From assembly GCA_021432635.1 (NCBI GenBank), contig MU270108.1:124983-188982 (forward strand): DNA of 64,000 nt. Reading direction: 5' to 3'. The position numbers and the translations under genes were made by a program. Source of the DNA: Thozetella sp. PMI_491. Lineage: Eukaryota; Ascomycota; Sordariomycetes; Chaetosphaeriales; Chaetosphaeriaceae. The notes below the pieces were generated by a model. That model was not told the DNA's origin, did no database searches, and saw only the letters and a list, made by a program, of their open reading frames with translations. Below are positions 1-64,000 of the stretch, one piece after another (the stretch's first letter is position 1; the number at the start of each line of letters is the position of its first letter).

Positions 1-2554
1 ACCCCTCTGCGGGAGCCCAGCTCGACACCGACAGCGATCGGCTCCTACGGATCGCGACCGGACTCCTCAGCTCCGCTGGAAAAGCGACCAAACAACGGGT
101 CCCCTCTGTTGAGGATGCGGAAGATATTGACATAAGCTGGCGGGGCATCGTGGATGTGATCGACACCCTCCTAGAGAAAGCCGATACCTGCCTCGACGAG
201 TACACCGGTTTGCTCAAGAGAAAAGAGGCACCAACGGTTGAAACAGTGAGTACCCCCACAGCAACGAGGAACCCTCGCTACCTAAGTGAGCTGCCTTTGA
301 CCTTGATGTCTAGGCCCCGATGGCAAAACGGTACAAAACGAACCAGCTCGACTCGTCTCTCAAGAGAGCCAACATCGTCAAGCCTCAAACCCATTTCGAG
401 AGAAAGATAGACAACTGGGCAACTGGCCCCTGGGAGCCGCTGCTGACCAGCAAACCCCATTCGATCGTTGCCTTGGAGGACAGCCTCGTTACTTTTACCG
501 ACGAGAACCAGAACTTACAGTATACCTCCCCCGGTCCTTCCTTGAGAGCCCTTTGGCGTTGCAATTATTTGCTCACATCTAGTATAGGTACAAGCACCCC
601 TACGAGACCGAGATAGTCCAGCTGCAGTACCCCACAACTGTCCACGAGCAGCGAGAGCCCATCAAGTACCTCCCGGTGGACAGCACGTCGGCAACCTGGG
701 TAGACACCTACGAAGGAGTCCTAGAGATGCTTGAGGAGCTGAAAAAAGCTCGCGAGATTGCCATCGACCTGGAACATCATGACTACCGTTCCTATGCGGG
801 GCTGCTGTCCCTCATGCAGATTAGCACGCGAGACAAGGACTGGATAGTGGATACCCTCCGACCCTGGCGCCACAAGCTTGAAATTCTCAACGAGGTGTTT
901 GCTGACCCAGGGATAATCAAGGTAGATTTCCAGGCTACCTAGACGCTGTTCGTTTCTCGCCAGAAGTTCTAACCATGGCCTGTAGATACTTCACGGTGCA
1001 TACATGGACATCATCTGGCTCCAGCGGGATCTTGGTCTATACATCGTAGGGCTTTTTGACACCTACTATGCCAGCGATGCCCTCGAATACCAGGCAAAAA
1101 GCCTTGCTTATCTCCTCAAGAGATTCGCCGACTTCGATGCGGACAAGAAATACCAACTAGCGGACTGGCGCATCAGACCCCTCCCTCAAGAAATGCTTTA
1201 TTATGCGCGGTCGGACACACACTATCTCCTATACATCTATGACATGGTTCGAAATGAGCTGCTGAGGCGATCTGATCAGAACGATTCCGACCGAAACCTA
1301 GTGGATTGGGTCATAGAAAAATCAAAAGAAGTTTCGCTACAGCGATATGAGAATCCTATCACTGACCCCGAGGCTGGTTCTGCTGCTCGGGGTTGGTTCA
1401 ACTTTCTTATCAAGACCCCCGAACTCAGAACGGCCGAACAGCTTTCTGTCTACAAGGCCATTTACAAGTGGCGAGATCACAGGGCTCGTCAAGAAGACGA
1501 GAATCCCATCTTTATTATGCAACAGATGGTGCTCGCGGACATTGCCAAGGTTGTTCCTACGGATCAGAAGGCACTGTGGAGCCTGCTTGGGTCACAGGCT
1601 CGTTCCTTGAAGCCACATCTTGACGAGATCTTCGCTCTGGTTCAGGAAGCCAAGGAGAAGGGAAGAGACGGCCCAACCGTGGCGGAGGTACTACGCAGTA
1701 GCGCAACCGGGTCAACGGCGAACAAGGCCCTCGAAGCTAGACTCTCGAAGCCTTTAGCACGTGGTGAAGATGCCGGCTTGCCACAACTCGTGCAAGCTGA
1801 TCTGCCGGATATTGCAGAGCTGCGTATCCAGCATTCTCAGCTTTTTGGGAACGTTCCCGTCAGCTCTAAGCACGAGAAACTGGGAGGGGATGTCCTCTCT
1901 GCTCGCCAACCTGAGGACATTTCGGTTCCATGGCTCCAGTTCGTCCAGGACGTACGGACTACTGAGGCCACAATTAAGGAGAGCTCGCCTGTCGAAGAGC
2001 ATCCCCCTAGCCACGACGAGGTTGGGATAGTCGTCCAAGACCAAGAATTCAACCTAAAAGGAGGGCGAAGGCACAATCATCGACAGGGCGATGCAAGATC
2101 CCGCGGAGACCGAGGGGATGGGGATTCCGACCTGGAGATCATCGACGACGCATTGTTGAGCTCGGGGGATGATGGCGGGGAGCAAAGTCTAGCAGAGGCT
2201 GAGGCAGAGGGGGAGCCAGGAGAGCAAAGGAAAGATGCCGGCATAAGCAAAGAAGAAGCAAAGAAGCTCAAGAGGGCAAAGAGAAAGGAAAGAAGAGAGA
2301 AGAAGGCGGTCATTGCAGGCGAGAACCGACAAACAAACAGCAGTGCCACGGTCCAGCACGATATCGCGGACGACGAGGTATTCGACTACTCGAAGGCTCA
2401 ATCCATCCTACATGCAGACAGGGCGAAAGGCACCGGCCCAAAGAAGGGGGTCAAGATCTTTGATCCCTATTCCAAGGTATCTGCCGGTGCTCCACAGGGC
2501 GCCAAGCAGCTCAACTACGAAAAGGCCGGTAAAACGGCAACGTTCAAGAAATAA
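1..2554 (+). CDS. RRP6: Exosome 3'-5' exoribonuclease RRP6 (5' end outside window)
   Basis: Nuclear exosome-associated RNase D-family exonuclease that trims and degrades rRNA, snRNA and snoRNA precursors and aberrant transcripts. I read exons <1-245, 314-519, 588-921 and 986-2554; all introns are GT-AG and keep the frame. The first visible exon looks like the PMC2NT N-terminal domain. The DEDD-Y nuclease follows: Exo I reads IAIDLEHHD (D-x-E), Exo II GAYMDIIWLQ across the last intron, and Exo III YYARSDTHYLLYIYD with the Tyr and Asp. An HRDC domain (TAEQLSVYKAIYKWRDHRA onwards) comes next, then a long acidic and lysine-rich tail ending near 2554 (KKLKRAKRKERREKK stretch), typical of the nuclear localisation/lasso region. 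The start codon lies upstream of the window. All visible catalytic residues are present. I am very sure of the family; exact splice sites are inferred. Confidence 0.93.
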
Positions 2555-3860
2555 GCCTAGAAGTAAGATGGGCGTAGATGGCCTGTAAGCTGATCTAGCC
2601 TTGTCTGTCTATGCCGGAGGCAACATTATCCCATATCCAGCTGATCTGATCCCGATGAGCCTAGGCTGGTCCCATTCTAGGAACCCACTTCCTACCCAAA
2701 GTAATCCTCGAACAAGGGAGATAGGGAGCCTAGAAACCAATATGTTCGTAGGTGGATGGGGGGCAAGTACAGCTTTCGTCTTAGGCACACGTGGCCAGCT
2801 ACTTAAAAATACCACAAAGAGTCTATCCGAGCTCACGAGCTCATGTGCACAACGGCTCCATACTGTGAACTAGAGTACGTGAACCGATGGAAATAGCCAT
2901 GTCACGAAACTACGGCCATTCTAGTACATGGGTCTCCACTGCTACGACCTGATGCTTGCCTACTGACCTTCCCGTAGGCTCCGTGTATTCTCTTTAGGAT
3001 ATCTGCAATATTGTTTGCGAGCGCCGTTCTACTGAGTGGTGTTGAAGACTGATGGGCGGCCGAACAAGTTGAAGCCGATTGTCTTCCGTGCGGACTTCAG
3101 AGGGAAAGGCGCCGCCTACGTGCAGCTCAGAGGTTGTGGGCGTGGTTGGCTATGGCAACATCTGTTAGTCCAACAACACCACGACACCGCTTCCGCCTGT
3201 CTGCTGAGTGGACGACTCAGGAAGCGAATTGCAAGGCTTTGCCAAGGGCCGGGGATGAGAGTCTTGCTGGGGGGGGGGGAGCCCGGGATATTAGCGAGCC
3301 CAACCGCGTCCACTTTACAGACGTTATGAGTCAGGGCCCTACAACTGGTCATCACTTCTACGGGAATACAACCTAGCGGACTGGACGGCCAGAGTGAGCC
3401 GCTATAGCTGTAGCAACGGGTTTCGCCGGCTGCAGCTGACCACCAAAATTTCGCCGGGGAAGAGGATCGATGGGAAACCAGGCATTACAGCCAAGCTCGG
3501 CAGATTGTTAAAAGTACCTCAGATGGGCCAAGGCAAGGCCCTCGAGGCTCGAAGTATCTATAGTCTCGCAGTAGTAGTCTAAGGGACGCAAAGAGTAGGT
3601 ACATTACAGTACCAAAGGTACCAATCTATGTTTTCCTAGGCTCTCATTCTTGGGAGGAGCCGAAGGGGGAGAGTGGGGAGTGGGGCTGTAACAAGCATGC
3701 TCTGCGCGGGTAACAGCCCAGGTCTCGGCACCACCTAAATGACAGCTCAAGCCAGCTTGGCTAGTTTCCGTCATCCCGCGCCACACGACAAGAGCTCCCA
3801 GTATCCGTGGCTCATTTGACCATCCCCGGCTCAGCACACGGAGAATAAGGTTGAAAGGCA
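2555..3860. other. Intergenic: RRP6 3' end and RINT1/Tip20 promoter
   Basis: About 1.3 kb between tandem genes. Short ORFs here overlap each other in all frames and resemble no family I know. There is a G10 run near 3270. Nothing else stands out. Confidence 0.6.
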
Positions 3861-6413
3861 ATGGCGCTGCTCACTAGGAACTATTCGCAGTCTATGGCTG
3901 CCGACATTCGCCTTGACGACTACCTAGACGACAAGATCCAATCCACCGCCGACCTCGAGAGCCTCGATGACCTTCTCGCCAGTGTCGAATACCAGCGCAG
4001 CCAGCTCCAGTCCCAACTGGACAATGCTTCCAAGGAGCTGGAGGAGGCACGAAAGTCATCCGAGGAACGCCAAGCTGCTCTGGCCTCACAGATCGACGAG
4101 TTTCAGAAGCTACAGGAGAGCATCGATGTGCGCCTCGAGAGCGTCGCTGCCTCGGACGCCCCGAACGCGGCCATTCGCCGCCTCGAATCCCCGATGAAGC
4201 AGCTTCATAAGGTCGACTTAGCGCACAGATATCTCTTGCTTCTGCAAGACGTCCAGCAGTTACGCACGGAGGCACGCTCGTTTCTGCCCCAGAGTCCCAA
4301 AGCGGCCCTGGAACCCTACACGAGGCTGCGCCAGCTTTCAACGCGCCTGACGGAGCTTCGGGGGCCTGCGGACGAGGCTGCCGCACACTTGGTGTCGTAC
4401 GTGGCTAACATCGCCGATAATCTCTGGGACGAGATGAAGAGAACCATGTGGGACGAGCTCGAGGCCGTCCTGGCTAAGCGGTCTTGGCCTATGGTCGACC
4501 CGGCGTCTGAGATTGACGACGAGTGGCGCCAGTGCTTCGAGAAACTGGTAGACCTGCAAGTTCCCGAGGTTCTCTACTCTTCTACAGTTGTCACCCTCTT
4601 GCCCATCGATGTCATGGCCCAGATCTTCGCCAAGGAGTTCCGCTTCCACTTCATGAGCGACAAGGCGACGAGCAATCCGCAGGCGATTGGGACACACTGT
4701 TTCCCATGGTTCCTGGCTTTAGTAGAGAGGTGGGAGGACTTCCTGAGGGACAACTTCGGCCCCATACTCGCCTCCAAGTTCCGCGGCACCACTGTCGCTT
4801 CTAAGATGGTATACATGGACCCTGTGTGTGCCTTCATCGCGTCGCTACTGCCTCTCCTGAGAGAGAAAGTCGCCTCAGTCCTAGCCGAAGCGGCCAACAA
4901 TCCAATCTTTTTGAGCAGCCTCATGGCGCAGCTTCTGACATTCGATGATAACATCCGGACCCAGTTCAGCTACGACGGCGGCGATTCGGAAGGGACCTGG
5001 GGCGGTTTGACGTCCGAAGTGCTCGATACGCATTTTGACAAGTGGCTCCAGGCAGAGAAAAACTTCGCCCTAGAGAGGTTCCAAGCTATCATGGACACAC
5101 CGGACGCAAGGAGCATCGACTACGAGTATGCCGGACTTGGTAAGGCTAAACCGACCTACGGCGCCGTGCGAGTCACCGACTTGCTCCGATCTGTGACCGC
5201 GCAATATGAGAGGGTTAATAGATTTTCTTACAAGCTACGGTTTCTGCTGGACATACAAATTGCCATTCTGGACGAATACCACAGCCGCCTAAGAGGCTCG
5301 CTGGAAGTTTACTATAGTATTACTTCAACCGTCGGGAGGACGCTGCACGGTGCCACCAAGGAACAATTAGCGGCGCTAGAGGGCACCGGAGCACTGGAAA
5401 CGCTGTGCAGGGTGTATGGCAGCGCAGACCATATCATCAATAGCCTGAGAGATTGGAGTAACGAAGAGGTTAGTGGCTGCCCACCTGTGATTGATCCGGA
5501 CACCTTCTGATGAACGACAGTTCTTCGTGGCGCTGTGGGAGGAGCTCCAGTCAAGGGCCAAAGGTGCCAAAGACAGCGCTGACATTGCCGGGGGCATGAG
5601 CTATGATGACGTCAAAGACCGCACATCGCCCGCTGTGGGCTCCGAGGAAGACGGCGGTGCCTTGTTCGACGAGACGATCGAGGCGTATAGCGAGCGGAGA
5701 AAGCGGGCCAGAGAGTTCTTGTCTGACGCGGTGGTTGAGTCGCACCAAAAGGCATTCAGAGCCTATCTGCAGAGACCACAGTGGACCACGGTCAGCGATG
5801 AGACTGGGCCGGGTGAGTCGAGTCCTTTACCTCCTAGCTTCCTGCGAGTTATACTCATCTCCCATGTCTAATGCGCCTTTTCAGTGGATCCATACCGGCT
5901 TTCCATTACTGCCGAGCTTGACGAGCCGCTCAGAGTAAGCCGTCCCTTCTTCCCTGCGGCTCATGATAACGAGTGTTAAACCCGTCACAGGTCCTCAAAC
6001 GAAACCTCGAGTTTCTCTCCGGGGCAATCGGGTCTGCAGCATACCGCCGAGTTTGGCGGGAGGCTTTGGAGAAGCTCAGCGGTATGCTATGGGGCGACGT
6101 TTTGATGGGTCAGAAGTTTACAACCCTCGGGGCAGCGCAGCTCTTGCGCGACCTGCATGCGATCTGCACTTTGGTTGATCGGTATCTCCCGAATGGTTCT
6201 AGCGCCCTCGCTGGGTTGAGCGAGGGCGTGAAGCTCTTAAACCTACCCGTAGAGGCTGGGGAGGAAAGCATCTCGCTCAAGAAAGGAAGCGACATGGTCT
6301 TCACCGACAACACCGAGGCTAAGAAGCTCCTGGAAGAGCTGGGCATCGACTCTCTGACCCCGGCGAATGCCAGGCAGATCCTGCAGAGGAGAATCGAAAC
6401 CAATACGGACTAG
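3861..6413 (+). CDS. TIP20: RINT1/Tip20-family vesicle tethering protein
   Basis: Peripheral ER subunit of the Dsl1/NRZ tether that captures Golgi-derived COPI vesicles and acts with SNAREs such as Sec20 and Use1. Exons: 3861-5468, 5521-5812, 5885-5934, 5991-6413, giving 790 aa with every junction in frame (introns 52, 72 and 56 nt). The N-terminus (residues about 30-95) is heptad-rich coiled coil (ESLDDLLASVEYQRSQLQ). The rest is the all-helical RINT-1/TIP-1 domain, recognisable from the HCFPWFLALVERWEDFLRDN block and RYLLLLQDVQ. The length fits the family (about 700-800 aa). The third exon is only 50 nt. The gene is convergent with the mitochondrial carrier that follows, with 228 nt between the stops. 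The family is clear; calling it Tip20 rather than RINT1 is naming only. Confidence 0.88.
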
Positions 6414-6641
6414 GAAACCCCAAATAAGACACTCGCAGTCACACAGCTTTCGCGCGCCATTGCCCATGTCTCTGCATGTACATCTTGACCTGATTGTATC
6501 TATCTACCTGGTCTCTCTCTTTTAACCCAAAAGGGCCGGCCGGCCTCGCTAGATCTAACCCAACGCCAGGTACAATCCAAACACTCCATATGCGAGAAGG
6601 ACGAAAAGAAGCGAGCAGCCCGCCAGGGTGGTCTGCCCCGC

Positions 6642-7639
6642 TCAGCTGATAGCCCGCAAGGTCATCTCGGCCACGGCAAACGTGCCACCGCTCACGGGCA
6701 TGGCCCTCAGCAAGGTCGGGCCGATGCCCTTCCAGAAGCCTCGCATGCCCTCGGCCCGCCAGGTCTGGGCAAAGCAATCACGCATTGTCTTGTAGCGCTG
6801 GGCGGAGCCGAAGGCGTCGGTCTGCATCTTGCTCTTGACCACATCGAATGGGTAGCTGGCCAGCCATAGGGCCTCGCCAGCCAGGCCACCGTAGAAAGCG
6901 ATCTTGTAGCTCGGTACCTCCTTGCGGTCGATGCGGTTGCGGCGCACATCGGCGTTCATCAGGTACTCGAACGTCAGGAACCACATACCGTAGGCGGTGG
7001 CCTCGCGCAAGATGGTGACGGCCTCGCCCCGGTAAAGGCCGCTCACACCGCCGCCCTGGGCCATCAACTTCCTGACACAGTCCCAAGGCCCATTGTACAG
7101 GCGGGCAGCGCCGTGAGGCTGGGTCTGCAGCCGGATACGGACATGCTCGATGGGCCCCGAGATGACCGAATTGGCGACGCCGGCGAAGGCGCCGGCGGCA
7201 TAGTACTCGCCGTACCCAAGCTGGCTGGTCCCAGGAACGAAGCTCGAGTCCTTGGAGGCGTTGTACGACTCGAGGTAGCGGCGCGCCGAGTGGAAGGCGC
7301 CAAACTGGATGGATACGCAGGCGCCAATGCCCAACAGGGGGGTAAGAGTACCCTTGTAGAAGGCGAGAGGTCCCTCGTTCTTCCAGATGGACGCTGCGGC
7401 GGTGAAGGCCGACGAGTACTGGTTGCTCGTCTGCAATCGCACCTTGACGATGTCGAAGGGCTGGCCTGAGGAGAAGGGAAGAGCAAAGTCTCAGCGCGGC
7501 TACGCAGTTGGGGAGATATCTGCGAACACTCACCGATTAGGACCTGGGCGATGCCGCCGGCGGCGCCGGAGAACAGCTCCTTGGCGGTTTGCAGACCTCC
7601 GCCCTCGACAGCATCGGCGTTGGGAGCCGCTTCTCCCAT
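6642..7639 (-). CDS. YMC1: Mitochondrial inner-membrane carrier, YMC1/YMC2 type
   Basis: SLC25-family carrier of the inner mitochondrial membrane. Yeast Ymc1/Ymc2 are linked to glycine/glutamate and oleate metabolism; the substrate here is not determined by sequence. Exons 7534-7639 and 6642-7465, intron 68 nt, 309 aa, the normal carrier length. The three carrier repeats are visible: PFDIVKVRLQ (formed across the intron with GQ), PIEHVRIRLQ and PFDVVKSKMQ, all fitting the PX[DE]XX[KR] signature. The first repeat is closest to yeast Ymc1 (GGIAQVLIGQPFD, FYKGTLTPLLGIG, CVSIQFG), which separates it from the ornithine and carnitine carriers. Its promoter region (7640-8613) carries a small 9-bp tandem repeat. 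Family assignment is secure; the paralogue name is less so. Confidence 0.87.
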
Positions 7640-8613
7640 GGCGACTGCCCCGCCCTGACTGCTGCTGCTGGTGCTAAGGCTGCTACTGCTGGGCTGCTAG
7701 GTACTGTCCACGGGCGGGCTAGGCGTGCTCTTTTTTTCTTTTTCTTTTTTTCTGGTCGGACTGGGCAGGCTTGTTCCTGTCGGCCAAATTGACAAGAGCA
7801 GGAATGCTGGGGACCTAGGGCAGGGGAGGGAGCGCTCTCTCTTGCTCCGAGGAAGCGAAGTCCGCGAGGAATGTAGGTAGTTTTCATTTCGCTAGCTTCC
7901 AGGGACCAGCCCGGAGTCGGCGCCCCCCTCCACGCCTGCTGTGGGCCAAGCCGTGAGGAGTGGGGTCACCCGGTTGCGTGCTCGACCGCAACTGTCTGCT
8001 GCATCTACCTTAACCTGCCTAGTCCATAGATAAGGTACCTATATATATACGGAGTTAATATACCTAGGTATTTACTGCGCACCTACGCCTGCCCTACCTG
8101 CCCTACCTGCCCTACCTGCCCTACTACTACTTGCTGCCACCAGCCCAGAGCCGAGCCTCAGGTCTGTACAGGCATAGTGCCTGGTAGATAGAGTAATAAT
8201 ACCTGCTTGGCCATTCTGCAGCACCCGCCCCCGCTCGCAGAGATTAGCGCCCTCGACTGGCCGTTGGTTCCTGCCGTACAGCACACACTGGGTATTCCTC
8301 TATTAGCCTACATTTTGGGCGTTCGTGTACATTTCTTCACGCCCACGCCGCCTCCACATCCCGAGCTTTGCAAGGCGCTGTTCACCGCATATTCAACGAA
8401 CTCGCCCGGAACAGCGGCTGTGGTCAATCAAGGCTATTGAGGACATGCGCATCTACTACATACAAGGCGAAGCATTTAAAGAAGGGGGTGGGGGGAGAAG
8501 CTGCTCGACACGGGCATAACCACCTTCGGTCTTTCTACTCCTCTCTCCCTAGTGATACTTACTGGGAACCCCTTGGACGTCCTTGCTGGAGACAACCTGC
8601 GTCCGGCCGCCCT
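7640..8613. promoter_or_regulatory. Intergenic: promoter of the YMC1-like gene and 3' flank of the P450
   Basis: About 1 kb between two minus-strand genes. It holds a pyrimidine/T-rich stretch (about 7728-7751), a TATATATATA tract near 8041-8050 with several CCTAGG/TACCT motifs around it, and the 9-bp tandem repeat listed separately. No gene seen. Confidence 0.5.
8091..8126 (+). repeat. Short tandem repeat, 4 x 9 bp (GCCCTACCT)
   Basis: Three perfect copies of GCCCTACCT followed by a fourth, imperfect one (GCCCTACTA). It lies about 450 bp upstream of the YMC1-like start. Probably a simple minisatellite in a promoter; no array of spacers, so not a CRISPR. Confidence 0.85.
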
Positions 8614-10426
8614 TCATTCGTACCGAGACAAGAATGCATCAGCCTTAGCGAACTCATCTACGATGACCTGTTTACGGCCGTCGTCTCTCAAGACGAACTC
8701 GACAGAGAACTCTTGGGGCCCAGTCAGGATGGCGTCCTTGAAGCCGGTACGGGCATTCGTATCCAGCTCACCGCCCGGGATGATGTCGAAGGCCCATGCG
8801 AGCTTAGACGTGGTTAGCATGAGCGTGTTCTCGGCCATCCGCTGCCCCGCGCAGACACGCCGGCCTGCCCCAAAGGCATATGTTTGCCTGCGCGATGTGT
8901 CTCCCTGCGGCGTGTCCCCAGTCTCGCTTCCCCCCTTCTTCGTGCCGTAGGGGTTGGCGAGATAGCGGGATGGGTCGAAGACGTCGGGGTCCAGGAACTC
9001 GTCGGGATCGTGCTGGACCGCCCAGGTGTTGAGGAGGACCGTCGTCCCCTTGGGGATCACGTACCCCTGGGGCAGCACGTCGTCTTGGAGAGTGGCATGG
9101 GGGACGGCTAATGCAAACCCAGGCCGCCACCGCAGTGTCTGTCGTGCGCACGCGTCAGCTAGCACAGTGTACCTCATGGGCCGGCGGTCTTGCCTCCCGG
9201 TTCCTGGAGGTCACAGCCCGTCAACATTGCAAACATACCTCGAGGATGCAGGCTCGTAAGAAGGGGAGCCGGCCCTCTTCCACCTTGTGCGGCATGGTGG
9301 TGGCGCCGAAGACAGCATCGACCTCCTGCTGAACCTGAGCCAAAATGTCCGGGTGAGTTGCCATCGCTAGGACGAAGGTCAAAAACGCGAGTGCCGAGGT
9401 ATCCGAGCCTCCTTCCAAGAGGAATCCCGCGATGTAGTCGAGCTGTAGCTGGTCGAATTCACCGCTCCGTATCTTCGGGTCCTGGAGCATCCTGGCGACG
9501 AAGCAATCCTGGCTCCTCCCGGCCGCAACCTTTATCGCGGCTGTCTCGAATAGCTCGCGGTACAGCGCGCGCTGCCGGGTTCTAAGACTCTCGCCACGCT
9601 CTCGCCAACCCCTCCAAGGTGTGAAAGAGTCGGGCACGTATTTCAACAGCGGGAAGATGTTGTACGGCGGCAGTGCTCCCGGGTCCAGAAACCCTGCCCA
9701 CTCGTCCTGCACTGCGAAGAAGCGGCGCACGAAGCTCTCGGGCCCGTACGTTTTCTGCCGCTGCCCAAAAACGGTCGCGAGGACCACGCCCCCGAAGAAG
9801 CGCATCACATGCCCGTGGTATCTGCGCTCCTCTGCCGTATCTGTAAGCAGGTCGTAGATCATCTGCGAGGACTCGGCTTCTTGGACAGGCAGTAGCTTCT
9901 CTACCTCGCTATCCTTGAGGAACTCGGTGATAATGCGTCTCGACTTGCGCCAGTGCGCGCTGTACGGCATAAAGGCAGGATGTATGTCGCCGGGGGTGAC
10001 GATGTCTGCCGCCAGGGAGCGTGGTCTGTCGGAGTATACCGAACCTCGCAAGTCAAGGAGGTCTCGAGCATGTTGCCACTTGTTGAGCACCAGAACTCGC
10101 TCGTATGGCCCAAGCCGGAGCCCAAGGAGACCGTCTGGGGTATACGTGCGGGCCCACTCAGCAAACGTGATATACGATTTGCTCAGAGGGATCTGGTGGA
10201 GGTTCCCCAAGATAGGAATCGTCGGGGGCCCTGGGGGGAATGGGCCCTTGGGCTTCCTGTGGGAGCCGAAAGCATATAAACAGACGAGTAACACCAAAGC
10301 AACACCGACGACATAGCTGTATCCCATCGCTCTAGTCAATGCCCTAGTTGTGCTCGAAGAAAGGAGGTTCCCGAAAAGCTTGAGCAGATGCGGTCTCGCT
10401 TTGAACAACTTGACCAGCGACTGCAT
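8614..10426 (-). CDS. Cytochrome P450 monooxygenase
   Basis: ER-anchored haem-thiolate monooxygenase; substrate unknown. Exons 9239-10426 and 8614-9138, intron 100 nt, up to 570 aa. A second ATG at codon 34 (10327) starts right before the membrane anchor (YSYVVGVALVLLVCLYAFG) and gives a more usual 537 aa, so it may be the true start. Visible motifs: proline-rich hinge PPGPPTIPILGNLHQIP; I-helix LLEGGSDTSA; K-helix ExxR formed exactly across the intron (E at the end of exon 1, TLR at the start of exon 2), which strongly supports the splice; haem loop FGAGRRVCAGQ with Cys about 492. The general look is of the microsomal class that includes O-methylsterigmatocystin oxidoreductase-like P450s. 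No backbone synthase or other tailoring gene lies nearby, so it is not evidently part of a secondary-metabolite cluster. Confidence 0.92.
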
Positions 10427-10890
10427 TGATGCCCACTACGGGTCATGAGAGAAGCTCCATACTATATAGTTATTGCGGCCTTTGTACAGTGAGTACTCAG
10501 GTTAACCCCCGCCTCCCCCAAAATTCCTGATAGGATGGACACTCGCTATCGTTCACTTTCGAGGGTTGCGGCCTTACTCATCCTATGCAAATCCATTCGC
10601 CTGTTCAAGGTCCGAGCCTATTAGAAACACACGCTTGTGCTTCTGTACGACCTTGCTGCAGTCCCACTGCATGAACGATTCGCACATTTATGCCTGATCG
10701 GAAACAAACGCGGCAAGAATCGATAAGGCCAGCTTACCTAGCCAGTTTCTAAACGCCCTGAGCGTCGCTAGTCATCCCGAATGACTCAACTGGTAGCTAC
10801 TGGTTGGCAGTTGGTGTGCTAGTGGCTTAGTGCCCAAGGGGATCGACGCCCAGTAACCGGAGTTATCACGACCCTGCGTCCATCCTGCAG
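10427..10890. promoter_or_regulatory. Intergenic: P450 promoter and COG3 3' flank
   Basis: 464 bp between two minus-strand genes. A TATATAG motif sits near 10463 (plus strand). No gene or repeat recognised. Confidence 0.45.
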
Positions 10891-13438
10891 TTACGTCCCC
10901 TTCTTCTGCCTCTCGGCTTCATTTTGTGCTTCGGCATTGGCCTGAATCGCTTCTTTCAGCTTGGCCACCACCTCAGGTTGGTTGCTGAAAGCCCTGTCTA
11001 ACATGTCGTCGAGGTCCTTCTCGATTTTTGCCATGTTTTTCCCGCCGAGCTTCCTCGCTCTCGCTTCGTTGATCAGTGTTGCCCAGCGTTGCGTGAATGC
11101 GTAAATGCTCTGGCGCAGTAACTCGTCTAATTGTTCAGCAGCGTCTTGGCTCTCGGGACCGTTACTGTTGCTTCTGGCGAGATTCGAGGGCGCCGGGGAT
11201 GGCGTGCTCCCTCGCGACCACAGCAAGGATCCAGGTATGTAGTTGCTGAAGGTCGAGAGGAACCCCATGAGGTTCTGGGGACTAAGTGTTTCCCATATCT
11301 GGCCAAAGTGCTGCATGCCGGGCTCTTGGCTGCGGACATCGCCGATCTCGAGAGATACCAGCTCGTTCTTGAGAATCAAAAGGTTCTTGAATAAGAACAG
11401 ATCCGAGTCTGTGCCGTTCTTAGTTGCCTTGATGCGGCTTTCGGCACGGCGCAGGGCCGCGATGGATTCCTTGATGATCCTAAAGACAACCGGGCTGTTG
11501 CGTTGCTAGATAACAAGTCCTGGTTAGCTCTCAGATGTCGCCTGCGGCAATTTTGCTTACAGGGCTACTTACACATCGTTCTTTAGGCATGGAATGGTCG
11601 AACAGGACAAGAAGCTCCAGCGCCTTCTTGACCGGCGGGTATGCGTTGGACGAAGACACGCCATTGGACACAGGGCCAATCTTGAGGGCGTCCGCAAGCA
11701 CAGGCGCTTTCGCTATAGACCTGGTAATCTCAGAATCGAATAAACCGTCGGTGAAGACCCATAGGTACTCGGACAGAAGCCTGGCAGCCATGCCCCGGCA
11801 ATGCGTGATGAACTGGGTCTCGTCCTCGTCATAATCAAGCAGGAGGTATTCGTTAGTGATCCAGCCCACAACGCTGCAAGTTGTCTGTATATCGGCAGAC
11901 TGGAGCGCAGTTTGCAGGTTGGCTGCGATCGGGGCGATGTTGACTCCATTGATCAGGTTACGTTGGTAGGACTTGATAGAGACAAAGGCCGAGTTTGTAT
12001 CCGCCGAGTACTGAGGATCTATTGAAAAAATCTTACCAAAAAGGACTGATTCGTTGTGGGAGCGCTCAAAGCATTGCTTGACGAAGTTCCGTGTCGCTGT
12101 CTCAACCGCGGTGCTCTTGACTTCTGCCTTGAAGGCATCTAGATCGTGCTGAGTGATGGGCTTGACGTCGCGATCGCGTATCGTCCAATACGACTGAAAC
12201 ATGTTGTTTGCCGTATTCGAGTATATATCGAAGGTGAGGCCGGATCTGGGATTGCCTAGTTGGTCGTAGGCGTTCAGGACCACTTTCTGGACGTTGGGTA
12301 TTAAGGCGTAGGACTCCAACACCATCTCTTCGAAACGGCCGTAGGCAAGAGCGTGGCGAGCTGACTCTGACTGGGTTGCCGCTATTTGCTTTGAGATGTC
12401 AACGGACACCTTCTCGAGGCGGGTTGTGAAGCCCACCTCGAGAAGGTGGAGAGCTTTCGTGAGCAAAGCCTGGTAGCGCGCCAGATAGGACTCGGCATCG
12501 CGGTAAGACGGCTGTTTTGGGTTAGTATTGTCCTCTACAAGAGGATAAGGAGGGAGACTTGCGTTGCTTGACATGAATACTATGCACGAGTCAAGGGTAG
12601 AGAGAACCTCGGCGAAAGCATCGTCGTCGACCAGGCGGCTGGCGCCAGGAGCATTGAGCCGGCGAGTGACGTTGTCCAAGTAGGAATAGTAGTAATAATC
12701 GGTGCCAACTTCGTCGGCGAGCTTGCGAAGACGTCTCTGTTCTGATAGCAGGTCGTCGCATTGCGACTGAAAAGATGTTGTCTGATCCTCAACTGCACGG
12801 AACGACAGAGACAGGCTTTCGAGCAGCTTCAGGGCGTCATTGGTGTCTTCGATGAGGGCCTCGAGGTGTCTCTCGGTCATGGCTAGCTGGTCGTGGTAGA
12901 GGCTAGCGCCAGATCAGCACGGGAAAGAAGTCACCGTCGACGGGCCACACGAAATATGGACGTACGTGTATTCCTGCTGGCTAGCTTCGAGGAGCTCATC
13001 CCTAAACGAGTCGTCTAGGGGGTTTATCTCGGCCGAAAGGGTGGGGGACGAGCAAACGAGGCCAATCGTGTCCCAGTGGTTCGCCCTCCTCCTTTTTCTT
13101 CTCTTCTTTCCAGTGCCGTCCTTGGAGAGCTCAGTCCGTACGATGTCGAAGAAGTCCGAGTAGGACCTGGCCCTTCGAGTCAATGTGCCATCTGGGGGGG
13201 ACTTCTCGTCCTCATGTTCCTCAAATAGGTCCGGAAGGGGATCGACGACATTGCCAGTCTCGTTGGCTCCCTGGAACACACGAGGTCAGCATCACACGGC
13301 TTGCCCGGTTCCTAGCATGCTTACATTGGGTTGTTGCAGCAGCGATTCTTTGCGTCGGTGCCCTGGGCCGTGAGCACCAGACCCGTTCTTTTTTTGCTGG
13401 AACTCGGATACGAAGCTGTACCACGAGTCTTCGTACAT
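10891..13438 (-). CDS. COG3: Conserved oligomeric Golgi complex subunit 3 (Sec34)
   Basis: Subunit of lobe A of the COG tether, needed for retrograde traffic within the Golgi. Exons 13325-13438, 12966-13270, 12903-adjacent exon 11573-12902, and 10891-11505; introns 54, 63 and 67 nt; 787 aa. The start is the ATG at 13438 (MYEDSWYSFVSEFQQKK), which lies in a short exon. The Sec34 domain begins after the second intron with LYHDQLAMTERHLEALIEDTN and a heptad-rich N-terminus, followed by the YYYYSYLDNVTRRLNAPG block. The junction ERC/QRNSPVVFK restores the C-terminal half, which ends in a helical, charged tail. An odd feature is a basic patch KKRRKRRR at residues 93-100 in the otherwise acidic N-terminal insert. 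Divergent from the Fmp25-like gene, with about 420 bp between the starts. Confidence 0.9.
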
Positions 13439-13859
13439 ATTGGATCGCGTGAGCGGGCAGGTGCTGCCTCTCGATGTTCCTGGAAGTCAATAGTGGCGTC
13501 GGGGCACAGCTGGCTGGACCCAGGATGCGAGATCTAGACACTTATCTTAATCGCACCTCGCGTCTGTGGGGTCCGACCACTTGGGGAGGGGATAATGCAG
13601 TTAGGTTCGTAGGGAGCGGGACGGTACGCACGGACTCAGCAGGGGTGCTAAGAATTTGACTTGTCTGGGGAGAGCTTCTCGTGCTAAAAGCTCCCACCTG
13701 GACTCTGGAGCGCCTGCAACGCCTTCGCTCTTTGCCGACCGTAGCTCAATTTTGGCCCCCCTGGCCTCATCAATGAATGGTGAAACAAGATATTAAGTTG
13801 TTCGCTGTCGGCCAAACTGCCATATCAAACCCATCGAATTCGGCTCTTCGCGACCGACA
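13439..13859. promoter_or_regulatory. Divergent promoter between COG3 and the Fmp25-like gene
   Basis: A 421-bp region between two start codons on opposite strands. It must carry both promoters. I see no clear TATA box or repeat. Confidence 0.5.
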
Positions 13860-15653
13860 ATGCTATCGACGAGTCGAGCCGGACCTGCCGTCTTCGGGGT
13901 CCTCGCGCGTGCATCCCCTACCCAAGCCCGAGTCGCCACGCCCTCACGATGGGTACGATACGCCAGCTCCCACAGGTATCCGGGGAGGCCACGGGGTCGA
14001 ATTCTTAGATTCCTGGCTGTGTTTGGTGTCTCTGCCGCGGCCGTGTCCCTATACCCGCTTGTCCTGGGAGCAAAGGAGGAGTCTAGGCCTGTCCAAGTCC
14101 CTCAAGCCGAAGTGGTGTTTGAGAAGGCTCGGAAAGCAGGGGCATCGCCTGAGGAAAGGCGGGATATTCTTAGCTCCCAGCATTTGCAGGTCAAGAAGAG
14201 CTGGGAGAACCCGGGCGTTTACGCATGGGGCCTGAATACTGGCAAAGTGGCTGCGCCAGATTCTAAAGAGACCTACATCAAGGCGCCGCGAAGGCTTCGC
14301 TACTTCGATGGTCAGCTCTTGCGAGACTTGAAACTTGATCGAGAGGTCGGCGCTGCCATTACAGAAGGCGGTGACCTGGTGCAGTGGGGTACCGCCGTTT
14401 CCGCAGCAGACCCAGCCCCCGTGGTGACATTGCAAGGGAAGAACCTCGTCAAGCTGGCGCTATCCCGGGACCGCATTCTTGCGCTTGCGTCAAGCGGCAA
14501 CGTATTCTCGCTCCCAGTATCGAAGCCAGCCAGCGAACCTACGGCGCCTGGCCAGGCAGGAACATCAGCTTGGATACCTTTTTGGTCCGCGCCGACGTCC
14601 CCTAATGCCATCCTGTCCCTCAAACCGAGCGGCCTCGGGTGGGGTGAAAAAGTCATTGATATCAGCGGTGGTCAAGAGCACTGCTTGATGCTGACCTCCA
14701 AGGGCCGTGTCTTTTCTGCCGCCTCGAGTGCCGAGAGCTTTCCGTCCCTCGGCCAGCTCGGAGTCCCCGGCCTTACTTGGGATAACCGACCTCCCGGCCT
14801 ATACTGCCAGCCCCATGAGGTACACGGCCCCGATGAAAGGGTAGTCGGAATTGCTACCGGCGACTTTCACTCTCTCTTACTCGACAGTGCAGGCGGCGTG
14901 TACGCCTTCGGGAGCAACTCCGCCGGCCAGCTCGGCATCCCCACAGAGACCACAGCTCCGTTTGTGGATAAGGCTACGCGGTTGCAAGTCGAGAAGCTAT
15001 ATCGTGGGAGCGGCCTTATTCCACGGGTCACTTCTGTCGCTGCTGGGGGGCTAAACAGTTTCTTCACGGTGGATACAACAGCGTCCTTGAACGAAGAGGC
15101 TCCACGGGCGCTTGCTTCGGTAGGTCAAACGGCTGCCGAAGTATGGGCGTGCGGTGAAGGAATTTACGGAACCCTTGGCACTGGCAGATGGGCACATGGA
15201 TACCCATCGTCCGAACCTACAAAGATCAAGTCGCTCTCGAATCTTTACGAGTTTGATGATGCAGCAAACCGCACAGTTCCCATCCGACTCGCTGGCCTCT
15301 CGGTTGGTAGCTCGCATGTGTCTGTCATAATGAAGAACATCACCAATGTCTCTGCCTCAGACCGGTTGGGCAATGACACCAACTGGGGCGCAGATGTGCT
15401 GTTCTGGGGGCGCAACGAGTCATATCAACTGGGAACCGGCAAGAGAAACAATGAGAATGTGCCCGTCTACATCGGGCCACTCGATGGGGGCAAAGGAGAC
15501 GTGGAGAAGGGCAGGAAGGGAGAAGCACACAGGCTACAGGTGACGCCACGCAAGACGGTGCATCTTGAGGTGGATGGCAAAAGCAGGAAGGTCAGCGTAG
15601 AACAGCGCGTTGAGTGCGGACGAGATATCTCGGCAGTATACTCGAGTACATAA
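13860..15653 (+). CDS. FMP25: RCC1-repeat mitochondrial protein, Fmp25-like
   Basis: 597 aa, no intron. The N-terminus is rich in Arg/Ser/Ala without acidic residues for about 40 residues (MLSTSRAGPAVFGVLARAS), as in a mitochondrial presequence, and is followed by a membrane segment (FLAVFGVSAAAVSLYPLVLG, residues about 51-70). The remainder is a set of RCC1 beta-propeller blades: VYAWGLNTGK, DLVQWGTAVS, GDFHSLLLDSAGGVYAFGSNSAGQLG, AEVWACGEGIYGTLGTG and VLFWGRNESYQLGTG. This order, length and topology match yeast Fmp25, an inner-membrane protein linked to assembly of respiratory complex III. The role in this organism is inferred from that. Start chosen as the ATG directly before the presequence. 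Neighbours are unrelated. Confidence 0.82.
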   Translation: MLSTSRAGPAVFGVLARASPTQARVATPSRWVRYASSHRYPGRPRGRILRFLAVFGVSAAAVSLYPLVLGAKEESRPVQVPQAEVVFEKARKAGASPEERRDILSSQHLQVKKSWENPGVYAWGLNTGKVAAPDSKETYIKAPRRLRYFDGQLLRDLKLDREVGAAITEGGDLVQWGTAVSAADPAPVVTLQGKNLVKLALSRDRILALASSGNVFSLPVSKPASEPTAPGQAGTSAWIPFWSAPTSPNAILSLKPSGLGWGEKVIDISGGQEHCLMLTSKGRVFSAASSAESFPSLGQLGVPGLTWDNRPPGLYCQPHEVHGPDERVVGIATGDFHSLLLDSAGGVYAFGSNSAGQLGIPTETTAPFVDKATRLQVEKLYRGSGLIPRVTSVAAGGLNSFFTVDTTASLNEEAPRALASVGQTAAEVWACGEGIYGTLGTGRWAHGYPSSEPTKIKSLSNLYEFDDAANRTVPIRLAGLSVGSSHVSVIMKNITNVSASDRLGNDTNWGADVLFWGRNESYQLGTGKRNNENVPVYIGPLDGGKGDVEKGRKGEAHRLQVTPRKTVHLEVDGKSRKVSVEQRVECGRDISAVYSST

Positions 15654-17603
15654 GAGAGGCTCCCCACGCACAGGGAGGGCTAGCGAGGTGCTGCTGCCAT
15701 GACTTTGGATGCTTCACTGTAATACTTCGAGGATAAAAAACACCCTCGGGAGGAAAATGAAGGATCAGGAACGGGTTGCTCTCGCCTCGCGCTGTGGTCG
15801 CGAGACAAACTTGTACTATTGCAGTTGCTGCTGCTGGCGTGTTGTCGTCGTTGTTATTGTTGGATTTGGTGCATACTGCTGTGATTGGCACTTATACGAT
15901 AGGGAGCTTGTTGGAAGATGGAAGGGCCATTTGGGCGTTTGTATACTATTTCAGGCCGGAGCAGTGTTGGTCGGTATACCTCCCTCATAGTTTTCTTCGG
16001 TAGCCATAGCAAAAAGACACCACTCGGCATGCTATATTAGTTTCGTGAGCAGTTGTACAGTGAGGCGTTGTTGGTGCTAGCTCCACACGTCATCTTCGTG
16101 GTACAGTAGCATTTGAAATTCAATGGATGGCATGAGAACAGTGGCAATCTTTTTTTTTTTTTGAAAAAAAAAAAAAATTTACTCCCTCCTCCATCTTTTA
16201 ATAAGAAGGAGGCGTGATGCAATGAGCGATTTCGGGTTCCCCAGTGGCCAAACTGCCAATGAGTTGGCCGAGGAGGCAACACACTTGGATGTGTCAGCGC
16301 ACTGCTTCGCGACATGAGGCAAAGGCGTGGCCAGGTAGCTCCTTGCGTCAGCGCCAAACTCCCAGTGAGAGGCCTATGGGAAGCCGGCTTGACCCGAAGC
16401 AACCCCCTCGAGGTGGCCCAAGGGAAAAGGGGGGAGGCGCACAAGGGGGCAAGGTGAGGAGACGCACGCCTTCTTCACGAGGAGCCTGCGGAAGCACCTA
16501 ATTAGTTAGAAGGAAGTGATAGCTAGCCATGTGAAAGGGGAAGGAACCCTGGCCTGTCGAATCGAAATGTCGTACATAATGCGTAAAGGTATTGTTCGAC
16601 CCCAAGACGGGGTTTCTAGACCACTTCTATGGTGTTTCACATCTTGGGTTCGCATAAACCTTGCAGGATCGCCGCGCCCGGCGAGGGTGCAGGAAGCCAG
16701 GGGGCTGCTGATGTGAAGTGGAGGCTGCGACTGGATACCTACCCGAGCAGGATAGCCTTGCCTCCAGCCCACCCGCAACCCCGGCCGGCTTCTTGCCCCT
16801 GTCACCTGTCGTACTGTAGGTAATTGTCTTGGCGGGCATGGTTCCCGCCTGTGCAGCCTCTCCCCGTCCGTCGGGCGGGCGTTGGCATGCAGCTGCTGGT
16901 GGTACAGTTGCAGCCGGAGGCGCTATGCTGCAGCGTACTTTTTTTTCTCCCCCTCCCTTCGCGCACCCTCCTTCCCTCGATCCCTCCTTGTACATCACAT
17001 CGCACCGTCACGCGCCACCAGCTCCGCTACTAAGACGGCGTCACTGCCTCGTCTCTGCTCTTTGTGCAAAACTCTTCGCTTACTTCGTAGACTCTCCCAC
17101 CCCTACAGGAACATGCCGAATCGGCCGTCGCTGAACCTTCTTCTCGTAAGCCGCCTTCTGTTGCCGGCGATGCGACCCTTTTGAAAAAGCACGTTCCTTC
17201 CCTCTTTGGACTGGCTTCGCTGTGCTCGCTCCCTTCCTCCATCTCGCATTGCGGCCTTCCACCTCCCCAAGCTTGCTATCTTTCCCGGCTCAAGACACTC
17301 CCTCTCCCAAATCGTTGTTCGAGGCTTTCGGAACCTGCGCCGCTCTCATGAGGCTGTTTTGAGAACACCTCCTTCCCTTTGACCCGCCCAAGCATATGCT
17401 ATTCTTTATCGATACCGACACGATCGCCACTCGCCTTGCCCTCGTCCAAGTTGACTTCTCTGCCTAATCTCTCACCTCGTCTCATTCGATCGATTACCTC
17501 CCGATCCTCCCTCCTGCCTTCTCGACCGGCCGCGACCGGCCGCGACACACAGATTCGTGCATCCCGTGTTCAAACCTCTCGATTTGCGGAAGAAGAGTGG
17601 GCA
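15654..17603. promoter_or_regulatory. Intergenic: Fmp25-like 3' flank and phosphatase promoter/leader
   Basis: About 1.95 kb. It includes the T13-G-A14 inverted homopolymer at 16150-16177 (separate entry). From about 16,930 onwards it becomes pyrimidine-rich (many CCTCC, TCTC and CTTCC runs), which is usual for fungal core promoters and leaders. No gene recognised. Confidence 0.55.
16150..16177. repeat. T13-G-A14 inverted homopolymer
   Basis: Thirteen T (16150-16162), one G, then fourteen A (16164-16177). It can fold as an almost perfect A:T hairpin, though with too small a loop for all pairs. It lies about 500 bp after the Fmp25-like stop. It may be a simple repeat, a retro-type poly(A) remnant, or a nucleosome-depleting element. 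Confidence 0.85.
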
Positions 17604-19338
17604 ATGCCTCACTTCCAGCGCTTCCGTCGCAAAAAGGACGACGCCACCACGGCGCCGGCCACGCCTCGACCTAACAGCGAGGCCAGCGGAAACACGAGTT
17701 CCCCGGCTGGTGAACTCCAGCCAGCTGCCTCCATCAGCCGTGGCCCCCGCCTCAGTCCCCTCCACCACGTCTTCCATCGCTCTGGCAAGCGGTCCCGCGA
17801 CTCTCCCGCAACCGAACAAGGAATTCTTCCGGCGGCACATGACGGCGATGTGAACAGGCTGCCTACCCCGGCGCCTCCCAAAGATGAGGGCGACCGAGAG
17901 GTCAAGAGATTGACGATGCCTGCTTTCCTCGAGCTGAGCCATCAAGGTAGGTATCTTCCTCTCACAGCTTTAGGATGCAGGTCTTTAAAGCTTGCTTGCT
18001 AACAAGGTCTATCATGCAGAGATAAACCACAAATTCGGCGAGCTGATGTGGCATGAAAACCATCGCATCAACCTGGCAAGACAGAACCCGAGTCTTGATT
18101 TCCGTTGGGCAAGGGTACCCCCAGGGTATCCTCGTGGCCTGGACCGCTATATCAACATCCAGCCCTGGAACAACAATCGTGTCAAACTCCGGGTCCCCGA
18201 AGGATATGTGGACTACGTCAATGCCTCGCCCATCGTGCTCACCTCCTCGGCGCGACGAGCGGCAAGAGATGCCAGCCAAGAACTCGACCGCTACATTGCA
18301 ATGCAAGGCCCCAAGCAGCAGTCCACTAATCACGTCTGGCGCATGGTGGTCGAACAGCTGGAAAGCCCCGGTGTCATCGTCATGCTGACCGAAACCCACG
18401 AGGGGGGCCAGGAGAAATGCTGGCCCTACTTTCCCTTCTCCGAGAAGGACCCCCCTTTGGAAATTAACGAGCATGATGAGTTTGGCGACGGCTTTCGGGC
18501 TACTGTGACGTGTGAAGGCTTGGAGGAAACCGTGGCAGGTGACGCCATCGAGCTACGGAAGTTGGTGATTCGGGTTTACTCTCGCTCCAAGCCCGCATGT
18601 GAACCCGCCGAGCTAGTCCCGGATATGGCTAGGGAGTCGGATGCGAAAGGATGTGGCAATGGGGCCATGACACCGGAGCGGACGCCGGAGGAGGACACTG
18701 ATATCAAGATGAAGTCCCCGACCGCCGATACTACATCCGGTATTGCGAGGGTCGTAGGCGTATCAAGCCATGCAACCCCTGAATCGCCAGATGACCACTT
18801 GAACACCGCTCTCGACGGCCAAGACGCCTATGAACAAATAGAGGAGCGTATCGTGTGGCACTTTCTCTACAAGAAGTGGCCAGACTTCGGCGTTCCTGAC
18901 CTGGACGATCTAGAGAGTTTCTTCACTCTCATGCGCCTGTCGCGGGAGAAGAACGGTAGCCGGCAGAACCCTCGCATTATTCACTGTAGTGCTGGGGTCG
19001 GCCGAAGCGGGACTTTTATCGCGCTTGAACACTTGATGCGCGAGCTAGAGGCCGGCGAACTGGAGCATTATGACACCGAGTCGCCCGCCAAGCGGTCCTC
19101 CGATCACAAGAGAGGCGACAGGGCTGCGATGCCACCTCGGGATGACGAAGGCGACGATATTATCTATAGTACGGTCAACCAGCTACGTGAGCAACGCTGC
19201 ACTATGGTGCAGTCTCCCGCGCAATACCAGTTTATCTACCAGGTAATGCGCAAACTATGGCGCGACAAGTACGGCGAGGAGGAAGCGGACGAGCCCGCAG
19301 CGAAGAGGCTCGAGGTCGACCCCTTTGTGGATGAATGA
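17604..19338 (+). CDS. Classical protein tyrosine phosphatase
   Basis: Cytosolic or nuclear phosphotyrosine phosphatase of the Ptp1/Pyp group. Exons 17604-17946 and 18020-19338, intron 73 nt, 553 aa. ATG 17604 is the first in-frame ATG. The first 100 residues are low-complexity (Ser/Pro/Arg). The PTP domain follows: RVPEGYVDYVNAS, the YIAMQGPKQQST block, the WPD loop (W401-P402-D403), and the P-loop HCSAGVGRSGTF with catalytic Cys437 and the Arg. The final REQRCTMVQSPAQYQFIYQVM is the standard Q-loop ending. A poorly conserved insert of about 80-90 residues (SRSKPACEPAELV through the region before IEERIVWHF) splits the domain; it is Ser/Thr-Pro-rich and probably a regulatory loop. Substrate is unknown; yeast and fission yeast relatives act on MAP kinases. 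All catalytic residues are intact. Confidence 0.9.
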
Positions 19339-22300
19339 CAAAGGGATATATATGCACACAGGTCTAGCCAGCACTGAACGCAAGGTGGAAGAGCGAAAGA
19401 GCTCCTTCGCGGCCCCGTTGGGTGCCACAGCGGCGCTCGTTCGCGGCCTGGGGCCACGTTATTTGCGGACAACAACGACGTCAGCCCTGGTCCGCTTTAG
19501 GGCTCCTTTTCCTCCCGACACCAGTTCCTCGGTCTCCCAGTCGGCACGCATACGTTGCTGGCGAAAGGGAGGAATTCACGACTGCGCTCATCAGCCGGTA
19601 TTTATTTTGGATCCGGCGTACGCACAGCCCTTTAAGGGGGGTATTTGGCCGCTTCTCGCTACTGAGTGTAGGCTCCCTCCCCGAAATCATAGCTATCACC
19701 TTCTTTATCATCACTCATTTCGCTCGGGACATGTACTAGGTCTAGGCATAGAGTTAGGAGGGCGAATGATATAGATACCCAAGCATTGGTGGGATATTTG
19801 CCAGCATTTGTACCCGGATGAGGGCGTTTGGGAGATGGCAATAGCATATGGCATAGGTGTATGGTCCTAGGAGAGGAGGGCAGGAGGAAGGCAGGGCCTT
19901 ATCATAGGTAGACTAGGAGGTGTTTTTGCACCGAAAGATTCAAGTGCCCCTGTCTATGCATCCCTCTATTGCTCCCCCCTTTCTTTTTCGTTCAGATTGC
20001 GGTTCGGGATGTTCCTCGGGAGACTGGCATCGCGATTCGCATTGCTGCTTCCATCTGCCGTGCTATGTTTGGTGCCTTCGCTCGATCTGGCGATTGCGTA
20101 CCTCATCATGCAGCATATGGACCTGCAGCTGCGTGCCGTATGACGGCTCCGTACTGATAGTTACAATTGCACATGAGGTAGATCCAACGAACAAGCTCGC
20201 CCGTCCGGATGTGTGGAGGCTTGATCGCTAACTGCATCGGGCTCACTAAGGAACAGTCGGCCCTCTGTTCCGGCAGTTGACCGTGGCACCAGGAGGTAAA
20301 ACAAGAGAGACTGACAGATGATACCAACCTGCCCCCAAAGGTCAAGGAGAGGAAGAGGTCGAGAAAACGGCAGGCCGCAAGTCCGACCCGGGCAATTCTT
20401 CCGCGGGTTCAGGGTGATCATGAACGCCAGCGGCAGCACACGCCCGGTGCCGTCAGTTCTCAGTCACAGATGGTGCAACATCTACGCATCCTGCAACCTC
20501 GCGCTGCCAAGGGGTGCGAGCTTCTAGAAAGACCCTCACCCTGTTCTTTCCCTCTGCACGGATCCCCGTGCGCCTGTGCCGTAAAGTGCTGCTCTGTGGT
20601 ACCGGCCCTGCAGGCGGCCCCGAAGGCGAACTGTGGGGTGCGGGACGAAACCCCTGCGTCGTGAGCGTGCACCTATCCCCACACGAACACTTGCGCACAA
20701 GGAACCGGATTGGGGTGGCACATGCATGCAACGCTGGAGTAGCAACGCCAGCAGCAGCAGCAACAGCCGCAGCAACAGTAACCACGCAGCCACGGCAGCA
20801 CGAACCGGGACGAGGGCCTTAGGAGTGTGACCCAAGGCGGAAGCGGGATCAAAGGAAATCGGACCGTTGCGGCTAATTTGGCGATCTTGTGGACGGCACT
20901 AGGTTTGAGCGGCGGATGCACTCCTCCTCGAAGCCTGGATGGAACTGGACCTCAAGAGATAACCCCTGGCCGAATAGGCGCTCCGGCTGTAGGGACAAGG
21001 CAAAAGAGGGAGGCAACGAGGCTGGCTTGCCCAGGCGGAGGAGGGCTGATGTCACCATAGCCCGGATATGGATGAGACGGACGCACGCAACATTGCCTTT
21101 TCGGAGACAAGGAAAAAGGAGCCACCAATCATTAATGGCTCCGGCGCACTGCTAATGATACTTGCCGATCTCGAGACGAGCTCGCTACCTCGTAGTCGGT
21201 CATTTTAATGTGGCAGCTTCCCTGGGAGCGCGCTGGAGCTCGCCCGGGAGCTCGGCGTCCACACGAGTTTGCCTGACCATATTAAGCCGGGCGACGCCAT
21301 CAGGTTGCCGGCACGTCTATGATGTCGGCGTTCGGCGTGCAGCAGGCAAGCAGGAATGTCACCTATTTCTGTTGGCTCACGCGCCCGGGCCTAAAGACAG
21401 GGAGGGGCAGCTCCTGTTCCGCGCTCCGGGCCTCACAGTTAAAGAAGCCCTTGGCTGCTCGGCTGCCCCCTCGGCGTAGTAGTACTACGTAAGGCAGGTA
21501 CTGTACATCCTTCGTCGCCTGACGGTGGTGCAGCGTGGTGCGCACGGCCAACCTCGCAGTCGCTCCAGGCCGGATTGGGCCGTCCGCGTGCTGGATGTGA
21601 GATGTGACAGGCTTCCGGGGGGGGCGGTGGTGGTATTGGCGGTCGATCCCGCAATCCCTCACGCGATCGCACTGGAGTTTGAGATCCTTTCCTCGACCTC
21701 GGTCGAGAAAGACGTCAACTAGGGGTCACTTGGGCCGGCCAATGCCAGCCAGACGGGTTATACCGCTTCGAGGCCGTGCTTCCAGGGTGCTCCTCTTCTT
21801 CCCGAGGAGCCAATGTGCAGGCCGCCCCTCGGGTGCCGTCGTGCCGGTAGATTGCTAGACTGGGCCGAGCTGGGCCGAGGCGGCAGTACTACCTACCTCT
21901 CTGTAGGTGTAGAGGTAACAGTCATGATTACTGGACCTACCTTTGGGTCTTGTACGACAGTCTTTTGCCCAGGCGGAGAGCGAGAGAGAACCATGCGATT
22001 TGCCCGAGGAACTCGGATGGTCTGTCAGGCGGGGGGTTCAACTTGGGCAGGTGCATTTGGGTACCATCCGGCTCGCAGTCGCAACCCATCTGCCTCCTCT
22101 TTTCATCTGTCTTTCTCTCCCTCTTCCGCTTCTCTTTCTCTCTCACTTCCCGTCTGCACTGTAAAGAGTGCATACATCAGTTGTCCTGCTTCCCGCTTCT
22201 CATCTAGGCCACGAGCATCCCGATCGGTCGTATATTGGAGGTTCTATACCTCTCGTTTAGGCAAGATTGGGTTCGTCTCGTGTCTCGCCCGAACGCAGAC

Positions 22301-24088
22301 AAACCCAGGGACAGCCCGAGCTCCACCGTCGTCGCTTGGTTCATGCCCTCGAAATTGCTGGTGACTCTTCGCAACACAACCCCTTCGCCATCGCTTCCCC
22401 GCTCCCGATTTTCTCTGAAAAAATCACCCCCACTAAAAAAAGCCCGTCTTACCCCTGTCGCTCTCAGTCCTGCTTGGTCGGATCATGTCTTGAAATCCCA
22501 AGACATCATCGCCGCTCGATGACTGGGGTTATTAACGATTAGCCCGTCGGTACCGAGCCTCTTTGGGTCACGACGCGCTCGAGCGACCACCCGGAACTGG
22601 AACCAAACAGCAGTCCGGGATTGACCCCCTAAAAAAAAAAAAAAAGGGAAAAAGAGACCTATTCATCGCTCCGCGCTACCTTGGTCTACCCGGGTGTTGT
22701 GGGATTGTACTTACCCACCGACCCCTTGCTGTCTATACCCACATAGGGAGGAGGGGGAGGGCCCTTGACTGCTCGCTCGGCGGGGCACATATCCGGGCTT
22801 CTGTTCCCATTCCTTCTGGAAGATTGCTTGAACAAGTTAAGAAGGCACCATCAGCCCTGCTGCGTCCTCACATCCCACTTCATGCCCGAGAGTATGGATC
22901 GCGACCCCATGAGGGAAAAGAAGCGCTTCTCATCCTCGCGCTACCACGTCGTACGATTTCTCGACCACCCCCTCCCCAGGCGCGCTGGAAGGAGCCCTGC
23001 CCCAGCGACATATAAGTAAGCACACCGTCGACAGGCACCAGGGCAAGCCCAAAACGGCGCCAGCGCATCGCAACGACCCCGGTGCTCGCTCGACTAAACC
23101 GATCCGGTCTTCTCGCCATTCACTGCAGCACCAGCAAGGAACCCGCTAGCGAATAGGCTGTCTGCGACGCTGCACCCCCTCCGGTCTCCCTCAGCACACC
23201 ACAAACCCCCTCTCTTGGCTGGCCCGCATCGGAGCAAACCCCGGCTATAACTTACACACGCGACTCAGGGCCGCAACTTTGGGTTTGCCAGGGAGTTGGG
23301 CGGTGGAGATTCCTCAACGACGTAAAGGTGCAGGTATAACAGCAAGCGGACCTTCAGAATAGAGTTTGGCCGCCGCGAGATCCACATTCCACCGGCTAGT
23401 ACGCAGTAGCTTCCTGGACCGGCCCAAAGCTGACATTTGAGAGCCCTGACTCGGCGTCGGTGTCTGCCCTCACCCCAATAGAGGGTTGCTTATTCGGTAG
23501 CCCGCACCACGGTCCCCGTTCGAGCCTGTTCTGTTAGTGTAGCCAAGGCACCGAGCTAGTCGCTGGCAGCCCGACCCAGCGACTGGCTTCCGCTTCTTAA
23601 CCCCAAGGTCGCGCCGGCCGCCTGGGTTTGAGACTCTTCGAACGCGTGAGGAAGTCCCTTTCCCTCTTGAGGACTCTACCTCACCAGCCCGACCGCCGAG
23701 CTCCCATCCGCTACACGTCCCGCCACCGCCGTGGCCGCTAAGTATAAGCAGCAACAGGACACGACACCGTAGCCACGACGGAAACACACCGCACACGCTA
23801 GATCGACCGAGTCTTCGCGGTGGTGTCACGATATCTTTCTGACGGTCCTCGTGCAAGCGAACACCCCTTTCAAATTAAACGTCGCCTAGGTGTTCGGCCG
23901 AGCCGCTCCCCCCCAGAACCCCAGACCAGATCGCCCTGTCGGCGTTTTGGACGACCAGGGCTCGGGAGAGCAGAGAGATCCAGCAGAGAAGGATCCTCTC
24001 CTCGTCCCACCCAAGACCGCGTCTCCGCAACACACTGCATCGAAATCTTTCTTCAAACGGCAGAGCAGCCCAGCTACTCAGTGCCGGC
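19339..24088. other. 4.7-kb stretch without a recognisable protein gene
   Basis: The longest gene-free stretch of the window, between the phosphatase stop and the folliculin-like first exon. The largest ORF (21813-22364, plus) is arginine/serine-rich and looks like chance coding in GC-rich DNA. It has a (CAG)n-like tract near 20750-20775, an A15 run near 22632, and CT-rich tracts at 22090-22150. It likely holds a long promoter/leader of the folliculin-like gene and perhaps non-coding RNA. It is not AT-rich, so not RIP-degraded. I see no tRNA or transposon. Confidence 0.5.
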
Positions 24089-26113
24089 ATGACGTCGATT
24101 GTGAGTTGGCCCTCTGTTTCCTTCTAAAGAGTACCACTCGAGAATATGCCGTTTTGGTGGTAGAGAAGGAGCGAGAAGCTCAATCAAGAGTCGCCACACT
24201 CTTCCCCCCCTTTTGCCGCACACCGCCTGGGCGCATCACCCTTTGCCCCCCGTCCCCCCCCCACGTTGTCAAACCAGTTGCTCGGGAGCGGCTGGGGCCC
24301 GCGTCCACTGGCTGCAAGCTGCAAGCCTCTCTATTGCTGCGCTGGTGCCCCCCCTTCCCGTCCTCCAATTGACTGCCGTTTCAGTGAGATGGCACGAAGA
24401 ACCCCGGGCACCATCCGGGCCCCCGGGCATACCTGACCATCGTCATCTTACTCATTCCTTGTATCCCACCATTCAAATAATCTCGTCTTTGTGCCGTTTG
24501 GCTGTTCCCACCTTTCCCCTCCATCCTCTCCCCTGACCTCCTGGTCTTCCCCGCCGTCTCCCATCGCCATGTCTGTTCGATCCATAGACATGCTGCCCTA
24601 CTCTTCGTGTCGATGTTGATACCCGACAACTGCTATCCGGCTACCGCTATCCGGCTACCGCATCATGTCCGATCGATCCAACATGCTAATCTCCAATTTT
24701 CAGCTCTGTCTCGCCCACTACTGCGACCTCCATGGCCCGACCCCCTTGATGGTGACCGAGGGCCTACCTGTCCCTTGCGGCGCTTGTTACGATGATGACT
24801 CGTTCGCTGCCGACCGCCCTCGTACTAGTACCGCTACCTCCGGCACCCCCGCGATAACAGAAGCCTTGCGCCGCATGAACCTGACGACTGCCCAACGTAG
24901 CTCGTCCGTCCCGGCCTCGGAGATCGACGCCCAGACGCATCGCGCCGCTCTTCTCCGATCCTCAACTATGGCAGGCCCTGTGTCCGCCATCGAGACCCCA
25001 CCGCAGAGCCCCCGTCTGCAGCAGCCAGCAAGTGGCCAGCCGCAACTTAAGCCACGGCCTGAGTCGGGCTTCCGCAAGACCTACGACGACTATGTCACTC
25101 GGCGGGCGGCCGCATGCGACAACTGTGCCCTCACGCTCCCCCGGCGACAGGAGGACGGCACCACGGTTGGCATCGACTCGAGGCGAGACCGCGGTCCTAC
25201 GCTGCGAACCCGCGCCCCTTGCGCGCGTGTCTATGGGAGCCACGACGATGACGCCTCCCCTTCCGTCTCGCAAACCTCTTCATCAACGCCTTCAGACGAC
25301 GAAGGCCCTTCGCATCTACGGCCCTCACATCGGCGGACAGGAACCACAGTATCAACTGCGTCTCGTTCTAGCACCAGCTCTGTCGCTGCACATGTGCACT
25401 ATCTCGACTATACCTCGACCCATGAACCCATCGCGCCAAACTCATTCTCCATAGTGCGCGCCTCATGTCTGCGGACCCTTTCCTTCGAGACAACACCCCG
25501 TCCCACAGCCGCCAGCACGTCCGGGAGCACTGGCAGCACAGGCTCCACGCCGATAGCCTCTCCCAGCACTCCTGGTTTTGTCACCATGCAGAGCCCGGGT
25601 TCGACAAGCTCAGGCGGCCCCTTATTCTTTGGCGACCCCATGGCCGGCTACACCACAGCGTACATCTTCCGCATCCCCGACATGCATGCCCGCGGTCACA
25701 AGCGAGTGTACGCCTTTCTCGCGCTGAGCACCCACCGAGAGCGCCTGGCCATGAAGTCGTTCGGCTTTATTGCCAATGCTTTCCACGAGATGGCTGCCTG
25801 GATCCAAACCTTGGCCGAAGCTGAAGCCGAGCGCGCCATGTCTGATTCGGCGCAGAATAGTCCCATCGTGGCCGGCCCAGGTTATGGAAGCTTTGGTTCC
25901 CACCCCGAATCCGGGCCCGCTGCTGGCAGCAGCTTCTTGACGGGCGGCATGGGCGGCTTGTCTAGGCGACTCGGTGGTGGCTTTGGGAGCTCTGGCCCGA
26001 CTGTGAAGCAGCGTGGCTTGCCGGAGTTAGTCGGGTTGCCTGACTTTTTTATTCAGCTGCACACGCGTTTCGTCCGGCTGCTCCTAGAACTCGGCGTGGT
26101 TTTGAATTCATGA
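24089..26113 (+). CDS. LST7: Folliculin homologue (Lst7), spliced from a 4-codon first exon
   Basis: Longin/DENN-family protein. Lst7 with Lst4 acts at the vacuole as GAP for Gtr2 and so controls TORC1. Exon 1 is read as 24089-24100 (ATG ACG TCG ATT, donor GTGAGT) and exon 2 as 24704-26113, after a 603-nt intron ending CTAAT...CCAATTTTCAG. The product (473 aa) starts MTSILCLAHYCDLHGP, which aligns residue by residue with human folliculin MNAIVALCHFCELHGP. An unspliced reading from ATG 24665 would give 482 aa but replaces the conserved start with sequence that contains the branch site and acceptor. Other blocks: TEGLPVPCGAC; TYDDYVTRRAAACDNCALTLP; and the longin-core FRIPDMHARGHKRVYAFLALS followed by AFHEMAAWIQ. 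The middle is Ser/Thr-rich linker. The gene is convergent with RPT3. The family is clear; exon 1 needs transcript evidence. Confidence 0.85.
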
Positions 26114-27254
26114 GCCGGCCTATAGCTGGAACGCTTTGGATAGAAATATGGTACCATCGCCTCCAACCACTAGCATCTCAACCGACCTGGAGGGTAAAAA
26201 CAGCGGCACCATTACCCCCGATCACTTTGTGCTAGCTGTTCCGAAGCCCTGCCGCTCGTCGTCCAGAACAGCCGCTCAGAGATCAGGCCGCTGAGAACAT
26301 GCTGGTGGAGTAGCCGTCATGAATGCTACCCCTGGTTGTCCTTGGGCATTTCACCCCTACACGAAATGGGACGCAGTCAGGGGCAGTACACATTTGAAAC
26401 TAGAGCTTTTAGGTCATTGAAACTCTCGAGGTAGGAAGGGTTGCGCCTCATGCTTGGAGAGCGTTAGTGTTGGCATGCGGCACGCTGGGCGCTACATTTA
26501 TTACTATGTATTACTACATGGCACACACGGGCTGTGCTCCGAGGTTCGTGTCGTCGGAGGACTTGTTGGGCGTTCAAAGAGGGGAAGCGACTAGAGATGA
26601 TCTGCTTGGGTTTTGTATTTGCATGCTCGTCCGTGGCAGCACGCTACGGGCAAGAACGGGAGGAACAGAAGAGTCTAAGGGGTGAAGCAGCGACCACGGC
26701 TCGATTGTAACGATAGACAATGATGTTTAGACGGGGATGGGACTACATAGAGATACAAAGAAGGAATAGGGTGTAGAGGACAACCAATAGAAGGCACAAT
26801 TGCACACATGTCGTGCTCGCGGAAGACTTTTAGGCCAAACTCCGGTTGAGATTACTTGTCATGACACATTTGATATCACAACTGGGAATGTCTTCGCACG
26901 GTCCCCAGCTCCCAGCAGAGCTAGGCTTTCCGGACAAACAACTGGCGATTCACAAACTGGTTCTATGCCTCCAAGAGGTGCTCACGTAGGCAGGTAGATG
27001 ACGTGGCGGCGTGTACGTCACGACCTCGTCGATGTGCAAGAAATATACAGGCTCACAGTTTGTGCGCAAGTAACCTCTCTATGCTAGCTACTGTACAGTT
27101 GGCCCCAGTGAATGCCGAGAATCAGGGGCCATGTTCGCCTGCTAGGCTCTCTGGGAGGCCGTGTCCTCCTTACCTGGAGAAGCCCCTTTCCCCCACGCCT
27201 GTGCCTAGCTCGACGATGCCATCACTCTCTCACCCTTGCCGATGCGCCTCGCGC
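26114..27254. other. Intergenic between convergent LST7-like and RPT3
   Basis: 1.14 kb between two stop codons. Only short overlapping ORFs are present. I see no RNA gene or repeat. Confidence 0.5.
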
Positions 27255-28664
27255 TTATTTGTAGAAATCGAACTTATTCTCGTCGCTCGTGCCCTTTACC
27301 TGGCTGCTATAGGCATCTTCCAGGTCCGACTGGATGATATTGTAGCGGTTCTTCCGCACTGCCCGCAAGCCAGCCTCTTGCATGATAGCGGCTATCACAG
27401 CACCGCTCAGGGGATCGTTACGCACGATCAAACTGTCTAGGTCGACCTCAGGGGCGAGGCTCATCTTACCGGCAATAGTGGTGAAGATCAGGCGGCGCTC
27501 GCGTCGGTCGCGCAGACTAGGAAACTCGATTTTCCGGTCAAGGCGGCCAGGACGGAGCAAGGCGGGATCGAGGGTGTCGGCTCGGTTCGTGGCCATGATG
27601 ACCTTGACGTTGGCGGTTTGGTCGAAGCCGTCCATCTGGTTTAGTAGCTCGAGCAGGATACGCTGCACCTCACGGTCTGCGCCGGTCTGGGCATCAAAAC
27701 GCTTCGTAGCGATGGCGTCGATCTCGTCAATGAAGATGATGGCCGGGGCGTTCTCGCGTGCCATGCGGAACACGTCACGCACCATGCGGGGGCCTTCGCC
27801 GAGATATTTTTGCACGAACTCCGAGCCCACGACGCGAATAAAGTTTGCCGTCGTCGAGTTGGCCACAGCCTTGACCAGCATGGTCTTGCCCGTCCCCGGG
27901 GGGCCGTAGAGCAGCACGCCGCGGGGAGGGTCGATGCCGATTTGCTTGTAGAGGTCGAAGTGCGTTAGGGGCAGCTCGACAGCCTCGCGTATCTCCTGCT
28001 TTTGCATGTCCAGACCGCCGACGTCGGCATAGGCAACGTCGGGCTTCTCGTCGGCGCCGAGCATGGCGATGGACGAGTCCGCCTCGGGCGGGAGGATGTC
28101 GACGAGGGCGTTGGAGTGGCGATGGAGCGCGACTGAGGACGACGGCTTCAAGAGCTCTCGGTCGAGGGTGGAGAGGATCCGGACGACATAGTTGCTTCCT
28201 GTGCTCGATTGGACTATCCCAGTGCTAGATGGCGGTTAGCTTGGCAAGCGGCAGGGACGCGGGCGCCTGCGCGAGGCCGGCTTACTTCTGATCAATCGCC
28301 TCCATGAACTGGCCGATGACCAGGGGTACGCTTTGGATCCGTTTGATCTCCTCTTGGGCGCGGACGAGTTCACGCTTCAAGCTTCTGTCGTGGGAAGGTT
28401 GGTTAGCTAGGGGCTCTGGCCTGATGGGACGGTGCCCGGCGCCGGGGTGGATGGACTGGAAGGCTACCTCTGCTCGTCCTTGATGTACTCCTCCTGAAGC
28501 TGGATGTACTCTAGTTGCCTCTGGAGCTTCTTCAGCCCAGCATAGTCATCGCCGCCATCCGTGCTTGCACCCTCAAAGTTGTCGATGCTGGGGATGGTTG
28601 ACGGGGCCGACTTCTTGAGCAGCGAGACGTGGTTTGGGTGGTTCTCGACGAGGACGTCGCCCAT
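27255..28664 (-). CDS. RPT3: 26S proteasome regulatory ATPase RPT3 (subunit 6B)
   Basis: AAA+ ATPase of the 19S base that unfolds and translocates substrates into the 20S core. Exons 28468-28664, 28286-28384 and 27255-28224; introns 83 and 61 nt; 421 aa, the usual Rpt3 length. Start taken at ATG 28664 ([12 protein letters not shown]). An upstream in-frame ATG at 28727 would add 21 residues and is less likely. N-terminal coiled coil ([22 protein letters not shown]), then the OB region ([26 protein letters not shown]), Walker A GPPGTGKT (206-213), Walker B IIFIDEID (261-268), sensor [17 protein letters not shown] with arginine fingers, and a C-terminal HbYX motif (F-Y-K) that docks into the core particle. 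The junction [13 protein letters not shown] agrees with the family. No missing catalytic residue. Confidence 0.97.
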
Positions 28665-30096
28665 TTTGTTGGCTGTCGTCTGTTGTCCGCGGGAGCTTCG
28701 GGGGTTCGGTGCGGTTGGCTCAGGCAATCAATCGATCGCAGCGTCCGGACTAGGGTGGGAGGATGGTTATGGCGGTGAAAGGAAAGGGGTGTGGTGAGCG
28801 GTCGCCGGTGTTGCGGACGGAGGTCTGCGGTTTGGTAGAGGGTTTGGTTTGACGGGTTCAGGATGGAAGTTCTGCTCGCTTCTTTGGCTTCAAGGCGCGT
28901 GCAGCCGGGCCTGGCAGTCGTCGTACCCAGCTGCAGCCTTTGGGGGTTTCTTACAATTTGATTGGCCAACAAAGCCTCCCTTGGACAAGGCGAAATGGCC
29001 CGTGTCGGCAGTGGGATGCTACAGAGAATGGGTCCGAGCCGAAGCGGTGAACTGCGGGTGCTCGAGGGTATCTTTGTAGCAGCCCACAGACCCGGCTGAG
29101 GACTCAAGAGTCCGTCCGGGAACCCTCGGACAGGGGTCATTTCCCAACAGCTACTCTGCTCCATATGGGTTCTCCGCCGTCAGTCTCACTGGGCCCCGGT
29201 CCTCCTGCAGGGAAGTAATGCGGGAGCAATGTGATTGAAACTCCCCTTGGGGGCTTTCTCTCTCTGTTCCACTTTGGACACCTGAGAGCGAGAGCGAGAG
29301 CTCCAGTAAGTAAGGTACATACCTGCACTTACCTTGGGTATGTATGTGCCCGACTGGGCAAGGTACTGTATGTATTTCGTAGGTATTAGCTGCTTCTGTG
29401 TGCAGGGAAATGAGAAAGGCCCGAGGCACGGCCAGCCGTCTGCCTCCCCAAGGCTCTTGCCGTCCCTGATGCACTGAACACGACCATCCAATCTTATTGG
29501 CTCAGTGTGACATGCGATCCCGGCCGGCCGTGGGCCCCAGCCAGTGAGCAGCTGCACAGGCTTCTGGGATTGCCAGCCAGAACAGCGAGCGAGCACTGTC
29601 TTGCCTGTCTTTCCTGCGCCCACCTGCACTGTGCGAGCCTGTCCCGTCAGAGCAGTGCTGCCTCTGAACACCTCCACTCTGCTTGCCTCCCCTCCCCCAA
29701 CAAGGCACCAGCCCAGTGGCCGGCACTGTACCACTGACTGTACCTCTTAGCTCCCAGTCATACATACCTCATGTCACCAAGCTCCAACTTCCACCTCCTG
29801 ACTCTCGCCTTCCCTCTCTCTCCGACTGACCTCGTACAAAACTCCAGCCTGCCCGCTGCACTTGAAGCCTTCTGACTCCCCCGTCCCTTCGCCCTTGCGT
29901 CTCGGGTCTTTCTGCCTCTTTCGTCTCCCTCTCCACTGTCATCTCTTATCTCTTGGTCTAGATTCATGCTGTTCTCTGCCCTGTCAGCCCTGCAACTGAG
30001 CACTGCAGCAACATTTGGCTACCCCGATATCTGCCGATTGCCTTGTCCGCGATAGAGAGTCACAGTCGCTCAACCGTCCGCACAGAGATCGACACC
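28665..30096. promoter_or_regulatory. Divergent promoter region between RPT3 and a small conserved gene
   Basis: About 1.4 kb between opposite start codons. The right part (29,780-29,980) is strongly CT-rich on the plus strand, as in fungal leaders. I did not find a clear proteasome-associated control element (GGTGGCAAA) close to RPT3. Confidence 0.5.
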
Positions 30097-30746
30097 ATGT
30101 CTTCTTCGATCGCCATTCCCACCACTCCGGCCACTAATATGGAGATCGACCATCGCTGCCGCCATCAGACCGCCAAGGTCGCCGCGAGCTCATCGCCGTC
30201 GTCGTACTCCGGCTCGCCGAGTCCGAACACCCCCGAAACGGCCTCCAAGCCCACCCCCGGCTCGCGGTCGGCCCAGAAGCAAAAGATGCTGCACCAGCGA
30301 CGGCCAAGCCTCCTGAGTAAGTTGCCCTCTTTACCACGGTCTGCGTGGTCGGCCGTCGTTGCCGCCCTTTCCTGCCGTGGCGTGGTGGTGGAAACCCTGC
30401 TAATATGAGGCTACCTAGGCTCCGCGATCTCTAAGCAAGAGTCGACCACCATCAACATTTCTGACGACCCAGATGGTCCGCCGCGGCTTGTAAGTTGCCC
30501 TCGTCGGGGGCACTCCATCCCTTTCACGCAACCTTCTCTCATCGTCGTGGCCCCCCGTCCCAGAAGAGGCTAACCATGACGCCTCAGATTTCATACCTGT
30601 CCTCGAGCCAAGGTTTCGCCTGGAACCCGGAGATCTTCCTTCCTTCCTCGGTGGACTACGATTACGTGCCCTTGGAGAACCGCCACGAGCCGGTCCACGA
30701 GATCCTGCTGAGCGACGAGGAGATTAAGAAGATGCTTCCACAATGA
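30097..30746 (+). CDS. Small conserved fungal protein of unknown function
   Basis: 149 aa from exons 30097-30316, 30419-30489 and 30588-30746 (introns 102 and 98 nt; donors GTAAGT, acceptors CCTAG and CTCAG, with a CTAAC branch in intron 2). The N-terminal half is low-complexity Ser/Thr/Pro. The C-terminal half is compact: QKMLHQRRPSLLSSAISKQ, then STTINISDDPDGPPRLISYL, then GFAWNPEIFLPSSVDYDYVP, ending LSDEEIKKMLPQ. This order of short motifs gives me an impression of a conserved family in filamentous ascomycetes, but I cannot name it. No membrane segment or signal peptide. The two short internal exons both encode the motif-rich part, which argues that the gene model is real. Promoter shared with RPT3. 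Confidence 0.65.
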
Positions 30747-31999
30747 ACGATACCACACCACGCTTTCCTGTCCCCTGTCGATACCCTTATTTCACGAAGT
30801 ACACACACACACACACAAACGGCGCACTAGAACTGTTATTCTCACGAGAATCTGGTCTCACTTCTCACACACGGCGTTTTGGCACAACCCTCCGAATCCC
30901 CTCCCCCGCCTCCCTTCTCTCTCTTTATCTTGTCATTTGCTCCCGGCGAGGAAAGGGTTCTGGCCCAATATGGTCAATCGGTTTTGGACTTGGTTTGCTA
31001 CACCCAAGGGCGGCGTGGGTTGCCTGTGGTGGGTTGCGGCCTCGCCATGGGCTAGTCCTCATGGTTGTGGCACATATGCCGAGCGTCGGCTGACCCGGCG
31101 GTCCTGGGGAGTTCTGGTATCCTGTTGGAGCCCTCTGTTATTACTTACTAGTCTTGGATCCCGGCGTTGTTCTTGCTTCTCCCAGGCGACCAGGGAACGG
31201 GTAAGGGAAGTTCACAGGTCGTGGGACACATTGGCTGCCCCTCGTCCCTTCTGAGTCGTCCTCCTGCCCCCCTCTGTCAATCCCGCGCTTCTCAACACTG
31301 TACAATGAGACTTTGTCGTAGGGCTCTTGCCAATTCAAACACTCTCCGATTACGATGCCACGACCGGCGCGCAGATCTGATGCGTGACTACCTAATGGAG
31401 GACAAGGGAGGTCGGGTACCCATGCCCTCGAACTCCGCTCGGGACTGACTGACTGGCCCGCTTAGCATGCATGCCCGCCCCGTAGCGTCTCGCATCCGTC
31501 GCTGCAAGCAGATATGCACAGGGCCCGCAGCGGTGGCTGGTAATGCCCACGAGTGCTCTCCCACGTGTCTTATAGCACCAACTCCAGTTCATCCAGCGAA
31601 GCTTGCCTCATACAAACGTGGGTTGTGTGAGCGCGTTAGGATGAAACAGCCTGAGCCGGCGGCCTGTCTGGCGTCTGCTTAGACACGGATTCCTGGCTGG
31701 GAACGGCACAGACACACTGACAAGCGGGCCAGGGACTGACCCCGCCCCAAGACGACTGTGCCCCTCCATAGGCGATAACAAGCTGGGGGCTTTAGTGCCG
31801 CTGGCCGATAAGGCCAAGACCCACCCGATAACGAAGCCCCGGGGAAATAGACCCGGCAAATCACGCCTGGTTCGATGTAAACATGAACTTGGCGTAAATC
31901 CCCCCACACCATCGCGCATATCGAGGGGAAAAGAGGGAGAGCGAGGCCATCGCCCCAGCACCGAGGACAATAGTCCGGAGATACGTTCATTCGGGCACC
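30747..31999. other. Intergenic: 3' flank and MIS14 promoter
   Basis: 1.25 kb. A short (CA)n microsatellite lies at about 30801-30817. No gene seen. Confidence 0.5.
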
Positions 32000-32747
32000 A
32001 TGGAATCTGCTGCAGGGGTCGCTCACCGCAAAATCGAGCTCCAAGACCCCGAGGACTTGACGTTTCTGATCAACAATGTGCGGCGTGCCGCCGCCGACAG
32101 CATCAACGCGGCGTTCCCGCCCGTCGAAGGAGCCGAAGGCGAGGTGGACGAATTGCGCGTGCGGATAGAGGAGCTCGTGAACGAAGTATACCTTCCCCAA
32201 CGCGCTCCCCTGCCCCCTTTTTAGACTCGGCTGACTCTGCTCCTCTTAGTACATCGCCCGTACCTTCACCCTTGCGGCCCCCAACCTCGCCATCAACGGA
32301 ATGCCGGTCGACCCGGCGCCGTTCCTCAGCGGCGATGTGGAAGCTATGACCCCGGAAGAACACTTCGAAGCATTCGACGGACGGAAGCGGCAACGCGTCG
32401 AGGAGCTCGCCCGCGAGGAGGAGGACTTGCTGCGCGAGATCGCAGCTCTGAAGCGGCGCGTCCCCAAGAACACAGCTGACGCCTACGCCGAGAGCACCCG
32501 CGCCGGCGTGGCCGCCGATGCCGAGGCCGCCGACGTAGCCCGCGATCGCGTACGGGACGCCGCTTCTCAGCGAGCCATGCTGGGGAAGGATGGGCGGCAA
32601 GTCGGTCTGCCACGACAGGCGGAGGTGGAACGTGCGTTCGCGGACGCCGTTGCCACGTTGGAGAGGCTGAAAAGAGACATGCCGGCGACGGTAGCCAAAA
32701 TGGAGAGGGCCAGGGTTGCGGGCGAGTATGTCGTCACGGAGCGGTGA
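32000..32747 (+). CDS. MIS14: Kinetochore MIS12-complex subunit Mis14/Nsl1
   Basis: Subunit of the MIND/MIS12 complex that links centromeric chromatin to the Ndc80 complex. Exons 32000-32185 and 32250-32747, intron 64 nt, 227 aa. The N-terminal block KIELQDPEDLTFLINNVRRA and the junction-spanning EELVNEYIARTFTLAAPNLAING are the Mis14 signatures. After that comes a long heptad-type coiled coil (KRQRVEELAREEEDLLREIAALKRR, then RQAEVERAFADAVATLERLKRDM). Length fits fungal Mis14 (about 200-240 aa). ATG 32000 is followed by a normal start. Nuclear, at kinetochores. No odd features other than high alanine content. Confidence 0.85.
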
Positions 32748-33435
32748 GCCTTTGTGGGGGTGGGGGATTCCATATGGCAAAGAATACACGGGACAGGCGA
32801 CATTAGCCTGGGTAACTCTAAGGTCCAGTCAAGCTCGACGCTCAGGACAATGGCATGTTATAGGGGCGTGAGAACTTGGAGTTGGGCGCAAGGTATGCTC
32901 TTCTTGATACCAATACTGGACAAACTCGGGGAGTTTGCAAAGGCAACGGGAACAGGCGAATATATAAGGAGAGTGAAAAGGCGAAGTCCCCGGTCCCAAT
33001 GGTCTCTTTCTCTATATGCTTTAAGGATTACTAGGTGAACGCGATGTGGCCAAGATACCCCGATGCAATCTAAGCCCCCCTCTTCGCGGCACAGGGACTT
33101 GGAGCGGGAGCAACAGGCAAAGCGCATTGATCAATAGGCCCCGAGAAACTCGAGTTACATCCATCCTCCAGTGTATCTCATGTCTCCGGTTGTCGTTTAA
33201 CCCGGCTCCTAATCCAAAGCTCCTCTCTTTGATGTATGATGGGAATGACTACAGCATCATTGTCTCTTCCCTGCCACCTCCTCATATCTTGTTTTTTTTT
33301 TTCTTTATTTCCCCTTCCCCACTTCTCTTCTCTCTACCGACCCGAGCCGCTTCCCCGAGCCATTGTGTCTGCCACGGACCTGCTGTTCCCATATTGCGTC
33401 GTCCGGGTAGCGCCAATGGTGTGGAGAGGTCCGTC
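32748..33435. other. Intergenic between convergent MIS14 and SEC14
   Basis: 688 bp between stops. Contains a T-rich stretch (about 33291-33302) on the plus strand. No gene seen. Confidence 0.5.
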
Positions 33436-34720
33436 TTATGCCGCAGCAGGAGCCGGCGCTCCGGCAGCCTGCTCCTCCACGGCGACGGGTGCGGCACCCT
33501 CGGCGGCAGCGTCGCCCTCCTTGACCTCGCCCGGAGTGTTCTGAATTGCCGTTGACTCTTGCTCCCACTTGGCGGGACGAGCCCACTCCTTCTCGCGCCA
33601 TGGCCCGGCATCGCTCATGGAGCAACCGCCCTCGCATTCACAAGTGCCGCCAAACTGCTTGGGCAGATTCTCGGCAGGCACCTGCGCGAGCAGCTCCTTC
33701 TGGTAGTTGCTACCGAGCACATGGATCTTCTGGACGGTGACGGGGTCAAGCCACCCCTTGACGACGCTCCAGACGCCTGAAAACCCCCAGGGCGCGTTGA
33801 TCAGGTACAGACGGCCCAGGCGTTCCGGGTAGTAGTTCTGGCTCAAAACACTGGCCTGGCGGACGTAGCTGTAGACCTGGGGCGCCTTGGTGATGCCCAC
33901 GCCCTTGAGGTCCATGATGCTGCAGCACGTCTCGAGGAGGAAACCGCTCTTTCGGCTGCAGGCCGGCAGACGGGGGTCGGCCACGCGTTCGTACTCGACC
34001 GCCAAGTTCATGAGCATGCGCTCTGCCGTCGTAATCTTGTACATGGCAGTCAGGTCGATCCCGCCCAGCTGCTCGACGTAGACCGGCCGGCCGTCCTGGA
34101 AGCGGAAAGGGCAACGTCAGCAAGGTACCAAGTGAGAAAGGGCACTGATGGGCCGATGGTCGAGGGTGCATGCGAGAGCCACCCACCTTGTCAGTCTTGT
34201 GGTAGTACTGCGGGTAGTATTTCTGCACCTCCTCCTTCTCCTTGTAGTCCCAGATCGGCACGGTCTCGTCAAGGTTCGTCTCTTTTCGCCATTTCTCGCA
34301 CTCGACGAACCTAAAGGAGGGGGGGTAGGGCCGTCAGCGAGGCGGTCCTGCGGAGGGGAGGGGGCCGGGGCGGCAGGAAGGAGGTAGGATATCTCACATG
34401 GCCTTGGAGAGGTTGACATCGAACTTTCGGGCGCGCAGGAAGCGGAGCTAGGGCCAGCGGACGGTCAGTAAGCTGTGACGGTCTTTGAGGGACATCGGAC
34501 GGGACGCAAGGGCCCAAAGTGCGGGAGCATAGCCAGGGGAACGCACCAGAGTGAGGGTGTCGAGCCGCTTTGTGTAGCCCTCGGCCTCCAGCATCAGGCG
34601 CAGCTGGTGCACCTGGGCCTGCTGCTCGTCGGTCAAATGACCCGGGTGGCCATTCTGGGCGACGGGCGCCGTGGTTGGGAAATCGTAGTCGTCATACTTG
34701 GGATCTAGCTTCATAGACAT
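33436..34720 (-). CDS. SEC14: SEC14 phosphatidylinositol/phosphatidylcholine transfer protein
   Basis: Cytosolic CRAL-TRIO protein that exchanges PI and PC and supports Golgi secretion. Exons 34547-34720, 34398-34447 (50 nt), 34187-34310, 33436-34095; introns 99, 87 and 91 nt; 335 aa. [26 protein letters not shown] then [17 protein letters not shown] then [10 protein letters not shown]. Lipid domain: [84 protein letters not shown], all close to yeast Sec14. After the domain there is a roughly 50-residue Ala/Glu/Pro-rich tail absent from the 304-residue yeast protein. Start ATG 34720. Introns fall in the usual filamentous-fungus positions. Confident. Confidence 0.95.
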
Positions 34721-35974
34721 GGCGGGGACTGTCGGGTCTTGTTGTGCTCGGAAAGGAGGAAAGGGGGAAAGGGAAAAGGGGGAGGGCGGGCCGGCTTGAA
34801 GGCGAGAGGTATCTGTCGGTGACGCTCTTTTGCAAACGCACACACTTGGGAGAGGGGCACAGGGGTTAAGGGATGCAGCAAAGGCAGGCCGTCGACAAGC
34901 AGCGGTGCGGTGGTGAGGGAGAAGGGGAAGGTGGCTCTAGCTCTAGGAGATAAAAATTCCCTGGCGAGTAAACAGATGGTCAAGAATGTCGCAGCTTGCT
35001 CGCAGTAAAGCCAGTAGGGTTTGGATTAGGTTCGGGGGAGAGAGGGCAACGACGACAGTGCAGTGGTAGGTAGGTAGTTAGTAATAATGGTAGTAAAGTT
35101 TAGGTAGCTGGACCCTCTTCCCCCCCTGGCTCTTTCTAGGGACGCTGGGTTAAATTGAGACCCAAGAACCAAGCCCCCCCCTCACCTCCCCGCCACATCC
35201 CCCCAACGGAAGAAAGTCCTACAACAAGCTACTGTACACCACAGGACCAAAAATTCGTCATAGCGAGGGGACGCCGACATGTGAGTGGAGGGCTTTTGTA
35301 AGAGATCATCCTCTCCGACTACCATAGCCTGAACCCCACATGGCACATGGGGTCGTCTCCCCCCCCCTTTTGTCTTAACAGCAACTAACAGCAATCAGCA
35401 GCAGCGAGACCCCTGGAGCCAGGAAGCCTTACCACGGCTATGCGCAGCGCCGTCCGTCCTGTGCAGGTGCAGCGGCCGGCGCTGGAGTGTGCATGAACCA
35501 TCTCCCACAGCATCTCACACACCAACAGTATACATACACGCTACGCCCATCGAACCGTCTCATTTGCTCTCCGTCAGCTTGTATCTTGTTGCTCATAGGG
35601 GAGCAGGGGGGTTCAAGAGCTTATGTAGAGGTGTCAGCAGAGGTGAGGAAACAGCCCGAGATTAAGGAGGCTTCAGCTGGAAAGCCCAACAACAGCTGCA
35701 GAGCAGCCCTGCCAGCCTCCCTCCCTTCCCCCTTTCAGTTCCAAAAACGGAAGCAGGGGAGCAGAGAGGATGAAACTATGGTTGGAAACCCGGAGGCGTG
35801 ATTCAAGTGCATCGAACGTCGTGTCTATTCGAACCTGGTGGACTTTGGTGTACACGCACCAGCCGGAGCCATGCATATCGAAGATCCCGGAGACACCTTT
35901 GGCCAGCAAGTGGCGGGCATGGCGGAAATCGCTCCCTGGTCCGCCGTAGACCCTCGCGGTGCTTGTCCAACCCA
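34721..35974. promoter_or_regulatory. SEC14 promoter and prefoldin-3 3' flank
   Basis: 1.25 kb between two minus-strand genes. Read on the minus strand the part next to SEC14 is CT-rich (about 34,740-34,800). A C-rich run is near 35,358. No gene recognised. Confidence 0.5.
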
Positions 35975-37031
35975 CTAGCCGTTCGGGGTCCCATCGTCTT
36001 TGCCTCTGGGCTTGTTCTTCTCCTCCTCCTCCTCCTTCTCCTTGCGTTTCTGGACCACATCCCAGTTGTATACCCTAGCAATCGCGACCTCCATGGTCTG
36101 TTCTCCGGTTAGCTCAAGGCACTCGCTCGCGCACGCGACCGCCTCAGTCGCTAGCTCGCCAACGCACCGTAATCTGCTCTCTGAGGAAGTCGAGGTCTTC
36201 TTCACAGTTGGACATGCTCTGCTTTGCCGCTTTATATTTGGAGTCCAGCAGAGTCTCGGCCTCGTCTACCGGGTACGCCAGCATGACGTTGGCCTGCCTC
36301 GACGTCAGCACGTAGTCGCCAAAGACCTGCAGGGATTATGTTGTTGGAGAAACCATACACCCAGCCATATGTAGACCTCTTCTGTAGGTGGTATCTCGGC
36401 TTTAGCGTAGAGCGTCTCGTTGAGCTCGAAGGTGGTCTCTATCGAATCGGGCTCGTCCTGTCCCGGCTAGTTAGCGATCGCCCTCTCCTCCTTGTCCATG
36501 CGATGTTGGGCTTGCTGCCCCTCGTGCCCATCGGTCGCACCTTTCTGAGCTTGAGGAATCGGACGGTGTCGAGTGTCTTCTGGATATCAGGAAGCTTGTC
36601 CTTCAAGCCTGCCATACGGCGCTGCAGGTTCTGTTCCATGAACTGGTACTTTCTGCGAGGAAGCACCGGAGTCAGCAGTGAACAAACGCTCGTGCATTTG
36701 CGTTTCCTCCCCCCTTCCATCGCCTAGACTAGATCTGACCCAAAAGAAATTCGCCAGGAGGAGAAAGCAAACTCACGCGATCATCTCCTGGAAGCTCCGC
36801 AGTGTCGGCTCGACCTCGGCGCGCGACGACACATAGTCCTCTACCTTGTCGACGAACGGCGCATACGGTATCCCGCGGGGGTTAGAGTCGGTATTAGCAT
36901 CCCTATCGTGGAGCATGCCAAGGGCATCAGCAACGGGTGACAGCAGCGGAGAGAGTCTTGGGCCTGCGTGGTAGCAAGAGGCTCCCCACCGGTACTTACC
37001 CTGGAACGGGATTCTTGCCTTTGCTCGCCAT
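35975..37031 (-). CDS. PAC10: Prefoldin subunit 3 (Pac10/VBP1)
   Basis: Alpha-type subunit of prefoldin, the hexameric chaperone that hands nascent actin and tubulin to CCT. Six exons in 1.06 kb: 37000-37031, 36777-36902, 36541-36652, 36359-36457, 36168-36293, 35975-36097; introns 97, 124, 83, 65 and 70 nt; 205 aa. The spliced product starts MASKGKNPVPG, then NPRGIPYAPFVDKVEDYV, KYQFMEQNLQRR, KLPDIQKTLDTVRFLK, TTFELNETLYAKAEI, and WLGANVMLAYPVDEAESLL. The WLGANVML motif, shared with human VBP1, forms exactly across intron 4 and fixes that junction. Both ends are coiled coil, as expected for an alpha prefoldin. The tail is a charged Lys/Glu run (KRKEKEEEEEKNK). Start ATG 37031. Confidence 0.9.
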
Positions 37032-37937
37032 GGCAAAAAATGCTATAGGGTATGCCCAGAGCAGAGCTGCCCTGGCCGGCTCTCTTGGTGGGTGCGGGCA
37101 AGTGTGTCCGGCTGCGCGGCCGAGTTGAGTGAAGGGATAGTAGCCGCGGGGGGCTGCAAGAACAGCATGTGCACACCTGTGGATTGGTTTGGTGCAAATC
37201 GGCGAAAAGCAAGCTACACCACTTGGCGCCCGTGGTGGGGCTCTCACCTCGGTGAGCCACACTTCCCTATCACTGTTTTCATCCCGCCCCCAAAGCATCC
37301 TCTATTTTGCAATGCCCGGCTGCTTGTTAGCGTTGGGCAGGACAGCTTCGCGCTCTTCGTGTATCGAGAAAGACGCAGCACCTTCAAGCCGGAACGACTA
37401 GAGCTGTTATGGGCTATGGACCTGGCATCAGATATCCTAGGCTCCAACGAGCCAGCGATCTACAGGGTAGGCAGGAATACGGCTCACATTGACCGGGAAG
37501 AGAGACGGAATAGGGGGGGGATTGGGAAAGTCTAGTACCAACCCATGCTATGTCATTCGTCACGCAAGCCGGTATCTATGCACATCTACTGGCCCCCAAA
37601 TATGAATAGCAAACGCCAAGTCTACCATGCATTTGAGAGTCGTAGTCCATATATATCATCCAAGAGTTTCAAACACTTGAGCAGTGCATTAATTGCAGAA
37701 GGGAAGAAATAAAGGCCTCTCGCCCGTCGCCCAGCCGTTATGTGACAAATTGCAGATTGGTATCATGTTCATCGCCGCTTTCGCCTCTCATCGTCCGTAA
37801 ATGCAGTTTCTTGGGATCCTGAGCTCTCTTGTGTTCGCAATTTTGGATACATCGCTCCCTCTCATAAAATCCTCAGCGTTGATTAGATAGGATGATGATA
37901 ATAGCATAAAAAATAGCCGGGAGGAAAACATGTCAAA
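37032..37937. other. Intergenic downstream of frq and upstream of prefoldin 3
   Basis: 906 bp. In Neurospora the antisense RNA qrf starts downstream of frq, so an antisense promoter could lie here. I see only isolated GATC sites (about 37467 and 37815) and no tight pair. No protein gene. Confidence 0.4.
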
Positions 37938-40829
37938 TCACCGGGCGGCTTCCTCCATGGACGAGGTATATCCGCTCTCAGCCCCGCCGGCCGTGGCTGC
38001 TGAGCTTCCAGTCTCGACAATGGCCCCAGTGCTTCCACTTACGACACGGTGCGGCACGCCAGGTCGCTGCTGTCCTCGGTGCAAGGGGATGTTTCCGGGT
38101 GGAGCCGGGTATCTCCCGTCGTCTTCGTCAACCTCGTCTTCCTCGTCGTTGGAGGAAAGCTCCTCGTCGTCTGGATACGTGTTGTCCGATTGATGCGGGT
38201 TGGCACGCTGTGAGATCAGTGCCTGAGACACAGACGTCTCCCCTGACGGGTCGTCCATGTCCGAAGCCAATCCGTCGCCTGGACTGCCGGAGCTCGAGTC
38301 GGTGCTGAAAGGAGGGAAGAACAAGGCTGGGGGCGGGAGTGGAACAGGCCTGAACCGCTTGAGCCGGCCTGAGAGATACTCGATCTCGACGCACATCTCG
38401 GCAAACGCCCGAGGTGGCACGGGCGACGAGGTGCTCATCGAGGCGAGCCGTCCGGCAATCGCGTCGGTGGTGTCCTCGGATCTCACTCGGAATCTGCGGG
38501 CCTTGGTGCCGAGGATGGTTCTCCGGGTCGTAACCACCACGGCGAAGTGGTCCTCCGGGAGCACTCCGCCCAAGCCGCAGGGTTCTAGAGGTGGGCTGAT
38601 CGGCTGCACCACCACCGCCTCGGGTTCATCGCACCAAGGAAACTCGATATCGTCCACATCCTCGTCTTCATCCTCATCGTCTGTCGTGAGGCTCGGTGTC
38701 TTCTCCTCCCGCTCCCTCATCACTGCATCGACCAAGGCACGGTCGTCACTCAGGGGTCGAATGGCCAGCGACGAACCAGACAAAGTCCGTGAGAACGGGG
38801 CAGGCGTGGGGTTGGGAAGCGGGTCGGATTCCTGACCGTTAGAGGTTAGGTATGTTGTAGGAGACACCTCCCCGTCCCCGGGGTCCCGGGACAAGTCGGT
38901 GCAGAAATGAGCGCCGCTGTAGTAAATGATGGCCCCGTCCCGGCGCCGCTTCCTCCGCTGCGAAGAACCAGATCCACTATAGCCCCATTTTGAGTTGCCC
39001 GTGTTGTCCATGTTGCTCTCCTCGATCCACGACGCCTGAGACCCGGTCTCCTCCAACGAGGCCTCGACCGACGACGACTGGCGAGCGAATATGGGCTTGT
39101 AGTGGAAGCTCCCAGAGGAGCCAGACGCTTGCGGCCCGAACTTGGACTCCCCGCTCGGCGGGGCTAACACGCGCTTCTGCTTCTTTCTCTGCCCGTCCTC
39201 GTTGGATCCGTCCGTATCCTCCGTTGACGGGCTCTTTTGCGAGTTGTCGCCCGAACTGTCCGAGCTGAATTTGGTGCCATCCGAGCCGCCTCGCCATCGA
39301 ATCTTGCGGCCGTCGGGTGACAGCTGGAATTTTGCGCTCTTCTCTGTCACGGCCGACCGGATGAAGCCCGGCGTCACATTGATCATGTGGAGCTGAGCCA
39401 GGTTGCAGAGCAGATTGAGGTATACCCAACCGTCCGCGTCAGGAGATACGTTGTGATAGCTGACTCTCCGGTCCACCAGGAACTCAGGTGGGACGAGCCC
39501 GAGGTGGCGGATGTAGTCCATGTTCTCGGATGGGATCTGGATCCGATCTGGGTCGAGATCCCGCGGCCGTGTCGGCCGTTGCTCGGGAGGCGGGGCCGTG
39601 GGCGGAGACCCATTGTTCCTACTGCGGCCCCCACTCCCGCTACCGCTACCATCACCAGTCTGATTCCCGCCCGACTCAGTCTGGTCGCCATTGGAGTTCG
39701 ACGCTGACAAATTGTCTCGTGAGGGCCGCTTCTTCTCGGAGCGGTCCGGGGGCTGGATTATCGCCTCCCGGGAAGCCCCCGATTCTAGTGCCAGTGCCGG
39801 CAGCACCGGGTCTGCAGCTGCCGGAGTCTCGATGTCGGGCATCGATTGATTACGATGTATGTTCCGCCCGCTAATCTTGCCGGTGAAGAGCTGCTCCAGC
39901 CGACGCACCACGAGCTTCTTTCTCTCTTTATCCGTCATGACCGTGTGCCGCGGGAAGAGCCCGTCGGGGGTGTCGGCGATCAGGTTCTCGAGCTTATGGT
40001 CGCCCGATGACTTTGTGCGAGCGATCGACGAGGGCCGGCCGAGCGAGGTGGGCGCGTTGGAGCTGGGGCCAGTCGACATGGACGCATACGCGGAATCGAC
40101 CGGCCGAGAGTGCGATGACGACGACGAGGCGTGTTTCGACATGGATTCCCCAGAATAGTAGCCGACCTTTCCGGGACGGCCCTGCTTGCGGCGCTGCGAG
40201 GTGGCCTCGCTCGAGCCCTCCAGACTGGCGGCAAAGTCGCGAAGGGTGGCTTCCAGTTCCCGCTTCTTGCGCTTGGGCAAGCCGTGGACTTTGATTTCAA
40301 ACAGCTTGTCCTTCTTCATGGCATCGGGCCCCAGTTGCCGATATCTCTTGAGCTCCTCCTTGAGCCGTTTGTTCTCTATTGTGAGGTCGTCGATGACGCT
40401 CCGGTAGTCGTCGGCACTGCTACTATGGGTCACGGCAGGACGGAGAAGGCCCTGGCGCGCGCTCTGGACAAAGGGGTAAGGAGCGGGCCTTGTCTCCTCG
40501 TTGGATGAATCCGTTTCCTTCTGGAAGAATGGCGGATCAACATCCATGGACCCGGCATCATAGCTGGCGTTGGGGTTGAGGTTGGATCTGTCGAACCATT
40601 TCTTGGCATCGCTGTGGGCCGTCTCATGGCTCTCACCGGACGAATTCCTCCTCGGGGAGCTGGTAGGCGCCTGGGCTGAAGCGGCCTGGGCAGCTACCCT
40701 GGTCACGTCCCGGGCGAGGCGGTGATGCCGCAGAGTCACAGACTTATCCGACGTGGTCCTGCGGGGGAGAGGATGGCCTCGGTCTGGTGGGGGCTGTGTG
40801 CCCTGGGACTGCGAATTGTTACCCGGCAT
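37938..40829 (-). CDS. frq: FREQUENCY circadian clock protein
   Basis: Central negative element of the fungal circadian oscillator. FRQ with FRH and casein kinase 1 inhibits the White Collar Complex that drives frq. 963 aa, uninterrupted coding exon. Blocks that match Neurospora [25 protein letters not shown] (residues 26-41), [15 protein letters not shown] (98-112), the coiled coil [24 protein letters not shown] (140-163), the NLS-like [20 protein letters not shown] (184-203), the CK1-docking block [21 protein letters not shown] (298-318, FCD1 type), [19 protein letters not shown] and [19 protein letters not shown] (FCD2 type), a basic [13 protein letters not shown], the FRH-binding type [22 protein letters not shown], and the C-terminal [16 protein letters not shown]. 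Ser/Thr/Pro- and acid-rich linkers are typical phosphorylation regions. Start ATG 40829. Codon 95 (40547) is a second, conserved ATG for a short form. Neurospora FRQ is 989 aa. Confidence 0.98.
40545..40547 (-). promoter_or_regulatory. frq: Internal start codon for a short FRQ form (AUG-S equivalent)
   Basis: Methionine 95 lies directly before [17 protein letters not shown]. In Neurospora the short FRQ form starts at codon 100, at a Met in the same position before [17 protein letters not shown]. The context here is tcc-ATG-G, with a weak -3 base (T). Known: the ratio of long to short FRQ in Neurospora depends on temperature. Inference: the same choice exists here. Confidence 0.7.
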
Positions 40830-40840
40830 CTCTCCAACAT
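40736..40840 (-). promoter_or_regulatory. Upstream ORF overlapping the frq long-form start
   Basis: ATG at 40840, 11 nt before the frq ATG and in another frame ([11 protein letters not shown]...), runs 34 codons to TGA at 40736-40738, thus passing over the long-form start. The uATG has G at -3. The next frq-frame initiation site after its stop is the codon-95 ATG, 189 nt downstream. If translated, it should reduce long FRQ and allow re-initiation at the short form. Neurospora frq is known to have several upstream ORFs. Confidence 0.6.
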
Positions 40841-40873
40841 GGCACGATCTGCGCTCGTCGGCGGATGGGTTTA

Positions 40874-40906
40874 CTACGCCAGGCAGGGCACGCGGCGACA
40901 GGGCAT
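40874..40906 (-). promoter_or_regulatory. Short upstream ORF in the frq leader
   Basis: ATG 40906, ten codons ([10 protein letters not shown]), stop TAG. It lies 45 nt before the frq start, in the predicted second leader exon. Purine at -3. Confidence 0.5.
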
Positions 40907-40960
40907 CTCGCCCCGGTTGGAGGTGGTTAACGATGGTCGGCGGTCACGCCTCCGCGACGG

Positions 40961-41259
40961 CTACCGATGTGACGTTAGTTGCGACGTGGCAATGTCGAGC
41001 TTAGAGGTATGGTCAGCAAGACCGTAACGCTGTGGGCAACGAATGGTAGCACGCAAGACCGTGCCGGAGGGGGGGGCGGTGATCGGAGCGAGGGCACGCC
41101 CGGGACCGAACGACCGGGAGGGAGCACGACGATGGCCGCTGACGTTTGCGCCAGGGCAGCAGAATCTGTTGGCTGCCCCAAGCTCGAGGGCCGAGAAGTT
41201 GGGGGTTCGGGGGGCGAGTAGGAAAAAAAAAATAGACAAGATCGACCGAAACTACTTAC
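40961..41259 (-). other. Candidate intron in the frq 5' leader
   Basis: On the minus strand a perfect donor GTAAGT at 41259-41254 is followed by a perfect ACTAAC branch site at 40979-40974 and a TAG acceptor at 40961, 299 nt in all. Neurospora frq has leader introns with alternative splicing. The CAG at codon 7 of FRQ (40809-40811) could act as an alternative acceptor that would remove the long-form start; that part is speculation. Confidence 0.5.
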
Positions 41260-41816
41260 TATAGGAGTGAAAGGAGGGGCAAGGGACCAGGGTCAAGTGG
41301 TCTGTAGCGGTGCAGAGTGCTGAGGGAGGCGTCAAAACAGTTGATGGTGGAGGGGAGTACCGGTTGGACCTGGAAATCCGCCAGCACGTCAGCTTTAATT
41401 TTTGGGTGTAGGCCACTTGTGTCGGAGATTCGTTCGTGCCGTGGTGATGGGTGTGCGAGGCGAGGACGTGTAGCCCGATCGTGGCCGTGGTTTAGTGGAT
41501 GGTTGACTGCAACCCAGACGCAGTTTGTTTTCTTTTTGGTGGTCGTTGAGCAGGTCGAAGACGAGAGAGGCTTAGGAGGGGGGGAGGGGGGGGGAGCGGC
41601 ACAAATGGAGAAGAGAAGAGGAAGTTTCAATCAAGACGTGGGGTCTACAGGCCGTCGTAGAAGCAAGGCCAGGAGGGCCTGAAGCAATCGAGATCCAGCA
41701 ATCCAGCCAAAGACCAGGCCAGCCGTGCTGGCTACCCTCGTCTCGTCAGTCCGGGACGCCTGTTGCCCGCGCCCCCCGTCGGCTTCGTTAGTTTTCAGAT
41801 GCAACATGATTTCACC

Positions 41817-41893
41817 GATCTCTGCGGCAGTGGGTCACTTTTTGGGATCGAGGGGATCGAAAGTTCAGGGTCCTCTGCTAGGACCTGCCGATC
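41817..41893 (-). promoter_or_regulatory. Candidate proximal light/clock element of frq (GATC cluster)
   Basis: Four GATC sites in 77 bp (41817, 41846, 41855, 41890). On the minus strand the middle pair reads TCGATCCCCTCGATCCC (41844-41860), two direct copies of CGATCC. White Collar Complex elements at Neurospora frq are described as imperfect direct repeats with GATN-type half-sites. Located about 1.0 kb upstream of the frq ATG, near where a transcription start would be expected if the leader is about 1 kb. Confidence 0.55.
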
Positions 41894-43470
41894 ATTGGCC
41901 GAAGCGGACGAGGTCGCTGGCCAACTTAGGGTACCCTTCCCACGAGTTTGTTTATTCTACAAGGGACCCTCGCTGCGCACCGCCCTAAGTGTCGTAGGCT
42001 TCTTGACCTTCCCAAGCTTGCTAGTCGACATACCCGGACGTCAAGGACCTTCCAGCGAGCTCCAGGAGCGCCAGATCCCATCGCACGGCGAGCCACAGGT
42101 CAGAATTGCGACGACCTAGCCCTCCATCGCTCAGCAAGCCTAGGTGTACTTTGTTAACGAGGAACCCGACGCTTATATTCTGAGCTAACGCCATGGGGCT
42201 GATTTAGCTCGAACCCAGGAAATATGGGGGAGCGTTGGCAGGTGAGACCGGGGGGAGGGTGCAAGCGTCGGTCAGTTTCCAAGGGACACGCGCCATCGAC
42301 CACATCGCCAGATGAGAAAGAAGCACCTGATACTAGCTGATGCGTCCGACGAGATAGACATCATCACAAATGGAACTTTTTAAACCCCCTCAGCAAATGG
42401 CACCTTCATCATGACTTACCCAAAAAAAATCATCAGATCGACTAAGCTTTCCCAGAATGCATCGAATCACCAGAGCATCAACACAGATGCATGCAGCGGG
42501 AAAAGGTGTGATTGTTTTGTTGCGCCGGGGAAGGGGTGAAGCTAATGGTCACGACTGGATCCATGCAATTCCTACGTCATAACCCGTAAGACCCCATGTT
42601 CTAGCCCTACACCACCCGAGAGGGTCCCCTTAGAGTTACACCAACGCCCGACGAGCAGGTGGACATTGGGATCTTACTCGTTGCAGGTCATCGGCCCTCC
42701 TCCACTGTTCCGCCAAAGGCCCAATTCCATGCATGCTATGGAGGAGCGGGCGTGGGCACGAATTGCCGGTTCTGTCTGACGGCGCTGCAGTTGATATTCG
42801 ACCGGCTTCCATGAGACTCCTTTGGGGTCCCAAAACTTGGAAACGGGCGGGCTTTTCTGCAGCCATCGAGAGCAAATGGCCAATTGGCTCCAGCAAAAGG
42901 TGAGCTGCAGCAGGGGATGGGCCCACCGCCCTGAGCGCCTCCTTCCACAGCATGACAGCAAGTGGCATGTTCTGCCAGTTCTGTCAGTTCTGCCAAGATG
43001 CAAGCCGCACTCCAGCGACGTAGAGCAGCAGCACAGAAGCGCAGACAGACGCAAAAAGGGACCGGCCCACGCACCCTTCGTCCTTTGGTTGCAAGGAACG
43101 CGGGAAATTTGGATGTTGGGGGAAGCTTCTTGACTCAACCTCTCCCTGGGGCTCGGGGCCGGGGTGTGGTGTGCCTGCTTGTTTCGCGTGCTACCGAATT
43201 GGCCAAAAGAGCCGATCCCGCGAAGGGAGCTCGATCTTCAAGTCAGGCCCGGCAGTGGCTGTATTGGATGTAGCCCCAGTCAAGGAGGAGAAGGGAGGTG
43301 CTGTAATTCCGCTGGGAACCCCACACGCAACCACACACGAGCGGAGTCAATCAACCGGAGCGGAGACGAGGAGAAAAGGGGACTTGGGAGCGTGTTCGAT
43401 CCCGAAAACCCCAGTTTAAGTGGAGGTCAGCGATGACGTCCTGCGATGCTGAGGTGATAGAGCCGCCGCC

Positions 43471-43520
43471 GATCTCTGGACCCCTAAAACTCGATCGAGA
43501 TCACCACCACCAACAGGATC
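43471..43520 (-). promoter_or_regulatory. Candidate distal C-box of frq (GATC cluster)
   Basis: Four GATC sites in 50 bp (43471, 43493, 43499, 43517), including the pair GATCTCGATC on the minus strand. Three more lie within 260 bp on the far side (43214, 43233, 43398). About 2.65 kb upstream of the frq ATG, a distance that would suit the Neurospora distal element (Clock box). It is also only about 0.85 kb upstream of the divergent DUF155 gene. Confidence 0.5.
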
Positions 43521-44336
43521 TAAGTATTTCCTAACGGAGCGGGCAGCGCCGCGTTCGTCGAGTTTTCAAAGTTGCTCAGGCAATTGAAAGAGAGAAAAAA
43601 AGAAAAAGAAAGAAAGAAAGAAAGGAAGGGGCGGGGGGAGCTTGCTTCGCGGTGGCCTCGACAGTGACGGCGGATTCGGAGCAGCTGAATCAAGCGGCGG
43701 CGGCCGACCCTATGCCCTCAACTTCGGCCCGGAAAGGGAGGGTCGCCGCCGCTTCCGTTCGCCGGGACTCAAGAGTGTCTGTTTCCCGGGCCTGTGGGGC
43801 GACTCTCGGTCGCCCATGACGGCGTATATCGGAGCGGAACTACAGTACAAAACCCTGACAAGCCTCGCGCACCATGAAGCGGTCTCGGCACCACCAGCAA
43901 GAAACTTCAGTCTATTTGGTGGGATGATGCAAGTAACTGTACCGACATCCGCTAGGGAGGACAGATTTAGGCGGCAAAACGACGCGCTGAGGAGGGACAG
44001 GCGGTTCGTAACCAAGCAGCCAAGTGACACTGTAGGTACAGATGAGTCGAAAATAACAGCTACTGAGATACCTGATGGACTAGTTAGTGTAGGGACCTAG
44101 CTCCACAGTTCACTCTGTACCTAAAGTTAGCTTCTGCTGCCAGTGCGGCATGGTGCCTTAGCTTACCTAAGGCAAGGCAGTAAACTGGTCGATAAGATAA
44201 GGCCACTTGACGAGGCTGCAGAGACTGGAGTGGGCAAGAGAGAGCTCCATTCAGCTTCCCTCGAGCCATGGAGCTTGCATCAGGCCGAAGCCAAGCAGGA
44301 TACCTAGGGGACGCGTAGAGAACAACCAAGAATTAA

Positions 44337-45776
44337 ATGGCCACTGGCGCCTTCTCCTGCCGTCGCAAACCATTCCGAGCCATGAACCCCTCGCTTGCGA
44401 GACTGGCGCCGGGCGTCTGCTGCCTCGGCTCCAGTTCTCTCGCCCCCTTCGCAGCGTCCCGGACGCTCGCTCGCCCATCTGCTCGAAACTTCCACCGCAC
44501 CGCGCCCGCCTGCCTACCCCGACGGCGCAATTTCTTTACCTCCAACGTGCTTCTGCAGCAGGACGGCAGCGAACCGCACCAGTTCTCCCGAGACCAAGCG
44601 ACACGCAGCGCACACGAGCCCAGGTCTGCGAGCCGCCTCAGCGATCCGACTTCAAAACCCACCTCGACCAAGCGGCGTAAAGGCCCGCTCAAGAACTCAT
44701 TACACCGCGTAGCTATCGTCGCCCAGAAGGGTGTGCCGCCCAAGCCTTCCCACGCACCTCTGGCCCCCGAGGCCGTCGAGTCGGATGGCGGCTCGTCCAT
44801 CAGCGCCGTGTGCGTCGCCGAGTCCTTCGACATGGAGGTCGTGGCCGACCTCTTGCAGAACCACGGCTTCCTGCTCGACCCCGACGGCACGGGCTTTGAG
44901 ATACACGAGGTAGTTCACGCCAAGGGCTTCAATGCCGGTGATATATTCGTTTTCCCCTCCGGGACCATCGTGACTTGGTCGCTACCACCCGACGTGGTAA
45001 ACACCTTGGCAACGCGCCATCTCCTGCCCGCTGCCGAGGGCCCTTTTGTTGAGTCCAAGGAGGTCGAGGATCTTGAATACGTGGTTGATCACTCCCAAGA
45101 CCAGAGCTCAGTCTCTGGGGATGTGGTCAGGCTGGGGACGCTGCGGGAGACCCGGGACGGCGACCGGCTCGACACGACACTGGCCAAGATCGCCTTCTCG
45201 TCTGGCCTCGCCCGCAGCACCAAGCTTGCCGTGCTTGAAAGCTCGCTGACGCGCTACCTCGAGAGCACAAGACATATCCCGGACCAGCTCTCGCAGGGTC
45301 TGCGGTTTCCGCTTTCGCGGGAGCTCATCCTCCAGAAGACGGGCGAGCTGCTCAACCTGCGGTCGCAGCTAAACCACTACAATGACCTAACCGACTCGCT
45401 ACCTGACCTGTTCTGGGACAGCGAGGTGAAGCTGGAGACGTATTACGACAAGATCGGCAAGGCACTCGACGTTGGTATCCGCATCAAGACGCTCAACGAC
45501 AAGATGACGTATGCTCAAGAAGTCGTCAACATGGCTCACGAAGTGCTCAACACCACCGAGAAGATGGCGAGTGAGAACCACAGCACCCGCCTTGAATGGA
45601 TCATTATCATCTTGATCGCTGTCGAGGTCTGCTTTGAGCTCCGGAGGGTTTACATGGAGTACAGGGACGACCGCCACGGAGAGCAGGCAGACGCACTGCT
45701 GGCCGAGTTCCGGCAGCTGAGAGAGTCTCTTGAACGGCAAGGCCGGGAAGGAACCGGCCGGGAGGCCACTAGATAG
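44337..45776 (+). CDS. MRX10: Mitochondrial DUF155 protein (RMND1/Mrx10-like)
   Basis: 479 aa, no intron. Human RMND1 and yeast Mrx10 are inner-membrane proteins that support mitochondrial translation. The N-terminus is Arg/Ala/Ser-rich for about 65 residues with almost no acidic residue (RTLARPSARNFHRTAPACLPRRRNFFTS), a presequence. The DUF155 domain: AVCVAESFDMEVVADLLQNHGFLLD, VHAKGFNAGDIFVFPSGTIVTW, DRLDTTLAKIAFSSGLARSTKLAVLE, YLESTRHIPDQLSQG, LRSQLNHYNDLTDSLPDLFWD. The C-terminus has a coiled stretch and the diagnostic membrane anchor RLEWIIIILIAVEVCFEL (residues about 419-436). ATG 44337 is chosen as the most upstream start; ATG at codon 16 (44382) is equally good for a presequence. Divergent from frq, so it could share clock elements, which is inference. 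Confidence 0.87.
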   Translation: MATGAFSCRRKPFRAMNPSLARLAPGVCCLGSSSLAPFAASRTLARPSARNFHRTAPACLPRRRNFFTSNVLLQQDGSEPHQFSRDQATRSAHEPRSASRLSDPTSKPTSTKRRKGPLKNSLHRVAIVAQKGVPPKPSHAPLAPEAVESDGGSSISAVCVAESFDMEVVADLLQNHGFLLDPDGTGFEIHEVVHAKGFNAGDIFVFPSGTIVTWSLPPDVVNTLATRHLLPAAEGPFVESKEVEDLEYVVDHSQDQSSVSGDVVRLGTLRETRDGDRLDTTLAKIAFSSGLARSTKLAVLESSLTRYLESTRHIPDQLSQGLRFPLSRELILQKTGELLNLRSQLNHYNDLTDSLPDLFWDSEVKLETYYDKIGKALDVGIRIKTLNDKMTYAQEVVNMAHEVLNTTEKMASENHSTRLEWIIIILIAVEVCFELRRVYMEYRDDRHGEQADALLAEFRQLRESLERQGREGTGREATR

Positions 45777-46575
45777 ATGGTGGGCTTGATGTCCAAAGGT
45801 GTGCCATGCTGTTGACTGTTGAACAACTAGCTCGTGCCAGCCTTCCCCTGCCCACGTCGAAGGCGAAACGTGGTGCTATGATACCCAGCTCCTGTACAAA
45901 TGTAGCCATTAGTGTCTTGATAAGAGGCATCTGGATGCCACCATATCGCAACAACGCTGCCGGGGCTCTTTTTCTGGTGAAATTTCTGCCGAGGCAAGCC
46001 TCGACTCTTGGCATAGCTCCCCGCCCCTGAGAGACAGACTGATAGGCAAACTTGCTCTATTGGAGATTAATCAGCGCGTGGCGCTGCAACTCCGCCTAAG
46101 TACTCTATACAGCAATGCTACAAACTTCAGGAAATCTCAACTGTAAGCCAGCCGGCTACCTGCCAGTCACCAATACTCCCTTGCTCGCCACACGTAGATC
46201 GACGATTCCATTGTTTGCCCCTCCCCTCCATCCCCGGCATTCCCTGATAGTAGTAGAGTCCCAAGAATTCGCCGACCCGCGAATCAAATATCATGGATCT
46301 CGCAAGCCCCGAGACTCTTCTTGCAATGCTGCTCCCTTTAGTATTGTACAAAAATAGATCGAAGGCTTTTTAAGCTCGATGCTATAGGAATTATAACACC
46401 CGCCGCCCGGTCTCCTTTCCTCCGATTTGGGAAATGGCACTAGCCATTCACGGTTGGGTTTTTGTCTAAGATTCAGATATGTCCGTTGCCGTAAGCGAGT
46501 CTAGCGCGCCCATATCGTGGTTTTGACCCGGCCGATCCGAGCTCGACGCTATGCTTGCAGCTGCCGTAGGGTGTC
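45777..46575. other. Intergenic between convergent DUF155 and Rsc58-like genes
   Basis: 799 bp between stops. The part nearest 46,340-46,400 is A/T-rich, compatible with 3'-end signals. No gene seen. Confidence 0.5.
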
Positions 46576-49500
46576 CTATGCGTGTGGGGGCTGGAAGCCA
46601 ACCCCAGCGACGGGGCTTGCGCTGTTGGCATGGACGGACACGGGGCTTGGTGAAGGTGGCGGGCCATGGGCCGTGCCGTTGACGGGACTCGCCATCGGGG
46701 GCCGTGCGTTGGGAGACATGGTGTTCCCCACTTGCATCGCCCTTTGAGCTGCGATCTTGTTGATGTCAACCGGCCCGCCTAGCCCGATCCCCGCTAGCCC
46801 GGCGATCTCTCCTTGCGTGACTTTGCCCATGTGTCCGGTGGCTGACTGCTGAGCGCCGAGCCTGGCTCGAGCCTGCTCCATCACCTGGCGCTGTTGGACC
46901 TCCGGCATGACCGTGTGGTATCCGGTCAATCCAGGGTTGGCACCGGGCGGCATGCCGGCCGGTCCACTGTAATGCCGCTGCGCCGGCCCGGGCATCATAC
47001 CAGCTGCAGGGCTGCCATATGGGGGGCGAGGGGCATGCTGTTGATGTTGCGGAAGAGACTGCGATGGGCCGTAGCCGTGTGCCTGAGGCATCTGGGGAGA
47101 CATAGTGCGGGGCATCTGTCCACCATTTGTATAGGGTGAGTAGTTCGCTGGGGGCGCGTGATGCTGGGCGTGCTGGGCATGTTGCGGGTGTTGGACGTGA
47201 TGCTGTGGATGTTGTGGTGGGTGCTGTGGGTGCTGTTGGTGATGTTGCGGGTGCATCTGTTGATGCTGGGGATAGTTCCCTGGATAGCCCGATGGGGGGT
47301 ACCGCTGGTTCGGGGTCCCCGCCTGTGGCAGGTTAGCATAACCAGGCTGGTGAGGCGACATGCGGGCCGGGCCAGGACTCGGCGTGCCCTGGTACTGGGG
47401 CATAGGCGAGTGGCCGTGAGGTCCTTGATGCTTGGCGAGCTGGGCCGCGTAGCCTCCGAAGCTCGCCGGGCGGTATTGCTGCGGTGGGGGCGGCCGCGGC
47501 TGCGCCTGATGTGGTTGCGAGATTGGCACAGCCGAGGGAGGCCGTTGAGTGTACATGTTGGGAGCCTGCGCGCGGACCGGGGTCTGCGGGTAATGTTGTG
47601 CATTGGGCATGGGCCGGTTCATGCCGGCATATTGCGGCGTTCCGTACTGCGGGCTCGCGTACGGTGCGGGAGAAGGCACACTGGGCGTCCGATGCGCAGA
47701 CCGCTGGTTCGTGCTGGCAGCCGCTTGCGCGTTTTGCTTGGCGAGGCGCGCAGGTTCGTCGTCCTCCATCACGCCGCGGTACTCATCTGTACGAATCTCG
47801 ATGCGGCTGCTCACGTTTAGATCCTCCAGTTTGTCCGAGTTCAGCCGGGCGACGGCGTATGGCGGCAGAGTCTTAATGATGAGAGACAGCTGAGCCTTCA
47901 GGGCCTGATAAGTAGCCAGTTCCTCGTCCCCGGGCTGGTGTGATGCGTTGCCATTTCGGAGCAAATCGCCATTGACCGGGTCCGCCGAATAGCGGTCCTG
48001 ACTTGTGGGCAGAGTCAGGTTGCGGTTGCGCTGATACGACGCGAGGGTCTCGATCAAATCGGACACCTCCTCGAGGAGATCGTCGACCTCCTTATCCTCC
48101 TCTGCCTTGTTCCCCAAGGCCTGATCCAAGGTCGGGTCGACCATGGCATCATCCCAGTTCTCAATCGCGCTCTTGACAAGCTCCTCGTCGATCTCATCCT
48201 GCACTGGACCGGACTCGCCGTCCTCTGCCTCCTCTTCAGGGGCCTCGGCGTCGATCATCTTCTCCAAGTTGAGCCGGCCGACCCGCTGCCACCACATACG
48301 GCTAACTTGACCCGACGGGACAATGGCGGCGGAATCGTCCTTGCTCGGGGCGAAGCTGGAAAAGGCACCCCGGAAAAGGGCCTCCATCTCGGACATCTCA
48401 AGCTCGATGGATGACGGCTTCACGCCGGCCAAACTCTGCGCGCGTTCGCGCTGCTTGGTCTTACCGTGCATAGTGGGGGTGGCGTTACTGTAATCGAGCC
48501 AGTGACCAGTAGTTACCTCCTGTGAGAAGTAGGTGTTGGGTCGGTACTTGGACTTCTCCGTCAGCTCCGGGTGATAAAAGGTCAAGACGTTGTTCTTAGT
48601 CGTGTTCTTGGTGGCCTTGGGTGGCTGGAGCGGAGGCAGGTTCCGTGGCGAGGGGAAGAGATCGCCGAGGGTTAAGGGGCGCCCATTCTTATCGGTCGAT
48701 GCCGGCATTGTTTGCCGAAGGCGCGTGATTGCTACACCATTGGGGAGGCTAGTGTCCGACAGCGGCTTCAGCGGGATGTCAGAAGTGACAGCGCGCTGGA
48801 GACTCGAGTACACCGGCTTCAGCTTGGGGATCATGCCGTAGGCTGATAGCACGAAAGCGTCGTTGACGCCCGCGGGGTCACCATGCTGCAGATCAGATCG
48901 CCCTGTGAGGGTCTTGTCGGTTTGAGGATATGCAAGCTCTCGGCGGTAGAGCTCCAGGATTTTGCTCTGGAAGTTGGTCAACTTGAAGACGGTGTCGCGG
49001 TCTGCACAGGTGCCGTCCTTCAGCTGTGGCGATGCTGAGTCTTTGAGAAGCGCTTTCGTCACTTCCACGACGTCCGAAACCAGGTCGTCCAAAATGCCAT
49101 AATCATCGCCTGACACTTTGCTTGCGATGCTGGATGGCTTGGTAGTGTCCTCGGACTTGGTACGCTTGAGCTGGGGCTCGCCATCCGCAGCTTCATTGAC
49201 GGGGAGCGGGCGCCTGAGGATGTCGAGACCGGCAGGTTCGTAGCTGACAGGAAGGCAAGTTAGCGAGTTTATATAGCCAAAGGGGTAGCAGGGAAATGGC
49301 GAAGAAGAGGCGGAAGAAGGGATCAAGCAAGATAATAAGAGTGGTCGGCTGTGCGCAAATCGGGGGCGTCATGGAAAGTGATGGCTTACCTTCGCAAAAC
49401 ATCGTAGAAGTCGCGAATCAACGTCTTCTGGTCCTGGGTTTTATAGTAACCATTGATTGCGGGTTTCGTGGTCTGGTTGCCGTTGATTTCGGCTGTGCTG

Positions 49501-49616
49501 TCCTCGCTCGCATCGCGTTTTCGCTTGGTCGACGAGTTAATTGACATGGGCGAGTCGGGACGCGACGGCGCAGCGACGCCGTTGACCTGAGCAACGGCAA
49601 CCGCGGGCGATGCCAT
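46576..49616 (-). CDS. Probable RSC chromatin-remodelling subunit, Rsc58-like
   Basis: 964 aa from exons 49390-49616 and 46576-49243 (intron 146 nt). The first exon holds MASPAVAVAQVNG, a basic KRKRD patch and KTLIRDFYDVLRR. The body is helical and acidic, and the block SSFAPSKDDSAAIVPSGQVSRMWWQRVGR followed by LNLEKM resembles yeast Rsc58 SWAPSFNENGTVVDSTTRGLIWLERIG followed by DLYEK, in the same order. After it comes ENWDDAMVDPTLDQ and a conserved helical piece (LKAQLSLIIKTLPPYAVARLNSDKL). The last 350 residues are low-complexity Pro/Gln/His/Ala/Gly with a marked His-Pro-Gln repeat tract. Likely nuclear. The Rsc58 link rests on one recalled motif, so it is tentative; otherwise it is a conserved fungal nuclear protein of unknown role. 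Confidence 0.55.
47150..47270 (-). repeat. His-Pro-Gln coding repeat tract
   Basis: Reads as irregular repeats of CAYCCNCARCAY on the minus strand, coding HPQHHQQHPQHPPQHPQHH and then HAQHAQHH-type stretches within the Rsc58-like protein. Length-variable by nature. The opposite strand is open for the same reason (a shadow ORF). Confidence 0.8.
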
Positions 49617-50989
49617 GGCTAACAGGTCGGAAAAAAGCCAATAACTAGGGGGATACGTGCCCTCGAGATGGCCCCGTGGAGGTGGGTGCAAGACAGTCGA
49701 TGGTAGGCAAGAAGGTCGCGGGTGGTTTGGGGGGGTCGCGCGATTCGCGTTCGCTTTTCGCAGTTGAGCGGATGAGGAGTGGACGGTTTTCGCTCACCCT
49801 TTTTGCAGCTGGTGCAACGCCAAAATCTTTGGACCCGTCGGCGACGGGGGGGAGGCTGGGCCGGTAGGCGGGAGAATTCATCCAAAACCACCGCAAAGGA
49901 TCAAGAAGATGACCTTGCAGCTAAGAGGCGCGATCCTGGGTCAACATGCGAATTCCAGGGATTATTTGTCACTCGATTTCCATCAACAGAAGGGAGTGTG
50001 CAAGGAGGGAGACGGAAGGCTGGCACCTCGTCCTGGCACTCAAAAAGCCAGAATGCGCACTAGCCAAGTTTGGAAAGGTGGAGCCGGTTGCATTCAAGAC
50101 TCACGTGATGCTGGCCCAAAGCAGTGCCTCTTGTCGGCAATGGCCACCCAAGCGGAAAAAGCAAGAGGTCGCGTCCTGCCGGCGAGCAGAAGCTTGTCTC
50201 TTAGTTGACTCAAATCGTTTGGCGGCGGGCACGGCGAAGCGGTGGAGAGGGACCTGGTCGCTTCTCTTCTTGGCCCGCACCGTTGCGATCGGGGCGGAAG
50301 GGGAGCACCCTACCGAGTCTGCGCCAGGCCCGCCGGCCCTTTCTCTCTCTGCGCTAGCTGTAGGCGCAAATAGAGAGAAGCCTCTACCACCGCCATTACC
50401 GTTACTGATACAACGATGGTAAGAACGGCCTCAGTGCGACTAAGGCCGGTGATGGGCCTCGGCCGCAGGATTCTGCAGAAGTGCGGCCAGAGTCTTCATT
50501 CCTGGCTCCTTGGTAGCTTAGATAATGACGTATGCCAGGTTCGTTTGGAGCCATGAATTAGCCGCCACGACGGCGGGCGCGGAGCACATCCTAAGCAAAC
50601 AGTTTTTCCCTAACCTTGTTGGAACTGGTACCGTCTCGGGGCCTCTGAGAAGGATGAGACACGCCGGCACGGCTCAGCCAAAGAGGTAAACATCACACAT
50701 CACGCATAGCACATCGAGACAGCCCCGGGTGGCTAGGAAAGACGACAGTGTTGACGGCATTACTTTACACAAGGAAATTTCTCGCGTCGAGAGTGTACTA
50801 CGGACGGAAAACTGAGCCCCAATGACCGGGGATTAATGTGCCCATTGAATCCTGAAACCACTTTCCGCACCACCCCGCAGGCTGGCGTAGCCTTCGTCGT
50901 AGTCCTGCCCACATCTCACATCTCCGTGCATAATCTTGACAAGCCCCGTCGTAGACGAGCCCCTATATTGACATGGTGCCTCCAGCTGT
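49617..50989. promoter_or_regulatory. Promoter of the Rsc58-like gene and PEP4 3' flank
   Basis: 1.37 kb. Only short overlapping ORFs. No RNA gene or repeat recognised. Confidence 0.5.
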
Positions 50990-52340
<1,351 letters not shown>

Positions 52341-54368
52341 CCTGGCGACGATAACGAATTCTGGGGAAAGGGTTGGGTGATAAAAGAAAAATCGAAGGAA
52401 ATGGAAGGAAAAGAAGGCAGTTATTCAATCGCCGACAATAATGTGATTGATGTTTGTGGTTTCGGATGATGGTTGGTCGATTGGGGGGCGGGAGGCGACA
52501 ACAAGGAAAGAGGAGAGAGAAGGAGGAAGGGAAGGGCCGTGTTGTGACGAGTTGGAGTGGGAGGAGGAGCTCCAGGTGGCGGGCGGGCAGGCTGACGAAT
52601 GACGCACTCGCAAGGTACCTCTGTGAGCATGTGCCCCTTGCCAGTTGAGGCGTGACCCTCAGACTGGAGCCCCCCGGAGCTAGCTCCCCTGCTGCTCCGT
52701 GCGTGCCTAGGTACGTAGCCTGCCTTGGTACATGCGTCGGCGCGGGCAAGTCGGGGGCGGGCAATTGAGGGGAGGGGCCAGGCTGGTTGGCAAGCAAAGC
52801 AAGGCGGGTAGGGATTAGAGCACTGCCCGCCAGCCGCGGCGCTGTACCTGCAGGTCGCTAGGCGCCCAACGAGCCACTGAGCACCTGGCAACGGAACCTC
52901 CGGGGCAGCCCGTGCTGGCTGGCAAGCTGGCAAGCTGCGTTGCATGGGAACCAGACTGATTGATTCTCCCTGGCAACAGGGGCGGCTCCTCCGTCCTCTG
53001 CGGTCATTGCCACCTTACGCACCTCCATATATTCTGTACATGTCCGGATAGGTTGTTGGTCTACCCACTTCCAGCCAAGCGACGTAAGCTCAGACAATAT
53101 CCTGTTGCGGTATTCGTGGCCCAGTGCGACGCCTTTTCAACCAAGACTCGCCAAGTCACCCACATAGTGCTGCCCTGCCCGCGTACCAACAACATTCAAG
53201 GCAGCTAGCTACAGGGATACCTACTAGAGGTGAGACACTCGACCAGTGCAGCACTGCTGGTGTTGCCTATGAAGAGAGGCCAAGAGGGCCCTGAGAGCGC
53301 TAGAGGCGACCGGGTACATATGAGCGAAGCTACCCCATACCTCCACACAGCGAGCGCCGTGTGCCGTTCGCTGCTGGATCGATCCATCTACTCGATTGGC
53401 TTAAAAGCACGCCCAGATCAGGCCTGGGTCCTGGTGCGGTGAGCTGCTCGAGAGCAAACCGCTCCAGATTCGGCGGCTACGGTCGCCCCTTGCGCTCGCT
53501 AGACGGCATCGGACTAGGCTCTCCGGCCAAGCAGATGAGCAACATATAGCGGTGAAAAGGGCTGCGTTAGTACTGCACAGGCAGGCACAACAACATCGTT
53601 CGCCCTTCGTCCTGCTATAGAAAAGTTGCAACTTGTTGATGAATATATTACATTCTCCGATAATAAGCTATCCACGCGCGCCAATAACAAATAGTGCGGT
53701 GCCAGGCCGTGCGGGAGCCCCAATATATCTATACCCTACAGCGTCCGGTTGTTTCTACGCCCATGCCCAACATCCCTCGGATTGGAGGAGATGCGCTCCG
53801 TAGCCCGATCACATACATACTCGATCAAACCTTTCCGCATTTTCCACTTCTACTGCTACTTCTACTGCGGTTCGTGTGTTCTGTGTATGCGTAATGGCGG
53901 CACACTGTTGAGGTCAAATCGCTGCTCTGGTAGGGATGCATTCGCAAGAACATGACTGTTTCCTGCACCAAGCCCCGACTTCGCAACGCGGGGTTCGAAA
54001 TGGGCCGGCCTGTGCCCCGCACCTCTCTTGTCCCCATGCGACGAGCTCCGATCAAACTTAGAGCTCCCGCCAGTAGCGAGTCTGCATCCCTAGCGTGCTG
54101 GTGGAATTGGCGGGAGAAGGTCAGGAAAAAAAAAGAGGGAAAGAGAAAAAAAAAATCTTTTCGGGGTCCCATATGAGTCCTCTCCCCTCGAGTCTCGCAG
54201 CTTAGGGTGAGACAAAAACCCTCTAGCCTCCCTCACACCCCCCTTTTCCCTTCTCTTCTCTTCACCCGCTACACACACACACACCCACACACCCACAACC
54301 CACAAGAACGCTCCCCAAGAGATACTTGCTAGGCTCCTCTGTCTCTCTCTTCCTCTCTCGTGGTCATC
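52341..54368. promoter_or_regulatory. Divergent promoter region of PEP4 and SHMT
   Basis: 2.0 kb. CT-rich plus-strand leader next to SHMT (54,240-54,360) with an (AC)n microsatellite at about 54272-54292; an A-rich tract at 54125-54155. Next to PEP4, purine-rich on the plus strand (52,500-52,540). No gene seen. Confidence 0.55.
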
Positions 54369-56037
54369 ATGGCTCCCACCTACGCCCTTTCCGAGTCTCA
54401 CAAGGAGGTTTGTCTTTTGCCCCGCCTTGCCATCTCCGACTCGGTTCGCTGTTACGGCCGCCCCGTTGCTCACCGCTTCGATAGATGCTTCACAAGCCTC
54501 TCCTTGAGTCCGACCCCGAGGTCGCCGGTATCATGGTAAGCCGCTGTGGCCCCTCATCCCCTCTAATGGGTCCTTCAGGCAACTCACACACTTCAATTCC
54601 GACAGACCAGGGAGATCCAGCGCCAGCGCGAGTCTATCATCCTCATTGCCTCCGAGAACATCACCTCCCGTGCCGTCTACGACGCCCTGGGTTCCCCCAT
54701 GTCCAACAAGTACTCGGAGGGATACCCCGGCGCTCGTTATTACGGCGGCAACCAGCACATCGACGAGATTGAGCTGCTTTGCCAGAAGCGCGCCCTCGAG
54801 GCTTTCCATGTGGATTCGTCCAAGTGGGGGGTCAATGTCCAGTGCTTGAGCGGTAGCCCTGCCAACTTGCAGGTGTACCAGGCCATCATGCCCCCGCACG
54901 GCAGACTGATGGGCCTCGACCTCCCTCACGGTGGCCACTTGAGCCACGGCTACCAGACCCCGGCTAAGAAGTAAGCTCGGAGCTCAATCGGGGCCGCCAA
55001 CCAACGTATAGGCGAAGGGAGAGAAATGCTAACAGAGGTCGTCCAGGATCTCGGCCGTCTCGACTTACTTTGAGACCATGCCCTACCAGGTCGACCTCGA
55101 GACTGGCATCATTGACTACGACACCCTCGAGAAGAACGCCAAGCTCTACCGTCCCAAGATTCTCGTGGCGGGTACCTCAGCCTACTGCCGCCTGATCGAC
55201 TACGCCCGCATGCGCAAGATCGCCGACTCTGTGGGCGCCTACCTAGTGGTCGACATTGCTCACATCTCCGGCCTTGTGGCCTCCGGCGTCATTCCCTCGC
55301 CTTTCGATCATGCCGATGTCGTAACCACCACCACCCACAAGTCGCTCCGTGGCCCCCGCGGCGCCATGATTTTCTTCCGCAAGGGCGTCCGGTCCGTCGA
55401 CCCGAAGACCGGCAAGGAGACCCTCTACGACCTCGAGAACCCCATCAACTTCTCCGTCTTCCCAGGCCACCAGGGCGGCCCCCACAACCACACCATCACT
55501 GCCCTGGCCGTTGCCCTCAAGCAGGCCGCTACCCCTGAATTTCGGTCCTACCAGGAGAAGGTCGTCTCCAACGCCAAGACTCTTGAGAACAAGTTCAAGG
55601 AACTCGGCCACAAGCTCGTCTCAGACGGCACTGACTCTCACATGGTCCTGCTCGACCTGCGCTCCTTCAGCTTGGACGGCGCCCGCGTCGAGGCCGTGCT
55701 CGAGCAGATCAACATTGCCTGCAACAAGAACAGCATTCCCGGCGACAAGAGTGCATTGACTCCCTGCGGTCTGCGCATTGGCACCCCAGCCATGACTAGC
55801 CGTGGCTTCGGCGAAGCCGACTTCGAGCGTGTAGCCACTTACATTAGCGAGAGCATCAAGATCTGCAAGGAAGTGCAGGCTGCACTGCCGAAGGAGGCTA
55901 ACAAACTCAAGGACTTCAAGGTCAAGGTTGCCAGTGGCGAGATCGACCGCATCAACGAGCTCAAGAAGGAGATTTCCGCCTGGTGCGTCACCTTCCCGCT
56001 TCCCGTCGAGGGCTGGCGGTTTGACGCTGGCATCTAA
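54369..56037 (+). CDS. for: Cytosolic serine hydroxymethyltransferase
   Basis: PLP enzyme that converts serine and tetrahydrofolate to glycine and 5,10-methylene-THF, feeding one-carbon metabolism. Exons 54369-54407, 54485-54535, 54606-54970, 55047-56037; introns 77, 70 and 76 nt; 481 aa. The absence of a presequence ([13 protein letters not shown]) fits the cytosolic form (Neurospora formate gene, SHM2 in yeast). Landmarks: [42 protein letters not shown], the PLP site [15 protein letters not shown] with Lys250, [38 protein letters not shown]. The two first coding exons are only 39 and 51 nt. All active-site residues are present. Confidence 0.97.
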
Positions 56038-57694
56038 AGCACCCATGCTATCTTAACGCACAAATTTGTTTTTGTACCTGGCTTCCGCATTTTCAACAAG
56101 AGAGTGGAGGGGGCGCGATTGCTGTTGACCATGAGATTGATCATAAAAGAAGACTGTGACGGGGCTATGTTAGACGCGACAGGGCCATACCCAGGGAAAC
56201 TCAACGAACCGGGCAAGGGGGAACAAAAGGGGAAACATGAAAAGGAAGAACAAAAACGAGATCTTGCAGGCATTTCATCAAGGCGTTGCAATTATGGGTC
56301 CACGTCGACGTACCTCGGACACGCTGGCGTTCGGCTTTGGGTTGATGAGTGCTGCTTCAACGCAGCCATGGGATTGGCTTCTTGGTAGAGAAGTAAAATC
56401 AAGCTGGGTGCATGGCTTAATTTACATTATAAGAGGAGAATAGCCGCCTCCCTCTTGTTCTTTATACATCTTCTGGATATCGTTGTATATGTGCTTCAGT
56501 AGGTGATTTCTGTACCTATCGTTGGCAACACCACCCAGCGTAAATCTGCTGTATATCCCTCTCTCTAGGCAGAGCCACATAAAATCTCATGAGGTCACCG
56601 GGCAGCAGGGAAACGACCCAACGAACAACTGGTCAAGTGCCAGGCAGTATCTAACAGCCATAGGAAGCGACCAGGCGACGGGGCTCGAGGGTATCGTTCA
56701 GCAAGGCTAGGCAAAGCCCCAGGGACTCATTTCATTTTGACAAAGGACCCCATTCCCATCCATCCAGATGGTATCGGTACGTTACACATTCCCCCTTTCC
56801 CCGGCAAATACACTTCCAGAACGTGACTGATGGAACCGCCTCACCGAAGACAACTGTCACAGGGGTGACATGCCGCTCTCGGGCTTCCACGACGTCCACC
56901 TCCTACCCTCCTTCCCCTTGCCTCATTCGTAACCTTCTAGTCTGGGCTGGTCCGGGCAGACCGTCTGTCCCGTCCCCAGCAATTGTCGTCCTGGAAAGTC
57001 GCCTCCGTCCTGCCGGAGCAACAAAGGTATCGATGCCATGGAGGCACCGCGTCGGACTTGTGCGTGATGCCACCCCGGCTCCAGTACAGAATATAATGAA
57101 GCCGTTTGCCTCGCCAGTTCAAGATCCCAGTCGTTCCTGAACTGCTGCCACCCGAACGCCGAGGAAAATGGTGGTATCCTATTTCAATAGTTTTTCGAGC
57201 AAAAGAGCAAATGCCACCGCAGTAAGACACAGGAAGGGGCAAGAAGAAAACAAAGTGAAGCTCCCGGCTAGTCGGGCCGCCCCGCCATTCGAAGCAAAAG
57301 AAGGTAGAAAGGAAAACATCGTTTGGTACAGTATTGACACAGGAAAGAGCAACGAAAATGCCGTGTTGCTCGAAGGATATGGCGAGAAGCCCTGCACTCC
57401 CATGCTTCAGTCGTCCAATGTGGTTCGTAGCAGTCCGGGTGGTGACCCCGGAAGGCGCCGGCATTTCTTTCGAGAGGGCAAGAAATTACTCGTGTCGTAT
57501 TTCACTCCGTATGTTCAAGTCGGGGTATATGTACGTCCTTGGCCGGGTCCCCGAAACGCCCGGTCGTCACCGTAGTCCCCTATACCCCCCGCCCACGTTA
57601 CTCCTCCCTATATGTGCTTTGTATTCGTCTGGGAGCCAGCGAGTTCTCGATAACGGCGACCGAAGCCGCGGGCTAGGAGAGGATCGCCATCCAG
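56038..57694. other. Intergenic between convergent SHMT and SPT7
   Basis: 1.66 kb between stops, longer than the other convergent gaps. Several short ORFs, none recognised. No RNA gene or repeat seen. Confidence 0.5.
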
Positions 57695-60600
57695 CTACCT
57701 CGGCTCGAGGCTCTCCGGGCTCATCATGCCGACAGTGTCGTCCTTATCCGTCTGGCTGGCGTTTGTCATGCTCTGCATACTCTCTACCCGTTCCATAGGC
57801 GGCGCCAGGTTCAGGCTGCTGGGGCCAGCACCATTGAGGATGATCGATTTCTTTTTGGCTGGAGTGCCACCTTTCTCCGGAGTCGCATTGACGCTAGCCT
57901 TCCCATCCGTCACCTGGGCCAGACCGGATTCCAGCCGCTTCTTTTTCTTGGCTAGTGCGATCTGCTCCTTGGGAGGCCGTTTCTGTGGAGATACAATCTT
58001 GCCGGTTGCACCGAGGCGCGGGCGTGGTCGGCGTTGCTTGACGGGCAGGTCTTCGTCCTCGATAAGCGGCTGGTCGCTGTTCGCGTGCAGCTTGGCCAGG
58101 AAGAAGTTCTTGACCAGGCCGATGTGGTCCTGTATGTTCTCCTTGTTGACCGGCTCGAAGGGCGGCAGCGCCTCGAACAGATCGGCAGCCACAGCGCCCG
58201 TCGTCTGGGCTTGCATCTGGTACTGGTTGCGGACGCGCGATTGCAGTAGGTGGAGCGGTACCGACATCATCTCTAGGCCCATTTCCTTATCGAGGCCTAG
58301 GGCCTTGAAGCCGAAGAAGTCCTCGCCGAGCTCTTCGGCGAAGTCACCGCCGACGAACTGCTCGCTTCCGTCGTCGAAGGCACCCGCACCGTCAGGGCCG
58401 GCGCCTTCGAGCGCGGGTCGCAGCAGTTCCGCGAGGTGCGATTTCATCCGCTCGTGGGTCGAAGCGAGCCTGGTGCCTAGCCGGTCGACCTCTTCTCGGG
58501 CGTAGCTGTCCAGAGCCTCGACGCTGTAGCCATGCTCGCCAAGAGCGTGGAGAAGCACCTCCTCCGGTGTGAAACGGGGCTGGAAGCGGGCCCCACGCTC
58601 TGCCCACACACCAGTAGCTGGCTTCTTTTCGGCTTCGCGGAAAACATTGAAGGCCCGGGTGAGCTTTGAGAGGAAATCGCCCGCTATCTCGGTGATGGCG
58701 TCCAGCGCAGACGGCTGGAGCTCTTCGAAGCCAGCGTGGTAGAAGATTTTGGCGACCGACCGCTGCATCGCTGATCTGCAGGTATCCGCCGCGATGACCG
58801 GGCCATCTCCGGATATAAACTGAGGCTCAATGTCGTGTTCCACGAAAGGCTCCGGGTTGTACTTGGGAAACTGGTTCGTGTACACCTAGTTGCATGTCTG
58901 TGGTCAGCCAACTACTCATAAAAGAGGGAGTGCATCTGACAAGGTTAGAACTCACCTGCGTTTGGATCTGCATTTGCTTGATGACGGAAATCTTGGAGCA
59001 GAGTTTGCGTGTTTCCTGCATCTGCCGGAGATTTGCGTCAATCTTTCTGGCAAGCCGGCTGTCGGGTGCGATAAAGTGGCCCTGGGGAACCAAGCGCAAG
59101 AACTCTTCGTGCTGGTCCGCGACTTGCCCCTCACCGTCCTCGATCCACCGCAGCTTGGGTGGGACATCTGGTATGACGGTCAGGGGCTCATAGTAGTCGG
59201 GAACCACTCGGTTGATCTCGTCCTCCATCCCCTCGGCGAGGGTCTCGGCCTGCTTGCCGGCTTCCTGGGCGCCCCCCGCAGACGAGTCCGCATGCGCGGA
59301 GCCGTTCGCTTCTGCGGCTTTCTGAGCGGCGAGAAAGCCTCGCATCCCCGCCTTGGTGCGCAGGAGGGCAGGCTCCTCCGTGTTCAGCTTGTTGCCGTGG
59401 AAGAGTTGAAAGCGCTCCTTGGCGAGCAATGCCCGGTCCTTCTTCGTGACCTGCTTCCATATCTTGTACTCTTCGTCTTCGTACGCTTGTTCGGCTGCCT
59501 CCCCGAGCGCCTGGCCAAGCGCCATGCCGTTGAGGGAAGGACCGTCAATGTCCATGGCGTCGGCGTTGCTTACGCCCGAGTGGCCATTGATGCCACTAGG
59601 GGTTATAGAGCCGCCCACGGGAGGAGTGGCGAACCCATTGCTGCCGTCGATCTCGGAGCCCTCACGGTGCGACTTGGCCAGAAGCCCGTTCAGTTGGAGG
59701 ACAGGCTTCTGATCCAAATTCGGGGTACCCTCTTTTTGGTCTGACGGGGCCGTCCTCGATTTGGCCCCCTTAGTCCCGGCCGTGCGCCCGCGAGACGACA
59801 TAATCGGTTCGTCGTCGCTGTCGTCCCCGCCGTCATCTTCGCCGCCATTCTGCTTCCGGCGCTCTTCGGCCTCGACCTCTGCCCTCGACCGGATGGCGAG
59901 ATCTGGGATTAAGGGGATGAGCTTCTCCGCCTCCTTGCGCATCCCATTGGCCATACGGCGCAGGGGGTGACCCATATCTTGGTTGTACTTGAGACAATTG
60001 TCCCATATGAGGTTCAGGTCGGTGACGAAGTCCGTCTTGGATTTGTACTGAAGGCCTTTGAGCTTCTTGGTCATGGTGCCAAGATCCATCGGCTGCTTGA
60101 TAACTAGAGAGGTGGTCAGTAGGGGAGGGAGACAGGGCCGCGGGGAGGGGAGGGATGTCGCATACAGTTGTAATAATCCGGAGCATCGCGCTTATTGACC
60201 CGATTAAGGAAAGGCGTTGAATACTCGGTATGTGCCTTGAGTTCGCTCAAGACCTTCTCCAGGGCTTCGTAGAGCTCTTCCTGGCCAACGTTCTCTTCGC
60301 TGGCCCACTTGCTTCGGTTTTTGCGCACCTCGTTCATCAGGGAACGCAGCTCTGCGTCCGAAGCCCTGACCTTGCTGCGCTTCAGATCTATCCTAGCAAT
60401 CAGATGTTTTAGAGTGAGGCTCGACGCGCCCAGGTTGGCATTACTCAGCGAGCCGTGGTTCTGGCCCGGGCCCTGGCTCGTAGCGCTGCTACTGGTCTTG
60501 TCCATTTCGGCCTGGAGCTGCTTCTCGGACTCTTCCAGCTGCTGGTGCTCCAGCATGGCCGTCCGGTCGTTCTCCAATGTGTAGAAGAGGGTGTGGAAGC

Positions 60601-61255
60601 TGCGCCGGGCGGCCTCTTCGGTCGCGTTCCGGGCCTCCTCGAGTTCTTTCCGGGCATCCTCTGTCGTCTTTGCGTGGCCTTGCGACTGCAGCCCGTCCTC
60701 TTTCGACTTGTCGGGCTGCTTGCCGGGGGATGAGACGGACTGGACGGGGGAGCTGCCAGACTTGGAGGGGGAGAGGAGGGACTTGGCAGCAGCGGCATTG
60801 TCGCTCTTGGATTTGAGGGGGGATTGTTGTGTGTCTTCTTCGTCGTCTTCTCCTTCGTCGTCGTCGTCGTCGTCGCCATAGTCGTCTTCGTCGATGACGC
60901 GCTTCGCCTTTTTGCGGGGCGGCTCCTCGATCGGCGCGTGATCGTTCGCGGAGGGCAGCAGGGTGTGATGGGCCGCCAAGGGGCGCTGCAAAGCGGCGAT
61001 GGCCGGATAGTTGTATGAGCCGTCGTCGGCGAATAGTAGATCCAGGCGTGCTTCGGATTTGCGAAAGAGATCGGAGAAGTGTGAGCGACGGGTGTCCTCC
61101 TCCAGATCGGATGCCTCAGGCATCAACGCGGTGGAAGTGTCGATGGGGGTCTGGGTGCGCGCCGGGCCATCGTCAACACGGTGATGCATCGGAGTGCCGT
61201 TGACTTGATGCGCCGGAGAGGGCTGCCAGCCGTGCTGGCCGTTTGCGAAGGACAT
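57695..61255 (-). CDS. SPT7: SAGA complex subunit SPT7 (bromodomain and histone fold)
   Basis: Scaffold of the SAGA coactivator. Exons 60166-61255, 58956-60103, 57695-58885; introns 62 and 70 nt; 1142 aa. N-terminal region with basic PPRKKAKR and an acidic run ([14 protein letters not shown], about 125-142). Bromodomain (about 330-410): [36 protein letters not shown] across intron 1, [32 protein letters not shown] with the acetyl-lysine Asn. Next, [15 protein letters not shown] and [23 protein letters not shown]. Exon 3 starts [21 protein letters not shown], then the histone fold (about 779-832, [25 protein letters not shown]) that pairs with TAF10 in SAGA. The C-terminal tail is Lys/Pro-rich. 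This domain order is diagnostic. Start ATG 61255. Confidence 0.95.
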
Positions 61256-62729
61256 TTTTTGTCCGGATTGTTGCCAAAAGGTTGTGATGGCCGGTCGCCA
61301 TGCGCAGGGAAAATGCGCTCGCGTTCAACCGGCACCAGAGCGATTCGGGATGCTAAAGTCACATGGGTAGAAAGAGCGAGATTGAGAGAGATGGCCGACC
61401 AAATTTCAGGGCGATCGCGATGGTGGTGGTGGTCCGCCGATGGATGGCAATGCGGCCGATTTCTTGCTGGGTTGCGGGTGAGGTTCAAATCGGCGAGGAA
61501 AGGAGGCTCCTTGGTCCAAGTACGGAACAGGCGGCCGGAGAGCGACGACTTGGCCGCCGCCGAGACTTCGGCGTCGCGTTTGCACACTAAGGGTCGCGCG
61601 CAAGAAAAAAACCGATAATCCAGAGATATATAGCAGTAGCGATTTATTTATACCATTTTCTAGCGATTTGTGCCTCTATTCACACGGCCGAGTCCTGCCT
61701 CCGGTGCTCAAGCCAATGTACCCTGCCTTCATGATCACGTGAAAGGCTCCGTATCTGACCTTCCCCTACCCCCAAAAGTGTCCGGCTTTACCCCCTTTAC
61801 CCAGCGCGCTCCTACAGAAGGGGGGAGGGGGGGCAGCCTAGAACTCTCAAGGAGTGGTCGCCCTACTAAAGGAAAAGATAGCCAAAAAAGGGGCGGTGGG
61901 CTAAATGCCGTACAAACAAGCTGGCCTAGAACTTTGCCCATCCTCCCTTTAGCGCGTACATTTTCAAGCTCGGAGAGCCCGCAGATCAAAGTAAATGAGG
62001 GGTTGTGCAAGCAAAACATCCTGTCAGGGATTGGTGCCGGTGTGTATATTTTTACTAAAGCAGGTTCCTTGAATACTTTCGCTCTGGCGTCCTTCCGCGC
62101 ATTGTATCGACGCTGCTCTGCGTACAAATTTGAGCAAGGCGGCTCTAGGTACCTGACCAAATAAAAATGCGATAGCAGTGTCCCCCGATACGGTCCCCTC
62201 TATAAAATCGCGCCTACGTGTTTGCTGCATTGCCAGTGCCTGATGCACATACGCCGCCCCCCCGACTTTCTGATTCGCAACCCCTACCTACCTTGCCGAG
62301 ATTGTCGGGTACTAGCACCATGACGTCGAATTGCCTCGGGACATTGCCAGCACCATGCGGAAGAGGGCCAGTGATAGCGCACTGGCATAGGCAGCTACCT
62401 GAGTCGCAGTGGCCCGCGACGATGCGATCGTGGTCCCAGCATGTCGGATTTGGGTGGGCAAGGGGGAGGCTAGCAGCGATCCTGGTCCTCCGTGGGGACG
62501 GCTGGAGCTCCCGCCACAGCGGGTGGAGTTTCTCCAACATTGCACCTCTCTCCCCAAGCTTCTTCACAACCCTGCCAGGCTGGCTTGGTTGGTAGCTGCC
62601 TTGTGCACTCCCGCTTGCTTCAGCCACACCTGACGCAGCACCTGGCAATGATGCAACCTCGTCGACCACGATTCTAACAACCTTCTCGGCACAAGCGCGA
62701 TCGCACATTTGTGCGAAGACTTTGGCACT
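61256..62729. promoter_or_regulatory. Divergent promoter region of SPT7 and the VanZ-like gene
   Basis: 1.47 kb between opposite start codons. Contains ORFs only by chance. No clear motif seen. Confidence 0.5.
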
Positions 62730-63581
62730 ATGAGGATACGCCTCCCATTCGCAGGTATGTTGTCGGGCCTTTTTTTCTGTTGCTTCTGTCGTCCCTGTTC
62801 GGCGTCTAGAGACCCGCCTGAGAGTCGTCGTTCTCAGCCGGCGCATCCGCGAGCAAGGCGGTTGGGGACCGCCTTTGAGAGCTCGACGCATGGCAGAGCA
62901 AGAGAGATCTATCGCATCGCCCCTTCATTACTGACCATCGCCGCCTTTCCAGGTGTCTTCTTCCTGCTGTTGCTCATCGCCGGCTACGCTGGCCTTACGT
63001 CCCTGGCGATCGATACCTACATCAACGACAAGGTCCTGCATCTGCTCACTTTCTTCCTCCTCACTATCGCCTTCTACTGGATCATCGACACAAACCGGAG
63101 ACGAACGCTGAATCTTACCTTGATCGTCTGCACAGCGGGCCTCAGTGTCGGTTCCGAGGTCCTCCAGCACCTGCTCCCCAACGATCGCGAGTTTGACATC
63201 CAAGACATTCTCGCCAATGTAGTCGGCAGTCTTGCCGGCTTGGGCCTCTGCTCGTGGTACCACAAGAGGATGCTGGAGCGGAAGCGGCAACAGAAGCAGT
63301 ACAACGCTGTCCCCGGCGAAGACGATGAGGAAGAGGACCTCGAACTGGGCGAGGGCGTGGGCGGCGGCCACGAGGAAGGCGTGGCAGACTCTGGCAGCGG
63401 TGCAGGAACCGGAGACAGGAACATGACCTTGGAGGAAGAGGTTGACAATTGGGACGAAAACGCTGTAGACGCCTGGGATGAGGATGATCTTGGCGACATT
63501 GGTACCACGACGGCCACTGGAAAGGGAACAGACACCAAGGCGAGCGCGGGAGATGGGAATCTAAAGAAGCGGGATGATTAG
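62730..63581 (+). CDS. VanZ-like small membrane protein
   Basis: 217 aa from exons 62730-62754 and 62953-63581 (intron 198 nt, donor GTATGT, CTGAC branch, acceptor TTTCCAG). The product starts MRIRLPFAG then VFFLLLLIAGYAGLTSLAI. Three hydrophobic segments: FFLLLLIAGYAGL; VLHLLTFFLLTIAFYWII, after which comes the conserved DTNRRRTLNLTL; and a last one near VGSLAGLGLCSWYH. The block SEVLQHLLPNDREFDIQDILANVVG fits the VanZ-like family. The C-terminal 75 residues are acidic (EDDEEEDLELGEG) and Gly-rich, soluble. Function of fungal members is unknown. The intron is a multiple of three with no in-frame stop, so an unspliced reading is also open (283 residues from the same ATG); the conserved MRIRLPFAG start favours splicing. 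Confidence 0.75.
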   Translation: MRIRLPFAGMLSGLFFCCFCRPCSASRDPPESRRSQPAHPRARRLGTAFESSTHGRAREIYRIAPSLLTIAAFPGVFFLLLLIAGYAGLTSLAIDTYINDKVLHLLTFFLLTIAFYWIIDTNRRRTLNLTLIVCTAGLSVGSEVLQHLLPNDREFDIQDILANVVGSLAGLGLCSWYHKRMLERKRQQKQYNAVPGEDDEEEDLELGEGVGGGHEEGVADSGSGAGTGDRNMTLEEEVDNWDENAVDAWDEDDLGDIGTTTATGKGTDTKASAGDGNLKKRDD

Positions 63582-64000
63582 AGTCTGGCCTGGCAGCTCA
63601 GATACGACACCAGGATAACGGCAGGACAGATTATCGCGCGCTTCGCCGGACACCTAAGGGGAAAACCCGGCGAGGAACTGTGCTCTTTGATTTGGCGTTT
63701 TTGGTATGGCTCAATGCTATGAATGCGGCTAGGATATCGAGCCCTATGCCGTGATGCGAGAGAACAATGATTCGCAGATGCAGTGCCTCACCTAGATAAA
63801 GGGAAGGCACATTCCCTGTACTACCTCGTTAGAAACCCGTCTCCTTTCAGCTATGAGCTTCAAATCCGGGGGTAGTCACAACAAACTACTGAAGTTTCTA
63901 ATCCTTGGCTTTGATTCCTACGTCCAGGTTAGGCAGTGCTTCACATGGCCGCAAGTCGTATACCACGTAGCCCCTGAGGATGGCGCACCTTTGCGACTGG
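63582..64000. other. 3' flank of the VanZ-like gene
   Basis: 419 bp to the window end. I see nothing that can be supported as a gene. Confidence 0.4.

Follow-up and report, generated by a model that had tools for sequence, protein, structure and literature searches.

The DNA analysed here, a stretch of 64,000 nucleotides from Thozetella sp. PMI_491 that we refer to as the window, carries an open reading frame that is very probably a filamentous ascomycete frequency (frq) ortholog and that by homology would fill the biochemical role of FRQ in the FRQ-WCC system. This high confidence covers orthology and biochemical role; a free-running clock is graded lower, as discussed below. The frame, which runs from an ATG to a stop codon in the ORF scan, comprises 963 uninterrupted codons in one exon (37938..40829, minus strand), as the first-pass annotation had stated, and corresponds to l-FRQ. 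The Pfam FRQ profile (PF09421) matched residues 16-959 at profile positions 6-983 of 983 with 1221.6 bits (cut-off 26.6), and no competing Pfam family matched the frame at E up to 0.01. A profile search of the genome (72,315,471 bases, 157 contigs) yielded a single FRQ locus, one candidate having been scored. FRQ is largely disordered, and no solved structure gave a sequence match to it at E up to 1. Pattern searches for FRQ relatives matched 600 stretches in viral contigs and 592 in bacterial and archaeal genome contigs, none of which was confirmed. The notion of a special codon usage in frq was dropped: its GC3 (0.73) is similar to that of wc-1 (0.68) and frh (0.70), though below the 0.82 obtained both for a PEP4-like frame and for one assigned to SHMT by eye.

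The alignment to Neurospora crassa FRQ proposed in the first-pass annotation was run with a provisional reference sequence, and 585 of 946 aligned positions (61.8%) were identical to it, a degree of identity that suggests a Sordariomycete. The reference has 989 residues, which equals the published length (PMC10140173), and published sites fit it: Met-100 (PMC10140173), L165 and L169 (PMC4592989), FCD1 at 319-326 and FCD2 at 488-495 (PMC6761100), and KKK315, FFD 774-782 and RR783-784 (PMC11045787). The protein in the window is 26 residues shorter (963 versus 989). Together with the full-length Pfam match, this alignment bears out the earlier view that the frq gene is complete. Conservation was block-wise, the functional blocks being kept and the linkers between them divergent.

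Every block that had been named beforehand (coiled coil, NLS, FCD1, FCD2, FRH motif and C-terminus) was recovered in the alignment. The NLS, PKRKKR (residues 185-190; 40260..40277, minus strand), was placed from the NLS range of N. crassa FRQ, where the reference sequence reads PRRKKR. The coiled-coil core (residues 146-163; 40341..40394, minus strand; definition from PMC4592989) keeps both key leucines, which are Leu-165 and Leu-169 in N. crassa FRQ (PMC4592989). The first and second CK1a docking blocks as defined in PMC6761100, FCD1 (VVRRLEQL, residues 307-314; 39888..39911, minus strand) and FCD2 (LLCNLAQL, residues 473-480; 39390..39413, minus strand), are each identical at 8 of 8 positions to amino acids 319-326 and 488-495 of the N. 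crassa reference sequence. The charge block ahead of FCD1 reads RKK here and KKK in the reference. The putative FRH-binding motif (FFD; definition from PMC11045787) is DHFAVVVTT followed by RR (residues 760-770; 38520..38552, minus strand). Compared with DHFVMLVTT in the N. crassa reference, 6 of 9 positions are identical and the three changes are to Ala or Val, with the RR kept. The Ser-513 equivalent and the C-terminal block are likewise present in the alignment with the reference protein. Met-95 aligned with Met-100, the s-FRQ start of the N. crassa reference sequence, and a candidate s-FRQ frame from this second conserved start would span 37938..40547 (minus strand).

Features in common with N. 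crassa frq are full-length homology, identical FCD1 and FCD2, the leucines of the coiled coil, the NLS, the FRH motif followed by RR, an uninterrupted coding frame and both starts (l/s-FRQ). We found nothing that favours a decayed or truncated frq copy retained by chance, and the intact 963 codons, the full-length profile match, the lack of any other reported FRQ copy and the retention of the blocks beside divergent linkers make such a relic extremely improbable.

According to the first-pass annotation, a genome lacking wc-1, wc-2 or frh would speak against its reading of the locus. All three genes are present in the 72.3-Mb genome; fwd-1, the fourth partner it listed, was found only as a beta-TrCP-like candidate. 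The genome has 8 GATA matches; sequence was retrieved for 3 of these regions, and Pfam scans covered 2. WC-1 is encoded by a single frame of 1,111 aa, in which a GATA finger and further PAS matches accompany a LOV domain that is 80% identical to a provisional N. crassa LOV reference; WC-2 was recognized as a PAS exon adjoining a GATA exon. Also present is a VVD-like LOV frame that shares 51% identity with the WC-1 LOV query. Among solved structures, FRH matched the FRQ-interacting RNA helicase best, with 1690 bits, whereas the highest-scoring DOB1 chain reached 1157. FRH and SKI2 are separate loci, and these two DSHCT helicases occur once each. Because frq, wc-1, FRH and SKI2 are all single-copy, the possibility that the assembly is a mix of two genomes was set aside.

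Two CK1a-type loci were found, at 96% and 97-98% identity to a provisional fungal CK1a reference, and the others among the 41 matches listed reached at most 61%. The second CK1a-type gene is old; N. crassa, in contrast, has one CK1a gene. The search for FWD-1 gave 52 F-box-like matches; sequence was retrieved for 3 of these regions, and 2 of them were scanned. One scanned F-box/WD40 protein, closest to beta-TrCP, is the candidate FWD-1, and the other was closest to CDC4.

Upstream, frq is separated by 3,507 bp (40830..44336, no strand assigned) from a divergent neighbour that encodes a DUF155 (RMND1/Sif2-Sif3/Mrx10) protein according to Pfam (44337..45776, plus strand). ORF scans of this intergenic region revealed no ATG-initiated ORF of at least 120 aa, and no stop-to-stop ORF of at least 200 aa except the one that continues the frq frame upstream. 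Rfam matches at the gathering score and tRNAs were absent from the whole 64-kb window. By these scans, the 3.5-kb gene-free divergent upstream region described in the first-pass annotation is real.

The light-response element (LRE) has the form GATNC-CGATN, where N is identical between the halves, and gaps of 3 and 11 nt are verified for N. crassa (PMC7493669). A scan for this form detected 11 motifs with a gap of up to 20 nt in the 64-kb window, 4 of which lie in the 3,507-bp region. The proximal-LRE-like motif, GATCC-3nt-CGATC, is located 1,017-1,029 bp upstream of the ATG (41846..41858, minus strand), and a distal-LRE/C-box-like motif, GATGC-10nt-CGATG, 1,631-1,650 bp upstream (42460..42479, minus strand). 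The remaining two have gaps of 13 nt (43214..43236, plus strand) and 18 nt (43493..43520, minus strand). Three of the four are thus on the frq sense strand, and the first two resemble the N. crassa pair in their gaps (3 and 10 here, 3 and 11 in N. crassa). Their spacing is about 600 bp, whereas in N. crassa some 1.2 kb separate the C-box from the start sites downstream of it (PMC10278383). The proximal-LRE-like motif overlaps a GATCGA-GGG-GATCGA tandem on the opposite strand; a GATCGA pair within 24 nt, examined post hoc, occurred once in 156,014 bases, at this motif. In another difference from N. crassa, a qLRE of the same form, the antisense (qrf) light element downstream of frq, was not found, and no LRE-form motif occurred between 27245 and 41845.

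To what extent these motifs exceed chance was evaluated with 1000 shuffles of the region, at maximum gaps that were picked post hoc. The observed count was reached by 84 shuffles at a maximum gap of 3 (1 observed), by 116 at 5 (1 observed), by 28 at 11 (2 observed) and by 3 at 14 (3 observed versus a mean of 0.30). In 14 other loci of the genome (92,014 bases, largely around genes), 14 motifs with a gap of up to 14 were listed, two of which overlap; at that background rate about 0.5 motifs would be expected in the 3,507-bp region. These results suggest a modest enrichment of LRE-like motifs upstream of frq. The first-pass annotation had considered the long upstream region to fit a heavily regulated gene, and this modest excess argues weakly for that view.

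On the frq sense strand there is no ATG between -978 and -77. This 898-nt run (40907..41804, minus strand) may constitute most of the 5′ leader. It is the longest ATG-free run on the minus strand and the second longest overall in the window, after one of 1,177 nt on the plus strand (about 22909-24088). From composition, 5.5 to 8.1 ATGs would be expected in 898 nt, and the opposite strand has 11, although a chance estimate of this kind is optimistic for a run chosen as the longest. A further ATG-free run of 846 nt on the same strand (42968-43814) indicates that such runs are not confined to the leader. Only two ATGs follow the 898-nt run, at -77 (10 codons) and -11 (overlapping the start), whereas N. 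crassa frq has six uORFs (PMC7746235). With a transcription start immediately below the proximal motif, there would be few upstream ATGs in the leader, namely those at -77 and -11 and possibly the one at -978. A candidate 5′-leader intron from -430 to -132 (40961..41259, minus strand) matches the consensus, with a GTAAGT donor, a CTAAC branch and a TAG acceptor. The consensus scan gave no sign of an I-6-like intron spanning the first ATG and revealed no branch-plus-acceptor between the two kept starts.

With the gene, its blocks, the partner genes and the motifs present in the sequence, a transcription start, binding, feedback and rhythm may be predicted by homology. Both light-response-like elements, distal and proximal, would be bound by the white-collar complex of WC-1 and WC-2, which would transcribe frq with a leader of about 1 kb. 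The FRQ protein would form dimers via its coiled coil and contact FRH via FFD/RR and CK1a via FCD1 and FCD2. It would enter the nucleus and promote the phosphorylation of the white-collar complex as well as its inactivation. Once phosphorylated by CK1a, FRQ itself would eventually be retired via the F-box protein. The frq product would thus be the negative element of an FRQ-WCC feedback loop.

The first-pass annotation had concluded that the lineage probably has a functional FRQ-based clock. The presence of frq and its partner genes makes a clock plausible, but a functional clock does not follow from the gene set, because Verticillium dahliae has the same gene set and the same domain set, and neither a free-running rhythm nor light regulation of frq was detected in it (PMC7493669). 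Nor do LRE-like motifs alone mark a clock, because in that study every species analysed has them in its frq promoter, and gaps of 14 nt or less also occur in V. tricorpus, V. zaregamsianum and V. albo-atrum. A developmental rhythm was not observed in V. tricorpus or V. albo-atrum (PMC7493669), and the occurrence of short-gap motifs in such species lowers the odds that we give to a working clock. In our judgement, a working free-running clock in this fungus is still somewhat better than an even prospect.

A competing interpretation, compatible with orthology, is that the FRQ module has been kept without a free-running oscillator and that FRQ serves light response, growth or metabolism. We regard this as a serious possibility, although not as the probable state of affairs. 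A non-clock role of this kind is one option proposed for V. dahliae, where conserved domains and LRE-like motifs are found, yet no rhythm of frq or conidiation was detected (PMC7493669); the short-gap motifs of Verticillium species in which no rhythm was observed point in the same direction. In Beauveria bassiana, which likewise combines the FRQ family with FRH, two FRQs reportedly orchestrate non-rhythmic conidiation (PMC7140403). On the other hand, V. dahliae FRQ shares 43.82% identity with its N. crassa counterpart and retains 4 of 10 FFD sites, and the V. dahliae clock-box core sequences lie about 80 bp apart (PMC7493669), whereas the protein studied here is nearer to N. crassa FRQ (61.8% to the reference sequence, 6 of 9 FFD sites plus RR). 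The gaps of 3 and 10 nt are also like the verified N. crassa gaps, whereas most species in PMC7493669 have gaps of >70 bp. B. bassiana further differs in having two FRQs, of 964 and 583 aa (PMC7140403), as opposed to the one FRQ locus matched in this genome.

A more specific proposal is that Neurospora-like parts are combined here with different control points, the almost uORF-free leader and the two old CK1a-type genes resulting in a retuned temperature response and period. We consider this quite unlikely. If true, the translational temperature input described for N. crassa would be lost with the uORF-poor leader, and the dose of the period-setting kinase would be divided or increased by two strongly conserved CK1a-type genes.

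The FRQ family is known from Sordariomycetes, Dothideomycetes, Leotiomycetes and a Pezizomycete (PMC4592989). The locus described here is an ordinary, well-preserved frq locus that adds to this family one member together with its partner set. Its value is comparative: in V. dahliae the genes are present but no rhythm has been detected, and against that background the second CK1a-type gene, the ATG-poor leader and the short-gap LRE-like motifs of this fungus provide a natural test of which parts a fungal clock requires.

Following frq in the window, an aspartyl protease gene and a frame named by eye as a candidate serine hydroxymethyltransferase occupy positions 50990-56037. The protease matches the Pfam Asp family, and we take it to be PEP4-like. 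In N. crassa, pep-4 and for also lie near frq, and this arrangement would mean a putative conservation of gene order around frq between the two fungi.

On the frq sense strand (-), two long runs were free of ATG, one of 898 nt (window 40907-41804), which lies directly below the proximal light-response-like (LRE-like) motif, and one of 846 nt (window 42968-43814). The longest ATG-free run in the window (1,177 nt; 22909-24088, +) sits 5′ of a folliculin-family frame (24620-26113).

Beyond WC-1 and VVD, the genome contained three more LOV/PAS-like matches, in regions L036 (1474-2694, -), L037 (2563-4098, +) and L016. When the first two were read, the L036 match was found to keep NCRFLQ, the Cys of which is presumably the flavin cysteine. 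Because the corresponding motif in L037 is NSRFLQ, this cysteine appears to have been replaced there. Separately, the VVD-like gene adjoins a candidate GH7 cellobiohydrolase frame (L028 3457-4482, -), named by eye from its translation.

Two CK1a-type kinase genes were found, in L042 (2716-3696; contig G000:C14) and L043 (2241-3358; contig G000:C42). Their products are identical at 288 of 297 residues, but 158 of the 297 third codon positions differ, and only one copy has an internal intron. This pattern suggests that the duplication is old and that purifying selection on the pair has been strong. Because CK1a is the kinase that docks on FRQ, the pair may matter for period.
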